Shown piece by piece: positions 1-64,000 of a DNA stretch of 64,000 nt. Position 1 is the stretch's first letter. The number at the start of each line of letters is the position of its first letter. The stretch spans positions 6,510,001 to 6,574,000 of the forward strand of contig NZ_JARUMJ010000001.1 of the NCBI RefSeq assembly GCF_036898465.1, in the 5' to 3' direction. The notes beneath the pieces are model-generated. The model saw only the letters and a list, made by a program, of their open reading frames with translations, was not told the origin of the DNA and did no database searches. This DNA comes from Streptomyces sp. B21-105. Lineage in GTDB: Bacteria > Actinomycetota > Actinomycetes > Streptomycetales > Streptomycetaceae. Made by a program: the position numbers and the translations under genes.

Positions 1-35
1 CGCCCGCAACGCATAAGGCACCTGGGGCACTCACG

Positions 36-74
36 CGCCGGGCCGGACTCCCTCTCGGAGCCCGGCCCGCGGCG
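36..74. terminator. Hairpin downstream of the cofC operon
   Basis: GGGCCGGACTCC (40-51) pairs with GGAGCCCGGCCC (57-68) with one mismatch and a five-base loop. It lies about 30 bp past the stop of the minus-strand 67-residue gene, so it probably ends that transcription unit. There is no clear T-run, which is usual for Streptomyces terminators. Confidence 0.5.
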
Positions 75-106
75 TGTCCGGCGGCTCTCGGTCGGCGGGA
101 ACTCCC

Positions 107-310
107 TCAGAACGTCTGGAGCGTCACCAGGGTGATCCTGGGACGTTCCTTCGGCCCGTCCGTCTCGATCCGCACCCGCTGCCCGGGCCGCAGCAGCCTC
201 AGCCCGCCCGCGTCGAAGGCCGGCGCGTCGAAGGGCACCGGCGTGCCGTCGTCGAGCAGCACCTGTCCGCTGCGGGTGTCGGGGTCGTACGTGTATGCGG
301 TCGCCTGCAT
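107..310 (-). CDS. Small OB-fold-like conserved hypothetical protein
   Basis: This 67-residue protein starts 9 bp after the cofC stop on the same strand and is probably co-transcribed with it. The sequence runs GQVLLDDGTPVPFDAPAF..GLRLLRPGQRVRIE, a pattern like a divergent cold-shock/OB fold (short beta strands, a DDG turn, a late PGQRV strand). The aromatic RNP motifs of true cold-shock proteins are absent, so nucleic-acid binding cannot be assumed. There is no signal peptide or membrane segment. The OB-fold link is inference; the gene itself is supported by its compact spacing and coding character. Confidence 0.7.
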   Translation of the reverse strand: MQATAYTYDPDTRSGQVLLDDGTPVPFDAPAFDAGGLRLLRPGQRVRIETDGPKERPRITLVTLQTF

Positions 311-319
311 GGCGGCAGC

Positions 320-958
320 CTACTGCCCGGGGATCAGCAGGCGCGCGGTCGCCGCGGCCGTCCGGGGCCCCACGCCCAGCGCCAGCGCGGCGCGCAGGTC
401 CTCGCCGGTGTCCACGTCCTGGCGTACCGAATCCACCTCGCGAAGACGTAGTTCCACGGCTCCGGAGGCAAGATGGCGGGCCCGGGAATCCGGGCCGAAC
501 GCGGGGCGCAACGCACGGCCGGGGGCGACGGCGAGAAGCGTGGTGCCGATTGCGGCCGCGTCCGGAAGGAATGCGCGGGGGAATTCCGCGGCCGCGTCCA
601 GCACCCGGGCCAATTCGGGCGCGCGCAGCGACGGCAGATCGGCGTTGAGGGCCGCGAGGGGCGCGTCGGGACGAAAAGCGCGTACGACGGCCGCCCCGTG
701 GGCCAGTGCGGCGTTCAGGCCCGCTCCAGGCTCGTCCGGGACGATCCGGGCGCCCAGGGCGGCCAACGTACGTCCGGCCAGGGCGTCGTCCGTGACCACG
801 GCCACATCCCGTACCGCGGACGAGGCCAGCGCGGCCGTCACGGTGTCCTCGGCGAACGCCAGCGCGACACCCGGGCGCAGAGCGTCGGCGGCCGTGTCCG
901 CGAGCCTGCTCTTGGCCAGCGCCAAGGGTTTCAGGGGTATGACCAAGGTCCATCGCAC
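320..958 (-). CDS. cofC: 2-phospho-L-lactate/phosphoenolpyruvate guanylyltransferase CofC (FbiD)
   Basis: CofC/FbiD activates 2-phospholactate or phosphoenolpyruvate with GTP to make the guanylylated precursor used by FbiA in coenzyme F420 synthesis. The 212-residue protein begins MRWTLVIPLKPLALAKSRL, the nucleotide-binding start typical of this MobA-like nucleotidyltransferase family. It also has AALNADLPSL (metal/nucleotide-binding D-L-P) near residue 105 and the DVDTGEDL segment near the C-terminus. Length fits the family. It is divergent from the acyltransferase gene; the 160-bp space between them should hold both promoters. A 67-residue gene follows closely on the same strand. Confidence 0.9.
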   Translation of the reverse strand: MRWTLVIPLKPLALAKSRLADTAADALRPGVALAFAEDTVTAALASSAVRDVAVVTDDALAGRTLAALGARIVPDEPGAGLNAALAHGAAVVRAFRPDAPLAALNADLPSLRAPELARVLDAAAEFPRAFLPDAAAIGTTLLAVAPGRALRPAFGPDSRARHLASGAVELRLREVDSVRQDVDTGEDLRAALALGVGPRTAAATARLLIPGQ

Positions 959-1121
959 CGGTGTGCCTCTCCTCTCTTGTCGCGGTCATTGTCACCCGGC
1001 CCGTCCGTGCGCGGGCCGCGCGGGCGTACGGTGTTCTCGACAGACCCGCAGTCCGGGGCGACACTTGTGCGGCCCCGGGCTCCGGTGCAGGCCCAGGGAA
1101 GTCCTAGAGGAAGGTGTTCGC

Positions 1122-2033
1122 GTGCCCCGCCGCAGAATCGGCTTCTGGTACCGCTTCGCCGCGGTGCTGTGCAAACCCTGGCTGGTGGTTCTGATCAAGC
1201 GGGATTGGCGCGGAATGGAGCACATTCCGGCCGAGGGTGGATTTATCACCGCGGTGAACCACAATTCGCATGTCGATCCCTTCGCGTACGCGCACTTTCA
1301 GTACAACACCGGACGGGTGCCGCGATTCCTGGCGAAGAGCGGGCTTTTCCGGGAGGGATTCGTCGGTGCCGCGATGCGCGGCACCGGGCAGATCCCCGTC
1401 TACCGCGAGAGCACGGACGCGCTGAGCGCCTTCCGGGCCGCCATCGACGCGGTGGAGCGTGGCGAGTGCGTCGCGTTCTACCCCGAGGGCACCCTCACCC
1501 GTGACCCCGACGGCTGGCCGATGACCGCCAAGACCGGCGCCGCGCGCGTGGCCCTGCAGACCAGGTGCCCGGTGATCCCGGTCGCCCAGTGGGGCGCCAA
1601 CGAACTGCTGGCTCCGTACGCCAAGAAGCCCGACCTCTTTCCGCGCAAGACCCACCATGTGCTCGCCGGCCCGCCCGTCGACCTCTCACGGTTCTACGGC
1701 CGGGAGATCACCCCCGAACTGCTGAAAGAGGCCACGGAGGTCATCATGGCGGCCGTCACCGGGCTGCTGGAGGAGATCCGCGGCGAGAAGGCGCCGAAGA
1801 CGCCCTACGACCCCCGCCGGGAGCGCATCGAGCAGCGCCGCCGCACCCAGGCGGAGACCGCCGCGGAGAACGGTGCGGTGACCGCCGCGGAGAACGGCGC
1901 GGAGAACGGTGCGGTGACCGCCGCGGAGAACGGTGCGGGGGTCGGTGGCCCGCGCATCGACCGCATCGACCGCACCGGCCGTGTGGAGACCGGGCACGCG
2001 CAGGCCCGTCACGAGGGGGAGAACAGCAAGTGA
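1122..2033 (+). CDS. 1-acyl-sn-glycerol-3-phosphate acyltransferase family protein
   Basis: PlsC-type acyltransferase, expected to acylate lysophosphatidic acid at the membrane in phospholipid synthesis. The catalytic NHxSxxD motif is at about residues 46-52 (NHNSHVD) and the substrate-binding YPEGT motif at about 119-123. The GTG start is chosen because an AGAGGAAGG ribosome site lies just upstream and the protein then begins MPRRRIGFWYRFAAVLCKP. The 303-residue product ends in a charged tail with repeated AAENGA units (about residues 247-272) not needed for catalysis. The gene overlaps gpsA by four bases (GTGA), so the two are translationally coupled; both act in glycerolipid synthesis. Confidence 0.9.
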   Translation: MPRRRIGFWYRFAAVLCKPWLVVLIKRDWRGMEHIPAEGGFITAVNHNSHVDPFAYAHFQYNTGRVPRFLAKSGLFREGFVGAAMRGTGQIPVYRESTDALSAFRAAIDAVERGECVAFYPEGTLTRDPDGWPMTAKTGAARVALQTRCPVIPVAQWGANELLAPYAKKPDLFPRKTHHVLAGPPVDLSRFYGREITPELLKEATEVIMAAVTGLLEEIRGEKAPKTPYDPRRERIEQRRRTQAETAAENGAVTAAENGAENGAVTAAENGAGVGGPRIDRIDRTGRVETGHAQARHEGENSK

Positions 2034-3040
2034 GCAACTCCGTGAAGGCGGCTGTCTTCGGCACCGGATCATGGGGGACCGCCTTCGGCGCGGTCCTCGC
2101 CGACGCGGGCTGCGAGGTGACGCTGTGGGCACGCCGCGCCGAGCTCGCCGACGCGGTCAACTCCACCCGCAGCAACCCCGACTACCTCCCCGGCGTCGAA
2201 CTCCCGCGCAACCTGCGCGCCACCGCGGACCCGGCCGAGGCGGCCCGGGACGCCGACTTCACCGTCCTCGCCATCCCCTCGCAGACCCTGCGCGCCAACC
2301 TCGCCGACTGGACGCCGCTGCTCGCCCCGGACACCGTGCTGGTGTCGCTGATGAAGGGCGTCGAGCTCGGTACGACCATGCGGATGAGCGAGGTCGTCGA
2401 GGACGTCGCCAAGGTGGGCCGGGACCGGATCGCCGTCGTGACCGGGCCCAACCTCGCCAAGGAGATCGCCTCCCGCCGGCCGGCCGCGGCCGTCGTCGCG
2501 TGCACCGACGAGGGCGTCGCCCAGCGCCTGCAGGCCGCCTGCCACACCCCCTACTTCCGCCCGTACACCAACACCGACGTGGTGGGCTGCGAACTGGGCG
2601 GCGCGGTCAAGAACGTCATCGGTCTCGCGGTCGGCATCGCGGACGGCATGGGACTCGGCGACAACGCCAAGGGCTCGCTGATCACGCGCGGGCTCGCCGA
2701 GACCACCCGGCTGGGCCTGGCGATGGGCGCGGACCCGCTCACCTTCGCCGGACTCGCCGGGTTGGGCGACCTGGTGGCCACCTGCTCCTCGCCGCTGTCC
2801 CGCAACCACACGTTCGGCACCAACCTCGGAAAGGGCATGACCCTCCAGGAGACCATCGCGGTCACCCGGCAGACCGCCGAGGGCGTCAAGTCCTGTGAGT
2901 CGGTGCTGGATCTGGCCCGGCGGCACGGCGTCGACATGCCGATCACCGAGACGGTCGTCGCCATCGTGCACGAGGGCAAGCCTCCGGTGGTCGCCGTCAA
3001 GGAGCTGATGTCGCGCAGCGCGAAGCCCGAGCGACGCTGA
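2030..3040 (+). CDS. gpsA: Glycerol-3-phosphate dehydrogenase [NAD(P)+]
   Basis: GpsA reduces dihydroxyacetone phosphate to sn-glycerol-3-phosphate, the backbone for phospholipids. The 336-residue protein opens with a dinucleotide-binding GTGSWG loop (about 11-16). It has the conserved TGPNLAKEI segment near 140, the catalytic-lysine region ELGGAVKNVIGLAVGI near 190, and GLGDLVATC..SRNHTFG near 245-265, all diagnostic. The GTG start overlaps the upstream acyltransferase stop, coupling supply of glycerol-3-phosphate to its acylation. Length is normal for the family. Confidence 0.95.
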   Translation: MSNSVKAAVFGTGSWGTAFGAVLADAGCEVTLWARRAELADAVNSTRSNPDYLPGVELPRNLRATADPAEAARDADFTVLAIPSQTLRANLADWTPLLAPDTVLVSLMKGVELGTTMRMSEVVEDVAKVGRDRIAVVTGPNLAKEIASRRPAAAVVACTDEGVAQRLQAACHTPYFRPYTNTDVVGCELGGAVKNVIGLAVGIADGMGLGDNAKGSLITRGLAETTRLGLAMGADPLTFAGLAGLGDLVATCSSPLSRNHTFGTNLGKGMTLQETIAVTRQTAEGVKSCESVLDLARRHGVDMPITETVVAIVHEGKPPVVAVKELMSRSAKPERR

Positions 3041-3099
3041 GCGAACCCGGCGGGCGGACGCTGACTCCCGGCACTACCACCGGGTACTCTCAAGCCGAT

Positions 3100-4257
3100 A
3101 TGAGCACCGAGAACCTCCCCCAGAGCCCTCAGCAGCCCTCTCGCAAGCCGCGGGTCGCCGTCGTCTTCGGCGGTCGCAGCTCCGAGCACGGGATCTCCGT
3201 GGTCACCGCCGGCGCGGTCCTGCGGGCCATCGACCGGACCCGGTACGAGGTGCTGCCGATCGGCATCACGCGCGAGGGCGGCTGGTTCCTCACGGCCGAC
3301 GAGCCCGAGCGCATGGCGATCACCGACCGCCGTACGCCCGACGTCGACGAACTGGCCGAGTCGCGGGACGGCGGCGTGGTGCTCCCCGTCGACCCCGCGA
3401 ACCGTGAAGTCGTGTACTACGAGGCCGGTTCGGTGCCCAAGGCGCTCGGCGAGGTCGACGTCGTCTTCCCGGTGCTGCACGGCCCGTACGGGGAGGACGG
3501 CACGCTGCAGGGCATGCTGGAGCTCTCCGGCGTCCCCTACGTGGGGTCGGGGGTGCTCGCCTCGGCCGTCGGCCAGGACAAGGAGTACATGAAGCGGGTG
3601 TTCACCTCCTTCGGGCTCAAGGTCGGCCCGTACGCGGTGATCCGGCCGCGCGAGTGGGCCCAGGACGAGCCGGCCGCCCGCAAGAAGATCGTCGACTTCG
3701 CCGGCGAGCACGGCTGGCCGCTCTTCGTGAAGCCCGCGCGCGCGGGCTCGTCCATCGGCATCACCAAGGTCGACGACCTGTCGGGGCTCGACGAGGCGAT
3801 CGCCGAGGCCCAGCGCCACGACCCGAAGATCCTGGTCGAGGCGGCGCTGCGGGGCCGCGAGATCGAGTGCGGCGTCCTGGAGTTCGAGGACGGCCCGCGC
3901 GCCTCCGTCCCGGCCGAGATCCCGCCGCCGGACGCGCACGCGTACTACGACTTCGACGCCAAGTACATCGACTCGACCCCCGGCATCGTCCCGGCGCCGC
4001 TGACGGCCGAGGAGACGGCCGAGGTGCGCCGCCTCGCAGTGGACGCCTTCGAGGCGGCTTCCTGCGAGGGCCTGGTCCGCGCTGACTTCTTCCTCACCGA
4101 CGACGGCGAGTTCGTCATCAACGAGATCAACACGATGCCCGGCTTCACGCCGATCTCGATGTACCCGAAGATGTGGGAGGAGACCGGGATCGGGTATCCC
4201 GAGCTGGTGGACCGCCTGGTGCAGGCGGCGCTGCGCAGGTCCACGGGACTGCGCTGA
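3100..4257 (+). CDS. ddlA: D-alanine--D-alanine ligase
   Basis: Ddl joins two D-alanines with ATP to make the peptidoglycan precursor dipeptide in the cytoplasm. The 385-residue protein has VVFGGRSSEHGIS near 21-33 (first substrate loop), HGPYGEDGTLQG near 127-138, ATP-grasp residues in PLFVKPARAGSSIGI near 207-221, and the metal-binding FVINEINTMPGFTP near 343-356. The omega-loop keeps the usual YYDFDAKY arrangement of Ala-Ala ligases rather than a vanA-type D-lactate ligase. It follows gpsA at 59 bp in the same direction and ends convergent with a lipoprotein gene. Confidence 0.95.
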   Translation: MSTENLPQSPQQPSRKPRVAVVFGGRSSEHGISVVTAGAVLRAIDRTRYEVLPIGITREGGWFLTADEPERMAITDRRTPDVDELAESRDGGVVLPVDPANREVVYYEAGSVPKALGEVDVVFPVLHGPYGEDGTLQGMLELSGVPYVGSGVLASAVGQDKEYMKRVFTSFGLKVGPYAVIRPREWAQDEPAARKKIVDFAGEHGWPLFVKPARAGSSIGITKVDDLSGLDEAIAEAQRHDPKILVEAALRGREIECGVLEFEDGPRASVPAEIPPPDAHAYYDFDAKYIDSTPGIVPAPLTAEETAEVRRLAVDAFEAASCEGLVRADFFLTDDGEFVINEINTMPGFTPISMYPKMWEETGIGYPELVDRLVQAALRRSTGLR

Positions 4258-4276
4258 TCCGGGATCGACCGACGGG

Positions 4277-4297
4277 GGACCGGCACGGCGCCGGTCC
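4277..4297. terminator. Bidirectional terminator between ddl and the DUF3515 gene
   Basis: GGACCGGC (4277-4284) and GCCGGTCC (4290-4297) form a perfect 8-bp stem with a 5-base loop in the 51-bp gap between two convergent genes. Confidence 0.6.
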
Positions 4298-4308
4298 TGT
4301 CGGACGAG

Positions 4309-4809
4309 CTAGTCGGCGATCCCTTCGGGGATCGCCTTCTTGATGGCCGGGGCCAGGTCGATCAGCGCGCCGGAATTGTCGGCGCCCGCCGGCACCGTCA
4401 CCTCGATGTAGACGATCCGGCCGGCCGTGGTGAAGCGGTTGCCTCCGCCGTCCCGCTTCTCCATCAGCCAGTCGACGCCGTTCACCCCGCCCGCCACCGC
4501 GTCCGCGTCGGCCCCCAGCGGGACCTTGGGGTCGATCATCTTCGGCGGCTGTGCGACACCGCAGCGCAGTATGATCTCCGGACCGCCCCAGCCCGCGGTC
4601 AGCGCGGAGGCGGGCTCGGGATCGTGGCGGCTCTCACCGTCCACCTTCGACGGCAGTACCTTGTCCAGGTTCCGGCACAGCGCCGTGGCTTTCGCACCGG
4701 GACTGGGAACCGCCGCCGAGGTGTCACCGTCTGCTGAGGAGCAGCCCACCGCGAGCAGCAGCAGGGCGAGCGCGGGCAGGCCCATGGGCCGGCGACGGAA
4801 AGGGTTCAC
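4309..4809 (-). CDS. DUF3515 family lipoprotein
   Basis: A 166-residue exported protein: basic N-terminus, hydrophobic core LPALALLLLAVG and lipobox cysteine at about residue 23, so it should be lipidated and face outside the membrane. The remainder (LCRNLDKVLPSKVDGE.., GWGGPEIILRCG, WLMEKRDGG..FTTAGRIVYIEVTVP) matches the actinobacterial DUF3515 family, which commonly sits between ddl and thiL. Its function is unknown. It may be transcribed together with the upstream Lrp-type gene. Confidence 0.85.
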   Translation of the reverse strand: MNPFRRRPMGLPALALLLLAVGCSSADGDTSAAVPSPGAKATALCRNLDKVLPSKVDGESRHDPEPASALTAGWGGPEIILRCGVAQPPKMIDPKVPLGADADAVAGGVNGVDWLMEKRDGGGNRFTTAGRIVYIEVTVPAGADNSGALIDLAPAIKKAIPEGIAD

Positions 4810-4829
4810 CGGCCAAGGTTAGACGGGGG

Positions 4830-5063
4830 CTACAGATGCACGACCGGGCAGGTCAGGGTTCGGGTGATCCCGTCCACTTGCTGGACCTTGGCGACCACCA
4901 TGCGGCCGAGGTCGTCCACAGTGTCGGCCTGTGCCCGCACGATCACGTCATAAGGTCCCGTCACGTCCTCGGCCTGGACGACGCCAGGGATCTTGCCGAT
5001 CTCTTCGGCGACGGTCGACGCTTTGCCGACCTCCGTCTGGATCAGGATGTACGCCTGTACCAC
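4830..5063 (-). CDS. Lrp/AsnC ligand-binding (RAM) domain protein
   Basis: A 77-residue stand-alone RAM domain (MVQAYILIQTEVGKASTVAEEI..IPGVVQAEDVTGPYDVIVRAQ), the effector-binding part of Lrp/AsnC regulators without the DNA-binding helix-turn-helix. Such proteins oligomerise and bind small ligands, often amino acids; the partner here is not evident. The GTG start is preferred over an upstream in-frame ATG because GGAGG lies five bases ahead and the domain begins exactly there. It precedes the DUF3515 lipoprotein gene on the same strand and is divergent from thiL. Confidence 0.85.
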   Translation of the reverse strand: MVQAYILIQTEVGKASTVAEEIGKIPGVVQAEDVTGPYDVIVRAQADTVDDLGRMVVAKVQQVDGITRTLTCPVVHL

Positions 5064-5269
5064 GGAACCTCCAGAGCGGCCACGAGGATCATGTGGGGAA
5101 AAGGAACGCCACGGTATCGCGTCGCCGCTCGCCGCGGGGAGACCTGCGGGCGCCACGGCCCGCGCGCCGGGGTACGGGCCCGACAGAAGTTGACGGCTGA
5201 CTCGACCGTATCGAGGACACTGGTTACGCGCGACCGGGCACAGACAGGTATAGAAGGGGCGAAAGGGAA

Positions 5270-6238
5270 ATGAAGGGCACTGTTGGTGAGCTGGGGGAGT
5301 TCGGGCTCATCAGGGAGCTCACCTCCCGTCTCACCACCACCCCCGCGGTCCGGGTCGGCCCCGGCGACGACGCCGCGGTGGTCGCCGCACCCGACCGCCG
5401 GGTCGTGGCCAGCACCGACATCCTGCTGGAGGGCCGGCACTTCCGCCGCGACTGGTCCACGGCGTACGACGTCGGCCGCAAGGCGGCCGCACAGAACCTG
5501 GCTGACATCGCCGCCATGGGCGCCGTGCCGACGGCCCTGCTGCTGGGCCTCGTCGTACCGGCCGAGCTGCCGGTGACCTGGGCGAGCGAGCTGATGGACG
5601 GCCTGCGCGACGAGTGCCAGGTCGCCGGCGCCTCCGTGGTCGGCGGCGACGTCGTACGCGGCGACACGATCATGGTGTCGATCACCGCGCTCGGCGATCT
5701 GCGCAATCAGGAGCCGGTCACCCGGGGCGGAGCCCAGCCCGGTGACCTGGTCGCGGTGACCGGCTGGCTGGGCTGGTCCGCCGCCGGGTACGCGGTGCTC
5801 TCCCGCGGCTTCCGCTCGCCCCGCGCCTTCGTGGAGGCCCACCGCCGCCCCGAGCCGCCGTACCACGCGGGTCCGGCGGCCGCCGTACTCGGCGCCACCG
5901 CTATGTGCGACGTCAGCGACGGGCTGATCGCCGACCTCGGGCACATCGCGGAGGCGAGCAAGGTCCGGATCGACGTCCGATCGGGCGCGATCGACATCCC
6001 GACGCAGATGAACGACATCGGGCAGGCCGTCGGGGTCGACCCGATGCAGTGGGTGCTGGCCGGGGGTGAGGATCACGCGATCGTGGCGACCTTCCCGCCG
6101 GACGTGAAGCTGCCGGCCCGCTGGAAGGTGATCGGCGAGGTCCTCAACCCCTCAGCCCTGCCCCAGGTGACCGTCGACGGGGCGCCCTGGACCAGCAAGG
6201 GCGGCTGGGACCACTTCGGGGACCTGGAGGAGTCGTGA
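5270..6238 (+). CDS. thiL: Thiamine-monophosphate kinase
   Basis: ThiL phosphorylates thiamine monophosphate to the active cofactor thiamine pyrophosphate. The 322-residue protein has the PurM/ThiL-fold signatures [10 protein letters not shown] near residues 27-36, [11 protein letters not shown] near 46-56, [13 protein letters not shown] near 71-83, [15 protein letters not shown] near 212-226 and [12 protein letters not shown] near 264-275. It starts with ATG behind a GAAAGGGAA ribosome site. Its stop overlaps the thiD start (GTGA), so two thiamine genes are translationally coupled. Confidence 0.95.
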
Positions 6239-7053
6239 GCGCTCCCGCGGCGCCGCCCCGGGTGCTGACCGTCGCCGGTTCCGACTCGGGCGGCGGGGCG
6301 GGGATCCAGGCCGACCTGAAGACGATGCTCGCGCTCGGCGTGCACGGCATGAGCGTGATCACGGCGGTCACCGCGCAGAACTCCGTGGGTGTGCAGGGGG
6401 CTTGGGAGCTGCCGGTGGACGCGGTGCGCGCCCAGTACCGCAGCGTCGTCGACGACATCGGCGTCCAGGCGGTGAAGACGGGCATGCTCGCCTGCGCCGA
6501 ACTCGTCGACGCGGTGGCCGAGTTGCTCGCCGGGGCCGCCGTGCCCGTCGTCGTCGACCCGGTCGGCGTCTCCAAGCACGGTGATCCGCTGCTGGTCGCC
6601 TCCGCGCTGGACTCCGTCCGCACGAAGCTGCTGCCGGTGGCCACCGTCGCCACCCCGAACCTCGACGAGACGGCCCAACTGACGGGCGTGCGCGTCGAGT
6701 CGGAGGAGCAGTTGCGGGACGCGGCGGCAGCCGTGCTGGCGTACGGGCCGAGGTGGGTGCTCATCAAGGGAGGTCATCTCCCCGGCGACGCCGTGGACCT
6801 GCTGACGGACGGCGTCGAGGAGCACTGGCTGCGCGCGCCGCGGTACGACAACCGGCACACGCACGGCACGGGCTGCACGCTCGCCTCCGCGATCGCGGCG
6901 CAGCTGGCGAAGGGAGACCCGGTGCCGGAGGCGGTCGCGGCCGCCAAGCGGTATGTCACGGGGGCGATCGCGGCGGGGTTCGCGCTCGGTGCGGGGATCG
7001 GACCCGTGGATCACGGCTGGGATCTGGGCGCGGGCGGCGGACGCGGAGTCTGA
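6235..7053 (+). CDS. thiD: Hydroxymethylpyrimidine/phosphomethylpyrimidine kinase
   Basis: ThiD phosphorylates HMP and then HMP-P to give the pyrimidine precursor of thiamine. The 272-residue ribokinase-fold protein has the N-terminal [19 protein letters not shown] (about 11-29), the central [15 protein letters not shown] and the [10 protein letters not shown] anion-hole/catalytic motif near 214-223. The GTG start overlaps thiL by four bases. No TPP riboswitch core is apparent upstream of thiL. The gene converges on rpmB. Confidence 0.95.
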
Positions 7054-7130
7054 GGGCCCGGTTCGGGCTAGCGGTCAGGCGGAGGGACGGGCGGAGGTCC
7101 GGGCGCGGCGCGGAGTGTGGTGAGGGCAGC

Positions 7131-7161
7131 AAAAAGCCGGTCCACCCGAGGTGGACCGGCT
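7131..7161 (-). terminator. Rho-independent terminator of rpmB
   Basis: AGCCGGTCCACC (7135-7146) and GGTGGACCGGCT (7150-7161) form a perfect 12-bp stem with a three-base loop. On the minus strand the stem is followed by a T-run (five A's at 7131-7135 on plus), so it is oriented for rpmB but may also block thiD read-through. Confidence 0.85.
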
Positions 7162-7240
7162 CGATGCAGCGAACCAGCAGTGGCCGCGCGCGATGGGGTT
7201 CCCCCCAGCTCGAATGGAGTCGAGGGCAGGGGGACGTGCG

Positions 7241-7426
7241 TCAGCGCGAGACCTTGCCGGCCTTGATGCACGAGGTGCAAGCGTTCACGCGCTTCGGCGT
7301 CCCGCCGACCACGGTACGGACGCGCTGGATGTTGGGGTTCCAGCGACGGGACGTACGGCGGTGCGAAAACGAGATGTTGTTGCCGAAGCTCGGCCCCTTG
7401 CCACAGACGTCGCAGTTGGCAGCCAC
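7241..7426 (-). CDS. rpmB: 50S ribosomal protein L28
   Basis: A 61-residue basic protein ([34 protein letters not shown]...) with two CxxC pairs, CDVC at 5-8 and CTSC near 50-53. This is the zinc-containing C+ form of L28; many Streptomyces also carry a zinc-free paralogue under Zur control, not seen here. It is a structural component of the large subunit. It is divergent from the DAK2/FakA-like gene, and a 20-bp perfect palindrome lies 36 bp upstream of its start. Confidence 0.95.
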
Positions 7427-7461
7427 GGGTCACTCCAAAGACTTCAGATGCACTTACGGTG

Positions 7462-7481
7462 GATCCCGGCATGCCGGGATC
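7462..7481. promoter_or_regulatory. 20-bp perfect palindrome upstream of rpmB
   Basis: GATCCCGGC-AT-GCCGGGATC is an exact inverted repeat in the region between rpmB (minus) and the DAK2 gene (plus), 36 bp from the rpmB start codon. It could be a repressor site or a leader hairpin; which protein would bind is not known. Confidence 0.45.
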
Positions 7482-7721
7482 GAGATCGTAGGATCAGAGA
7501 TCTGGGTGGCGGTGCCAGGGGGATGGCCCGATGTGTATCGGGCAACCGGAGCAGCATACAACGGCTGCGCCAGTAGAACGAAACTACCATGGCTGCTCAG
7601 GGCCCCCGGCCCCGGCGTCGTCGCTCCGGCCGGCCGGCCTTCGCCTTGCCCGGCCCGCTTTCCGGCGGACCCGGGCCCTGGGGCTACGCTGCGTCCAGTC
7701 CAGCACTTCAAGGAGGCGCAG

Positions 7722-9515
7722 GTGGCGCAGGTGCCGCAGACGTTCTTCGATGCTCTCGCGGTGCGCACCTGGTGCGGACTGGCGCTCTCGGCGCTGGGCC
7801 GCGCGCGCGAGGAGATCGACGCGATCAACGTCTACCCGGTCGCGGACGGCGACACCGGCACCAACCTGTACCTGACCGTCGAGTCCGCGGCGACCGCCGT
7901 CGAAGCGGTCTTCGCCGGGCACGAGGCCGGTTCCGCGCCGGTTCGGCCCCCCTCCCTCGCCGACGCCGCGCGCGCGATGGCGCACGGCGCGCTCATAGGC
8001 GCGCGCGGCAACTCGGGGACGATCCTCGCGCAGTTGCTGCGCGGCATGGCCCAGGTGCTCGCCTCCGAGAGTGAGATGACTCGCACCGACGGGGCAGGGC
8101 TGAGCCTGGCGCTGCGGCAGGCCGCCGACGCGGCCCGGCAGGCCGTGGCCCACCCGGTCGAGGGCACCGTCCTGACGGTCGCCGCCGCCGCCGCGGACGC
8201 GGCGGGGAGCGCGGAGGGCGACTGCGGCACGATCGCCCGCGCCGCCCACCGGGGGGCGTGTACGGCGCTCGCCGCCACTCCGGGGCAGCTCGCGGTCCTG
8301 GGGCGGGCGGGAGTGGTCGACGCGGGCGGCCGGGGGCTGGTCGCGGTTCTCGCGGCCCTGGTGGAGACGTTCACGGGGGAGTCGCCGGGGATGCCGGGGG
8401 TTTCGGGGCTGCCGGGTCTCCAAAGCTTCTCGGGTCTCTCGGGGTCGCCTGGGCGCGTGGAGCCTGTCCGGGCGGAGAGTGCGGGCGGCCGGGGGCGCGC
8501 GCAGGGCGGGGAGGGCGGGAAGCCCTGGGACGCCGGCCGGGGTGGCGAAGCCAGTGCGGGGGACGAGCACGGTCCCGACGGGGAAGAGGGCGGCCCGGCC
8601 TTCGAGGTGATCTACCTCCTGGAGGCCGAGGACGCGGCCGTGGGACGGCTGAGGCAGCGGCTGGACGCCCTCGGCGACTCGCTCGTCGTGGTCGGCGGCG
8701 ACGGGCTGTGGAACGTCCATGTGCACGTGGACGACGCCGGCGCGGCCGTGGAGGCGGGCGTCGAGGCGGGCCGACCGTACCGGATCCGCATCACCCACTT
8801 CGGCGCCGACGACGCGCACACGCGCGGAGGCGAGCGTCCGCCGCGCGAGCGCGTGCAGCGTGCGGTCGTCGCCGTCGTGCCCGGGGAGGGACTGGTCGGG
8901 CTGTACGCCGAGGCCGGCGCGACCACCGTACTCGCGCGCCCCGGGGAGCCGCCCGCGAGCGGGGAGCTCGTCGAGGCGGTGCGACGTGCCCACGCGCGCG
9001 AGGTGGTGCTGCTGCCCAACGACGCCGACTTGCGGCACACCGCGGCCGCGGCGGCGGAGCAGGCCCGCACCGAGGGCATCCGGGTGGCCCTGATCCCGAC
9101 CCGTTCCGCCGTCCAGGGGATCGCCGCGCTCGCCGTCCACGAGCCCGACCGCCGCTTCGACGAGGACGTCGTCTCGATGACCTCGGCCGCCGGCGCCACG
9201 CGCTACGCCGAGGTCGTCGTGGCCGTGCGCGAGTCGTGGACCATGGCCGGCATCTGCCAGGCCGGCGACGTCCTCGGACTCGTCGACGGCGACGTGGCCG
9301 TCATCGGCTCCGATGTCGCCGCGACCGCGGAGGGCGTCCTCGACCGCATGCTGTCGGCGGGCGGTGAGCTGGTCACCCTGGTGCTCGGCGACGAGGCTCC
9401 CGAAGGCGTCGCGCAGCGGCTGGAGTCGCGGGTGCGGGAGGCGTATCTCGCTGTGGACACGGTCGTGTACCGGGGTGGGCGGCAGGGGGCGTTGTTGTTG
9501 ATCGGGGTGGAGTAG
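7722..9515 (+). CDS. DAK2 domain protein, FakA/YloV-like
   Basis: This 597-residue protein has an N-terminal DhaL/DAK2 kinase domain: INVYPVADGDTGTNLYLT (about 35-52) carries the metal/ATP-binding aspartates, and ALIGARGNSGTILAQLLRG follows near 90. The C-terminal half (AVVAVVPGEGLVGLYAEAGA, VVLLPNDADLRHTAAAAAEQ) matches the FakA C-terminal region. FakA phosphorylates fatty acids held by FakB in other bacteria; that role is inferred from the family. Between the domains lies a Gly/Pro-rich linker (about residues 220-285) with collagen-like GMPGVSGLPGL repeats. The GTG start has AAGGAGG six bases upstream. The gene is convergent with the TPR gene. Confidence 0.85.
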   Translation: MAQVPQTFFDALAVRTWCGLALSALGRAREEIDAINVYPVADGDTGTNLYLTVESAATAVEAVFAGHEAGSAPVRPPSLADAARAMAHGALIGARGNSGTILAQLLRGMAQVLASESEMTRTDGAGLSLALRQAADAARQAVAHPVEGTVLTVAAAAADAAGSAEGDCGTIARAAHRGACTALAATPGQLAVLGRAGVVDAGGRGLVAVLAALVETFTGESPGMPGVSGLPGLQSFSGLSGSPGRVEPVRAESAGGRGRAQGGEGGKPWDAGRGGEASAGDEHGPDGEEGGPAFEVIYLLEAEDAAVGRLRQRLDALGDSLVVVGGDGLWNVHVHVDDAGAAVEAGVEAGRPYRIRITHFGADDAHTRGGERPPRERVQRAVVAVVPGEGLVGLYAEAGATTVLARPGEPPASGELVEAVRRAHAREVVLLPNDADLRHTAAAAAEQARTEGIRVALIPTRSAVQGIAALAVHEPDRRFDEDVVSMTSAAGATRYAEVVVAVRESWTMAGICQAGDVLGLVDGDVAVIGSDVAATAEGVLDRMLSAGGELVTLVLGDEAPEGVAQRLESRVREAYLAVDTVVYRGGRQGALLLIGVE

Positions 9516-9595
9516 GCGGTGGAGTAGGCGGGGGGTGGGGTGGCGGGGCTGAGGCCGAGGTGATCGTTCAACGATCCTCGGAACTTCTTGGTCCT

Positions 9596-9634
9596 CGTTG
9601 GACGATCCCCTCGCCCTCAGGGGATCGTTCAACG
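9596..9634. terminator. Bidirectional terminator between DAK2 and TPR genes
   Basis: CGTTGGACGATCCCCT (9596-9611) pairs with AGGGGATCGTTCAACG (9619-9634) with one mismatch and a 7-base loop. The right arm includes the stop codon of the minus-strand TPR gene. A further small palindrome, ATCGTTCAACGAT, lies at about 9563-9575, so the CGTT(C/G)(A/G)ACGA motif recurs three times. Confidence 0.6.
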
Positions 9635-12600
9635 ACCCTTCGATTCCTCCGTCGCCTGCAACAACTGCTCCGCCTCGGCCCGCCGCGCCCGCATCGTCTC
9701 GCTGTCCACCCGACCGTCGCCCTCGAAGCCCTCGAAGCCCTCCAAGCCCTCCAAGCCCTCGGCTGCGTCCGCGCAGGACCGCAGCACCGCACGCGCGCGG
9801 GCCGCCGCCTGTGTGGGGCGTCCCAGGTCGCACTCCAGCCAGCCGGCGGCCAGCTCGGCGCCGGTCCGGGCGGACAGGGCGCTGTCGCCCAAGGCGACGA
9901 ACACCGCGACCGCCTCCGACATCTGGGAGAGCGCCTCGTCCAGGGTGGCCCGGATCGCGTCGTCGTCCGCGTCCTCGGCGGCGGAACGAGCCAGCAGGTC
10001 CCCGAACTGGCGATGGGTGTCGCCGAGTTCGGCGATCAGCCTCGCTCGCGCCTCCGCGTCGTCGCCCGCCGCGTCGAAGGCGTCCGCGCACTCCTCCACG
10101 GCGCTCGTCATCAGGGCGCGCGCCACGTCCGTGTCCTGCTCGGTGCGCAATGCCAGCCAGGCGCGGGCGCGCAGCGAGCGGATCAGCCCGCGCACATTGC
10201 CGAGGTCCCGCCACAGTTCGCCCGCGCGCGCGTACGCCCGGTCGGCCTCGGCGTGCAGCCCGGCATGGCCGAGCGACTCGGCGGCCAGGTGGGCGAGGGT
10301 GGCATGGTCGTGCTGCTCGGGCCAGTGCCGGGCGATCTCGGCGGCCTGAAGCCGGCGTTCGGCGGCGTCCCCGTGCTCGCCGAGCTCGCTCAGACAGTCA
10401 CCGAGCCACCACTGCGTCTGGACGACCGCCCCGTCCCCGTGGGTCTCGGCGCTCAGGTCCGTCAGCGCGGACTCCAGCACCTCCGCGGCCTCGGCCCAGC
10501 GGCCTTGCCGTACCAGGTACCCGCCGAGCTGGTGACGCGCCCACGCGCCGAACGTCGGGCCCGCCCCCGCCTCGTCGGCCCAGTGCGCCGACTCCAGAGC
10601 GTGCTCCGCGGCCTCTGCGGCCTCTCCCCGGCCGCCGACCACCTCGGCCAGCTGCAGGTGCAGCTGGGCCCGTCCGATCGCCTCCAGGACCGGCCCGCCG
10701 TGCTCCAGGGCCGCCCGCAGCGCCCGCTCCGCCTCCGCCATGTCGCCCAGCTCGTGGGCGAGACCGGCCAGCCGGGCCTCGTACTCCACGGCGAACCACG
10801 GCACCCCCGCCTCGACGAACTCCGCGGCGGCCCGCGCGAACAGCTCCGCACCGGTCTGCGGCTCGCCGGAGCGCGTCGCGAGCTCCGCCAGCATCGCGTG
10901 GCCCTCGGCCACCCGGGCGGCGAGCCGGACGTCGTCACCGGCCCGCCCGTGCACGAGCGCCAACAGCTCCCGGACGGCCGATTCCGCCGGCGTCCCGACC
11001 GCTGCGGGCACCGGCCCCTCGGTCTCGTGAACCCGACGCATCAGTATCCGGGCCCGCGCCATCAGGACACCCGCCGCCTGCGGCACCTCGGTGCCGCCCT
11101 CCGCGTACAGCGCGAGGACCCGGTCGTACGGCTCGGCCACGGCCGCGAGCGCCTCGTCCACCTCGCCGTCGAGCGCACGGACGTAGGCGGCACGCGCGCG
11201 TGCCGCCAGAGCCTCCCCGGGGTCGCCCGCCTCCGCGTACAGCCCGGCGGCGCGCTCGAAGGCGTCGGCGCTCCGCGGGCCGAGACCGGTCGCCTCGTGG
11301 TCGGCGATCTCCGCGCGGTCCCGCGCCGCCAGCTCCACGTCCTCGTTCGCGGCGGCCGCCCGGGCCACCCGCGCCCACGCCTCGGCGGCGTGCGGCCGGA
11401 GGGCGTCCGACAGCCGCCGGGCCTCGACGAGCAGAGCGGTCAGGTCCGCTTCACCAGCGCCACCGGCGCCACCGGCCTCCTCGACCGGGGCCGCAGCGGC
11501 GGGTGCTGGCCGGGGTGCGGCAGACGCCGGACGGGACGCCCGCACCCCCAGGGGCAGCCGCTCCGCCAAGGGCGTCCGCGCCATACGCGCGCGTGCCCGC
11601 TCGCTGACGTGCTCCGTGCCGTTGCGCTCGTCGAAACGCGCCGCCAGCGCGAGCGCCTCCGCGCGCGCGTGCGTCGCGAGCTCGTCGGCCGTCCACTCCC
11701 GCCCGGCCGCCCCGGGCACCCGCTCACCGCCGAGCCCGAGCTCACCCAGGCGCCCCATCAGCAGCGCCACCACACTCAGGAACTCCAGCTTGCTGCGCGG
11801 ATGGCCCTCGTCCGTGAAGTACGCCGGCCGCTCCGCGAGCAGCTCCAGGCCCCGCGCCTCGTTGCCGGTCAGCGCACAGAACTCCACGTGGGCGGCGTAC
11901 GCGCCCCGCATGCTCTCCATGGACCGCACCAGCCGGAACCCGCGCAGATGGTGGGCGCGGGCCTCGTCCGGGCGGCCCAGCCGCAACAGCGGCAGCAGGG
12001 ACGACGCGAGCACGCCGTGCGGCTCGTGGGCGCACGTGTACTCGCCCTCCAGGACCGGCGCCCACAGCTCCAGGGCCTCGGTGTCCCGCCCCCGCTCAGC
12101 CTGCCACCAGCCCTGCCCGTGCAGCTCGCACGCGTGGCAGTCGGCCATCGCGTCCCGGTCCGCGGCCAGCCAGGCGGCGAACGCCCGCTCGGCCCGCGCC
12201 ACGTCACCCACGTGCGCGGCGACGCTGAACTCGGCGCTGCGCACCGCCCGTTCGGAGTGACCGGCGAGCCGGTAGCGGTGCTCCATCTCGCCCAGCCACT
12301 TCTCCAACGACGCCAGCGGCACGTGCGGCTGGTCGAGCATGCCGGCCGACATCCACTTGAAGACCCAGTGCAGCGAATGCGTCTCGTACGCGTCGAAGTC
12401 CTCGGGCCGTTCGTCCCACATGCGCAGCAGCCGCGCGAACGGGACGAACATCTTCGCCTTCTCGGAGCTGTAGTTGTAGACCTTCAGCTGGTGCCCGAGT
12501 GCCTCGATCACGGCGAGCGGGATCTTCAGCTTCTCCGCCTCCGCGAGCAGCCGCTCCGCGCGCGCGTTGCGGGCCGGCCCCTCCGGCTGCTCGCCGTTCT

Positions 12601-12646
12601 CCGCCATCGCCCGGCGGAGGGAGTCGAAGTCCGTGATCTCACTCAT
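9629..12646 (-). CDS. Large tetratricopeptide-repeat protein paired with an HSP90-like gene
   Basis: A 1005-residue, Ala/Glu/Arg-rich, almost wholly helical soluble protein. Many stretches fit TPR-type helix pairs (for example AELATRSGEPQTGAELFARAAAEFVEAG and HQLGGYLVRQGRWAEAAEVLESAL). A Pro/Ala-rich linker near residues 375-395 splits it into two helical halves. The C-terminus has a short EGLEGLEGFEGFEG repeat. No catalytic motif or membrane segment was found. Its ATG overlaps the stop of the upstream HSP90-family gene (ATGAGTGA), so the two are translationally coupled and their products probably work together. TPR domains are classic HSP90 partners in eukaryotes; partnership here is inference. 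Confidence 0.8.
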   Translation of the reverse strand: MSEITDFDSLRRAMAENGEQPEGPARNARAERLLAEAEKLKIPLAVIEALGHQLKVYNYSSEKAKMFVPFARLLRMWDERPEDFDAYETHSLHWVFKWMSAGMLDQPHVPLASLEKWLGEMEHRYRLAGHSERAVRSAEFSVAAHVGDVARAERAFAAWLAADRDAMADCHACELHGQGWWQAERGRDTEALELWAPVLEGEYTCAHEPHGVLASSLLPLLRLGRPDEARAHHLRGFRLVRSMESMRGAYAAHVEFCALTGNEARGLELLAERPAYFTDEGHPRSKLEFLSVVALLMGRLGELGLGGERVPGAAGREWTADELATHARAEALALAARFDERNGTEHVSERARARMARTPLAERLPLGVRASRPASAAPRPAPAAAAPVEEAGGAGGAGEADLTALLVEARRLSDALRPHAAEAWARVARAAAANEDVELAARDRAEIADHEATGLGPRSADAFERAAGLYAEAGDPGEALAARARAAYVRALDGEVDEALAAVAEPYDRVLALYAEGGTEVPQAAGVLMARARILMRRVHETEGPVPAAVGTPAESAVRELLALVHGRAGDDVRLAARVAEGHAMLAELATRSGEPQTGAELFARAAAEFVEAGVPWFAVEYEARLAGLAHELGDMAEAERALRAALEHGGPVLEAIGRAQLHLQLAEVVGGRGEAAEAAEHALESAHWADEAGAGPTFGAWARHQLGGYLVRQGRWAEAAEVLESALTDLSAETHGDGAVVQTQWWLGDCLSELGEHGDAAERRLQAAEIARHWPEQHDHATLAHLAAESLGHAGLHAEADRAYARAGELWRDLGNVRGLIRSLRARAWLALRTEQDTDVARALMTSAVEECADAFDAAGDDAEARARLIAELGDTHRQFGDLLARSAAEDADDDAIRATLDEALSQMSEAVAVFVALGDSALSARTGAELAAGWLECDLGRPTQAAARARAVLRSCADAAEGLEGLEGFEGFEGDGRVDSETMRARRAEAEQLLQATEESKGR

Positions 12647-14516
12647 CCGTGGCCCCCCGCCCGTCCGACGACTGCCCGTGTGACGTCTGCCCGTGTGACG
12701 CGTCCCCGTGGGTGGCCCACTCGAGGAGGCCGATGAACGACCGGTTCAGCAGCGCCGAGTCCGCCGGCCGCAGCGGACGCTGCGCCATCAGCAGCGCCTG
12801 CCCGTACAGGGACTCCGTGGCGGTGCCGATCAGTTCCGGATCGTGCAGCGAACCGATGCGGCGGACCAGCGGGTTGAGATGGTTGAGCACCAGACGCGCG
12901 CGCGGGGCGCTCCCGCGCAGCGAGCCCAGGATGCCCGCCCAGAGGTCGTCGGCCTGCTCCTCGGCGTCCGCGCGCGCCTGCTCGTGCCGGGCCGCGCGGT
13001 CGTCGAGGTGCAGCGCGGGCACCGACACCGGATGGAAGGCCCGCAGGACGACGTCGCAGCCCAGCGGGTCGAGCCTGGCCCGCGCGGCCGCCAGGAAACC
13101 GGCCAGCGCCAGCTCGTCGGCGGGGGCGACGGTGTCCAGATGCGCGGTCACGGTGTCGGCGTCCAGCTCGGCGACGACCGTCCCCGGCCGCACCGAGGGC
13201 AGCGCCTCCACCAGCTCGCTGTCGTACGTGTAACCGCCGTTGATCACCCCGACGCCCTGCGCGGAGGCGATCGGCGCGACCTGCCGGTACTCCTCGACGG
13301 TCCGCGTGAAGTGCACCACCGGGTGCCGCTGCGCGAACTCCTCCAGCGACAGCCGGCCGTCGGTCGTCTCGAAGGGCAGCCACGGCAGCATCGTGCGCAG
13401 CATGTCCGTGTCGTGCCGCGCCAGGGACTTCACGCCCAGGTCGTGCACCTCCAGGAAGGCCGCGAGCCGCTCCGGATCGCCGGCGGCCAGTCCTGTCAGC
13501 CACGATCGGATCCGCTCGCCCAGCGCCTCCCGCACCGCGGCCAGCGTCTCGTCCTCGTACAGCGACTCCCGCGAGGCGGTCGGCCGCAGACTGTCGGTGT
13601 CCAGGACGCAGCGCACGAAGAACGCCCAGTCGGGCAGCAGCTGTTCGCCCCGCTCGGTCAGCAGCATGCCCTTGAGGTGCACCCGGTGACCGGCGCGCTG
13701 CGCCGGGCTCACCGCCGACGGCAGCACGTACGCCACCCCGCGGATCCCCGCCAGCGGCACGTCCAGTCGGATCGCGTCCAACGGGGTGAAGCCGAACAGT
13801 TCGTGACAGTGCCGGGCCAGCGCGACCCGCCGGCCGGCGGGGGAGGCGTACGCCCGGTCCCAGGGCGCGGGCAGATCGGTGACCGCCTCGTCGCCGACCT
13901 GGACGTCGTACGGCAGCAGCGATCCGAAGTCCCGGGCCAGCGCCAGCACACGCGGCTTGGCGAGCCACTCCCCGGCGCCCGCCCGCGCCACCAGATGCAC
14001 GGTGGTGCCCGGCTCAGGGCGCTCCTCGTGGGGCAGTGTCCGCACGGTGTACGAGCCGTCGTCGCGGGCCGTCCACTCCACCGGCGGCGCGCCCGGGTTG
14101 CGGGCGCTGCGGCTGACCACCCGGATCCGCTCGGCGACCACGAAACAGGCCAGCAGGCCGATGCCGAACTGGCCGAGGAAGTCCGACCGGACCTCCTGGA
14201 GGCCCTCGGCCCGCTTGGAACTGCGCCCGATCGTCGCCAGCAGGTCGTGCACGTCGGCCTCGGTGAGCCCGACACCGGAGTCCTCCACCCGCAGCCGGCC
14301 GTCGGCCGCGAACAGCCGCACCCGCGCCGGGGCGTCGGGCTCCTCGGCCCGCCGGGCGGTGATGGCGTCCACGGCGTTCTGCAGGAGTTCGCGCAGATAG
14401 ACCTTGGGGCTGGAGTAGAGGTGATGGGACAGCAGGTCCACCAGACCACGCAGGTCGACCTGGAACGAGTGGGGTGACGGGGATGCCTGGGATGACGGTG
14501 AGGTCTGGGAGTCCAT
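12639..14516 (-). CDS. HSP90-family ATPase (HtpG-like)
   Basis: A 625-residue GHKL ATPase. The Bergerat nucleotide-binding motifs are present: LRELLQNAVDAI (E and N for Mg-ATP), VEDSGVGLT (DxGxG) and GQFGIGLLACF (lid/G box), all within the first 150 residues. HSP90 middle-domain features follow, including HLKGMLL and SRESLYEDE with the ATP-contacting arginine region. The ATG beginning MDSQTSPSSQ is chosen because the HSP90 domain starts at about residue 18; no strong ribosome site is visible. The C-terminal dimerisation part is divergent from E. coli HtpG. It is a chaperone by family; clients are unknown. It is translationally coupled to the TPR gene and divergent from recG. Confidence 0.85.
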   Translation of the reverse strand: MDSQTSPSSQASPSPHSFQVDLRGLVDLLSHHLYSSPKVYLRELLQNAVDAITARRAEEPDAPARVRLFAADGRLRVEDSGVGLTEADVHDLLATIGRSSKRAEGLQEVRSDFLGQFGIGLLACFVVAERIRVVSRSARNPGAPPVEWTARDDGSYTVRTLPHEERPEPGTTVHLVARAGAGEWLAKPRVLALARDFGSLLPYDVQVGDEAVTDLPAPWDRAYASPAGRRVALARHCHELFGFTPLDAIRLDVPLAGIRGVAYVLPSAVSPAQRAGHRVHLKGMLLTERGEQLLPDWAFFVRCVLDTDSLRPTASRESLYEDETLAAVREALGERIRSWLTGLAAGDPERLAAFLEVHDLGVKSLARHDTDMLRTMLPWLPFETTDGRLSLEEFAQRHPVVHFTRTVEEYRQVAPIASAQGVGVINGGYTYDSELVEALPSVRPGTVVAELDADTVTAHLDTVAPADELALAGFLAAARARLDPLGCDVVLRAFHPVSVPALHLDDRAARHEQARADAEEQADDLWAGILGSLRGSAPRARLVLNHLNPLVRRIGSLHDPELIGTATESLYGQALLMAQRPLRPADSALLNRSFIGLLEWATHGDASHGQTSHGQSSDGRGATDE

Positions 14517-14683
14517 CGCTGCAGCGCCGCGGGCTGGGGGAGGAGCACGGCGCGGGGTCGGGCGGTCCCGGTGGGGCGGTGACCGCGGATGATGGCCGGA
14601 GCGGGCCATCCTAGGGCCCGAACGAGCCGTCTGACCAGGGGTTTCGGGACACCTGTGCGGCAATGTCAGTGGCGTGGTGTGCA

Positions 14684-17600
14684 ATGGATGTCGTGCCCGC
14701 GCTGAACGAACCACTGGAAGAACCGCTCACCTCAGTGCTCGGCCCCGCCACCGCGAAGGTGATGGCCGAGCACCTCGGCCTGCACTCGGTCGGCGACCTC
14801 CTGCACCACTACCCCCGCAGATACGAGGAGCGCGGCCAGCTCACCCACCTCGCCGACCTCCCGATGGACGAGCACGTCACCGTGGTCGCCCAGGTCGCGG
14901 ACGCCCGGCTGCACAGCTTCGCCTCCGCCAAGGCGCCCCGCGGCAAGGGCCAGCGCCTGGAGGTGACCATCACCGACGGCAACGGCCGGTTGCAGCTGGT
15001 CTTCTTCGGCAGCGGCGTCCACAAGCCGCACAAGGAGCTGCTGCCCGGCACCCGCGCGATGTTCGCGGGCAAGGTCTCGGTCTTCAACCGCCGCCTCCAG
15101 CTGCAGCACCCGGCCTACGAGCTGCTGCGAGCCGACGCCGAGGAGTCCGTCGAGACCTGGGCGGGCGCCCTCATCCCGCTCTACCCGGCCACCGCCAAGC
15201 TGGAGTCCTGGAAGATCGGCAAGGCGGTCCAGACCGTCCTGCCCACCGCCCACGAGGCGGTCGACCCCCTCCCCGACGCGCTGCGCGAGGGCCGCGGCCT
15301 GGTGTCCCTGCCCGACGCCCTCCTGAAGATCCACCGCCCGCACACCAAGGCCGACATCGCCGACGCCCGCGCCCGCCTGAAGTGGGACGAGGCGTTCGTC
15401 CTCCAGGTAGCCCTGGCCCGCCGCCGGCACGCGGACGCCCAACTCCCGGCGGTCGCCCGACGGCCCGTGCCCGACGGCCTCCTCACCGCCTTCGACGCCC
15501 GGCTCCCCTTCACCCTCACCGAGGGCCAGCAGAAGGTCTCGAAGGAGATCTTCGACGACCTGGCGACGGAACACCCGATGCACCGCCTGCTGCAGGGCGA
15601 GGTGGGCTCGGGCAAGGCCCAGCCCCTCGACTCCCTGGTGCTCACACCCGCCGGGTTCCGGCGCATGGGGGACATGGCCGTGGGCGACGAAGTCGTCGTC
15701 CCGAACGGGGAGATCGCGCAGGTCGACGGCGTGTTCCCGCAGGGCGAGCGCGAGGTGTGGCGCCTGGTCCTCTCCGACGGCTCCTTCGTGGAGTGCGACG
15801 ACGAGCATCTGTGGATCGTCGGCACGGAGTCGGCATGGCGCCGCGGTCAGGCTCCCGGGGTCATGACCACGCGCCAGATCCGACAGGACACGCGCGCGGC
15901 GGACGGCTCCGCGAAGTGGCACCTCCCGGCGGCGACCCCGGTCGACCTGGGAGGCGACGCAGCGCTGCCGCTGGACCCCTACCGGTTCGGCACCCGGCTG
16001 GCCGAGGGCGAAGACCCCGGCGATCCGACCGCGCCCGGCTCGTCCTCGTCCGGAGCGTCCTCGCCCGACGCGGGCATCCCCGCCGCGTTCAAGAACACCT
16101 CGGTCAAGAACCGCGGCGCCCTCCTGCAAGGCCTCCTGGACACGGACGGCACGGTCGGCGCGGACGGCCTGAGCGTCATGTTCCGCGCCCGCTCGCACCG
16201 GCTCGCCGACGACGTCGCCTGGATCGTGCGCTCGCTCGGAGGCCGGGCACGGCTCTCCGCATCGGGGGAGGGCGTCGAGGTCCTGCTCGCCCTGCCCGAC
16301 GCGCACCCGCCGTTCCGGCTGTCCCACAAGGCCGCCCGCCTCCGGCCCCGCCCGGACGACGACGCGTTCCGCCGCGGCATCCACGCGGTCGAGTACGTGG
16401 GCCGCAAACCCGTCCAGTGCATCAGCGTCGCCCACCCGAGCCACGCCTACGTCACCGACCACTTCACGGTCACCCACAACACCATGGTCGCCCTGCGTGC
16501 CATGCTCGCCGTCGTCGACGCGGGCGGACAGGCCGCGATGCTCGCCCCCACCGAGGTCCTCGCCCAGCAGCACCACCGCTCCGTCGTCGAGATGATGGGC
16601 GATCTGGCCGAGGGCGGCATGCTCGGCGGATCCGAACAGGCCACCAAGGTCGTCCTGCTGACCGGGTCCATGGGCGCGGCGGCCCGCCGCCGGGCGCTGC
16701 TCGACCTCGTCACCGGAGAGGCCGGCATCGTGATCGGCACGCACGCGTTGATCGAGGACAAGGTCCAGTTCCAGGACCTCGGCCTGGTCGTGGTCGACGA
16801 ACAGCACCGCTTCGGCGTCGAACAGCGGGACGCCCTGCGAGGCAAGGGCAAGCAGCCCCCGCACCTGCTCGTCATGACGGCCACGCCCATCCCCCGTACC
16901 GTCGCCATGACCGTCTTCGGCGATCTGGAGACCTCCGTCCTCGACCAGCTCCCGGCCGGCCGCTCGCCCATCGCCAGCCATGTCGTCCCCGCCGCGGACA
17001 AACCCCACTTCCTGACGCGCGCGTGGGAGCGCGTGCGCGAGGAGGTGGCGGGCGGCCACCAGGCCTACGTCGTCTGCCCCCGTATCGGCGACGACGAGGA
17101 CGAGCCGGAGAAGGCCGGCAAGGCCAAGAAGAAGTCCGCCGAGGACGAGGCCGAGAAGCGGCCCCCGCTCGCCGTCCTAGACGTCGCCGAGCAGCTCGTC
17201 CGTGGCCCCCTCCAAGGGCTGCGGATCGAGGTGCTGCACGGCCGCATGCCCCCCGACGACAAGGACGCCGTCATGCGCCGCTTCGCCGCGGGCGACACCG
17301 ACGTCCTGGTCGCCACGACCGTCATCGAGGTCGGCGTCAACGTCCCGAACGCCACCGCGATGGTGATCATGGACGCCGACCGGTTCGGGGTCTCCCAGCT
17401 CCACCAGCTGCGCGGCCGCGTAGGCCGTGGCTCGGCGCCGGGCCTGTGTCTCCTGGTCAGCGAGATGCCGGAGGCCGGCGCGGCCCGGCAGCGGCTGAAC
17501 GCCGTCGCCGCCACCCTCGACGGCTTCGAGCTCTCCCGCATCGACCTCGAGCAGCGCCGCGAGGGCGACGTCCTCGGCCAGGCCCAGTCGGGCGTCCGCT

Positions 17601-17773
17601 CCAGCCTGCGCGTCCTCGCGGTCATCGAGGACGAGGAGGTCATCGCGGAGGCGCGGCGGGAAGGGGTGGCCGTCGTCGAGGCGGACCCGGAGCTGACCGG
17701 CCACCCGGGCCTGCGCACGGCACTGGACGCCCTGCTGGACGACGAGCGGGAGCAGTTCCTGGAGAAGGGGTGA
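14684..17773 (+). CDS. recG: ATP-dependent DNA helicase RecG with in-frame intein
   Basis: RecG unwinds branched DNA and regresses stalled forks during repair. The extein parts carry the wedge/OB domain (YPRRYEERGQLTHL.., GRLQLVFFGSG), Walker A LLQGEVGSGK/T, DEQH-type VVDEQHRFGVEQRD, TATPIPRT, and VATTVIEVGVNVPNA with QLRGRVGRG. An 864-bp intein is inserted between the Walker A lysine and threonine. Without it the protein is 741 residues, normal for actinobacterial RecG. Splicing is essential for activity because the nucleotide-binding loop is split. The ATG giving MDVVPALNEP is preferred to one seven codons upstream on alignment grounds; both are possible. Confidence 0.93.
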   Translation: MDVVPALNEPLEEPLTSVLGPATAKVMAEHLGLHSVGDLLHHYPRRYEERGQLTHLADLPMDEHVTVVAQVADARLHSFASAKAPRGKGQRLEVTITDGNGRLQLVFFGSGVHKPHKELLPGTRAMFAGKVSVFNRRLQLQHPAYELLRADAEESVETWAGALIPLYPATAKLESWKIGKAVQTVLPTAHEAVDPLPDALREGRGLVSLPDALLKIHRPHTKADIADARARLKWDEAFVLQVALARRRHADAQLPAVARRPVPDGLLTAFDARLPFTLTEGQQKVSKEIFDDLATEHPMHRLLQGEVGSGKAQPLDSLVLTPAGFRRMGDMAVGDEVVVPNGEIAQVDGVFPQGEREVWRLVLSDGSFVECDDEHLWIVGTESAWRRGQAPGVMTTRQIRQDTRAADGSAKWHLPAATPVDLGGDAALPLDPYRFGTRLAEGEDPGDPTAPGSSSSGASSPDAGIPAAFKNTSVKNRGALLQGLLDTDGTVGADGLSVMFRARSHRLADDVAWIVRSLGGRARLSASGEGVEVLLALPDAHPPFRLSHKAARLRPRPDDDAFRRGIHAVEYVGRKPVQCISVAHPSHAYVTDHFTVTHNTMVALRAMLAVVDAGGQAAMLAPTEVLAQQHHRSVVEMMGDLAEGGMLGGSEQATKVVLLTGSMGAAARRRALLDLVTGEAGIVIGTHALIEDKVQFQDLGLVVVDEQHRFGVEQRDALRGKGKQPPHLLVMTATPIPRTVAMTVFGDLETSVLDQLPAGRSPIASHVVPAADKPHFLTRAWERVREEVAGGHQAYVVCPRIGDDEDEPEKAGKAKKKSAEDEAEKRPPLAVLDVAEQLVRGPLQGLRIEVLHGRMPPDDKDAVMRRFAAGDTDVLVATTVIEVGVNVPNATAMVIMDADRFGVSQLHQLRGRVGRGSAPGLCLLVSEMPEAGAARQRLNAVAATLDGFELSRIDLEQRREGDVLGQAQSGVRSSLRVLAVIEDEEVIAEARREGVAVVEADPELTGHPGLRTALDALLDDEREQFLEKG
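15617..16480 (+). other. Class 3-type intein inside RecG Walker A motif
   Basis: This 288-residue segment begins AQPLDSLVLTPAGF and ends YVTDHFTVTHN, followed by extein Thr. Position 1 is Ala rather than Cys/Ser. The block B region ECDDEHLWIV has His and a Trp two residues later, and block F (VQCISVAHPSHAYV) has an internal Cys. Trp-Cys-Thr(+1) is the set that defines class 3 inteins, in which the internal Cys takes over the first nucleophile role. A LAGLIDADG-like motif, ALLQGLLDTDGTV, lies at about residues 170-182; no convincing second copy was seen, so the endonuclease may be degenerate. A Ser/Gly/Pro-rich stretch precedes it. Codon use and GC match the host gene. Confidence 0.9.
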
Positions 17774-17844
17774 GGAGGACCACCCGGGGGCGCGGGCAAC
17801 CGCGCGACCCGCCACACTGAACCCGAAGCCGCCTACCCTCCTGA

Positions 17845-18966
<1,122 letters not shown>

Positions 18967-19076
18967 CCGCCGGTCGGTCGTCCTGACGTGCCGTCATCCG
19001 GTGTCGGCGGACACCCCATGGCCGTACAGTCGTTCCGTCCGTCTCCAACACAGCTGTAGAGAGTGGCGAGCAACCG

Positions 19077-20162
19077 GTGGACGTGCAGAAGAAGCTCGAC
19101 GAGATCGTCACGGCGGTCTCCAGTGCCCGGTCGATGCCGATGTCGGCCTCGTGTGTGGTCAACCGCGCGGATCTGCTCGCCCTGCTGGAAGAGGTACGCG
19201 CGGCCCTGCCCGACTCCCTGGCCCAGGCCCAGGAGCTCATCGGCGGCCGCGAGCAGGTCGTCGAGCAGGCCCGCCAGGAGGCCGAGCGGATCATCGAGAC
19301 CGCCCACGCCGAGCGCGGCTCGCTGGTCTCCGGCACCGAGATCGCCCGCCGCTCCCAGGCCGAGGCCGACCGCATCCTCGCCGAAGCCCGCAAGGAGGCC
19401 GAGGAGGTCCGCGCGGAGGCCGACGACTACGTCGACTCCAAGCTCGCCAACTTCGAGGTCGTCCTCACCAAGACCCTGGGCTCCGTCGGCCGCGGCCGCG
19501 AGAAGCTCCTCGGCACCGGACCCGGCACCGACGAGAACGGCTACGAGGACGAGGACGCCCCCGAGCGCAGCCACGACCCCGAGACCCTGCGCCGCGACGC
19601 CGACACGTACGTCGACACCAAGCTGGGCGCCTTCGAGGCGGTCCTCGCCAAGACGCTGGAGGCGGTCGGCCGGGGCCGCCAGAAGCTGCACGGCCGCATC
19701 GCCACGGACGACCTCGGCGCCCTCGCCGACGACAACACGACGTTCCAGCACTCCTCCGACGCCGACTACCTCGCCGACCTGACCGCCCTTGCCGAGCAGG
19801 ACGCGGCTGCCGCACAGCCCGTCCAGCAGCCGTACGACCTGCAGGAGCCGCAGCCGGCGTACGGCTACCAGCAGCAGCCGGACCCCTACGGCGGCTATGG
19901 GCAGCAACAGCAGGGCTACGGCCAGCAGGACGCGTACGGCTACCAGCAGCAGGCCGACCCCTACGCGTATCAGGGGGGCTACGACGCCCAGCAGGCCCCC
20001 TACGACCCGAACCAGGCCGTGCAGCAGCATCAGCCCCAGCCGGCGCAGCAGGAGCACCAGCAGGCCCAGCAGGGATACGCCCTCGACGAGACCAGCCTCT
20101 TCGACACCGGCATGATCAGCGCCGAGCAGCTGCGCGCCTACGAACAGGGACGCGGGCTCTAG
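19077..20162 (+). CDS. DivIVA-like coiled-coil protein with Gln/Tyr-rich tail
   Basis: A 361-residue cytoplasmic protein. Residues 1-60 are a DivIVA/coiled-coil-like N-terminus (VDVQKKLDEIVTAV...). Residues about 55-130 are a long Glu/Ala/Arg coiled coil (QEAERIIETAHAERG...ARKEAEEVRAEADD). The segment YVDSKLANFEVVLTKTLGSV is nearly repeated about 60 residues later as YVDTKLGAFEAVLAKTLEAV, a clear internal duplication. The last third is low complexity, with YGYQQQ and QQ runs, ending TGMISAEQLRAYEQGRGL. A role in cell architecture is inferred from the fold; the gene is a common neighbour of coaD and the YceD gene in Streptomyces. Confidence 0.85.
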   Translation: MDVQKKLDEIVTAVSSARSMPMSASCVVNRADLLALLEEVRAALPDSLAQAQELIGGREQVVEQARQEAERIIETAHAERGSLVSGTEIARRSQAEADRILAEARKEAEEVRAEADDYVDSKLANFEVVLTKTLGSVGRGREKLLGTGPGTDENGYEDEDAPERSHDPETLRRDADTYVDTKLGAFEAVLAKTLEAVGRGRQKLHGRIATDDLGALADDNTTFQHSSDADYLADLTALAEQDAAAAQPVQQPYDLQEPQPAYGYQQQPDPYGGYGQQQQGYGQQDAYGYQQQADPYAYQGGYDAQQAPYDPNQAVQQHQPQPAQQEHQQAQQGYALDETSLFDTGMISAEQLRAYEQGRGL

Positions 20163-20323
20163 GCCTGGGCAGGCAGGGGCCGGATTGGGCTGTGGGCGAA
20201 TGCTCCAGTATCCTGGCTCATCGGTCGCGTGTGCGCTTCGCTCATGTCGCATGCGCCCGCGATCGCCGCTGCCCGCGACACCGAGGGGCAGCGTCCCCCG
20301 AGCTCAGAAGATCGAAAGCAGGA

Positions 20324-20977
20324 ATGGCTCTGAACGCCCGCCTCGACCACCGCAAGCCTCTCGTGTTCGACACGCACGAGCTGGGGCGGCGGCCCGGTGC
20401 GCAGCAGCGCCTGACCCGCGAGATCGACGCTCCCCAGGATCTCGGGATCCAAGGAGTCGTCGGAGTGCCGGAAGGCGCTCCGGTGGAGCTCACGCTCCGA
20501 CTCGAGTCGGTCATGGAAGGTGTGCTCGTCACAGGCACCGCCCGTGCACGGGCCGAGGGGGAGTGCGTAAGGTGTCTGGAGCCGCTCGAGTTCGATCTCG
20601 CAGCGGACTTCCAGGAGATGTTCTCGTACCCTGACGCCGACGACCGGGGCCGTGTGAAAGCGGATCCGGCCGACGACGCCGAGGAAGACGAGGACAGGCT
20701 CTTCCTCGAGGACGGACTGTTCGACCTCGAACCCGTGCTGCGCGATGCGGTGGTGCTCGCACTGCCGATGCAGCCGGTGTGCCAGGACGACTGCCCCGGC
20801 CTGTGCTCCGAGTGCGGAGTCCGGCTGGCGGACGACCCGGACCACCACCACGACGCCGTCGACATCCGTTGGGCGGCACTGCAGGGACTCGCCGGTTCAC
20901 CTGAAGACGGCGAGAAGGACGAGATGAGCGGCGGCGTGCCTCGATCAGCGCCCGCCGACGAGAAGCAGGAGAAGTAG
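20324..20977 (+). CDS. YceD family (DUF177) metal-binding protein
   Basis: A 217-residue protein of the YceD/DUF177 family, which is nearly always encoded just before rpmF and is linked to large-subunit rRNA accumulation in other organisms. Visible motifs are [13 protein letters not shown] near 77-89 and the C-terminal cluster [13 protein letters not shown] near 150-162, a probable zinc site. The N-terminus ([25 protein letters not shown]) fits a start with AGCAGGA upstream. It is separated from rpmF by only two bases, so the two are co-transcribed. Confidence 0.9.
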
Positions 20978-20979
20978 CC

Positions 20980-21153
20980 GTGGCTGTTCCGAAGCGGAAG
21001 ATGTCGCGCAGCAACACGCGCCACCGCCGGTCGCAGTGGAAGGCTGCGGTCCCCACCCTGGTTGCGTGTGAGCGCTGCCACGAGCCCAAGCTGCAGCACA
21101 TCGCGTGCCCGTCTTGCGGCACCTACAACAAGCGCCAGGTCCTCGAGGTCTGA
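20980..21153 (+). CDS. rpmF: 50S ribosomal protein L32
   Basis: A 57-residue basic protein starting with GTG ([20 protein letters not shown]...), with the zinc-ribbon cysteines CERC (30-33) and CPSC (43-46) of L32. It begins two bases after the YceD stop and is followed by rnc, an arrangement found in many bacteria. It is a component of the large ribosomal subunit. Confidence 0.97.
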
Positions 21154-21172
21154 GCGGCTGGTGAGAGGCTTC

Positions 21173-21982
21173 ATGTCTGACCCCAAGGCGGACACGACCG
21201 CCAAGAACAAGGCGGACACGGCCTCGTCCCACACGCTTCTGGAAGGGCGGCTCGGCTATCGGCTCGAGTCCGCCCTTCTGGTGCGTGCGCTGACCCACCG
21301 TTCCTTCGCGTACGAGAACGGCGGTCTGCCGACGAACGAGCGCCTGGAGTTCCTCGGGGACTCCGTGCTCGGCCTCGTCGTCACGGACACGCTGTACCGC
21401 ACCCACCCCGACCTGCCCGAAGGCCAACTGGCCAAGTTGCGGGCCGCGGTGGTCAACTCGCGTGCGCTGGCGGAGGTCGGTCGTGGCCTCGACCTGGGCT
21501 CCTTCATCCGGCTCGGCCGGGGTGAAGAGGGCACGGGCGGCCGGGACAAGGCGTCCATCCTCGCCGACACCCTCGAAGCGGTGATCGGCGCGGTCTATCT
21601 CGATCAGGGCCTCGACGCGGCCTCCGAACTGGTGCACCGCCTGTTCGACCCGCTGATCGAGAAGTCCTCGAACCTCGGTGCCGGCCTGGACTGGAAGACC
21701 AGTCTCCAGGAGCTCACCGCGACCGAAGGCCTCGGCGTCCCCGAGTACCTGGTCACGGAGACCGGTCCCGACCACGAGAAGACCTTCACTGCTGCCGCCC
21801 GCGTCGGAGGCGTCTCGTACGGCACCGGCACCGGCCGCAGCAAGAAGGAGGCGGAGCAACAGGCCGCCGAGTCCGCATGGCGGTCCATCCGGGCCGCGGC
21901 GGACGAGCGCGCCAAGGAGGCGACGGCCGAAGCTGCCGCCGCCGCCGACGGCAGCGTGGACCAGGAGTCCGCCTCCGCCTGA
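21173..21982 (+). CDS. rnc: Ribonuclease III
   Basis: RNase III cuts double-stranded RNA in rRNA maturation and mRNA control; in Streptomyces coelicolor the homologue (AbsB) also globally affects antibiotic production. The protein (269 residues from ATG) carries the catalytic signature [13 protein letters not shown] near 45-57, [13 protein letters not shown] (second metal site) near 115-127, and a C-terminal double-stranded RNA-binding domain ([14 protein letters not shown]...[18 protein letters not shown]). The ATG has AGAGG upstream; a GTG four codons earlier is an alternative start. A strong terminator follows. Confidence 0.95.
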
Positions 21983-21997
21983 GCAGCACCACGCGAC

Positions 21998-22029
21998 GAG
22001 CGCCCGCCCCCCGTCGGGGGTGGGCGCTC
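21998..22029 (+). terminator. Terminator after rnc
   Basis: GAGCGCCCGCCCCC and GGGGGTGGGCGCTC form a 14-bp stem (one G-T wobble) closed by a CGTC loop, 16 bp after the rnc stop and 34 bp before the mutM start. It may only attenuate, because mutM follows at once. Confidence 0.8.
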
Positions 22030-22062
22030 GGTCCGTGCAGAACCGACGTAACGGGGGATGCC

Positions 22063-22923
22063 ATGCCCGAGTTGCCCGAGGTAGAGGTCGTCCGGCGCGG
22101 TCTGGAGCGGTGGGTCGCACATCGCATGGTCGCCGACGCCGAAGTCCTGCACCCGCGTGCCGTGCGCCGCCACCTGGCCGGCGCCGACGACTTCGCGCAT
22201 CGCCTCGAAGGCCACCGCATCGGCGCCCCGAGCCGCCGCGGCAAGTACCTCTGGCTGCCGCTGGAGGACACCGACCAGGCGATCCTGGCCCACCTCGGCA
22301 TGAGCGGCCAGCTCCTGGTCCAGCCGCAGAGCGCCCCCGACGAGAAGCATCTGCGCATCCGGGTGCGCTTCGCGGACGACACGGACACCGAGCTCCGCTT
22401 CGTCGACCAGCGCACCTTCGGCGGCCTGTCGCTGCATCCGACCGGCCCGGACGGGCTCCCGGACGTCATCGCGCACATCGCCCGCGACCCCCTCGACCCG
22501 CTGTTCGACGACGAGGCGTTCCATCAGGCGCTGCGCAGGCGGCGCACCACCGTCAAGCGGGCGCTGCTCGACCAGTCGCTGATCAGCGGCGTCGGCAACA
22601 TCTACGCGGACGAGGCGCTCTGGCGCTCACGACTGCACTATGACCGTCCGACGGCCGCCTTCACCCGGCCCCGCACGTTCGAACTCCTCGGCCATGTCCG
22701 GGACGTGATGAACGCGGCCCTCGCCGTCGGCGGCACCAGCTTCGACAGTCTGTACGTCAACGTCAACGGGGAGTCGGGCTACTTCGACCGGTCCCTGGAC
22801 GCCTACGGGCGTGAGGGTCTGCCCTGCAAGAGGTGCGCCACGCCGATGCGCCGCCGTCCCTGGATGAACCGGTCCAGCTACTTCTGCCCGAAGTGTCAGA
22901 GGGCGCCGCGCGTCCCGTCGTAG
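22063..22923 (+). CDS. mutM: Formamidopyrimidine-DNA glycosylase (MutM/Fpg)
   Basis: Fpg removes 8-oxoguanine and formamidopyrimidines and nicks the abasic site. Its 286 residues start [14 protein letters not shown], with the catalytic Pro2 and Glu3 exposed after Met removal. The conserved lysine region SRRGKYLWL is near 57-65, the helix-two-turn-helix segment [18 protein letters not shown] near 169-186, and the C-terminal zinc finger CKRCATP..YFCPKC near 256-281. It ends overlapping the 3' end of the convergent HxlR gene by 28 bp. Confidence 0.95.
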
Positions 22924-23297
22924 CGCTCGCGCGCGGCCAGGACGTCGGTCATCCGGCCCTCGACCAGGTGGATGAGGCCCAGCAGGCGCTCGGCCACCTC
23001 CCGCCCGAGCGGGGTCAGTTCGTAGTCCACGCGGGGCGGGTTGGTCGGCTGCGCCTCCCGGTGCACCAGCCCGTCGCGCTCCAGCGCGTGCAGTGTCTGC
23101 GAGAGCATCTTCTCGCTCACGCCGTCGACCCGGCGGCGCAGCTCGTTGAAGCGCAACGAGCCCTCGTACAGCGCTCCGAGGGTCAGTCCGCCCCAGCGGC
23201 CGGTGATGTGCTCCAGTGTGCCGCGCGAGGGACAGGCCTTGGCGAACACGTCGAACGGAAGGTCCTGGTCCTCCGCTCTCTCCCGGGTGATGTCCAT
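22896..23297 (-). CDS. HxlR-family transcriptional regulator
   Basis: A 133-residue winged helix-turn-helix protein of the HxlR family ([59 protein letters not shown]). The conserved N-terminal cysteine (about residue 22) is the redox/electrophile sensor in relatives such as QorR, HypR and YodB. It is divergent from a flavodoxin-like quinone reductase gene. The shared 106-bp intergenic region contains repeated GCRCTAAC elements, so this protein probably represses the reductase and perhaps itself. Regulation is inference from layout and family. Confidence 0.9.
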
Positions 23298-23315
23298 GGG
23301 GCAAGCCTACTCGAA

Positions 23316-23357
23316 GGTAGCGCTAACCGACAGGTTGCACTAACCAAAAGTTAGTGC
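23316..23357. promoter_or_regulatory. Probable HxlR operator
   Basis: The divergent intergenic region holds GCACTAAC (23337-23344) facing GTTAGTGC (23350-23357) as a perfect 8-bp inverted repeat spaced by five bases, plus the near-palindrome GGTAGCGCTAACC (23316-23328) with the same CTAAC half-site. The arrangement suits a dimeric HxlR repressor controlling both genes. Confidence 0.6.
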
Positions 23358-23403
23358 TTTCCTGTGGTCATTGTTCCCGAGCTGCACATTTCCAGGAGTA
23401 TGC

Positions 23404-23991
23404 ATGTCCACCGCTGTCGTCTCCGTCGCCTACCACTCCGGCTACGGCCACACCGCCGTCCTCGCCGAGGCCGTCCGTGCCGGTGCCGCCGACTCCGGCG
23501 CCGAGGTGCACCTCGTCAAGGTCGACGAGATCACCGAGGAGGAATGGACGCTGCTCGACCGGTCGGACGCCGTCGTGTTCGGATCGCCCACCTACATGGG
23601 CACCGCGTCCGCCGCTTTCCACGCCTTCGCCGAGGCGACCTCCGCGCGCTGGCCCGACCAGGTGTGGAAGGACAAGCTGGCCGCCGGATTCACCAACTCG
23701 GGCTCCAAGAGCGGCGACAAGCTGCACACGCTGCAGTTCTTCCAGATCCTGGCCGCGCAGCTCGGCATGCACTGGGTCAGCCTGGGGCTGCTGCCCGGCT
23801 GGAACAACTCGGCCGGCTCCGAGCACGACCTCAACCGACTGGGCGTCTTCCTGGGCGCCGCCGCGCAGACCAACGTCGACGAGGGGCCCGACGCCGTCCA
23901 CAAGGCCGACCTGGCGACGGCCGAACACCTGGGCCGCCGGGTCGGCGAGACCGCGCGGATCTTCCTGGCCGGCCGTGCCCGGGCTGCCTGA
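23404..23991 (+). CDS. Flavodoxin-like NAD(P)H:quinone oxidoreductase (WrbA/NQO-like)
   Basis: This 195-residue flavodoxin-fold protein has the FMN phosphate loop SVAYHSGYGHTAVLA (about 7-21) and the flavin-contacting GSPTYMGTASAAFHAF (about 60-75). An aromatic/Gly segment GLLPGWNNSAGSEHDLNRLG follows. It is expected to reduce quinones by two electrons in the cytosol and so protect against electrophile stress. The ATG start has AGGAG nearby and leaves the divergent HxlR operator upstream. Exact substrate is not known. Confidence 0.88.
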   Translation: MSTAVVSVAYHSGYGHTAVLAEAVRAGAADSGAEVHLVKVDEITEEEWTLLDRSDAVVFGSPTYMGTASAAFHAFAEATSARWPDQVWKDKLAAGFTNSGSKSGDKLHTLQFFQILAAQLGMHWVSLGLLPGWNNSAGSEHDLNRLGVFLGAAAQTNVDEGPDAVHKADLATAEHLGRRVGETARIFLAGRARAA

Positions 23992-24018
23992 CCGCGAGGG
24001 GTTTGAGCTGCGGCTTTC

Positions 24019-25200
24019 TCAGTAGCCGAAGTCCTGTGTCCACCAAGGGCCGCCGGAGCCGAAGTGGACGCCGACACCCAGGGTCTTGAAGTCGCAGTTC
24101 AGGATGTTCGCCTTGTGGCCCGGGCTGTTCATCCAGGCCTCCATGACGGCAGCCGCGTCGGCCTGGCCGCGGGCTATGTTCTCGCCGCCGAGGCCCGATA
24201 TGCCGGCCTTGGCCGCCCGGTCCCACGGGGTCGCCCCGTCGGGGTCGGTGTGGTCGAAGAACCCGCGCGCGGCCATGTCGTCGCTGAACTTCTCGGCGAG
24301 GTCCGACAGGGCGCTGTTCGCGGAGACGGCGCTGCAGCCGACCTTGGCCCGCTCCTCGTTGACCAGCTTCAGCACCTCGGCCGCGGCCTGCGCCTCGGCC
24401 GAGACCGTCACGGGGGCTTCGGGCTTCGCCGGCGCCTTCGTGGCGGCGCGCGACTTGGACGGTGTGGTCTCCGGCGTCTCGGAAGGCGTCTCGGAAGGCG
24501 TCTTGGACGGCGTCTTGGAAGGCGTTTTGGACGGCGTGGACTCGGGCTTCTCGGGTGCCGTCTTGGTCGGCGCCGACGAGGAGGGGGAGGCAGAGGGGGA
24601 GGGCGCGGTCGGAGCGGCGGGCGAGACCGACCGGCCGGCGTCGCGGCTGGTCGGGGCGGAGCCGCGGTCGTCGTCGGCCGAGCCGGACGTGCCGCCCTGC
24701 TCGGAGGCCGAGTTGGTCGGCGAACCGGCAGCGGCCTGGACCCTGTCGCCGGAGCCGCCGCTACCGCCTCCGAGGCGGTAGCCGTCGATGCCGGGCACCA
24801 CACCCGTGGCCACGGCGACCGTGCCGATCGCCACCGCCGCGGAGACGCCGAGCAGACCGGACTTCACCGGCGTGGCGACGCGCTTGCGGCGGCGGCCCGC
24901 TCCCGCCCGGTTCGCCCCCGGCCGGTGGGCGCCGCCGTCGGGGGTGAAGCCGTCGGCCGCGAACACCGCGGTGTCGCCGTGGGCGTGGCCGCCCTCCGCG
25001 TACAGGTACTCCTGGCTCCTCGCGACGGAGTCCGCGTAGGCCTCCGGGTTCAGATACGGCGCGATGCCGATCGTGGGGAGGGTTTCGGTGTGCGCGTCCT
25101 GCGCTGTGTGGCTGTCCGCATACGAGCCGTGCGTCTGTGTGACCCCCGTGGCGCGGCTCGTGGCGGCGCGGCCGGCGGCGGAGCGTCGGTGGCGTCCCAT
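24019..25200 (-). CDS. CAP/SCP-domain surface protein
   Basis: A 393-residue membrane-tethered or secreted protein. An Arg-rich cytosolic N-terminal part (about 1-112) precedes one hydrophobic segment SGLLGVSAAVAIGTVAVATGVV (about 113-134). A Ser/Thr/Pro/Lys-rich spacer with repeated TPSK units follows, then a C-terminal CAP domain (AAEVLKLVNEERAKVGC...FFDHTDPDG..GGENIARG..VMEAWMNSPGHKANIL) that keeps the His/Glu cavity residues. CAP proteins are extracellular; enzyme activity is uncertain. The long N-terminus ahead of the membrane segment is unusual for a simple signal peptide. Confidence 0.85.
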   Translation of the reverse strand: MGRHRRSAAGRAATSRATGVTQTHGSYADSHTAQDAHTETLPTIGIAPYLNPEAYADSVARSQEYLYAEGGHAHGDTAVFAADGFTPDGGAHRPGANRAGAGRRRKRVATPVKSGLLGVSAAVAIGTVAVATGVVPGIDGYRLGGGSGGSGDRVQAAAGSPTNSASEQGGTSGSADDDRGSAPTSRDAGRSVSPAAPTAPSPSASPSSSAPTKTAPEKPESTPSKTPSKTPSKTPSETPSETPETTPSKSRAATKAPAKPEAPVTVSAEAQAAAEVLKLVNEERAKVGCSAVSANSALSDLAEKFSDDMAARGFFDHTDPDGATPWDRAAKAGISGLGGENIARGQADAAAVMEAWMNSPGHKANILNCDFKTLGVGVHFGSGGPWWTQDFGY

Positions 25201-25399
25201 GTCCTTGCCTTCCTCGTCCGAGCGGTGTTCTCAGGTGGTCGGCCGAAGCTCTGGGGCGACACGCGCCTCATGCTCCCTCTGGTCGACCTGACTCACCCGA
25301 TCGAGTGAGTTTCATATGAGAATCATTGGGTGGGGACGGTACCCCATGGCGCTGGGGGAGGAAGTGCCCCGAGAGACTTTGCCCGGTTAGGTTGCACCC

Positions 25400-25681
25400 A
25401 TGAGCGAGGATGTACGACTGGTCGCCTGGGTGCGTGGACACGTGCAGGGCGTGGGATTCCGCTGGTTCACGCGGGCCAAGGCGCTGGAGATCGGCGGCCT
25501 GAGTGGTTTTGCTCTCAATGTGGCCGACGGCCGGGTTCAGGTGGTCGCCGAAGGGGCCAAAGAGGGGTGCGAGGAACTGCTCGGCTGGCTTCTGGGTGGC
25601 GACACGCCCGGACGCGTTGACGGAGTCACCGAGATATGGGACACACCGCGCGGCGGTTACGACGGCTTCGCGATCCGCTGA
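25400..25681 (+). CDS. acyP: Acylphosphatase
   Basis: A 93-residue acylphosphatase that hydrolyses carboxyl-phosphate bonds such as acetyl phosphate. The signature [18 protein letters not shown] (about 11-28) includes the phosphate-binding loop and catalytic Arg, and [17 protein letters not shown] holds the catalytic Asn (about 40). Length is exactly as expected. It precedes a small coiled-coil gene and smc, its usual neighbours in Streptomyces. Confidence 0.95.
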
Positions 25682-26060
25682 GAACCTCCGCCGAGCACGC
25701 TCGGGGAAAGCGCGGGGGAATGCCACGGGCACGTGCCCCAGCAGAAAGGGGCAGGTGATTGCCAAGAATCGCTTGCCGTGGCAGGCTCCTGCACTGCAGG
25801 ATGATCGCCACGCATCGAGGCCCCGCAGGAGTCGCAGCGCCGCCGTTCCGGCCGCGCGCCACCGGGTCGCCCGCCAATGCGGGGCGTGATCGTGTTGACC
25901 GTCAAACTTTTTGGTGAGACGCTGAAAGCACCCCGCGCACCCCAGCTGTTCGGCATGGATGAACGGCAGCACGAACAAGATCCTGCCAAGCACCGCGGGT
26001 GCTCATCCCTCACGACCCACACCGCTTCGGTCGGTCACTCATTGTGGAGGACCATCCATC
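25682..26060. other. Intergenic region between acyP and the small coiled-coil gene
   Basis: No convincing gene was found in these 379 bp. It holds a GGGCACGTGCCC palindrome near 25729-25740 and a TTGACCGTCAA inverted repeat at about 25895-25905 that could be a -35 element for the downstream gene. Base composition is less GC-rich than the flanking genes after 25880. Confidence 0.5.
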
Positions 26061-26264
26061 ATGGCAAAGGCGCTTCTCGGTTACGTCGGCGGCTCCGACC
26101 CGCGACTCCTCGCCGAGATGCGACGGCTCCAGCAGCGTGTACAGGACCTGGAATCCGAGCTCGGACGGATCCAGGCCGAGAACGACGCGCTGACGGCTGC
26201 CGCTTCTCACGAATCGCTTATGGAGAGCATCGACGCACGCCAGGCGGAGCCTGCGCTCACCTGA
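26061..26264 (+). CDS. Small conserved coiled-coil protein
   Basis: A 67-residue protein (MAKALLGYVGGSDPRLLAEMRRLQQRVQDLESELGRIQAEND...) whose middle 35 residues form a clear heptad-repeat coiled coil. The ATG follows GTGGAGG at a loose spacing and gives the conserved start MAKALLGYVGG. It is a frequent neighbour of smc in Streptomyces; function unknown. A textbook terminator follows, so it is transcribed separately from smc. Confidence 0.8.
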   Translation: MAKALLGYVGGSDPRLLAEMRRLQQRVQDLESELGRIQAENDALTAAASHESLMESIDARQAEPALT

Positions 26265-26344
26265 TCGCTGCACGCCGCACAACGGCACGCACGGTCGGGC
26301 GGCTCACTCTCACCGCGTCGGACCGCTAAGTTGTCAGAGTTTGC

Positions 26345-26375
26345 AAGGGACGCTTCGGCGTCCCTTCTTTCTTGT
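26345..26375 (+). terminator. Rho-independent terminator before smc
   Basis: AAGGGACGC - TTCG - GCGTCCCTT forms a perfect 9-bp stem with a UUCG tetraloop, followed by the T-rich stretch CTTTCTT. Confidence 0.9.
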
Positions 26376-26540
26376 CCCGCCCGGCATTTCGCGCCCCCGT
26401 ACTTCCCCGATGCCTGCGCCCCGCCCTTGATTCCCCCGCGCACCCTTTCAGTCTCTTAACGTTTGGTGTGCCCTGCGCGTTCATGGGTGAAACCGCGGGT
26501 TCATGGAGTGAGACACCCCCGGGAGGTAGAGTCCAGCGCC

Positions 26541-29500
26541 GTGCACCTCAAGGCCCTGACCCTGCGGGGGTTCAAGTCGTTCGCCTCCGCGACCACGCTC
26601 CGGTTCGAACCGGGGATCACGTGCGTCGTAGGACCCAACGGCTCGGGCAAGTCCAACGTCGTCGACGCGCTCAGCTGGGTCATGGGCGAGCAGGGCGCCA
26701 AGTCGCTGCGCGGCGGCAAGATGGAGGACGTGATCTTCGCCGGCACCACCGGCCGTCCCCCGCTGGGCCGCGCCGAGGTGTCCCTGACCATCGACAACTC
26801 CGACGGGGCGCTGCCCATCGAGTACGCCGAGGTCACCATCACGCGGATCATGTTCCGCAACGGCGGCAGCGAATACCAGATCAACGGCGACACCTGCCGG
26901 CTGCTCGACATCCAGGACCTGCTCTCCGACTCCGGCATCGGCCGTGAGATGCACGTGATCGTCGGCCAGGGCCAGCTCGACTCCGTCCTGCACGCCGACC
27001 CCATGGGCCGCCGGGCGTTCATCGAGGAGGCGGCGGGCGTCCTCAAGCACCGCAAGCGCAAGGAGAAGGCGCTCCGCAAGCTGGACGCGATGCAGGCCAA
27101 CCTCGCGCGCGTGCAGGACCTCACCGACGAACTCCGGCGTCAGCTCAAGCCGCTCGGCCGCCAGGCCGCCGTGGCCCGCCGCGCCGCCGTCATCCAGGCC
27201 GATCTGCGTGACGCCAGGCTGCGCCTGCTCGCCGACGATCTCGTCACGCTGCGGGAGGCCCTGCGGACGGAGGTCGCCGACGAGGCCGCGCTCAAGGAAC
27301 GCAAGGACGCGGCCGAGCAGGAGCTGAAAAAGGCTCTCCAGCGCGAGGCCCTCCTGGAGGACGAGGTCCGGCAGCTCACCCCGCGTCTCCAGCGGGCCCA
27401 GCAGACCTGGTACGAGCTGTCCCAGCTCGCCGAGCGCGTCCGGGGCACCGTCTCGCTCGCCGACGCCCGGGTGAAGAGCGCCACTTCCGCACCCCCCGAG
27501 GAGCGGCGCGGCCGCGACCCCGAGGACATGGAGCGTGAGGCGGCCCGGATCCGCGAGCAGGAGGCCGAACTGGAGGCTGCTCTCGAAGCGGCCCAGCACG
27601 CGCTCGACGACACCGTCGCCCACCGCGCGGACCTGGAACGGGAACTCTCCGTCGAGGAACGGCGGCTGAAGGACGTCGCCCGGGCCATCGCCGACCGCCG
27701 CGAGGGCCTGGCCCGGCTGAACGGCCAGGTCAACGCGGCCCGTTCGCGCGCCGCCTCGGCGCAGGCCGAGATCGACCGCCTCGCCGCGGCCCGCGACGAG
27801 GCGCAGGAACGGGCGGTCACCGCACAGGAGGAGTACGAGGCGCTCAAGGCGGAGGTCGACGGCCTCGACGCGGACGACCACGAGCTCGCCGAGCGGCACG
27901 AGAGCGCCAAGCGGCAGCTCGCCGAAGCGGAGACCGCGCTCACCGACGCCCGCGAGGCGGCCACGGCCGCCGAACGCAGCCGCGCCGCGACCCGCGCCCG
28001 CCGCGACGCCCTCGCCCTGGGCCTGCGCCGCAAGGACGGCACGGGCGCGCTGCTCGCCGCACGCGACCGCCTGAACGGCCTGCTGGGTCCGGCGGCCGGA
28101 CTGCTGACGGTGACGTCGGGCCACGAGGTCGCGCTGGCGGCGGCCTTCGGCGCCGCCGCCGACGCGATCGCGGTGACGACGCCCGCCGCGGCGGCCGAAG
28201 CCATCCGTCTGCTGCGCAAGCAGGACGCGGGTCGCGCCGCGCTGCTGCTCAGCGGCGCCGTCGACGACCCGCCCGAGGAACAGCGCACCGCCTGCCGGCC
28301 CACGGACGGTCAGCCCCTCGACGTACAACACGCCGCCGGCCGGCTCGCGGCCGGGCAGCCCGCCGCCGGGCAGCGCACCGACCACCGGCTGACGGACGGG
28401 GGCGGCATTGGCGGGCCGTCCACCGAGGGTCAGCCCACCGCCCGCCAGCCCTCGGACGGGCAACAGGCCGTCGGCCAGCCCGCGGTCGGCCGGCCCACCG
28501 AACGGCGACACGCCGTCGGCGAGCCCACGGACAGCCGGCCCTCTGACGCGCAGTCCGCCGACCGGCAGCGCATCGACCATCACCCCGCCGACCATCAGTC
28601 GGGCGACCGGCAGCCCACCGATCATCACCCCGCCGACCGGCAACGCGCCCAGTGGCAGTCCGCCGACCGGCAGTGTGCCGTCGCGCTGCCGTACGCCGCT
28701 GATCTCGTGCGGGGTCCCGCCGAGCTCATGCCCGCCGTGCGCCGGCTGCTGCGGGGGATCGTGGTCGTGGGCACGCTGGAGGACGCCGAGGAATTGGTCT
28801 ACGCCCGCCCGGACCTCACCGCGGTCACCGCCGAGGGCGATCTGCTGGGCGCGCATTTCGCGCACGGCGGGTCCGCCGGGGCGCCCAGCCTGCTGGAGGT
28901 GCAGGCATCCGTCGACGAGGCGGCCGCCGAGCTCGACGAGCTGGCAGTGCGCTGCGCTGAGCTCGCGGAGGCGCAGCGCACGGCCGGCGAGCGTCGCCAG
29001 GTGTGTGCCGCGCTCGTCGAGGAGATGGGGGAGCGGCGGCGGGCCGCCGACCGGGAGAAGTCGGCCGTGGCGCAGCAGCTCGGGCGGCTCGCGGGGCAGG
29101 CCCGGGGCGCGGCCGGCGAGGCCGAGCGGTCCGCGGCGGCCGCGGCGCGGGCGCAGGAAGCGCTCGACCGGGCGGTGGAGGAGGCCGAGGAACTGTCGGC
29201 CCGGCTGGCCGTCGCCGAGGAGGCGCCGGCCGACGAGGAGCCCGACTCCTCCGTGCGGGACCGGCTCGCCGCCGACGGGGCCAACGCGCGGCAGACCGAG
29301 ATGGAGGCCCGGCTTCAGGTCCGTACCCACGAGGAGCGGGTCAAGGGGCTGGCCGGGCGGGCCGACTCGCTGGACCGGGCCGCGCGGGCGGAACGCGAGG
29401 CACGCGCGCGTGCCGAGCAGCGGCGGGCGCGGCTGCGCCAGGAGGCGGCCGTCGCGGAGGCCGTGGCCTCAGGCGCGCGGCAACTGCTCGCCCACGTCGA

Positions 29501-30485
29501 GGTGTCCGTGGGCCGGGCCGAGGCGGAGCGGGTCGCCGCCGACGCGGCCAAGGCACGGCGCGAGCAGGAACTGACCGCCGCCCGCACCGCCGGGCGTGAT
29601 CTGAAGGGTGAGCTGGACAAGCTGACGGACTCGGTGCACCGCGGCGAGGTGCTCGGCGCCGAGAAGCGGATGCGGATCGAGCAACTGGAGACCAAGGCTC
29701 TGGAGGAGCTCGGCGTGGAGCCCGCGGGGCTCGTCTCCGAGTACGGGCCGCATCAGCTCGTGCCGCCGTCGCCGCCCGCCGAGGGCGAGGTGCTGCCCGA
29801 GGACCCGGAGGACCCGCGCAACCAGCCGAGGCCGTTCCGGCGCGTCGAGCAGGAGAAGCGCCTGCGGTCGGCCGAGCGCGCCTACCAGCAGCTCGGCAAG
29901 GTGAACCCGCTGGCGCTGGAGGAGTTCTCCGCGCTGGAGGAGCGGCACAAGTTCCTCAGCGAGCAGCTGGAGGACCTCAAGAAGACCCGGACCGACCTCC
30001 TTCAGGTCGTGAAGGAGGTCGACGAGCGCGTCGAGCAGGTTTTCACCGAGGCCTTCCGGGATACCGCACGTCAGTTCGAGGGAGTGTTCGGCCGGCTGTT
30101 CCCGGGTGGCGAGGGGCGGTTGATCCTGACCGACCCCGACAACATGCTCACCACGGGCGTGGACGTAGAGGCCCGGCCCCCGGGCAAGAAGGTCAAACGG
30201 CTCAGTCTGCTCTCCGGCGGCGAGCGGTCGCTGACCGCGGTCGCCATGCTGGTGTCGATCTTCAAGGCACGGCCCAGCCCGTTCTACGTCATGGACGAGG
30301 TCGAGGCCGCCCTCGACGACACCAACCTGCAGCGACTCATCCGCATCATGCAGGAGCTGCAGGAGTCCTCGCAGCTGATCGTGATCACGCACCAGAAGCG
30401 CACGATGGAGGTCGCCGATGCGCTGTACGGCGTGTCCATGCAGGGCGACGGTGTGTCGAAGGTCATCAGCCAGCGCCTGCGTTGA
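26541..30485 (+). CDS. smc: Chromosome segregation protein SMC with an expanded hinge region
   Basis: SMC is the ATPase of bacterial condensin (with ScpA/ScpB), compacting and segregating chromosomes. The N-terminal head has Walker A GPNGSGKSNVVDALSWVMGEQ (about 32-52). Two long coiled-coil arms flank a hinge near residues 500-680. The C-terminal head has the ABC signature LSLLSGGERSLTAVAML and Walker B FYVMDEVEAALDD. The GTG start gives the canonical MHLKALTLRGFKSFA. At 1314 residues it is longer than the roughly 1190 usual for actinobacteria, because about 135 residues of Gln/Asp/Pro/His-rich repeats are inserted in the hinge (about residues 577-715). Confidence 0.95.
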   Translation: MHLKALTLRGFKSFASATTLRFEPGITCVVGPNGSGKSNVVDALSWVMGEQGAKSLRGGKMEDVIFAGTTGRPPLGRAEVSLTIDNSDGALPIEYAEVTITRIMFRNGGSEYQINGDTCRLLDIQDLLSDSGIGREMHVIVGQGQLDSVLHADPMGRRAFIEEAAGVLKHRKRKEKALRKLDAMQANLARVQDLTDELRRQLKPLGRQAAVARRAAVIQADLRDARLRLLADDLVTLREALRTEVADEAALKERKDAAEQELKKALQREALLEDEVRQLTPRLQRAQQTWYELSQLAERVRGTVSLADARVKSATSAPPEERRGRDPEDMEREAARIREQEAELEAALEAAQHALDDTVAHRADLERELSVEERRLKDVARAIADRREGLARLNGQVNAARSRAASAQAEIDRLAAARDEAQERAVTAQEEYEALKAEVDGLDADDHELAERHESAKRQLAEAETALTDAREAATAAERSRAATRARRDALALGLRRKDGTGALLAARDRLNGLLGPAAGLLTVTSGHEVALAAAFGAAADAIAVTTPAAAAEAIRLLRKQDAGRAALLLSGAVDDPPEEQRTACRPTDGQPLDVQHAAGRLAAGQPAAGQRTDHRLTDGGGIGGPSTEGQPTARQPSDGQQAVGQPAVGRPTERRHAVGEPTDSRPSDAQSADRQRIDHHPADHQSGDRQPTDHHPADRQRAQWQSADRQCAVALPYAADLVRGPAELMPAVRRLLRGIVVVGTLEDAEELVYARPDLTAVTAEGDLLGAHFAHGGSAGAPSLLEVQASVDEAAAELDELAVRCAELAEAQRTAGERRQVCAALVEEMGERRRAADREKSAVAQQLGRLAGQARGAAGEAERSAAAAARAQEALDRAVEEAEELSARLAVAEEAPADEEPDSSVRDRLAADGANARQTEMEARLQVRTHEERVKGLAGRADSLDRAARAEREARARAEQRRARLRQEAAVAEAVASGARQLLAHVEVSVGRAEAERVAADAAKARREQELTAARTAGRDLKGELDKLTDSVHRGEVLGAEKRMRIEQLETKALEELGVEPAGLVSEYGPHQLVPPSPPAEGEVLPEDPEDPRNQPRPFRRVEQEKRLRSAERAYQQLGKVNPLALEEFSALEERHKFLSEQLEDLKKTRTDLLQVVKEVDERVEQVFTEAFRDTARQFEGVFGRLFPGGEGRLILTDPDNMLTTGVDVEARPPGKKVKRLSLLSGGERSLTAVAMLVSIFKARPSPFYVMDEVEAALDDTNLQRLIRIMQELQESSQLIVITHQKRTMEVADALYGVSMQGDGVSKVISQRLR
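28270..28690 (+). repeat. Degenerate tandem repeats inserted in the SMC hinge
   Basis: This 420-bp stretch is made of imperfect short repeats built on CGACCGGCAGCCCACCGA-like units. In frame they encode low-complexity peptides such as GQPAAGQR, ADRQRIDHHPADHQ and DRQPTDHHPADRQ. Normal hinge sequence resumes at ALPYAADLVRGPAELMPAV. The insertion keeps the reading frame. Confidence 0.85.
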
Positions 30486-30601
30486 GCGGCCGGAGCGGGT
30501 AACCCGCAATCCGGCTCCCACTCTGCTGCACACCCAGTCAAGCTTCAGAAGTCGAACACACTCCCGTCACGTGGGCGCTGAAAAGTCACAACCGAGCCCT
30601 A

Positions 30602-30629
30602 TTGACTTCAGAACTTGAAGGCATAGTCT
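30602..30629 (+). promoter_or_regulatory. Candidate promoter of glcP
   Basis: TTGACT (30602-30607) and TAGTCT (30624-30629) are spaced by 16 bp, close to the housekeeping sigma-70-type consensus, in a locally AT-richer region about 90 bp upstream of the glcP start. Confidence 0.5.
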
Positions 30630-30680
30630 CGGCACCGTTGATTTTACCTTCAGATGCCACCTATCTGGAGGTGCTGACCC

Positions 30681-30700
30681 CGTCGGCAGCGCTGCCGACG
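30681..30700 (+). promoter_or_regulatory. 20-bp perfect palindrome in the glcP leader
   Basis: CGTCGGCAGC-GCTGCCGACG is an exact inverted repeat with no loop, sitting between the candidate promoter and the ribosome site of glcP. It may be an operator or an mRNA hairpin affecting translation. Confidence 0.5.
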
Positions 30701-30716
30701 GCCCGAGGAGTTGAAC

Positions 30717-32135
30717 GTGACCAGCACAGAGCAGGCGCACAAGTCAGGAGCCGGGACGGCTCACCCCGAACATCTCGGGCACGTCGTCTTCATCGCGGCG
30801 GCGGCCGCGATGGGCGGATTCCTCTTCGGCTACGACAGCTCCGTGATCAACGGCGCGGTCGAGGCCATCCGGGACCGCTACGACGTCGGCTCCGCGGCCC
30901 TGGCGCAGGTCATCGCCATCGCCCTGATCGGCTGCGCCGTCGGCGCAGCGACCGCCGGCCGCATCGCGGACCGCATCGGCCGCATCCGGGTCATGCAGAT
31001 CGCCGCCGTGCTGTTCACGGTCAGCGCCGTCGGCTCGGCGCTGCCCTTCGCGCTCTGGGACTTCGCCGCCTGGCGGGTCGTCGGCGGCTTCGCCATCGGC
31101 ATGGCCTCCGTCATCGGCCCCGCCTACATCGCGGAGGTCGCCCCGCCCGCCTACCGCGGCCGGCTCGGCTCCTTCCAGCAGGCCGCGATCGTCATCGGCA
31201 TCGCGATCTCCCAGCTGGTCAACTGGGGACTGCTCAACTCCGCCGAGGGCGACCAGCGCGGTGAGCTCATGGGCCTGGAGGCCTGGCAGGTCATGCTCGG
31301 CGTCATGGTGGTCCCGGCCGTCCTGTACGGCCTGCTCTCCTTCGCCATCCCCGAGTCCCCCCGCTTCCTGATCTCCGTCGGCAAGCGCGAGCGGGCCCGC
31401 GAGATCCTCGAAGAGGTCGAAGGCGGCAGCGTCGACCTGGACGCCCGCGTCGCCGAGATCGAGCACGCGATGAAGAGCGAGCACAAGTCGACGTTCAAGG
31501 ACCTGCTCGGCGGTTCCTTCTTCTTCAAGCCGATCGTCTGGATCGGCATCGGCCTGTCGGTCTTCCAGCAGTTCGTCGGCATCAACGTCGCGTTCTACTA
31601 CTCCTCGACGCTGTGGCAGTCGGTCGGCGTCGACCCGACGGACTCGTTCTTCTACTCGTTCACGACGTCGATCATCAACATCCTCGGCACCGTCATCGCG
31701 ATGATCTTCGTGGACCGCATCGGCCGCAGGCCGCTGGCCCTGATCGGCTCCGTCGGCATGGTCGTCGGCCTCGCGCTGGAGGCCTGGGCGTTCTCCTTCG
31801 ACCTCGTCGACGGCAAGCTGCCGGCCACCCAGGGCTGGGTCGCCCTGATCGCCGCCCACGTGTTCGTCCTCTTCTTCGCCCTGTCCTGGGGTGTCGTCGT
31901 CTGGGTCTTCCTCGGCGAGATGTTCCCCAACCGCATCCGCGCCGCGGCGCTCGGCGTGGCCGCCTCCGCGCAGTGGATCGCCAACTGGGCCATCACGGCG
32001 AGCTTCCCGTCGCTGGCCGACTGGAACCTCTCCGCCACCTACGTGATCTACACGGCCTTCGCAGCGCTCTCCATCCCGTTCGTCCTGAGGTACGTCAAGG
32101 AGACGAAGGGCAAGGCGCTGGAGGAGATGGGCTGA
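30717..32135 (+). CDS. glcP: Glucose/sugar:H+ symporter of the MFS sugar porter family (GlcP-like)
   Basis: A 472-residue, 12-helix sugar porter. Family motifs are GGFLFGYDSSVINGA (TM1), RIADRIGRIRVM (loop 2-3), PESPRFLISVGKRERA (middle loop), QQFVGINVAFYYSS (TM7, sugar-binding Gln-Gln), VDRIGRRPLALIG and the C-terminal ETKGKALEEM. In Streptomyces coelicolor GlcP at this locus is the main glucose permease; that role is inferred here from synteny and sequence. The GTG start (MTSTEQAHKSG) follows GAGGAG by six bases. Expression is probably sugar-regulated through the palindrome upstream. Confidence 0.9.
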   Translation: MTSTEQAHKSGAGTAHPEHLGHVVFIAAAAAMGGFLFGYDSSVINGAVEAIRDRYDVGSAALAQVIAIALIGCAVGAATAGRIADRIGRIRVMQIAAVLFTVSAVGSALPFALWDFAAWRVVGGFAIGMASVIGPAYIAEVAPPAYRGRLGSFQQAAIVIGIAISQLVNWGLLNSAEGDQRGELMGLEAWQVMLGVMVVPAVLYGLLSFAIPESPRFLISVGKRERAREILEEVEGGSVDLDARVAEIEHAMKSEHKSTFKDLLGGSFFFKPIVWIGIGLSVFQQFVGINVAFYYSSTLWQSVGVDPTDSFFYSFTTSIINILGTVIAMIFVDRIGRRPLALIGSVGMVVGLALEAWAFSFDLVDGKLPATQGWVALIAAHVFVLFFALSWGVVVWVFLGEMFPNRIRAAALGVAASAQWIANWAITASFPSLADWNLSATYVIYTAFAALSIPFVLRYVKETKGKALEEMG

Positions 32136-32240
32136 CGCTTCCCGACAGACGGCCGCTGCCCGAGTGGCCCCCGATCTCGAGGAGCCGGGCCGAGTCCCCG
32201 CTGCCGGCTCCTCGACACCCGTAGGACGTGCTGCCCCGGC

Positions 32241-33212
32241 TCACCCCCCGAGCCGGGGCAGCACGCCTTCGCAGAACAGCCGCAGACTGCGCCACCCCTC
32301 CTCCACCGGCATCCCGCCCGCCAGCGGATGCAGGACGAGGTTGTCGAGCCCCTGTGCCACGCACGCGTCCGGCGTGAGGATCCGGTAGACGCCCTCCTCC
32401 CGCAGCTCCGCCACCGTCGTCGCCCCCGACTTCACCGCGGAACTGATCTCGCCCGACTGCCAGGAGGCGTAGGTCCGCGCCTCGTGCAGGAACCGCTCGC
32501 CGTACTCGGCCCACGCCCGGTCCGGATCCTCGGCGATGTGCAGCAGGGGCGTCTCGGCGCCCGGCATCATCGTCCAGCCTTCGGTCCCGTACTCGGTCAG
32601 CCGCTCCTTGTAGTACGCCTCCAGATCCGGCAGATGGGCGCTGGGGAAGAAGGGCAGCCCGAGCCGCGCGGCCCGGCGGGCGGCGGCCTTCGAGGACCCG
32701 CCCACCAGCAGCAGGGGGTGCGGATCGGTCGCCGGGCGGGGGGTGACCCGTACCGTGCGGCCCCGGTAGGTGAACTCCTCGCCGGTCCAGGCCTTCAGCA
32801 CGGTCTCCAGCAGCTCGTCCTGGAGCCGACCCCGCCGCTTCCAGTCCACCCCGGCCCGGGCGTACTCCTCCGGCCGGTAGCCGATTCCGGCGACCGTGAC
32901 CAGCCGCCCGCCGCTCAGCAGATCCAGCACCGCGATGTCCTCGGCCAGCCGCAGCGGGTCGTGCAGCGGCCCGATGACGGCCGAGACGGTCACCGCCAGT
33001 CGCCGCGTCGCCCCCAGCACCGCGCCCGCGAAGACGAAGGGCGACGGCAGCCAGTTGTTCTCGACGCCGTGATGCTCCTCGGTCTGCACGAGGGTCACCC
33101 CGTGCCGGTCCGCGTACGCGGCCATCTCCAGCGCGGCCCGGTAGCGGACGCCCAGCTCGGCGGGGGTCGCACCGGGGGCGACGAGGTTGAATCGGACGAC
33201 GGTGACGGGCAT
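32241..33212 (-). CDS. Luciferase-like (LLM) flavin-dependent oxidoreductase
   Basis: A 323-residue TIM-barrel protein of the bacterial luciferase-like family, predicted to use reduced FMN or F420. Typical segments are LVQTEEHHGVENNWLPSPFVFAGAVLGATRRLAVTVSAV (about 40-80), LAEDIAVLDLLSGGRLVTVAGIGYRPEEYARAGV (about 90-125) and LLLVGGSSKAAARRAARLG (about 175-193). The start is placed at MPVTVVRFNLVAPG, with AAGGGG ahead of it. Substrate is unknown. The window also encodes CofC, so F420 is likely available. Confidence 0.85.
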   Translation of the reverse strand: MPVTVVRFNLVAPGATPAELGVRYRAALEMAAYADRHGVTLVQTEEHHGVENNWLPSPFVFAGAVLGATRRLAVTVSAVIGPLHDPLRLAEDIAVLDLLSGGRLVTVAGIGYRPEEYARAGVDWKRRGRLQDELLETVLKAWTGEEFTYRGRTVRVTPRPATDPHPLLLVGGSSKAAARRAARLGLPFFPSAHLPDLEAYYKERLTEYGTEGWTMMPGAETPLLHIAEDPDRAWAEYGERFLHEARTYASWQSGEISSAVKSGATTVAELREEGVYRILTPDACVAQGLDNLVLHPLAGGMPVEEGWRSLRLFCEGVLPRLGG

Positions 33213-33543
33213 GGGCCCCCTTCGGGTGTGGAGGGGGACGATAGCTGACGTTCCGTCAGGTGGCCAGGGGTGTGGTGTGTCCTCGTTCGGCACGCCCGGG
33301 CGAGGGTCCCGTTACATGCCGGAAGGGTGTGTCGCGACCCACCGTATGGGTCACGACACACCCTGGGTGTGCCTCTGCGCGCACCCGACAGCTCCCTCGC
33401 TCGCGCGTACTGGAGCCGTTGTGACTCCGCCCCTGAGGGGCTTCCCGGCCGACGCGAAGTGGGACGGGCGGGCCAGCCCGGCCCGGGGCCGGTGGCCTCG
33501 CGTGGACAACGAACGGTCGAGCGGGGAGGTCACGCATACTGGC
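33213..33543. other. Divergent intergenic region with a 17-bp inverted repeat
   Basis: No gene was found. GGGTGTGTCGCGACCCA (33325-33341) and TGGGTCACGACACACCC (33347-33363) form an inverted repeat of 17 bp with one mismatch and a five-base CCGTA spacer. A smaller GCCCCTGAGGGGC palindrome follows near 33429-33441. Promoters for ftsY and the minus-strand oxidoreductase must lie here. Confidence 0.6.
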
Positions 33544-34764
33544 ATGGTTATGGAAACCGTCATCCTTGCTGTAGTCATCGCCGTGGTCGTGCTCGCGGTG
33601 CTCGGCGGGCTGGTCGTCGGCAGCCGGCGGAAGAAGCCGCTGCCCCCGCCGCCCCCCGCAGCGCCCGACATCACCGCCCCTCCGGCCGAACCGCACGTCG
33701 GCGACGAGGCCGAGACGCCGCGCGACGAACCGCGCCGCACGATCGAGGAGGTGGATCTTCCCGACGGCGGCTCGACCGGCACCGCCGTCGAGGAACCCCC
33801 CGTAGTCCCCCCTCTCGAGGTTCCCGAGCTCGAGATCCCGGAGCCCACCGAGGGGCGGCTGGTGCGCCTGCGCGCCCGGCTGTCCCGCTCGCAGAACGCC
33901 CTGGGCAAGGGGCTGCTCACGCTGCTCTCGCGCGAGCACCTCGACGAGGACACCTGGGAGGAGATCGAGGACACGCTGCTCACCGCCGACGTCGGCGTGG
34001 CCCCCACCCAGGAGCTGGTCGAGCGGCTGCGCGAGCGCGTGAAGGTGCTCGGCACCCGCACGCCCGAGGAGCTGCGCGCGCTGCTGCGCGAGGAACTGCT
34101 CAAGCTGGTCGGCGCCGACGTCGACCGCACGGTGAAGACCGAGCCCGAGGACCGCAAGCCGGGCATCGTGATGGTCGTCGGCGTCAACGGCACCGGCAAG
34201 ACCACCACCACCGGCAAGCTCGCGCGCGTGCTCGTGGCCGACGGGCGCACCGTCGTCCTGGGCGCCGCCGACACCTTCCGCGCGGCCGCCGCCGACCAGC
34301 TCCAGACCTGGGGCGAGCGGGTCGGCGCGCACACCGTGCGCGGTCCCGAGGCCGGCGACCCCGCCTCCGTCGCGTTCGACGCGGTGAAGGAGGGCAAGGA
34401 GATGGGGGTGGACGTCGTCCTCATCGACACCGCCGGCCGGCTGCACACCAAGACCGGTCTGATGGACGAGCTCGGCAAGGTCAAGCGGGTCGTCGAGAAG
34501 CACGCCCCGCTGGACGAGGTGCTGCTCGTGCTCGACGCCACCACCGGGCAGAACGGGCTCGTCCAGGCCCGGGTCTTCGCCGAGGTCGTCGACATCACCG
34601 GCATCGTGCTGACCAAGCTGGACGGCACGGCGAAGGGCGGCATCGTGGTCGCGGTCCAGCGCGAGTTGGGCGTCCCGGTCAAGCTGGTCGGACTGGGCGA
34701 GGGGGCTGACGACCTCGCGCCGTTCGAGCCGGAGGCCTTCGTTGACGCACTTATCGGGGACTGA
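33544..34764 (+). CDS. ftsY: Signal recognition particle receptor FtsY
   Basis: FtsY docks SRP-bound ribosomes at the membrane. This 406-residue protein has an N-terminal membrane segment (TVILAVVIAVVVLAVLGGLVVG) and an acidic Pro/Glu-rich A domain. The NG GTPase follows: GVNGTGKTTTTGKLA (G1), DTFRAAAADQL (G2), DTAGRLHTKTGLMDEL (G3), TKLDGTAKGG (G4) and GLGEGADDLAPF at the end. Unlike most FtsY proteins, actinobacterial ones carry a true N-terminal membrane helix, as here. The start is ATG; a second ATG two codons on is equally possible. Its partner Ffh is encoded at 42270-43820. Confidence 0.95.
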   Translation: MVMETVILAVVIAVVVLAVLGGLVVGSRRKKPLPPPPPAAPDITAPPAEPHVGDEAETPRDEPRRTIEEVDLPDGGSTGTAVEEPPVVPPLEVPELEIPEPTEGRLVRLRARLSRSQNALGKGLLTLLSREHLDEDTWEEIEDTLLTADVGVAPTQELVERLRERVKVLGTRTPEELRALLREELLKLVGADVDRTVKTEPEDRKPGIVMVVGVNGTGKTTTTGKLARVLVADGRTVVLGAADTFRAAAADQLQTWGERVGAHTVRGPEAGDPASVAFDAVKEGKEMGVDVVLIDTAGRLHTKTGLMDELGKVKRVVEKHAPLDEVLLVLDATTGQNGLVQARVFAEVVDITGIVLTKLDGTAKGGIVVAVQRELGVPVKLVGLGEGADDLAPFEPEAFVDALIGD

Positions 34765-34865
34765 CCGGCGGGGACCGACCGGCCGCGCATCGCAGGCCGC
34801 GTACCCGCCCGCCACGTCCGCGTCGTCCGTCAGGTGTGCCGAGCGGCACGCCGGGGGCACGGAAG

Positions 34866-34902
34866 AAGCGCCCGCTCCGAGATGCAGTCGGAGCGGGCGC
34901 TT
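34866..34902. terminator. Bidirectional terminator after ftsY
   Basis: AAGCGCCCGCTCCGA (34866-34880) and TCGGAGCGGGCGCTT (34888-34902) form a perfect 15-bp stem with a 7-base loop between two convergent genes. Confidence 0.9.
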
Positions 34903-34993
34903 CGCTGTGTACGTCGCCGGGCCCGTGCGGGGGAGGGCCGCTGCCGTGGCGTCATGCGGTCCCGCGGGGTGCTGGGCGTCCCGGCGGCAGACG

Positions 34994-35683
34994 TCAGGCG
35001 GTGCGGCCGAGGGTCTCCGGCGGGCCCTGGGCGCGTGACCGGTGGGCCAGGTACGCCAGCGTCCCCAGCAGCAGCCGGGCCTCCGGCGGGCGGGTCGCCG
35101 AGTCCAGCGCGGGCGGGCGCAGCCAACGCACCGGGCCGAGACCGCCGCGGTCGGAGGGCGGGGCCGTGACGAAGGCGCCGGGGCCGAGGCCGCGCAGGTC
35201 GAGGGCGGCCGGATCGTCCCACCCCATCCGGTAGAGCAGGTCCGTCAGCTCGGCGGCGGCGCCGGGGGCGACGAAGAACTGGGTGCGGCCCTCGGGCGTG
35301 GCGATGACCGGGCCGAGCGGCAGGCCCATGCGCTCGAGGCGGACCAGGGCGCGCCGCCCGGCGGACTCGGCGACGTCGAGCACGTCGAACATCCGCCCGA
35401 CGGGCAGCATCACGGCGGCGCCCGGGAATCCGCCCCAGGTCCTGCCGACGTCGTCGAGGGTGGCGCCGGCCGGGACGCGCGGGGCGAACTCCAGGGGGTG
35501 CGCACCCGGTTCGCGGCACTCGGGGCGTCCGCAGGAGCAGACGCCGCCCGCGGCCCGTGCGCCGGGCACCGCGTCCCAGCCCCACAGTCCCGTGAACTCG
35601 GCGACGGCGGTGCACTCGGACGAGCGACCGCGCCTGCGCGCGCCGGAGCGGATCTGGCGAATGCCGCCGATCGTGAAGCCCAT
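34994..35683 (-). CDS. Bifunctional DNA primase/polymerase (prim-pol) N-terminal-domain protein
   Basis: A 229-residue protein resembling the prim-pol domain (AEFTGLWGWDAVPGARAAGG..CSCGRPECREPGAHPLEFAP...TWGGFPGAAVMLPVGRMFDVLDVAESAG). It includes the short CxCGRxxCxxPGxHP zinc-like motif found ahead of the catalytic GVRLG-type region. The catalytic acidic pair is reduced to DVLDV, so polymerase activity is uncertain. In Streptomyces such small prim-pol homologues lie between ftsY and nsdA; their role is not established. It is divergent from nsdA. Confidence 0.75.
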   Translation of the reverse strand: MGFTIGGIRQIRSGARRRGRSSECTAVAEFTGLWGWDAVPGARAAGGVCSCGRPECREPGAHPLEFAPRVPAGATLDDVGRTWGGFPGAAVMLPVGRMFDVLDVAESAGRRALVRLERMGLPLGPVIATPEGRTQFFVAPGAAAELTDLLYRMGWDDPAALDLRGLGPGAFVTAPPSDRGGLGPVRWLRPPALDSATRPPEARLLLGTLAYLAHRSRAQGPPETLGRTA

Positions 35684-36130
35684 GCCCCCTCCAACGGGTC
35701 CTGCGCGCCGCTGGTTACGCAGCGGTCGAGTACCGTGGCTCTGCGTGCTTCCGCTTCCCCGGGGTCGCTCGATCCAGGCAGCGCCCTGGAGTGCCGCGGG
35801 TGGTGAGCTGGGCTCCGCGCGCCCCTGAGTGCTTCGCTCCGCTCATCCCTGGCCGTTCTCTGTCAAGTGAATCGCGTACGGGCCGTGGGGAGTTCATTCG
35901 AAGGGGTGGCGAATGGTGGCGATTCAGGGATCGGCGTGGCTGGGACCGTGATCGTAGGATTACTTTGAGTAGGCGGGTCCTGGGGGCGCATGTGCTCGTG
36001 GGTATGCCGGAGGCAAGTCGGGTTTCCGTTCGAAGGGTGACAAGTGCCGTACGGCGGGACCTATTTACCGGCATTCTGATAAGGCTTGGCGCACTCAGTG
36101 ACAAGTGGTCTCAGGGATGGGGGCGTTCCA
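35684..36130. other. Intergenic region upstream of nsdA
   Basis: About 450 bp with no convincing gene. It contains a short CCGCTG/CAGCGG hairpin near 35711-35728 and locally AT-richer DNA around 35955-36085 (GTAGGATTACTTTGAG and CGGCATTCTGATAAGG) that is the likely nsdA promoter zone. No operator could be named. Confidence 0.45.
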
Positions 36131-37615
36131 GTGAGCGGCAACGGCGGAAGCGGGAACAACGCTGCGGGCGCGGACAGGCGCCCGAACGAGCTGCTCACCT
36201 CGTGGTTCGTGCGGAGCGGCTGGTCGAAGGGCGAACTCGCACGTCAAGTCAACCGTCGCGCACGCCAGTTGGGCGCCAACCACATCTCCACCGACACCTC
36301 GCGCGTACGCCGCTGGCTGGACGGCGAGAATCCCCGCGAGCCCATCCCCAGAATCCTCTCCGAGCTGTTCTCCGAGCGGTTCGGCTGCGTCGTCTCGGTC
36401 GAGGACCTCGGACTGCGCGCGGCCCGGCAGGTGCCCTCCGCGACCGGCGTCGACCTGCCGTGGACGGCCCCGCAGACGGTGGCCCAGCTCAGCGAGTTCT
36501 CGCGCAGCGACCTGATGCTGGCGCGCCGCGGCTTCCTCGGCACGTCGCTGGCCCTCTGCGCGGGGCCGTCCCTGATCGAGCCGATGCAGCGCTGGCTGGT
36601 CCCCTCGCCGGCCGCTCCGCTCGAGGAGCCGGAGTCGGTGCCGACCAGCCGGGCCCGCGGCCGGCTCTCCCGGCCCGAGCTGGACCTGCTGGAGTCCACC
36701 ACCGTGATGTTCCGGCAGTGGGACGCACAGTGCGGCGGCGGTCTGCGCCGCAAGGCCGTCGTGGGCCAGCTGCACGAGGTGACCGACCTGCTTCAGGAGC
36801 CCCAGCCCGAGTCCACCTCGCGCAGGCTCTTCAAGGTCGCCGCCGAGCTGGCCGAACTCGCCGGCTGGATGAGCTACGACGTGGGGCTCCAGCCGACCGC
36901 GCAGAAGTACTTCGTGCTGGCCCTGCACGCGGCGAAGGAGGCCGGCGACCGGCCGCTCGGCAGCTACGTGCTGTCGAGCATGAGCCGCCAGATGATCCAC
37001 CTCGGCCGGCCCGAGGACGCGCTGGAGCTGATCCACCTCGCCCAGTACGGCAGCAGGGACTGCGCCGGCCCGCGCACCCAGTCGATGCTGTATGCGATGG
37101 AGGCCCGCGCCTACGCCAACATGGGCCAGCCCGGCCGGTGCAAGCGAGCCGTCCGGATGGCCGAGGACACCTTCGCCGAGACTGACGAGTGGGACGAGCC
37201 CGAGCCCGCCTGGATCCGCTTCTTCTCCGAGGCCGAGCTGTACGGCGAGAACAGCCACTCCTTCCGCGACCTCGCCTACGTCGCCGGCCGCAGCCCCGCC
37301 TACGCCTCGCTGGCCGAGCCCCTGATGCGGCGGGCCGTCGAACTGTTCGCCGGTGACGGCGACCATCAGCGCTCCTACGTGCTGAACCTGATCGGCATGG
37401 CCACCGTCCACCTGCTGCAGCGCGAGCCCGAGCAGAGCACGGTTCTCGCCACGCAGGCCATGAAAGAGGGCAAGAAAGTGCGCTCCGAGCGCGTCAACAC
37501 TCGTATCCGCAAGACCGTCGACAGCGCCGTACGCGATTTCGGGGACCTCTCCGCGGTCGTGGACCTGACCGAGCGGCTCACGGCCGAGCTGCCGGAGACG
37601 GCCGAAGCGGTCTGA
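36131..37615 (+). CDS. nsdA: NsdA-like negative regulator of differentiation and antibiotic production
   Basis: NsdA in Streptomyces coelicolor is a cytoplasmic TPR-containing protein whose loss raises antibiotic production and sporulation. This 494-residue protein has the family's N-terminal region PNELLTSWFVRSGWSKGELARQVNRRARQLGANHISTDTSRVRRWLDGENPR, which resembles a helix-turn-helix. The rest is TPR-like helices (LFKVAAELAELAGWMSYDVG, YFVLALHAAKEAGDRPLGSYVLSSM..). The GTG giving MSGNGGSGNNAAG is preferred; an ATG 15 codons upstream is possible. Position between ftsY and amtB agrees with the known gene order. Confidence 0.92.
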   Translation: MSGNGGSGNNAAGADRRPNELLTSWFVRSGWSKGELARQVNRRARQLGANHISTDTSRVRRWLDGENPREPIPRILSELFSERFGCVVSVEDLGLRAARQVPSATGVDLPWTAPQTVAQLSEFSRSDLMLARRGFLGTSLALCAGPSLIEPMQRWLVPSPAAPLEEPESVPTSRARGRLSRPELDLLESTTVMFRQWDAQCGGGLRRKAVVGQLHEVTDLLQEPQPESTSRRLFKVAAELAELAGWMSYDVGLQPTAQKYFVLALHAAKEAGDRPLGSYVLSSMSRQMIHLGRPEDALELIHLAQYGSRDCAGPRTQSMLYAMEARAYANMGQPGRCKRAVRMAEDTFAETDEWDEPEPAWIRFFSEAELYGENSHSFRDLAYVAGRSPAYASLAEPLMRRAVELFAGDGDHQRSYVLNLIGMATVHLLQREPEQSTVLATQAMKEGKKVRSERVNTRIRKTVDSAVRDFGDLSAVVDLTERLTAELPETAEAV

Positions 37616-37671
37616 TTCCACCGCGCCCGGCCGGCCGCGGACAGCGGTCCACCGGGCGAAACCCCCAGAAC

Positions 37672-37748
37672 CCGGCCGCGGCCGGTCCTCCCGAACTGCC
37701 CGACTCGGCTCCCCCATGCCAGGTCATCGGAAGGCCGGCCGCGGCCGG
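37672..37748 (+). terminator. Two identical palindromes after nsdA
   Basis: The 14-base palindrome CCGGCCGCGGCCGG occurs exactly at 37672-37685 and again at 37735-37748; the second copy is followed by pyrimidine-rich TTTCCCTCCCTC. A shorter relative is near 37630. They probably act as tandem transcription stops for nsdA. Confidence 0.55.
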
Positions 37749-37819
37749 TTTCCCTCCCTCGGTGAAGGTTGCGCCACGATAACGATCCGCTCGGCGAACA
37801 TCAGCCAGTTCACCGAGGC

Positions 37820-37855
37820 GTAACGCACACGGCGCCTTCGTCACGGCGGCGAAAC
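37820..37855 (+). promoter_or_regulatory. GlnR box of the amtB-glnK-glnD operon
   Basis: GTCAC-N6-GAAAC (37840-37855) is an exact match to the a/b half-sites recognised by the nitrogen regulator GlnR. A second, weaker pair, GTAAC-N6-GGCGC, lies 20 bp upstream (37820-37835). GlnR activates amtB in Streptomyces under nitrogen limitation, so this operon is expected to behave likewise. Confidence 0.8.
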
Positions 37856-37905
37856 AACGAGGGGCCTCCACCGAAACGGTGCTGCGCGAATCTCATGGCG
37901 CATAA

Positions 37906-39651
<1,746 letters not shown>

Positions 39652-39677
39652 CGGCAGAACAGAACAGGAGTCGCTGG

Positions 39678-42134
39678 GTGACGAGTACGGACGTGCGCAA
39701 GGATGCAGAGGACTCGGGACCCAGCGGCTACGCGGCGGCCCGGCTGCGCCTCCTCACCGAGGAGGCGCGGTCCGGGCCGCCGCGCCGTGCGGCCCTCGCC
39801 GAACTGACCGACGACTGGCTGACCGGGCTCTTCACGGCCGGCGCCGAGGAACTCAAGGGCGTCTCCCTGGTCGCCGTCGGCGGCTACGGCCGGGGCGAGC
39901 TCTCCCCGCGCAGCGACCTCGACCTCCTGCTGCTGCACGACGGCGCCGACAGCAAGACCGTCGCCGCCCTCGCCGACCGCCTCTGGTACCCCGTCTGGGA
40001 CCTCGGCCTCGCCCTCGACCACTCCGTCCGCACGCCCGCCGAGGCCCGCAAGACCGCCGGCGAGGACCTCAAGGTCCAGCTCGGCCTGCTGGACGCCCGC
40101 CACCTCGCCGGCGACCTCGGCCTCACCGCCGGGCTGCGGACGTCCGTCCTCGCCGACTGGCGCAACCAGGCGCCCAGACGCCTGCCCGAACTCCAGGAAC
40201 TGTGCGCCGAGCGCGCCGAGCGCCAGGGCGAACTGCAGTACCTGCTGGAACCGGACCTGAAAGAGGCGCGCGGCGGACTGCGCGACGCCACCGCGCTGCG
40301 CGCCGTCGCCGCCTCCTGGCTCGCGGACGCCCCCCGCGAAGGCCTCGCCGACGCCCGCCGCCGGCTCCTCGACGTACGCGACGCCCTCCACCTGGCCACC
40401 GGCCGGGCCACCGACCGCCTCGCGCTCCAGGAGCAGGACCAGGTGGCCGCCGAGCTGGACCTGCTGGACGCCGACACCCTGCTGCGGCAGGTGTACGAGG
40501 CGGCACGCGTCATCTCGTACGCGAGTGACGTCACCTGGCGCGAGGTGGGACGCGTACTGCGCTCACGCGCCGTGCGGCCCCGACTGCGCGCCATGCTGGG
40601 GGGCGGCAAGCCCGCGCCCGAGCGGTCTCCGCTGGCCGAAGGGGTCGTCGAACAGGACGGCGAAGTGGTGCTCGCCCGCGCCGCCCGCCCCGAACGCGAC
40701 CCCGTGCTCCCGCTGCGCGCCGCGGCCGCCGCCGCGCAGGCCGGCCTGCCGCTGTCCCTGCACGCCGTCCGGCGCCTCGCCGCCACCGTGCGCCCGCTGC
40801 CCACGCCGTGGCCCGCCGAGGCCCGTGAGCAGCTGGTGACCCTGCTCGGCTCCGGTCAGCCCACCATCGAGGTGTGGGAGGCGCTGGAGGCCGAAGGGCT
40901 GATCACGCAGCTGCTGCCCGACTGGGAGCGGGTGCGCTGCCGGCCGCAGCGCAACGCCGTGCACATCTGGACCGTCGACCGGCACCTCATCGAGACCGCC
41001 GTGCGCGCCTCCGAGTTCACCCGCCGCGTCCACCGGCCCGACCTCCTGCTGGTCGCCGCGCTGCTGCACGACATCGGCAAGGGCTGGCCCGGCGACCACT
41101 CGGTGGCCGGCGAGATCATCGCCAAGGACGTCGCCGCCCGCATCGGCTTCGACCGCGCCGACGTCGCCGTCCTCTCCGCGCTCGTACGGCACCACCTGCT
41201 GCTCGTCGACACCGCCACCCGGCGCGACCTGGAGGACCCGGCCACCGTGCGCGCGGTCGCCGACGCGGTCGGCTCGCAGGGCACGCTCGAGCTGCTGCAC
41301 GCCCTCACCGAGGCCGACGCGCTGGCCACCGGGCCCGCCGCCTGGTCGTCCTGGCGGGGTTCGCTCGTGGCGGACCTCGTCAAACGGGTCGCGGCGGTCC
41401 TCGCCGGCGACGAACCGGAGGAGCCGGACGACACCGCGCCCACCGCCGAGCAGGAGCGGCTGGCCATCGAGGCGATCGCCACGGGCAGCCCGGTGCTCTC
41501 CCTGCGGGCCCAGACCGAGACGCCCGCCGAGACGACGGGGGAGCAGCCGGCCGGCGACCCCGAGCCGCTCGGCGTGGAGCTGCTCATCGCCGTACCGGAC
41601 CAGGCGGGCGTGCTGCCCGCGGTGGCCGGCGTCCTCGCCGTGCACCGCCTGACCGTACGCACCGCCGAACTGCGCGCCCAGGACCTCCCGGACGGCGTCG
41701 ACGGCTCGGTCCTGCTGCTGAACTGGCGGGTCGCCGCCGAGTACGGCTCGCTGCCCCAGGCGGCCCGGCTGCGCGCCGACCTCGTACGCGCCCTGGACGG
41801 CTCGCTGGACATCGCCGGCCGGCTCGCCGAGCGGGACGCCGCCTACCCCCGCCGCCGGGGCTGGGTCGCGCCGCCGCCCCGCGTCACGGTCGCCTCCGCG
41901 GCCTCCCGGCACGCCACCGTCATCGAGGTACGCGCCCAGGACGCGCCGGGGCTGCTGTTCCGCATCGGACAGGCGCTGGAGGACGAGGGCCTGCGGGTGC
42001 GGAGCATGCATGTCTCGACGCTGGGCGCGAACGCCGTGGACGCTTTCTACGTCACCGGAGCGGACGGCGCGCCCCTGCTGGGCGACGACGCCGTCGCCGT
42101 CGCCCAGAAGCTGGAGGAGACGCTGCGGGCGTGA
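39678..42134 (+). CDS. glnD: PII adenylyltransferase GlnD
   Basis: GlnD modifies GlnK; in actinomycetes it adenylylates rather than uridylylates. The 818-residue protein has the nucleotidyltransferase motif VAVGGYGRGELSPRSDLDLLLLHD (about 65-88), an HD phosphohydrolase centre LLHDIGKGWPGDHSV near 462-476, and two C-terminal ACT domains (GVELLIAVPDQAGVLPAVAG and TVIEVRAQDAPGLLFRIGQAL) that bind glutamine. The GTG start lies behind AACAGGAG. It completes the amtB-glnK-glnD operon. Confidence 0.95.
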   Translation: MTSTDVRKDAEDSGPSGYAAARLRLLTEEARSGPPRRAALAELTDDWLTGLFTAGAEELKGVSLVAVGGYGRGELSPRSDLDLLLLHDGADSKTVAALADRLWYPVWDLGLALDHSVRTPAEARKTAGEDLKVQLGLLDARHLAGDLGLTAGLRTSVLADWRNQAPRRLPELQELCAERAERQGELQYLLEPDLKEARGGLRDATALRAVAASWLADAPREGLADARRRLLDVRDALHLATGRATDRLALQEQDQVAAELDLLDADTLLRQVYEAARVISYASDVTWREVGRVLRSRAVRPRLRAMLGGGKPAPERSPLAEGVVEQDGEVVLARAARPERDPVLPLRAAAAAAQAGLPLSLHAVRRLAATVRPLPTPWPAEAREQLVTLLGSGQPTIEVWEALEAEGLITQLLPDWERVRCRPQRNAVHIWTVDRHLIETAVRASEFTRRVHRPDLLLVAALLHDIGKGWPGDHSVAGEIIAKDVAARIGFDRADVAVLSALVRHHLLLVDTATRRDLEDPATVRAVADAVGSQGTLELLHALTEADALATGPAAWSSWRGSLVADLVKRVAAVLAGDEPEEPDDTAPTAEQERLAIEAIATGSPVLSLRAQTETPAETTGEQPAGDPEPLGVELLIAVPDQAGVLPAVAGVLAVHRLTVRTAELRAQDLPDGVDGSVLLLNWRVAAEYGSLPQAARLRADLVRALDGSLDIAGRLAERDAAYPRRRGWVAPPPRVTVASAASRHATVIEVRAQDAPGLLFRIGQALEDEGLRVRSMHVSTLGANAVDAFYVTGADGAPLLGDDAVAVAQKLEETLRA

Positions 42135-42269
42135 GCGCACGGCGTGCACCCCGCCCCCGCGCGGCCCGTCCCCGTCCGCTGAATACAGCAGGCGGGGACG
42201 AAGGTCTTGCGCGGCCGGATACCCTGGAAGACGCTCAGACCGCCCCCGACACCGAGGACCGACGCCGCC

Positions 42270-43820
42270 GTGTTCGATACTCTCTCCGATCGCCTCTCAG
42301 CGACCTTCAAGAACTTGCGCGGCAAGGGGCGCCTGAGCGAAGCGGACATCGACGCCACGGCGCGCGAGATCCGCATCGCCCTCCTCGAAGCCGACGTGGC
42401 CCTGCCGGTCGTCCGCACGTTCATCAAGAACGTCAAGGAGCGCGCCCTCGGCGCCGAGGTCTCCAAGGCGCTGAACCCCGCCCAGCAGGTCCTGAAGATC
42501 GTCAACGAGGAACTCGTCACGATCCTCGGCGGGGAGACCCGCCGCCTTCGCTTCGCCAAGCAGCCGCCCACGGTGATCATGCTGGCCGGCCTCCAGGGCG
42601 CCGGTAAGACCACCCTCGCAGGCAAGCTCGGCCGCTGGCTGAAGGAGCAGGGCCACTCGCCGCTGCTCGTCGCCTGCGACCTCCAGCGACCCAACGCCGT
42701 CAACCAGCTCAGCGTCGTCGCCGAGCGGGCCGGCGTGGCCGTCTACGCCCCGCAGCCCGGCAACGGGGTGGGCGACCCGGTCCAGGTCGCCAAGGACTCC
42801 ATCGAGTTCGCGAAGGCCAAGGTCCACGACATCGTGGTCGTCGACACGGCCGGCCGTCTCGGTATCGATGCCGAGCTGATGCAGCAGGCCGCCGACATCC
42901 GCGACGCCGTCTCGCCCGACGAGATCCTCTTCGTCGTCGACGCGATGATCGGCCAGGACGCCGTCAACACCGCCGAGGCCTTCCGCGACGGCGTCGGCTT
43001 CGACGGCGTCGTGCTGTCCAAGCTCGACGGCGACGCCCGCGGCGGCGCGGCCCTGTCGATCGCCTCGGTGACCGGCAAGCCGATCATGTTCGCCTCGAAC
43101 GGCGAGAAGCTCGACGAGTTCGACGCCTTCCACCCCGACCGGATGGCCTCCCGCATCCTCGACATGGGCGACCTGCTCACCCTGATCGAGCAGGCGGAGA
43201 AGACGTTCAGTCAGGAAGAGGCCGAGAAAATGGCCTCCAAGCTGGCGTCCAAGAAGGGCCAGGACTTCACCCTGGACGACTTCCTGGCCCAGATGGAGCA
43301 GGTCAGGAAGATGGGCAGCATCTCCAAGCTGCTCGGCATGCTGCCCGGCATGGGCCAGATCAAGGACCAGATCGCCAACCTCGACGAGCGGGACGTCGAC
43401 CGCACCGCCGCGATCATCAAGTCGATGACCCCGGCCGAGCGCCAGGAGCCGACGATCATCAACGGCTCGCGCCGCGCCCGTATCGCCAAGGGTTCCGGCG
43501 TCGAGGTCAGCGCCGTGAAGGGGCTGGTCGAGCGGTTCTTCGAGGCCCGCAAGATGATGTCCCGGATGGCCCAGGGCGGCGGCATGCCCGGGATGCCGGG
43601 GATGCCGGGCATGGGCGGCGGCGCCGGCCGGCAGCGGAAGCAGCCCAAGCAGGCCAAGGGCAAGCAGCGCTCCGGCAACCCGATGAAGCGCAAGCAGCAG
43701 GAGCTGGAGGCGGCCCAGCGCCGCGAGGCGCAGGCCCAGGGCGGCAACGCGCTCGGGCTGCCGCAGCAGGGCGCCCAGGACTTCGAGCTGCCGGACGAGT
43801 TCAAGAAGTTCATGGGCTGA
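42270..43820 (+). CDS. ffh: Signal recognition particle protein Ffh
   Basis: Ffh is the SRP54 GTPase that targets nascent membrane and exported proteins. Its 516 residues contain the N domain (FDTLSDRLSATFKNLRGKGRLSEADI), the GTPase motifs GLQGAGKTTLAGKLG, DTAGRLGIDAELM and SKLDGDARGGAAL, and the M domain (FTLDDFLAQMEQVRKMG..SKLLGMLPGMG, INGSRRARIAKGSG). It has a Met/Gly-rich MPGMPGMPGMGGGAG run near 445 and a basic C-terminal tail. The GTG start follows GAGGACC. A strong terminator follows. Confidence 0.96.
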   Translation: MFDTLSDRLSATFKNLRGKGRLSEADIDATAREIRIALLEADVALPVVRTFIKNVKERALGAEVSKALNPAQQVLKIVNEELVTILGGETRRLRFAKQPPTVIMLAGLQGAGKTTLAGKLGRWLKEQGHSPLLVACDLQRPNAVNQLSVVAERAGVAVYAPQPGNGVGDPVQVAKDSIEFAKAKVHDIVVVDTAGRLGIDAELMQQAADIRDAVSPDEILFVVDAMIGQDAVNTAEAFRDGVGFDGVVLSKLDGDARGGAALSIASVTGKPIMFASNGEKLDEFDAFHPDRMASRILDMGDLLTLIEQAEKTFSQEEAEKMASKLASKKGQDFTLDDFLAQMEQVRKMGSISKLLGMLPGMGQIKDQIANLDERDVDRTAAIIKSMTPAERQEPTIINGSRRARIAKGSGVEVSAVKGLVERFFEARKMMSRMAQGGGMPGMPGMPGMGGGAGRQRKQPKQAKGKQRSGNPMKRKQQELEAAQRREAQAQGGNALGLPQQGAQDFELPDEFKKFMG

Positions 43821-43838
43821 GTCCCTAGTACGTCAGCC

Positions 43839-43876
43839 GCGAAGGGCGTCCTCCCGTGCCGGAGGGCGCCCTTCGC
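43839..43876 (+). terminator. Terminator after ffh
   Basis: GCGAAGGGCGTCCTCC (43839-43854) and GGAGGGCGCCCTTCGC (43861-43876) form a 16-bp stem with a single T-G wobble and a six-base loop. Confidence 0.85.
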
Positions 43877-43935
43877 GCGTCCCCGCGCACCGCTCAGCGC
43901 ATGCCGTGCCCGGCGCTCTGTCGTAGCGTCCAGAT

Positions 43936-45873
<1,938 letters not shown>

Positions 45874-45917
45874 ACCCCGACCGGAACCTGTGCGGCGTGC
45901 GGCCGGAGGTCATGCGC

Positions 45918-46793
45918 TCACGGGGTCCGGGCGATCAGGTAGCGGAAGACGTTCGGCATCCAGACCGTGCCGTCCGGTCGCCGGTACGGGTGGAGCGCCT
46001 CCGCCGTCTCCTTCTCGACCTGCGCCTGGTCCGTCGCCGCGACCGCCGCGTCGAACAGGCCCGTGGAGAGCAGCCCCTGGAGAGCGCTGTCCACGTCGGC
46101 GTACCCGAACGGACAGGCCACCCGGCCCGATCCGTCCGGCCGCAGCCCGGCCCGCCGGGCGACGTCCTCGAGGTCGTCGCGGAGCGCGGGGCGCAGCCGG
46201 ACCGTGCCGCGGTCCTGGTCCGCCGCCCTGGCCGCGATCCTGAGCACCGCCGTGGTGGCGCAGCGCTCGGGCGGACCCCAGCCGACGAGCACCACGGGGG
46301 TGCCGCGCCGGGCGAGCGGCGTGGCGGCCGCCAGCAGCCCGGCCAGTTCCTCCGTGTCGCCCGCCACGCGGCCGATCGGCTCGAAGGCCGTCACCAGGGT
46401 GTACGCGGGCGTCCGCGCCTCCGGCCGGTCCGTGGGCAGCCGGTCCGTGGGCAGCCGGTCGGTGAGCCGGATGTCCGCACGCGCGTGTGCCCCCCAGCTC
46501 TCCCGCACGAGCAGCCGCTCGCGCGCGAGTGCCAGCCGTGCCGGGGAGGAAGGCTCGACGCCGGTGAGGGCCGCGCCTCTGGAGGCCGCCATCACCAGGG
46601 CGAGCCCGGAGCCGCAGCCGAGGGAGAGGAGCCGGGTGTCCGGCCCCACGTCCAGCCGCTCGTGGACGGCCTCGTAGAGCGGAACCAGCATCCGTTCCTG
46701 GATCTCGGACCAGTCACGCGCGCGTGCACCCAGATCCGCGCGGGGCGCCGGCCCCGTGTGAGGCAGGTGCTGTCGCACGAGCACAGGTGTCAT
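45918..46793 (-). CDS. SAM-dependent methyltransferase, substrate unknown
   Basis: A 291-residue class I methyltransferase: the SAM-binding glycine loop is LLSLGCGSGLALVMAASRGAALTGVEPS (about 60-87). A RDWSEIQERMLVPLYEAVHERL segment precedes it, as in small-molecule methyltransferases. A short in-frame duplication, LPTDRLPTDR, lies near 119-128. The start is placed at MTPVLVRQHLPHTG, five codons inside the longest frame. It is divergent from the broken prolyl-tRNA synthetase gene. Substrate cannot be deduced. Confidence 0.75.
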   Translation of the reverse strand: MTPVLVRQHLPHTGPAPRADLGARARDWSEIQERMLVPLYEAVHERLDVGPDTRLLSLGCGSGLALVMAASRGAALTGVEPSSPARLALARERLLVRESWGAHARADIRLTDRLPTDRLPTDRPEARTPAYTLVTAFEPIGRVAGDTEELAGLLAAATPLARRGTPVVLVGWGPPERCATTAVLRIAARAADQDRGTVRLRPALRDDLEDVARRAGLRPDGSGRVACPFGYADVDSALQGLLSTGLFDAAVAATDQAQVEKETAEALHPYRRPDGTVWMPNVFRYLIARTP

Positions 46794-46799
46794 GGATAA

Positions 46800-48414
<1,615 letters not shown>

Positions 48415-48675
48415 AGCAGCGCACTTTGCGTGCTGGAGCGACCGAAACGCCTCTTGCGCCCCCGGGGGACCCCCGCACCCCGGCGCGCGGACAGGGCCTA
48501 CGCGCCGGGTCGTACCGGGGACTACGCACCAGCTTGTGACGAGCTGTGAGGCTTCTCCGCAGATCAGCGCACCCGCCCTCGTCCGGACGCATGAGTACCG
48601 ACTGACGGGTACGTGCAAATTATTTGAGATGCCCCGGAATAGGAACACTGGGGCACCCCCGCTCGTTGTCATTAC

Positions 48676-49272
48676 GTGAGCACGACACAGACACCACCAG
48701 TTCTCGCCGCAGAGCTGGCAGAGGCGTGGGCCGACATTCAGCGGTACCACCCCGAGCTGCCGGATCTCGCCGCGCCAGAGTCCCTGATCGGGGAGTCGTC
48801 GTCCGCCTGCGGTCACGAGCTCTCCTTCGAGCGACTGCTTCACGAGGCAGTCCATGGCATCGCCGCCGCCCGCGGCGTCCGCGACACCTCCCGCGCCGGC
48901 CGCTACCACAACCGCAGATTCCTCGCGATCGCCGAGGAGATGGGGCTGGACCACCCGGAGGAACCGCACCCCAGCAGCGGCTTCTCCCTGGTCACGCTCA
49001 ACCCCGAGGCCAAGCGCCGCTACCGTCCGACGATCGAGCGGCTGCAGCGGGCCCTCAAGGCCCACACCGCGGCCACCTCCGCCGACACCGCCCGCACCTT
49101 CCGGGGCCCGGCCGCCCGGCACGGCTCCTCCGGCGGAGGCGTCCGCGTCAAGGCCGTCTGCGACTGCGGACGCAACGTCCGGGTCGTGCCGTCGGTTCTG
49201 GCCCAGGCGCCGATCGTGTGCGGGGGCTGCGGCAAGCCGTTCCGCATCCCGGAGATCGTCGGCGCGGCCTAG
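48676..49272 (+). CDS. HExxH metallopeptidase-like protein with C-terminal zinc ribbon (SprT-like)
   Basis: A 198-residue soluble protein. [20 protein letters not shown] near residues 54-73 carries an HExxH zinc-peptidase motif, followed by [16 protein letters not shown], in the manner of SprT-like proteins. Residues about 155-190 are a zinc ribbon, [28 protein letters not shown]. This composition is common to Streptomyces SprT-like or putative peptidase proteins; the substrate is unknown. The GTG start follows the AT-rich leader CGTTGTCATTAC. Confidence 0.78.
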
Positions 49273-49679
49273 CCGGGACCCGTCGGGCCTGGAGCGGTCC
49301 GGTACCGGCATCTCGTGGCTGCCGGTCCACGACGCGAGGGCGGGGTGCCCGTCCGCCGCGGACAGTCGCGCCTCCCCGGCGCCCAGAAGCCCGGGGGACT
49401 TCAGGGGCACCGCTGGACGCGGCCGGCACCCCGCGGCGCCGGACCGCGCACCCGGCGCGCCGTCACGTGCGCCCGGGCGCCCCTCAGGCGTGCCCGGGAG
49501 CCGCCGCCCCCTCGGCCGAGGCGACCCACCGGGTATGGCACAATGGTCAGCTGTACTCGACAGTCGCACAGGACCCCTCTCTCCTCCGGCTGACGCGTCC
49601 ATCGGGCACTCGGGTACCGCAACCCCACGCGGCCATCTCGCCGTGCCCAACCACGTCAAGACCAGGAGACACCACTTCC
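49273..49679. other. Intergenic region upstream of rpsP
   Basis: About 400 bp of very GC-rich DNA without a convincing gene. The stretch GGGTATGGCACAATGG near 49529-49544 resembles a -10 region and is the likely rpsP operon promoter. The leader ends with AGGAGA, a ribosome site 12 bases from the GTG start. Confidence 0.45.
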
Positions 49680-50102
49680 GTGGCAGTCAAGATCAAGCTG
49701 AAGCGTCTGGGCAAGATCCGTTCGCCTCACTACCGCATCGTCGTCGCCGACTCCCGCACCCGTCGTGACGGCCGTGCGATCGAGGAGATCGGCAAGTACC
49801 AGCCGACGTACCACCCGTCCGTCATGGAGGTGGACGCCGACCGCGTCGCCTACTGGCTGGGTGTCGGCGCGCAGCCGACCGAGCCCGTCCTCGCCATCCT
49901 GAAGAAGACCGGCGACTGGCAGAAGTTCAAGGGCGAGCCCGCCCCGGCGCCGCTGCTCGTCGCCGAGCCGAAGAAGGCTCGCCCGTCGTTCGAGGCCCTC
50001 GGCGGCGACGACTCGGGCAAGGGTGAGGCCATCACCCAGAAGAAGAAGGCCGAGAAGAAGGATGAGGCTGCCGCCGAGTCCTCTGAGTCGACCGAGGCCT
50101 GA
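49680..50102 (+). CDS. rpsP: 30S ribosomal protein S16
   Basis: A 140-residue S16: [42 protein letters not shown], the family signature, then [21 protein letters not shown]. The last 50 residues form a Lys/Glu/Ala-rich extension beyond the usual ~80-residue bacterial S16, common in actinobacteria. It is the first gene of the rpsP-khpA-rimM-trmD-rplS cluster. Confidence 0.97.
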
Positions 50103-50107
50103 GCAGC

Positions 50108-50347
50108 ATGCTCGAAGAGGCGCTTGAGCACCTCGTGAAGGGCATCGTCGACAACCCCGACGATGTGCAGGTCGCCTCGCGCAACCTGCGCCGCGGGCGA
50201 GTGCTCGAGGTCCGTGTCCACCCGGACGACCTCGGCAAGGTGATCGGTCGCAACGGCCGCACCGCACGCGCTCTGCGCACCGTCGTGGGCGCCATCGGCG
50301 GCCGGGGCGTCCGCGTCGACCTCGTCGACGTGGATCACGTCCGCTGA
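50108..50347 (+). CDS. khpA: KH-domain RNA-binding protein KhpA
   Basis: A 79-residue single KH domain ([26 protein letters not shown]...) with the RNA-binding GxxG loop in [16 protein letters not shown] (about 44-59). KhpA homologues pair with KhpB/Jag and bind many RNAs in Gram-positives. It begins five bases after rpsP. Confidence 0.95.
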
Positions 50348-50370
50348 CGCGTTTTCTCGCACCACCGGCT

Positions 50371-50406
50371 CGGGCCGGGGAAGGCCACTGGGCCGTCCCC
50401 GGCCCG
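50371..50406 (+). terminator. Strong hairpin between khpA and rimM
   Basis: CGGGCCGGGGA (50371-50381) and TCCCCGGCCCG (50396-50406) form a perfect 11-bp stem; the loop contains a further GGCC-ACTG-GGCC mini-stem. It could end rpsP-khpA transcripts or attenuate the operon. Confidence 0.65.
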
Positions 50407-50477
50407 TAGTCGTTACGGCACTCGTCACGGCACGTGTGACGACAGGCACCGACAGGCACGACAGGAGATCTTCAGAA

Positions 50478-51032
50478 GTGCAGCTCGTAGTCGCGCGGAT
50501 CGGCCGCGCCCACGGCATCAAGGGCGAGGTCACCGTCGAGGTACGCACCGACGAGCCGGAGCTGCGGCTCGCACCCGGCGCCGTCCTGTTCACGGACCCG
50601 GCCCCGACCGGACCGCTGACCATCGAGACCGGCCGCGTCCACAGCGGCCGCCTCCTCCTGCGCTTCGAGGGCGTGCGCGACCGCAACGCCGCCGAGGCCC
50701 TGCGCAACACCCTCCTGATCGCCGAGGTCGATCCCGAGGAGCTGCCCGAGGAGGAGGGCGAGTACTACGACCACCAGCTCATGGACCTGGACGTGGTCAC
50801 CGTGGACGGCGCCGAGGTCGGCCGGATCACCGAGATCTCGCATCTGCCCTCCCAGGACCTCTTCATCGTCGAGCGGCCCGACGGCAGCGAGGTGATGATC
50901 CCGTTCGTCGAGTCGATCGTCGCCGAGATCGACCTCGAGGAGCAGAGGGCGGTCATCGACCCGCCGCCCGGTCTCATCGACGACCGAGCCGAGGTCGCCG
51001 GCACCCGGGACCCGGCCGGGGAAGAGTCCTGA
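50478..51032 (+). CDS. rimM: 16S rRNA processing protein RimM
   Basis: RimM assists 30S head assembly and 16S maturation, binding S19. This 184-residue protein has the N-terminal [27 protein letters not shown] and the PRC-barrel segment [27 protein letters not shown] (about 95-121). The GTG start has AGGAG upstream. Its stop shares one base with the trmD start (TGATG), giving tight coupling. Confidence 0.95.
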
Positions 51033-51865
51033 TGCGCCTCGACGTCGTCACGATCTTCCCGGAGTACCTGGAGCCGCTGAACGTCTCCCTCGTCGGCAAA
51101 GCCCGCGCGCGCGGGCAGCTCGACGTGCGGGTGCACGACCTGCGGGAGTGGACGTACGACCGGCACAACACGGTCGACGACACCCCCTACGGCGGCGGAC
51201 CCGGCATGGTCATGAAGACCGACCCCTGGGGCGACGCCCTCGACGCCGTCCTCGCCGACGGCTACGAGAGGGGCTCGCACGCCCCCGCGATCGTCGTCCC
51301 GACCCCCAGCGGCCGGCCCTTCACCCAGGAACTGGCGGTCGAGCTCTCCGAGCGGCCCTGGCTGATCTTCACGCCGGCCCGCTACGAGGGCATCGACCGG
51401 CGGGTCATCGACGAGTACGCCACTCGGATCCCCGTCTACGAGGTCTCCATCGGCGACTACGTGCTGGCCGGCGGGGAGGCGGCCGTCCTCGTCGTCACCG
51501 AGGCCGTGGCGCGACTGCTGCCCGGCGTGCTCGGCAACGCCGAGTCACACCGCGACGACTCCTTCGCCCCCGGCGCCATGGCCAACCTCCTCGAAGGCCC
51601 CGTCTACACCAAGCCGCCCGCCTGGCGCGGCCGGGAGATCCCCGAGGTGCTGCTCAGCGGCCACCACCAGAAGATCGCCCGCTGGCGCCGTGACGAGGCC
51701 CTGCGACGCACGACGGCCCACCGGCCCGACCTGATCGAACGCTGCGCGCCCGCGGCCTTCGACAAGAAGGACCGCGAGATGCTCTCCATCCTCGGCTGGA
51801 CGCCCGACCCGGAGGGTGCGCCGTACGGCCGATTTTGGCGCAGGACCGACGGCGTGGAAGAATAG
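51032..51865 (+). CDS. trmD: tRNA (guanine(37)-N1)-methyltransferase TrmD
   Basis: TrmD methylates G37 of tRNAs and prevents +1 frameshifting. The 277-residue protein starts [16 protein letters not shown] and has the DDTPYGGGPGMVMK segment near 50-63. The trefoil-knot SAM site follows, RYEGIDRRVIDEYATRIPVYEVSIGDYVLAGGEAAVLV (about 113-150), then the C-terminal LLSGHHQKIARWRRDEALRRT. It is part of the rimM-trmD-rplS cluster. Confidence 0.96.
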   Translation: MRLDVVTIFPEYLEPLNVSLVGKARARGQLDVRVHDLREWTYDRHNTVDDTPYGGGPGMVMKTDPWGDALDAVLADGYERGSHAPAIVVPTPSGRPFTQELAVELSERPWLIFTPARYEGIDRRVIDEYATRIPVYEVSIGDYVLAGGEAAVLVVTEAVARLLPGVLGNAESHRDDSFAPGAMANLLEGPVYTKPPAWRGREIPEVLLSGHHQKIARWRRDEALRRTTAHRPDLIERCAPAAFDKKDREMLSILGWTPDPEGAPYGRFWRRTDGVEE

Positions 51866-52002
51866 GTCGCTGTTGTGCGCCGTCCGGTGTGCGCCCCTGC
51901 CGCAGGGGGACACGACGCCCGCCTCGACGGGCACACGGCACTCAATCCTCGAACATCTAGTTCCGTTGATGACCTGTGGCATCAGCGAAGAAAGCAGACG
52001 AA

Positions 52003-52353
52003 ATGTCTCACCTGCTCGACTCCGTCGACGCCGCGTCGCTGCGCAGCGACGTTCCGGCCTTCCGCCCGGGCGACACCGTCAACGTCCACGTGCGCGTCAT
52101 CGAGGGCAACCGCTCCCGTGTGCAGCAGTTCAAGGGCGTGGTCATCCGCCGCCAGGGCGCCGGCGTCCGTGAGACCTTCACGGTCCGCAAGGTCTCCTTC
52201 TCCGTCGGCGTCGAGCGCACCTTCCCGGTGCACACCCCGATCGTCGAGAAGATCGAGCTCGTCACCCGCGGTGACGTGCGTCGCGCCAAGCTGTACTACC
52301 TCCGTGAGCTGCGCGGCAAGGCCGCGAAGATCAAGGAGAAGCGCGACAACTGA
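52003..52353 (+). CDS. rplS: 50S ribosomal protein L19
   Basis: A 116-residue L19 ([79 protein letters not shown]), a large-subunit protein near the 30S interface. The ATG gives [17 protein letters not shown]. It is followed 45 bp later by the signal peptidase genes. Confidence 0.97.
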
Positions 52354-52398
52354 GCGCCTCCCGGAGTTCATGGAGGGGCCGGATAACATCTGGCCCCG

Positions 52399-53130
52399 AT
52401 GGACACCGAAGCTCAGCCGACGCCGGAGCGCGATCGCTCCCCCCGCCCTTCCGTTGCCGCGCACGTCTCCCAGGAGACCGCGGACCCGGAGGGACCGGAG
52501 GGGCGGTCGCGTTTTGCGTGGGCGGGGCGGATCGTGTCGTGGGTGCCCGGCGGCCGCTACAGCCTGACCGTGCTGGTCTGCCTGCTGTTTTTGCTGGTCC
52601 TCAACGCTTTCGTGGTGCAACCGTTCCAGATTCCCAGCGGATCCATGGAAAACACGTTGAGGATCGGTGACCGTGTTCTCGTAAATAAGGTGGCGTACCG
52701 TTTCGGTGCCGAGCCGCGGCGGGGCGACGTCATCGTGTTCGACGGCACGGGGTACTTCGGGAACTCCGACTACATCAAGCGCGTCGTGGGTGTAGGGGGA
52801 GATCACGTGGTCTGCTGCGACAAGGAGGGGAGGATCCGGGTGAACGGCCGGTCGGTCGACGAGTCGACATTCCTGTATCCCGGCGACAGCCCGTCCACGG
52901 CCGCCTTCGACGTGGTCGTGCCCGACGACGCCCTGTTCGTCCTGGGCGACCACCGCAGCCGCTCCAGCGACTCCCGGGACCACCTGGGCTCACCCGGCGG
53001 CGGCATGATCCCCGTCGACGACGTGATCGGCCGTGCCGACTGGATCGTCTGGCCCTTCGCCCACCTCACCCGTCTGTCGCGTCCGAGCGTCTACGCGCGC
53101 GTGCCCGGCTCGGAGGGCGCCCGTGGGTAA
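52399..53130 (+). CDS. sipW: Type I signal peptidase SipW
   Basis: First of four consecutive signal peptidases. The 243-residue protein has an N-terminal membrane helix (LTVLVCLLFLLVLNAFVV), the catalytic serine in PSGSMENTLRIGDRV (about 80-94) and the catalytic lysine in YIKRVVGVGGDHV (about 121-133). Box E, GDHRSRSSDSR, is near 182-192. Unlike SipX and SipY it lacks a long insert between the Ser and Lys boxes. It cleaves signal peptides of secreted proteins at the outer membrane face. The stop overlaps the sipX start region by eight bases. Confidence 0.93.
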   Translation: MDTEAQPTPERDRSPRPSVAAHVSQETADPEGPEGRSRFAWAGRIVSWVPGGRYSLTVLVCLLFLLVLNAFVVQPFQIPSGSMENTLRIGDRVLVNKVAYRFGAEPRRGDVIVFDGTGYFGNSDYIKRVVGVGGDHVVCCDKEGRIRVNGRSVDESTFLYPGDSPSTAAFDVVVPDDALFVLGDHRSRSSDSRDHLGSPGGGMIPVDDVIGRADWIVWPFAHLTRLSRPSVYARVPGSEGARG

Positions 53131-54220
53131 CCGCGGCAAGCCGCGCGGCGTCTCGGACAGCGCCGCGGACAACCTCCTGCCCACCGGCGTCCGGCGCACC
53201 GCCGGCCCCGGCCCCGGCCGCTCCCGCGCGGAGCGGCGCAAGCTGCAGCGCAAGGTCAAGCGCAAGCGCAGGCGCTCGGCCGTGCGGGAGATACCGCTCC
53301 TGGTCGGCGTCGCCGTCCTGATAGCCCTGGTCCTGAAGACCTTCCTGGTGCAGGCCTTCGTGATCCCGTCCGGCTCCATGGAGCAGACGATCCAGATCGG
53401 CGACCGCGTCCTGGTCGACAAGTTCACCCCGTGGTTCGGCTCCAAGCCCGAGCGCGGGGACGTCGTCGTCTTCAAGGACCCCGGCGGCTGGCTCGACGAC
53501 GAGCAGACCACCGGGAAGAAGGAGGATCCGGTCGTCGTCAAGCAGGTCAAGGAAGGGCTCACCTTCATCGGCCTGCTGCCGTCCGACAACGAGAAGGACC
53601 TCATCAAGCGGGTCGTCGGGGTGGGCGGCGACCACGTCAAGTGCTGTGACACGCAGGGGCGGGTCACCGTCAACGGCGTCCCCCTGGAGGAGGGAAGCTA
53701 TCTCTATCCCGGCAACACCCCCTCGGACGACCCGTTCGACATCACCGTCCCCCAGGGGCGGCTGTGGGTGATGGGCGACCACCGGGCCAACTCCGCCGAT
53801 TCCAGGGCGCATCGCAACACCGACTACGGCGGCACCGTCTCGGAGGACGAGGTGGTCGGCAGGGCCATGGTGATCGCCTGGCCGCTCGGGCACTGGATCC
53901 GTCTCAAGGAACCGCAAACTTTCTCCTCGGTGACCGGCTCGGCCGTCGCGGCGACCGCCGCCGCCCACCCGTCGCATAGGGTTGTTCCCGACGGTCCGAA
54001 CGGATCGATCGGAAGACTCCCGACCCCTGCGGAACTCCCGCTCGTTATGGGAGTGGTGGGCCTGCGTCGTACGTGGGGCAGGCAGCGGCACAGAGTGAGG
54101 AGTTGGCGTGGGGGATGTGGCGGTTGGCGCACGGTCCGGGCACGACGGCGAGGAGCACCGCGGGCACCCCGTGGGAGCTGCCGACCCGGTCACGGACGGC
54201 GCCGTGACCCCCGGGAGTGA
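53123..54220 (+). CDS. sipX: Type I signal peptidase SipX
   Basis: A signal peptidase with a strongly basic N-terminus (RKLQRKVKRKRRRSAVRE), one membrane helix (IPLLVGVAVLIALVLKTFLV), catalytic Ser in PSGSMEQTIQIGDRV and Lys in LIKRVVGVGGDHV, and box E GDHRANSADSR. SipX is a major signal peptidase in Streptomyces lividans. From the GTG start it is 365 residues. Its 3' end overlaps sipY by 113 bp, and that part is Arg/Gly-rich and probably of no structural importance. The GTG start overlaps the sipW stop. Confidence 0.9.
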   Translation: MGNRGKPRGVSDSAADNLLPTGVRRTAGPGPGRSRAERRKLQRKVKRKRRRSAVREIPLLVGVAVLIALVLKTFLVQAFVIPSGSMEQTIQIGDRVLVDKFTPWFGSKPERGDVVVFKDPGGWLDDEQTTGKKEDPVVVKQVKEGLTFIGLLPSDNEKDLIKRVVGVGGDHVKCCDTQGRVTVNGVPLEEGSYLYPGNTPSDDPFDITVPQGRLWVMGDHRANSADSRAHRNTDYGGTVSEDEVVGRAMVIAWPLGHWIRLKEPQTFSSVTGSAVAATAAAHPSHRVVPDGPNGSIGRLPTPAELPLVMGVVGLRRTWGRQRHRVRSWRGGCGGWRTVRARRRGAPRAPRGSCRPGHGRRRDPRE

Positions 54221-55088
54221 CCTCGAGAGGGGCGGCGACGGTCCGCCGGCGGACGAACCGCCCCGCACCGGCGGCGACGGTTCGGACGGTGCGGCGCCGA
54301 AGGCGAAGAAGCCCCGCTCCTTCTGGAAGGAGCTGCCGATCCTGATCGGCATCGCGCTGGTTCTCGCGCTGCTGATCAAGACGTTCCTGGTGCAGGCCTT
54401 CTCCATCCCGTCGGCCTCGATGGAGAACACCCTCAGGATCGGCGACCGGGTTCTCGTCGACAAACTGACCCCCTGGTTCGGCTCCGAGCCGGAGCGCGGC
54501 GAGGTCATCGTCTTCCACGACCCGGACAACTGGCTCGCGGGTGAGAACACCGTCGAGCCGAACGCCTTCCAGACTCTCCTCAGCTGGATCGGCCTGATGC
54601 CGTCGGCTGAGGAGAAGGACCTGATCAAGCGTGTCATCGGCGTCGGCGGCGACACCGTCGCCTGCAAGGGCACCGGCCCGCTCACGGTCAACGGCAAGGC
54701 GCTGAACGAGCCGTACGTGTACCCCGGCAACACCCCGTGCAGCCAGGACGACCAGGGCGGCCAGTTCTCGGTGAAGGTCCCCAAGGGCTCCGTCTGGGTC
54801 ATGGGCGACCACCGCCAGAACTCGCGCGACTCGCGGTACAACCAGTCGGACAAGAACCACGGCATGGTGCCCGTCGACCAGGTCGTCGGCCGTGCCATCG
54901 TCAAGGCCTGGCCGCTCACCCACTGGGGCACGCTGCCGGTGCCGGACACCTTCGAGCAGACCGGTCTGAACGAGCAGTCCGCGGCGTCCGCGGCCCTCAC
55001 CGTCGCGCCGCAGGGCCTCGCCCTCGCCGGAGTCGTACCGGTGGTCCTGCGGCGGCGTCGGCGGACCAAGGACTCCGACCCCCGCTGA
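54108..55088 (+). CDS. sipY: Type I signal peptidase SipY
   Basis: A 326-residue signal peptidase with an acidic Gly-rich N-terminal tail, membrane helix LPILIGIALVLALLIKTFLV, catalytic Ser in PSASMENTLRIGDRV and Lys in LIKRVIGVGGDTV, box E GDHRQNSRDSR, and a hydrophobic C-terminal stretch (ALTVAPQGLALAGVVPVVLRRRRR) that may be a second anchor. SipY is one of the dominant signal peptidases in Streptomyces lividans. It starts with GTG inside the 3' end of sipX. Confidence 0.93.
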   Translation: MGDVAVGARSGHDGEEHRGHPVGAADPVTDGAVTPGSDLERGGDGPPADEPPRTGGDGSDGAAPKAKKPRSFWKELPILIGIALVLALLIKTFLVQAFSIPSASMENTLRIGDRVLVDKLTPWFGSEPERGEVIVFHDPDNWLAGENTVEPNAFQTLLSWIGLMPSAEEKDLIKRVIGVGGDTVACKGTGPLTVNGKALNEPYVYPGNTPCSQDDQGGQFSVKVPKGSVWVMGDHRQNSRDSRYNQSDKNHGMVPVDQVVGRAIVKAWPLTHWGTLPVPDTFEQTGLNEQSAASAALTVAPQGLALAGVVPVVLRRRRRTKDSDPR

Positions 55089-55253
55089 GCGGGGCCCGCT
55101 GACCCCCGGCCCCGCGACCTGGCCCGCCCGGCCCTCGTTCGGCAAACCCTTTCCCAAGGGTGCGGCCTCCGCCTGCGGAGACCGGCGCGAACCGGGCGAG
55201 GCCGGGAAAGAGGGGCTGACCAGGTTCGGTACCGCCGGGTAGGGTGCGGGTCC

Positions 55254-56030
55254 ATGGGTGGCGAGAGCACTACACGAACGGCCCCGCGCAGCGGCGGTGG
55301 CACCAGCAGCGGCCCGGTGGGCAGCCGGACCGGACAGCGACTGTCCGGACTGGCCGTCGCGCTGGGCCTCGTGCTGTTCCTCGGCGGGTTCGCCTGGGGA
55401 GCCCTGCTCTACCGGCCCTACACCGTGCCCACGAGTTCCATGAGCCCGACGATCGCCGCCGGCGACCGTGTGCTCGCCGAGCGCATCGACGGCGGCGAGG
55501 TGCGCCGCGGGGACGTGGTCGTCTTCACCGACAAGACCTGGGCGAGCAACGCGCCCGTGGTCAAGCGCGTGGTCGCGGTCGGCGGCGACACGGTCTCCTG
55601 CTGCACCGACGGCAAGCTGACCGTCAACGGCAAGCAGATCGAGGAACCGTATCTGCCGCCCGGCACGCTGGCCGAGATCAAGAACTTCCCGACCGTGAAG
55701 GTCCCCGACGGCAGGCTCTTCCTCCTCGGCGACGAGCGGCAGGGCTCCCTGGACTCCACCGCCCACCTCACCGACGCGGCGCAGGGCACGGTGGCGCGCA
55801 GCGCCGTCAAGGCCCGCGTCGACGCCGTCGTCTGGCCCATGAACGGCATGCTGAAGCGGCCCACGGGCTTTGTGGCCCTCGGCGCCCTCTCCGAGCCGGG
55901 GCCGCTGGGCACGATCGGCTGGCTGATCGTCGCCGGCGCCGTACTGGTGCTCGGTGGCGGCGCCTACGGCCCGATCGCCAAGCGGACGGGTCGCCGCCGC
56001 ACCCGGCCGGAGCCCGCCGGTGCCCGCTGA
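55254..56030 (+). CDS. sipZ: Type I signal peptidase SipZ
   Basis: A 258-residue signal peptidase: N-terminal helix LSGLAVALGLVLFLGGFAWGALLY, catalytic Ser in PTSSMSPTIAAGDRV, Lys in VVKRVVAVGGDTV, box E GDERQGSLDSTAH, and a C-terminal membrane helix (LGTIGWLIVAGAVLVLGGGAYG). The C-terminal anchor fits the topology reported for several Streptomyces Sip proteins. Box E has GDER where most have GDHR. It overlaps the interrupted NUDIX gene by 11 bp. Confidence 0.93.
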   Translation: MGGESTTRTAPRSGGGTSSGPVGSRTGQRLSGLAVALGLVLFLGGFAWGALLYRPYTVPTSSMSPTIAAGDRVLAERIDGGEVRRGDVVVFTDKTWASNAPVVKRVVAVGGDTVSCCTDGKLTVNGKQIEEPYLPPGTLAEIKNFPTVKVPDGRLFLLGDERQGSLDSTAHLTDAAQGTVARSAVKARVDAVVWPMNGMLKRPTGFVALGALSEPGPLGTIGWLIVAGAVLVLGGGAYGPIAKRTGRRRTRPEPAGAR

Positions 56031-56255
56031 GCCGCTGCCCGCGAGCCCTGTGCCCGCTGGCCCTGTGCCCGCCGGCCCGGTGTCCGCTGATTCGGCGCCC
56101 GCGGAGCCGGCGGGCGGGCCGACCGGAGGGGGCGCCGACGCGTACGAGGGCGGGCTGCGCAAGGTGGCGCGGGTCGTTCTGCTCGACCCGCAGGACCGCA
56201 TTCTGCTGCTGCACGGCCATGAGCCGGACGACCCCGCCGACCACTGGTGGTTCAC
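56020..56255 (+). pseudogene. NUDIX hydrolase, 5' fragment (interrupted)
   Basis: Starts with GTG overlapping the sipZ stop and encodes a Pro/Ala-rich leader followed by GLRKVARVVLLDPQDRILLLHGHEPDDPADHWWFT, the strands that precede a NUDIX box. The reading then runs into foreign sequence and stops at 56287-56289. The remaining half, with the entire NUDIX box, lies at 62115-62490. Joining position 56255 to 62115 restores codons (Thr ACG) and a 203-residue protein. The fragment alone cannot hydrolyse nucleoside diphosphate derivatives. Confidence 0.9.
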
Positions 56256-56366
56256 AACTGGAGTACGGGCGGGTTCCCTGAGGGGCTGATCGACGCGTCG
56301 TTCCATTTCAGCTGGCAGGAGGCTCGATGGGCTCCTGCATCAGCCTCTCAGGATGTTGGGCCGTTC

Positions 56367-56381
56367 TCCTGAATTTCAGGA
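56367..56381 (+). promoter_or_regulatory. Palindromic operator candidate before the recombinase gene
   Basis: TCCTGAA-T-TTCAGGA is a perfect 7-bp inverted repeat in AT-rich DNA 25 bp upstream of the recombinase start. The downstream HTH protein in the same operon is a plausible autoregulator (inference). Confidence 0.45.
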
Positions 56382-56405
56382 CTCTCTGCTGTAATTTCAA
56401 CGTCC

Positions 56406-57593
56406 ATGGCAGATCCCGGGACTCGCGTGCTCTCCCTCGTACCGCCTCCCAGCGAACCATCGCCCGCAGAGGCGGGGTTGCTGGGAGGCGAGCCGGGGCT
56501 GAGCGACGTGCTGTTGCTGCAGCGCCGGTACGCAGGCGGGGCGAACGAGGAAGACGAGCAGTTGTTCTTCATGGACGCTCTGGTCGAGTACCAGTGGGCG
56601 CGAGATGTGGCGGGCCTGGCGTCCTCCACCCTGGACGGGCTGACGAAGCCAGTGATCGAGGTGTGCGACCACTACGGTGTCGTGCCATGGCGGCTGACGC
56701 CCCGGCACGTCGACGGGTACTTCGCCGGAGTCGGCAAACGCCAGGCACCGACCGTGCGATCGAAGCTGAACCGGATCGACCACTTCTTCGCATTCCTGGA
56801 GCAACGCTACGCGCACGAGATCTTCCAGCGTTTCGGGGCAGCGGTCGAGTCGCCGATCGATCCATTCAACCGACACGCACACCGCGGTGACTTCGGCCTT
56901 CGGGTGCCACCGTCGGCCCGGGCGGTCAACGAGTTCTTCGCCGGTTGGCGGCGGGAGCTGGCGCACGCCCGCAAGGAGGCGGTGGCGTGTAGGGACTATG
57001 TGATGGCGAAGTTGATCTACATCTCCGGGGTGCGGGCTTCGGAGCTGTGTCAGATGCGCATGAAGGACCTGCACTGGGAGTCCGGCGACTTCGGGAGGTT
57101 TCTCGTTCAGGGCAAGGGCGCCCGAGGGTCGGGGCCGCGACAGCGAGAGGCGTTTCTGTTCGCCGAGGGACGTGAGTTGCTGTGGTGGTACGTGGAGGAA
57201 GTCCGCGGGTTGTTCTCAGACGACCCGGAGCACCCTGAGTCGCCGGTCTGGCCCTCGGAGCGCTTGGCGCGGGATCTTGGCGGCATGCCGAACCCTGTCG
57301 GCCCGGCGGTGACAACGTCGACGCTACGGAAAGCCCTGGCGAGAGCCTCGGAGGCCCACCTGGCAGGTCCGGTCGAGCGGATCTTTCCTCATCTGCTTCG
57401 GCATGCTTGTGCCACACACCGTTACGAGGCGGGGATGTCCCTGTGGGAGGTGCAGAAGTTGCTCGGCCATGACTGGACGACGACCACGGTTCGGTACATT
57501 TTGTCCGCTCAGGGCGATCCAGAGATGGCCAGCCGACGTTCGTCGGCTCGGGCCGCACAGCGACTACGCGTGGACACGGGGGGTCTGTCGTGA
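56406..57593 (+). CDS. Tyrosine recombinase (TnpA/integrase-like)
   Basis: A 395-residue site-specific recombinase. Residues about 55-175 resemble a SAM-like core-binding domain. The catalytic domain has Arg210 in SGVRASELCQM, a lysine in FLVQGKGARGSGPRQRE, His329-x-x-Arg332 in FPHLLRHACATH, His355 in LLGHDWTTTTVRYI and nucleophile Tyr364. The complete R-K-H-R-H-Y set indicates an active enzyme. It is the first gene of a coupled three-gene operon: its TGA overlaps the next GTG by four bases. It should catalyse strand exchange for the element in which it lies. Confidence 0.93.
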   Translation: MADPGTRVLSLVPPPSEPSPAEAGLLGGEPGLSDVLLLQRRYAGGANEEDEQLFFMDALVEYQWARDVAGLASSTLDGLTKPVIEVCDHYGVVPWRLTPRHVDGYFAGVGKRQAPTVRSKLNRIDHFFAFLEQRYAHEIFQRFGAAVESPIDPFNRHAHRGDFGLRVPPSARAVNEFFAGWRRELAHARKEAVACRDYVMAKLIYISGVRASELCQMRMKDLHWESGDFGRFLVQGKGARGSGPRQREAFLFAEGRELLWWYVEEVRGLFSDDPEHPESPVWPSERLARDLGGMPNPVGPAVTTSTLRKALARASEAHLAGPVERIFPHLLRHACATHRYEAGMSLWEVQKLLGHDWTTTTVRYILSAQGDPEMASRRSSARAAQRLRVDTGGLS

Positions 57594-57925
57594 AGTGGAA
57601 CCTGCGGTGGGCGGCGGCCAGCCGAGGCATCTGGCGGCCCAGTGACCTGATGCCCGTGTTCAAAGAAGTCGGCTTCACTCCGTCGATGTCGAAGGTCTCC
57701 GCGCTCTGGTCGGGCACACCGGTAACGGTGCGGTTGGACGACCTGGACCTGATCTGTGCTGCTCTTCAGTGCACGGTCGCGGACCTGCTCGTCGCCGAAC
57801 CTGTAGCCGGGAAGACGCCGCTGGCCCAGGACGAGGGGCTCGCGACGGCTGCGGGCGAGTCGCCCAGGCCGGTTCCGCGCCGGTCCACCGGGGCGGGGCG
57901 GCCCCGGTCGCTCCCACCGAACTGA
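57590..57925 (+). CDS. Small Xre-type helix-turn-helix protein
   Basis: A 111-residue protein. Residues about 5-70 (AAASRGIWRPSDLMPVFKEVGFTPSMSKVSALWSGTPVTVRLDDLDLICAALQCTVADLLV) match a Cro/CI-type HTH of the kind that ends in 'CxALxCxxxDLL'. The tail is Pro/Arg/Gly-rich. It sits between the two recombinase genes, coupled to the first by GTGA overlap and one base from the second, the position of a tnpC-like accessory gene. It may regulate the operon or direct the recombinases (inference). Confidence 0.8.
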   Translation: MKWNLRWAAASRGIWRPSDLMPVFKEVGFTPSMSKVSALWSGTPVTVRLDDLDLICAALQCTVADLLVAEPVAGKTPLAQDEGLATAAGESPRPVPRRSTGAGRPRSLPPN

Positions 57926-57926
57926 G

Positions 57927-60221
57927 GTGGCCCCAAGACGAAAGCGCCCCAAACGTCTGCCCTCGCTGGGGCAGTGCGCCGGCTGCCTCGGCTGGGGGCT
58001 GCGGGTCCAGTCACCGTTCTGCTCCCCCTGCCACCAGTGGCGCTCCAAACGGAACCGCCCGGAGGGCGAGTGCAGACGGTGCAAGCGGCTGTGGCGCATC
58101 AATGATGAAGGTTTCTGCCGGGCGTGTGTCGTGGCTGTCACCGAGTACGACGCGGCCTGGTACTTCGACCCCGCACAGGCCGCAGAGCAGCCGGCATGGA
58201 CCCAGCTCGCGTTCTGTCTGCCCGCTTCCGTCCGTCGACCTGCCCTGCCCACCGGTATCTACCGCCTGCAGACTGACGGCCGCTACCACGCACCTGGCTG
58301 GGCACGCGCTCAGCGCCCCGCCCTCGTCGTGGACGACGAGCGGATCTGTCCGCCGGCAGTGCGGGGACAGGTGGCCCTGTTCCCTGCGCCGTACCGGCTG
58401 CTGGAGCGCCATGCCGTCGCGATTCGCAGCCGATTCCAAGACGATCTGATCCAACTCAAACCGCTGGTCGGTCAGGTGCAGTCCGAGCACTGCCTCGGGC
58501 GTGCCTGGCGCGTCAGTGCCATGAACATGTTGGCCCTTGCGCTGGCGGCGCGCGACGCGGCCGGCCAGGACGTGGTCGACGCCGCGATCCTTGACGCCCT
58601 GCCTCACCGGCCCGTCGGAGTCACCCGGGTCCTGAACAAGGCTGGCTGGCTCGCCCCTGACCTGGACCGCGAGGTCGTCCTGCTGCCGCACGCCCAACGG
58701 GCCCGCCCCCAATCTCAACCACGAAGTTGTGATCACTGCCTTTCGTGGGGCCGAAACCAAGTGTGCGACGCCTGTAGAGGCTGGCGTCGTGTCTACGCTG
58801 ACCAGCGAGGATGCTGTGGTCGGTGTGGCGCCGGGCCGCTTCCTCTTCGGAACGGTCGATGCCGCGACTGCACTCGACAGCGCCTTCGACTGGGTCCTGA
58901 CACCGACGCCTCTACCTGGCGACAACTACGATTCGCCGGACCGTCCTTGGCGAACGGCAGCGCGGCCCGTCGCGAGCTCCGCGCGAATCGCCCAGAGCTC
59001 AGTCCGCCAGCCGTACTTGTAGGTCAGGCGACGATCTTCGAGATCGAGCGGGACTGGCGCCCGCTGGCCGGAGCCCTGCTGCCGGCCCCGCTACCGCCGG
59101 TGAAGGCCCTGCTGGCGGACTTCGCCCAATACACCTCCGAGAACCACTGGCACCAGAAAGTCCACGAGCCGATGGCTCGGGTCCTACGAGTGGCCGCCAC
59201 CTGGTTGGGCGCCGACACCGTCTTCCGCGAGGATGAGCTCCGGGCAATGCACCGCGTGTTCGGTGGCACGGGGCGCATTCGCGGGCTTCTCGCCTTCCTG
59301 GACCAACGCGAACAGCTCGTCACCTCGCCGCCGCGGCGCAACCGCCACGAGGCTTTCGTCCAGCGCACCATCGCCGCCTTCCCTCCACGAATCAGCGACG
59401 AACTCGGCACGTGGGTCGGGGTCTTGCGTGGCACCAGCAGGCCCCACCACCGCGTCACCGACTACGCCACTATGCGCCGCTACCTCATCTACCTGGCCGC
59501 GCCACTCGCTGACTGGACCACCCGCTACACCACCTTGCGCCAGGTGACGGAGGCTGACGTCACAGCCGCTGTCACCGCGGTCAAAGGCCCACGCGCCCAC
59601 GAGCGCGCTGTGGCGATCCGGTCGCTCTTTCGAGCCCTGAAACACACCAAGCTCGTCTTCGCCGACCCCACCCGCGGCGTTCGCATAACCCGTCAGGAAC
59701 TGTTGCCCACAACTCTGGCCCCTGACCGGCTGGCCGGGCTCTTGGAGACCAGCTCCAACCCGGCTACCCGTCTGGTTCTCGCCTTGGTCGCCCTCCACGC
59801 AACCAGCGGCACCGACCTGCGCAACCTCGTCCTCTCCGACGTGCTGCTCACCCGCCGGCAACTTCTGATCCGCCGCCCCCACGGCCGTCACGTCGTCCAC
59901 CTCGACAACACCACAGCTGACCTACTGCACGCTTGGCTCCGCTACCGCCATCAGCGCTGGCCACGCACCGTCAACGCGCACCTTCTGGTCACTCAACAGA
60001 CCGCCAACGCGACCGATCCTGTCTCCGCGGACTACGTCTACAGGCGCTTCGATCCCGCCGGTCTGACTCTGCGCGCAGTTCGCGCCGACAGAATCCTTGA
60101 TGAGGCCCGCGAGACCGAAGATCCCGTCCATCTCGTCCGTGTCTTCGGAATCTCCATCACCACCGCCATGAAGTACATCCACGCTGCCCACCCCCACCGC
60201 GCCGGCCCTGTTCCTCACTGA
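57927..60221 (+). CDS. Zinc-ribbon protein with C-terminal tyrosine-recombinase-like domain
   Basis: A 764-residue protein. The N-terminal part has two CxxC-x11-CxxC zinc ribbons (Cys17/20/32/35 and 49/52/64/67), and two more lie near 268-283 and 296-313. Residues about 430-590 look like a core-binding domain. The C-terminal 170 residues follow the recombinase fold: ATSGTDLRNLVLSD (first Arg about 630), LRAVRADRILDEA where the HxxR box is expected, and FGISITTAMKYIHAAHP with a tyrosine at about 749. The usual first His of box II is not apparent. It is probably the second recombinase or DNA-targeting subunit, comparable to TnpB of Tn554. GTG start. Confidence 0.85.
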   Translation: MAPRRKRPKRLPSLGQCAGCLGWGLRVQSPFCSPCHQWRSKRNRPEGECRRCKRLWRINDEGFCRACVVAVTEYDAAWYFDPAQAAEQPAWTQLAFCLPASVRRPALPTGIYRLQTDGRYHAPGWARAQRPALVVDDERICPPAVRGQVALFPAPYRLLERHAVAIRSRFQDDLIQLKPLVGQVQSEHCLGRAWRVSAMNMLALALAARDAAGQDVVDAAILDALPHRPVGVTRVLNKAGWLAPDLDREVVLLPHAQRARPQSQPRSCDHCLSWGRNQVCDACRGWRRVYADQRGCCGRCGAGPLPLRNGRCRDCTRQRLRLGPDTDASTWRQLRFAGPSLANGSAARRELRANRPELSPPAVLVGQATIFEIERDWRPLAGALLPAPLPPVKALLADFAQYTSENHWHQKVHEPMARVLRVAATWLGADTVFREDELRAMHRVFGGTGRIRGLLAFLDQREQLVTSPPRRNRHEAFVQRTIAAFPPRISDELGTWVGVLRGTSRPHHRVTDYATMRRYLIYLAAPLADWTTRYTTLRQVTEADVTAAVTAVKGPRAHERAVAIRSLFRALKHTKLVFADPTRGVRITRQELLPTTLAPDRLAGLLETSSNPATRLVLALVALHATSGTDLRNLVLSDVLLTRRQLLIRRPHGRHVVHLDNTTADLLHAWLRYRHQRWPRTVNAHLLVTQQTANATDPVSADYVYRRFDPAGLTLRAVRADRILDEARETEDPVHLVRVFGISITTAMKYIHAAHPHRAGPVPH

Positions 60222-60363
60222 GCCCCAGTGGGGCCAGATCAAACCGCCCTGCGGGACCACCACAACGCCCGGCTGGATAGCACGGTCGGTCTCCCCCGCC
60301 CACACCCCCGAAATCAAACAAATATCCCAGTCGGGCGTGGGCATGACATAGGGTCAGACGCGT

Positions 60364-60394
60364 GTGCGGGCCTGCACTAGCGGCCCGCACTAGC
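60364..60394 (+). promoter_or_regulatory. Hairpin and direct repeats upstream of the cargo genes
   Basis: GTGCGGGCC (60364-60372) and GGCCCGCAC (60382-60390) are a perfect 9-bp inverted repeat. Overlapping it, GCACTAGC occurs twice (60374-60381 and 60387-60394). The cluster ends 28 bp before the start of the first cargo gene and could be an operator or terminator separating recombinase and cargo transcription. Confidence 0.5.
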
Positions 60395-60422
60395 CGTGCA
60401 CGAACTAGAGAAAAGGATCCAT

Positions 60423-60998
60423 GTGAAATCCACCCGACACCCCGCGCCGCGGGCAAGACGCCGATTAACCCGGCCGCTCGGCGCCCTGCTCGCCTTCGGC
60501 GCATCCCTGATGCTGGTGTTCACCACCGCCACCGCCGCCCAGGCGCACTACGTGTACCAGTCCGACGAGGTCTGGTCCAACAGCGACTCCTCCAAGTGCG
60601 AGTACACCTACTCGGAGGTCTCCCACGGCAGCGGAGGCGGCTACGCCAGGGCCTACGGGCTGGCCTCCTCCGGCATTCCCTTCTCCCAGGCGTGCATCCT
60701 GGTCTGGAACCGGCCCCCGGGCAACCTTAAGGCCGCTTTTCAGTACTTCTACTGGGACGGCACCCAGTGGGGCGTGTGCCGGCAGCTCATGGGCACCCAG
60801 AACCCCGATGGCACCTGGAGCGGCTACGCCAACACCACCGAGACCTCCAGGATGGAACTCAACTACGACTTCGGGGTCGTGTCGCCCTGCGGTTGGGGCT
60901 ACTACGCGACCAAGGCCGGGAGCAACGTCTACTACGGCGGCACCTGGTACGGGGGCAACGTCCCCATCTGGTCCGGACAGCACATCATCGAGAACTAA
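60423..60998 (+). CDS. Secreted cysteine-containing protein of unknown function (cargo, TTA codon)
   Basis: A 191-residue protein with a twin-basic signal peptide (RARRRLTRPLGALLAFGASLMLVFTTATAAQA), cleavage likely before HYVYQSDEVW. The mature part (~150 residues) is rich in Tyr, Trp, Gly and Ser and has four cysteines (SSKCEY, SQACIL, GVCRQL, SPCGWG), enough for two disulfides. No family was recognised. The GTG start is chosen for the AAAAGGA site seven bases upstream. A leucine in the signal region is encoded by TTA (60465-60467), so translation should need bldA tRNA, typically active late in development. Confidence 0.8.
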   Translation: MKSTRHPAPRARRRLTRPLGALLAFGASLMLVFTTATAAQAHYVYQSDEVWSNSDSSKCEYTYSEVSHGSGGGYARAYGLASSGIPFSQACILVWNRPPGNLKAAFQYFYWDGTQWGVCRQLMGTQNPDGTWSGYANTTETSRMELNYDFGVVSPCGWGYYATKAGSNVYYGGTWYGGNVPIWSGQHIIEN

Positions 60999-61024
60999 CC
61001 TGCAAGAAGCTGGAGACACCGCAC

Positions 61025-61444
61025 ATGAAGAAGACCCGTGTATCCCTCGCTGTGACAGCGGCGGCCGGCGTGCTGCTGCTGGGCACCCTGGCAGTGAACG
61101 CCTCCGCCGACGAGTCGCCCCGCTCCGCCGACAGCGGGCAGAGCGAGAAGGCCGCGGTGCCGCCGGCTCCGCCGACCCCGGAGTGGGTCAACCCTGACGG
61201 CACGGTGGACGAGTCCAAGATGCCCGAAGAGATGCCGCTGATGGGGCCGGACGGCAAGGTCGTCAAGGACGAAAACGGCAACCCCCTCATGGTCGAGACG
61301 CGCGTCAAGTTAGCGGAGCCCGGAGCGCCCCAGGCGCCCCTGGCTGGCCCCCGGGCCGGGGAGAAGCGGTCCACGAGCACGGACGCAGAAGGCCGCAAGA
61401 CGGAGACCATCGAGGTCGAGCCGTCCGTTCCGCCCGCGCAGTGA
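61025..61444 (+). CDS. Small secreted acidic protein (cargo, TTA codon)
   Basis: A 139-residue protein with a classical signal peptide MKKTRVSLAVTAAAGVLLLGTLAVNASA, cleaved before DESPRS. The mature part is Pro/Glu/Lys-rich (VPPAPPTPEWVNPDGTVDESKMPEEMPLMGPDGKVVKDENGNPLMVET) and ends EVEPSVPPAQ, with no known domain. It follows the first secreted protein by 26 bp and is probably co-transcribed. Leu96 is a TTA codon (61310-61312), so it too should depend on bldA. Confidence 0.8.
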   Translation: MKKTRVSLAVTAAAGVLLLGTLAVNASADESPRSADSGQSEKAAVPPAPPTPEWVNPDGTVDESKMPEEMPLMGPDGKVVKDENGNPLMVETRVKLAEPGAPQAPLAGPRAGEKRSTSTDAEGRKTETIEVEPSVPPAQ

Positions 61445-61475
61445 CCTGAGGGACATTCCGGAGAAGAAGGGCCGC

Positions 61476-61739
61476 ATGAGCAGGCTGCTGGAAGCGGTGT
61501 GTGCGCTGACCGTGGGCGTCCTCGTTGCGCTCCTTGTATGGGGCGCTGACCCGGACGCCGTGCGGGTGGCGTGGAGGGAGGGCGAGCTGAGCGGTGTCAC
61601 GGTCGTGTTCGTAGCGGCGTGTGCGCTGTGGCTGGTGCTATGGCGCAGGCGTACCGGGCGCGGCCGACTGGCATGGCCGCTTGCGGTGCTGCTGTGCGGT
61701 GCGGCTATTGCGCTGGTCATGGCGGCCATGGCCGGTTGA
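61476..61739 (+). CDS. Small membrane protein of unknown function (cargo)
   Basis: An 87-residue protein with three hydrophobic stretches (AVCALTVGVLVALLVWGA, VTVVFVAACALWLVLW, LAWPLAVLLCGAAIALVMAAMAG) separated by short charged loops. A GGAGAAGAAGG ribosome site precedes the ATG. It lies 31 bp after the second secreted-protein gene and ends just before a strong terminator, so it is the last gene of the cargo operon. No TTA codon was seen. Confidence 0.7.
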   Translation: MSRLLEAVCALTVGVLVALLVWGADPDAVRVAWREGELSGVTVVFVAACALWLVLWRRRTGRGRLAWPLAVLLCGAAIALVMAAMAG

Positions 61740-62114
61740 CCGGCGCAGACAGGTGGGGCTCCCCGTTCTTGTGGGCGGGGAGCCCCACTGGCGTTTCGGG
61801 GTGGAGCGGCTGTTAAGGATCTTGACAGGAGGGGCAAGATATCTCTGAGTCACGGCTGCTGTGTCAGCGACCTGGTCCGATTCCGGGACATCACGCCTGC
61901 GATTACAAGCCCGCCGGATCGGCCCCTGACGCGAGGCCAGAAGCTCCCCAACACGGCACTGGCGGCCGTCCGCGATCTGACGTCCCGATCGCCGGTCGAT
62001 TCAGACACATCGCAGCAACGGCCGAAAACCCGCCGTACTCATAGCTGTCGGTGAACCACTCACGCGTCGGTTCCTGCGACTCACCGGCCAGAAATCAACG
62101 AACCCGCCTGCTTC
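61740..62114. other. Right end of the inserted element, non-coding
   Basis: After the terminator no gene was found. The region contains AACCCGCC twice (62027-62034 and 62101-62108) and GTGAACCAC (62051-62059), which mirror motifs at the left junction, plus ACGCGTCGGTTCC (62062-62074), close to ACGCGTCGTTCC at the left end (56293-56304). These are probably recombinase-binding sites. Confidence 0.6.
61753..61788 (+). terminator. Terminator of the cargo operon
   Basis: GTGGGGCTCCCCG (61753-61765) and CGGGGAGCCCCAC (61776-61788) form a perfect 13-bp stem with a ten-base loop, 13 bp after the membrane protein stop. Confidence 0.9.
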
Positions 62115-62490
62115 GCCCGGCGGCGGCGTCGAGGGCGACGAGACCCGTGAAGAGGCCGCTCTGCGGGAACTCGTCGAGGAGACCGGCATCACCGAGGTCG
62201 ACCTCGGTCCGGTGCTGTGGCGGCGGATGTGCTCCTTCCCCTTCGCGGGCCGCCGCTGGGACCAGGACGAGTGGTACTACCTCGCCCGGACGACGGTCAC
62301 GGCGACCCGGGCGACGGCCCTGACCGAGCTGGAACGGCGCAGTGTCGCCGGAGCTCGATGGTGGACGTGTCAGGAACTGGCCCAGGCACATGAGACGGTG
62401 TATCCGACCAGACTCGCCGAGCTGCTGCGCAGGCTGCTCGACGACGGTCCTCCGGCCGGACCGGTGACCCTTGACGCGGAAATCGTCTAG
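62115..62490 (+). pseudogene. NUDIX hydrolase, 3' fragment (interrupted)
   Basis: Encodes PGGGVEGDETREEAALRELVEETGI, which fits the NUDIX box G-x5-E-x7-REL-x-EE-x-G-I exactly, followed by the rest of the hydrolase (LWRRMCSFPFAGRRWDQDEWYYLAR.. to LDAEIV). It has no start codon of its own in the correct frame near the junction; the 5' part is at 56020-56255. It is intact apart from the insertion, suggesting a recent event. Confidence 0.9.
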
Positions 62491-62545
62491 GGCGCTCGGG
62501 ACTGGCGCACAATGGGGGGATCGCACGGCTGAAGGGGAACATGCC

Positions 62546-62854
62546 ATGAGCGCCGAGGACCTCGAGAAGTACGAGACCGAGATGGAGCTGAAGCTCTACC
62601 GGGAGTACCGCGATGTCGTCGGTCTGTTCAAATACGTGATCGAGACCGAGCGTCGTTTCTATCTGACCAACGATTACGAGATGCAGGTGCACTCGGTCCA
62701 GGGTGAGGTGTTCTTCGAGGTGTCGATGGCCGACGCCTGGGTGTGGGACATGTACCGGCCGGCTCGCTTCGTGAAGCAGGTGCGGGTCCTCACGTTCAAG
62801 GACGTGAACATCGAGGAGCTGAACAAGAGCGACCTCGAGCTTCCGGGCAGCTGA
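62546..62854 (+). CDS. DUF2469 family protein
   Basis: A 102-residue highly conserved actinobacterial protein ([49 protein letters not shown]...[37 protein letters not shown]). Function is unknown; it is typically found between the trmD/sip region and yraN. The ATG follows GAAGGGGAA. Confidence 0.92.
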
Positions 62855-63027
62855 GCCTCGCCGACCGCGAGCTGACCGCGAGTCGACCCGCCGGGTTCCC
62901 CGGTCGGGCCGGCTGGGCTGCATTCCCTCGCACGGGTGACGGAGTTCTCCACAAAGGCCGGCATGTCCACCAAGATCCACTCGGTGGGGGCGGATGCGTG
63001 AGTGTGGGTGCCGGAGGTGGTGCCGAC

Positions 63028-63399
63028 ATGAACGCACAACTGGCACGTGGTGCACTCGGCAGGTACGGCGAGGAGCTCGCCGCCCGGCGGCTGGCCGAGA
63101 CCGGGATGACGGTCCTGCAGCGCAACTGGCGCTGCGGCAGGACCGGTGAGATCGACATCGTCGCGAGGGACGGCGACGTCCTGGTGGTATGCGAGGTGAA
63201 GACCCGCAGGAACGGCGGCTTCCAGGACCCTATGGCGGCGGTGACGCCGCAGAAGGCGGAGCGCCTGCGAGGGCTCGCCGAGCGATGGATCCAGGCGCAC
63301 GGCGGAGCCCCGCCGGGCGGCGTCCGGATCGACCTGGTCGGCGTGGTCCTGCCGCGCCGCGGAGCCGCCGTCGTGCAGCACGTGCGCGGGGTGGCCTGA
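63028..63399 (+). CDS. yraN: YraN/UPF0102 endonuclease-fold protein
   Basis: A 123-residue protein of the YraN (UPF0102) family, with a restriction-endonuclease-like core: [13 protein letters not shown].., [33 protein letters not shown] (the D-..-E-x-K catalytic pattern) and RIDLVGVVL. The nuclease role is inferred from the fold. The ATG has GGAGGTGG upstream. It is followed one base later by comM. Confidence 0.92.
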
Positions 63400-63400
63400 G

Positions 63401-64000
63401 ATGGGCTTCGCGCGTACGTGTGCGGTGGCTCTGGTGGGTGTCGAGGGAGTCGTCGTCGAGGTCCAGGCCGACCTCGAACCCGGAGTGGCGGCGTTCACCC
63501 TGGTGGGGCTGCCGGACAAGAGCCTGAGCGAGAGCCGGGACCGGGTGCGGGCGGCGGTGGTGAACTCGGGCGCCGAGTGGCCGCAGAAGAAGCTCACGGT
63601 GGGCCTCAGTCCCGCCTCCGTGCCCAAGGGAGGCTCGGGCTTCGATCTCGCAGTCGCCAGCGCGGTGCTCGGCGCGGCCGAACGGATCGACCCGCGGGTG
63701 CTCGCCGACATCGTGATGATCGGCGAGCTGGGTCTGGACGGACGCGTGCGCCCGGTGCGGGGCATCCTCCCCGCGGTGCTGGCCGCCGCGACCGCCGGAT
63801 ACGAGCAGGTCGTCGTGCCCGAGAGCGCCGCCGCCGAGGCCGCGTTGGTGCCCGGCGTCTCCGTGCTCGGCGTGCGCAGCCTGCGGCAGCTGATCGCCGT
63901 CCTCGCGGACGAGCCCGTGCCCGAAGAGGATCCGGACGAGTCGGGCCGCCCGGATCCGCTCCTGGCCGGCCTGCGGATGCCCGGCACGGGCGAGGCCACC
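63401..64000 (+). CDS. comM: ComM/YifB-like Mg-chelatase-family AAA+ protein, partial
   Basis: The first 200 residues of a protein that runs off the window. MGFARTCAVALVGVEGVVVEVQADLEPGVAAFTLVGLPDKSLSESRDRVRAAVVNSG is the ComM N-terminal domain, followed by KLTVGLSPASVPKGGSGFDLAVASAVLGA and IGELGLDGRVRPVRGILPAVLAA. ComM is a hexameric branch-migration helicase helping integrate incoming DNA. The AAA+ ATPase part lies beyond the window. It is transcribed with yraN. Confidence 0.93.
   Translation, partial: MGFARTCAVALVGVEGVVVEVQADLEPGVAAFTLVGLPDKSLSESRDRVRAAVVNSGAEWPQKKLTVGLSPASVPKGGSGFDLAVASAVLGAAERIDPRVLADIVMIGELGLDGRVRPVRGILPAVLAAATAGYEQVVVPESAAAEAALVPGVSVLGVRSLRQLIAVLADEPVPEEDPDESGRPDPLLAGLRMPGTGEAT

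What the first reader, a model, noticed from the sequence alone, without database searches (positions are those of the whole stretch)
56256..62114. Tn554-like three-gene recombinase element carrying developmental cargo, inserted in a NUDIX gene
Seen: a NUDIX gene is split, and the two halves rejoin in frame (56255 to 62115) to a 203-residue protein with a perfect NUDIX box. The insert has a tightly coupled operon of a complete tyrosine recombinase, an Xre-type protein and a zinc-ribbon recombinase-like protein, then three small exported or membrane genes and a terminator. Known: Tn554-type elements carry tnpA, tnpB and tnpC and insert site-specifically, usually with resistance genes. Inference: this is a Streptomyces branch of that plan with a different accessory architecture and secreted cargo instead of resistance.
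Basis: partly seen in the sequence, partly recalled or inferred. Interest (0 to 1): 0.85.

Follow-up and report, generated by a model that had tools for sequence, protein, structure and literature searches.

The report
Transposon homing to NUDIX-box DNA
A 5.9-kb jumping gene in a Streptomyces genome inserts itself exactly into the stretch of DNA that codes for the catalytic motif of NUDIX enzymes; the same genome carries an identical second copy in a different NUDIX gene, and related elements sit in other conserved enzyme motifs.

Summary
Window 56256-62114 (5859 bp) is a precisely inserted element that splits a NUDIX gene. It is a transposon: an identical second copy in the same genome sits in another NUDIX gene. 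Of 10 distinct close copies, 8 have both flanks readable, and all 8 interrupt a NUDIX gene at the same codon position, just before the GG of the NUDIX box; Pfam confirms NUDIX across the junction in 8 of 8, and in one 68%-related element. Empty alleles are common; two occupied sites compared with near empty alleles show clean insertion. More distant relatives with the same ends and genes sit in Tn3 transposase, ligase, GGDEF, IS transposase, IstB, P450 and PycTM genes, and target largely follows the recombinase tree. 'Tn554-like' holds only as analogy. The gene order (tyrosine recombinase, small HTH protein, zinc-ribbon protein with recombinase fold) is that of the Tsy transposon (Faure 2023), whose TnsF selects Walker B codons of comM. 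Best reading: an actinobacterial Tsy-type branch with diversified targets; homology to known TnsF was not tested. 'Developmental cargo' is unsupported: cargo is exchangeable, and sister copies carry an ABC-exporter cassette or none.

The parts
56020..56255 (+). 5' part of the interrupted NUDIX gene (ends ...HWWF plus two bases of the Thr codon)
   Evidence: intact alleles in other genomes
56256..56276 (+). left end of the element: AACTGGAGTACG + GGCGGGTTC (left-end motif of the family)
   Evidence: same in all 12 rows of close copies; with at most 3 mismatches in 61 of 67 loci
56406..57593 (+). P1: tyrosine recombinase (YRec), 395 aa, complete catalytic set
   Evidence: Pfam PF00589 2.2e-20; catalytic residues invariant in 26 of 26
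57590..57925 (+). P2: small HTH protein, 111 aa, start overlaps the stop of P1
   Evidence: Pfam HTH_26 9.3e-11; between P1 and P3 in most relatives
57927..60221 (+). P3: 764-aa protein, two zinc-ribbon-type cysteine clusters plus C-terminal tyrosine-recombinase fold with incomplete catalytic set (TnsF-like by architecture)
   Evidence: conserved Cys, AF2 model and Foldseek to XerA 2e-8, alignments
60396..60998 (+). cargo gene 1, secreted-type protein, function unknown (start possibly 60423)
   Evidence: 23 relatives, none with a functional name
61025..61444 (+). cargo gene 2, exported-type by eye, no family
61476..61739 (+). cargo gene 3, small membrane-type protein by eye, no family
61753..61788 (+). 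perfect 13-bp hairpin after the cargo genes (terminator-like)
   Evidence: pair I23
62100..62114 (+). right end of the element: GAACCCGCCTGCTTC, holds the inverted 9-mer partner of the left end; about the last 99 bp are kept in copies with other cargo
62115..62490 (+). 3' part of the interrupted NUDIX gene, starts GCC CGG CGG (...PGGGVEGDETREEAALRELVEETG...)

Best explanation
A Tsy-type site-specific transposon of Streptomyces whose landing site is the DNA that codes for the NUDIX box. Proposed working: P1 (complete tyrosine recombinase) joins the two ends into a circle and recombines it with the target; P3 (zinc ribbons plus a degenerate recombinase fold) binds and selects the target, as TnsF does in Tsy; P2 (HTH) assists. 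Insertion is in one orientation, between bases 2 and 3 of the codon two residues before the GG of the box, and breaks that NUDIX gene. The host carries about 36 further NUDIX domains, so the loss should be bearable. Shown: element borders, two identical copies, site and orientation in 8 of 8 readable close copies, clean insertion at two sites, clustering of target class on the recombinase tree. Inferred: the circle, the roles of P2 and P3, the 15-6-15 bp core site, tolerance by redundancy.
For: Identical second copy in another NUDIX gene of the same genome, the match ending at the element borders plus three shared target bases. 8 of 8 close copies with both flanks readable lie in NUDIX boxes at the same codon position and in the same orientation, plus the 68%-related L066 at the same position by eye. 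Intact alleles of the window site in 30 of 30 loci read; at the L071 site the nearest empty allele is identical over the 39 bp around the junction. Target class clusters on the P1 tree (9 changes, the minimum; 0 of 200 shuffles as low); the 7 NUDIX-site rows form one group on the P3 tree, 99/97. P3 is less conserved than P1 in 276 of 276 pairs, as expected of a target selector. Gene order and fold match Tsy.
Against: Of 10 distinct close copies, L036 has a left flank not recognised as NUDIX and no right end before its contig stops, and L037 has a NUDIX-like left flank (by eye) but no right end in 17 kb. P3 of the window lineage lacks the first catalytic Arg and both His (by eye), whereas TnsF catalysis is essential in ZooTsy. 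In ZooTsy the binding region lies within 40 bp upstream of the insertion, while here the most conserved codons lie downstream of it. Homology of P3 to known TnsF was not tested. No circle or transposition was observed. L059 has a NUDIX left flank and a Tn3 right flank. On the P1 tree the Tn3 and PycTM classes are not single groups, and the P3 tree warns of long branches at L066 and the NUDIX group. Faster change of P3 could also be relaxed constraint.
Confidence: 0.8

Rival explanations
1. A member of the Tn554 family (tnpA, tnpB, tnpC) adapted to Streptomyces.
For: Three-gene recombinase operon, site-specific insertion inside a gene, no target duplication; actinobacterial Tn554-related elements are published (PMC3414803).
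Against: Of four records listed in that paper, profile A1 of P3 matched none in NC_008537, NC_008271 and NC_009426 and only 38 positions in a 70-aa frame in NC_008270 (3.2e-7), while the control NC_008538 trio scores 4.3e-73. P1 matches there are weak (2.1e-6 to 2.8e-4) in three and absent in NC_009426, against 1.4e-48 in the control. In NC_008537 the two recombinase genes are adjacent, with no HTH gene between. No 6-bp footprint at the two sites compared. Staphylococcal Tn554 itself was not compared.
Confidence: 0.08
2. Target choice lies in P1 and a short DNA core (GCC[CG]GGCGG) rather than in P3.
For: All 8 targets carry GCC[CG]GGCGG against 6 of 18 scored intact boxes in the own genome; the P1 tree tracks target too.
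Against: A 17-mer of this kind occurs 93 times in the own genome against 76 for the reversed control, so such a core alone does not explain NUDIX-only targeting; P1 is far more conserved than P3 between lineages with different targets; TnsF is the experimentally shown selector in Tsy; L066 has CCC instead of GCC at the site, by eye.
Confidence: 0.15
3. A programmed intervening element: the NUDIX gene is repaired by regulated excision during development, as with sporulation-specific excisions in other bacteria (recalled).
For: Joined flanks restore a full NUDIX frame with an intact box.
Against: The element sits in different NUDIX genes in different strains and twice in one genome; intact alleles are common. 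Nothing found ties it to a developmental signal.
Confidence: 0.04

Closest known systems
Tsy transposon (ZooTsy, Faure et al. 2023, PMC10293859)
   Same: Operon of tyrosine recombinase, small HTH protein and a zinc-finger protein with tyrosine-recombinase fold (TnsF); cargo behind it; inserts inside a gene at codons of a conserved motif.
   Different: Target is comM Walker B there, NUDIX box (other families in relatives) here; some Tsy carry a GIY-YIG nuclease, not found in this element; TnsF catalysis is essential in ZooTsy but P3 here lacks several catalytic residues; hosts are actinobacteria; a terminal 9-bp inverted repeat here, none detected by the authors for Tsy; binding region upstream of the insertion in ZooTsy, conserved codons mainly downstream here.
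Tn554 and the published Tn554-related actinobacterial elements (PMC3414803)
   Same: Site-specific transposon with one short and one long recombinase-type protein and often a third small protein.
   Different: P3 not detected beyond one 38-position match in four listed records; HTH gene lies between the two; no 6-bp footprint where checked; different target.
SE, GInt and RIT elements (PMC10214605)
   Same: Tyrosine-recombinase operon elements with specific sites; SE and GInt have a recombinase-fold partner without the RHRY motif.
   Different: Gene content and order differ (intA-tfp-intB-srap in SE); SEs leave a 6-bp footprint; no zinc-ribbon selector in the passages read.
Tn7 homing to glmS (as cited in PMC10293859)
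   Same: Uses codons of an enzyme's catalytic site as a conserved address.
   Different: DDE transposition beside the gene without breaking it (recalled); here a tyrosine recombinase splits the gene.

Membership tests
Tsy transposons | tyrosine recombinase (YRec) gene first in the operon | tested here: met
Tsy transposons | small HTH protein gene beside YRec and TnsF | tested here: met
   (HTH_26 9.3e-11); order in relatives
Tsy transposons | TnsF-like protein: N-terminal zinc fingers plus tyrosine-recombinase fold | tested here: met
   conserved Cys clusters; AF2 mean pLDDT 75.6, pTM 0.34, Foldseek XerA 2e-8, XerH 2.9e-7
Tsy transposons | TnsF with active catalytic domain | tested here: not met
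   Tyr750 and one Arg kept; first Arg position is Ser and both His are lost in the window lineage, by eye; first Arg present in L075, L086, L088
Tsy transposons | sequence homology of P3 to ZooTsy or Tn6022 TnsF | not tested
   no TnsF sequence was at hand; the protein search with A1 returned 29 proteins, 40-94% identical to P3, and scored only the 7992 candidates sharing most words
Tsy transposons | insertion in comM (the only target reported in the sections read) | tested here: not met
   NUDIX target; other targets
Tsy transposons | circular intermediate with ends joined | not testable with these tools
   needs DNA from cells
Tn554 family | homology of the long recombinase to the Tn554-related actinobacterial set | tested here: not met
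   profile A1 against 4 listed records: none in 3, one 38-position match in NC_008270; control NC_008538 found at 4.3e-73
Tn554 family | 6-bp footprint at the right end | tested here: not met
   occupied and near empty alleles agree at the junction at the window and L071 sites; 6 other sites not compared
Tn554 family | both recombinases with RHRY | tested here: not met
   P1 yes, P3 no, by eye
Tn554 family | N-terminal beta strands of the TnpA subgroup (PMC8138268) | tested here: inconclusive
   no strand predicted there, but residues 1-45 of the P1 model have pLDDT under 50
Tn554 family | direct comparison with staphylococcal TnpA, TnpB, TnpC | not tested
   sequences not fetched

The most novel reading that the evidence does not exclude
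TnsF-type zinc-ribbon proteins form a naturally diversified set of protein target selectors in actinobacteria, each lineage addressed to codons of one conserved protein motif (NUDIX box, Tn3 transposase core, DNA ligase, GGDEF metal site, IstB, P450 and others), so that multi-gene enzyme families serve as many interchangeable landing pads and the target can be read from the P3 lineage.
Probability: 0.5. Interest if true: 0.85.

Novelty: new variant of a known kind. Interest (0 to 1): 0.7.

Why it matters
In the sections read, Tsy is described with one target, comM. Here machinery of the same plan, in actinobacteria, uses the DNA of a catalytic motif shared by dozens of paralogues per genome, and sister lineages use other motifs. 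That gives a natural series of re-targeted selectors for learning how a zinc-ribbon and recombinase-fold protein reads DNA, with possible use for programmable DNA insertion, and it would explain a set of broken NUDIX, ligase and GGDEF genes in streptomycetes.

Tried and rejected
Tn554 membership: rejected on profile searches, gene order and footprint. Short-core targeting: a 17-mer pattern is too common. A fixed G at the first base after the insertion looked element-derived, but the nearest empty alleles at two sites already have it, so it is read as target preference. Tandem circle-like junctions in L061 and L044: only 12-13 bases match a right end, a looser search for right ends upstream found none and no second element was seen upstream by tblastn; left open. 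AF2 of P1 was too uncertain at its N-terminus (mean pLDDT 68.7) to test the TnpA-subgroup features named in PMC8138268. PADLOC gave nothing for P1-P6 and PHROGs nothing for P2-P6. Papers: PMC3414803, section 10 read whole plus passages; PMC10293859, sections 13-15 read whole plus passages, its supplements not seen, so its list of 1,099 TnsF homologues may hold actinobacterial ones; PMC10214605, abstract and passages; PMC8138268 and PMC3218068, passages only; all others only as search listings. No paper on NUDIX-targeting elements or on Tsy elements with other targets appeared in the listings of searches of an open-access library without preprints.
Full report
What is there. The window holds a 5859-bp insert at 56256-62114 in a NUDIX gene. 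Its genes are a tyrosine recombinase (P1, 395 aa), an HTH protein (P2, 111 aa), a 764-aa protein (P3), three small genes and a hairpin. Joined flanks give a NUDIX domain across the junction at 1.4e-22.

It moves. The own genome (9.2 Mb, 3 contigs) holds a second copy of P1, 100% identical. The two copies are identical over 5862 bases, that is the element plus three shared target bases, and part exactly there. The second copy, C1:977958-983816, also splits a NUDIX gene, with different flanks.

Where it goes. P1 relatives at E <= 1e-60 occur in 44 of 392 genus genomes searched, the own one included; 35 loci came from named records. I count 10 distinct close copies with the left end: window, L005, L071, L053, L038, L072, L058, L068, L037, L036. 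L007 and L034 are the same places as L071 and L072; L008 and L009 have the same 75 flanking bases as L053 and L038 and are counted once. Fragments without ends (L070, L151) are not counted. Right ends are known in 8 of the 10. All 8 read (L/P/T)PGG across the junction, in one orientation, the cut lying between bases 2 and 3 of the codon two residues before GG. Pfam gives NUDIX across the junction for 8 of 8 (1.4e-22 to 6.3e-13) and for L066, a 68%-related element (4.4e-22) whose right end differs (GGGG for CTTC) and whose cut, set by eye, is at the same position. L037 has a NUDIX-like left flank only; the left flank of L036 is not recognised and its contig ends early.

Empty sites. Joined flanks of the window site match 388 of 392 genus genomes, though not all hits need be orthologues; the own genome shows only the split half. 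In the 30 loci read the site is uninterrupted; the first base after the cut is G in 16, C in 8, A in 4 and T in 2, and the three nearest (94%) carry G. The nearest with the same left flank differs from the window by one base in 45, away from the junction. At the L071 site the nearest empty allele (93% over 321 nt; 19 of 150 genomes matched) is identical through the 39 bases around the junction. So there is no duplication, loss or footprint at these two sites. The other six sites were not compared.

Ends and core. The left end AACTGGAGTACG-GGCGGGTTC and right end GAACCCGCC-TGCTTC share an inverted 9-mer. Joined as a circle they would give 15-bp arms around a 6-bp centre AACTGG; in the target the matching six bases are GCC[CG]GG. 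This core model is inference. GCC[CG]GGCGG is present in 8 of 8 targets and in 6 of 18 scored intact boxes of the own genome; 12 of the 30 fetched NUDIX loci were not scored (the two split genes, duplicates, or no box found by my pattern). The own genome has 38 NUDIX matches, two of them the split genes.

Other targets. 61 of 67 loci have the left motif with at most three mismatches upstream of P1; a match with three mismatches could be chance. Right-end candidates were found in 31 of 52 loci, 8 of them the close copies. Of the other 23 I scanned 10, chosen because the rejoined frames looked convincing: Tn3 transposase 1.4e-85 and 7.2e-95, GGDEF 8.3e-32, IstB 1.2e-54 and DDE_Tnp_1 7.2e-13 span the junction; DNA ligase 7e-14 begins 5 residues before it; PycTM 8.4e-16 and P450 1.9e-7 lie in the right half only; two (L087, L088) gave no family but are alike and cut at the same point. 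Not scanned: L076 and L077 (same Tn3 site as L042 by eye), L048 (Tn3, rejoined one base out of frame), L059 (NUDIX left, Tn3 right), L060 and L061 (ligase right only), and L041, L044, L050, L074, L079, L080, L082, where I recognised no rejoined protein. Other ligase loci are classed by eye from left flanks.

Trees. On the P1 tree (54 rows, 26 in named classes) the classes need 9 changes, the minimum, against a shuffled mean of 15.3, as low in 0 of 200; ligase (10 rows, 100/98), NUDIX (4 rows, 100/100) and GGDEF (2 rows, 100/100) are single groups, Tn3 and PycTM are not. Duplicates were merged there, so the window stands as L005, unlabelled; L038, L072, L066 and L068 were left out as fragmentary. 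On the P3 tree (28 rows) the 7 NUDIX rows group at 99/97, with a long-branch warning.

P3. Cysteines 268, 271, 280, 283, 297, 300, 312 and 315 are invariant and 32, 35, 49, 52, 64 and 67 nearly so in 23 sequences. The AF2 model (mean pLDDT 75.6, pTM 0.34) matches XerA at 2e-8 and XerH at 2.9e-7. Tyr750 is kept; by eye the first Arg position is Ser in the window lineage and Arg in L075, L086 and L088, and both His are lost. Between lineages P1 identity has median 67%, P3 39%, P1 higher in 216 of 216 such pairs (276 of 276 in all).

Cargo. L038, L058, L072 and L068 share a 2.7-kb cassette (92.7-95.4% identical to L038) read on the other strand; in L038 it encodes a MerR-type regulator, an ABC permease and an ABC ATPase (best NCBIfam drrA 6.2e-82, below its cut-off). 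L053 and L071 have no cargo (4061 and 4063 bp). The window and L005 carry three small genes instead; a remnant (99.2% over 3.5 kb) on a linear plasmid of Streptomyces sp. NBC_00080 has the same three. The first has 23 relatives, those named being Streptomyces proteins called hypothetical, uncharacterized or secreted. P1 is cut short in L068 and broken into pieces in L038, so not every copy is intact.

What it is. Faure et al. 2023 (PMC10293859) describe Tsy: YRec, HTH, TnsF (zinc fingers plus tyrosine recombinase), inserting in comM; TnsF binding needs a 10-bp region in the Walker B codons; a circle with joined ends was isolated; removal of any component impaired transposition and both recombinase activities were essential. 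The window trio has that order and architecture. It differs in target, in the incomplete catalytic set of P3, in where the conserved codons lie relative to the cut, and in host. The main text has no 'nudix' and no word beginning 'actino', and 'streptomyces' once. Published Tn554-related actinobacterial elements (PMC3414803) are another family by the tests made here: profile A1 matched nothing in NC_008537, NC_008271 and NC_009426 and 38 positions in NC_008270, yet found the control trio of NC_008538 at 4.3e-73; P1 matches were 2.1e-6 to 2.8e-4 in three and none in NC_009426, against 1.4e-48 in the control.

Noticed in passing
L059 7849-12805; L035 has the same left flank: An element of the Tn3-target clade has a NUDIX-type left flank and a Tn3-transposase right flank: possibly a product of recombination between two copies, or a broader target range.
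   Followed up: partly
L061 7815, L044 7799: The left end is preceded directly by 12-13 bases like a right end (CCCGCGCGCTTC, GAACCCGCGCGCT), perhaps tandem insertion.
   Followed up: partly
L152 1700-4376 and L153 1824-5057: A recombinase-HTH-long protein trio in the same order lies on plasmids of Mycobacterium intracellulare and Arthrobacter sp. FB24, so the plan is spread across actinobacteria.
   Followed up: partly
L087 2770 and L088 2758 (same genome, G019): Two copies of one element in two related genes of an unnamed RRQLR protein family, cut at the same point.
   Followed up: partly
L066 8771-11287: The recombinase gene of this NUDIX-site element is itself interrupted by about 2.5 kb of other DNA.
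   Followed up: no
G000 C1:937732-984093: Ten NUDIX matches, one of them the gene split by the second copy, lie within 47 kb.
   Followed up: no
G290, G055 and others: A further group of recombinases at 38-39% identity, in G055 in two copies; their targets were not looked at.
   Followed up: no
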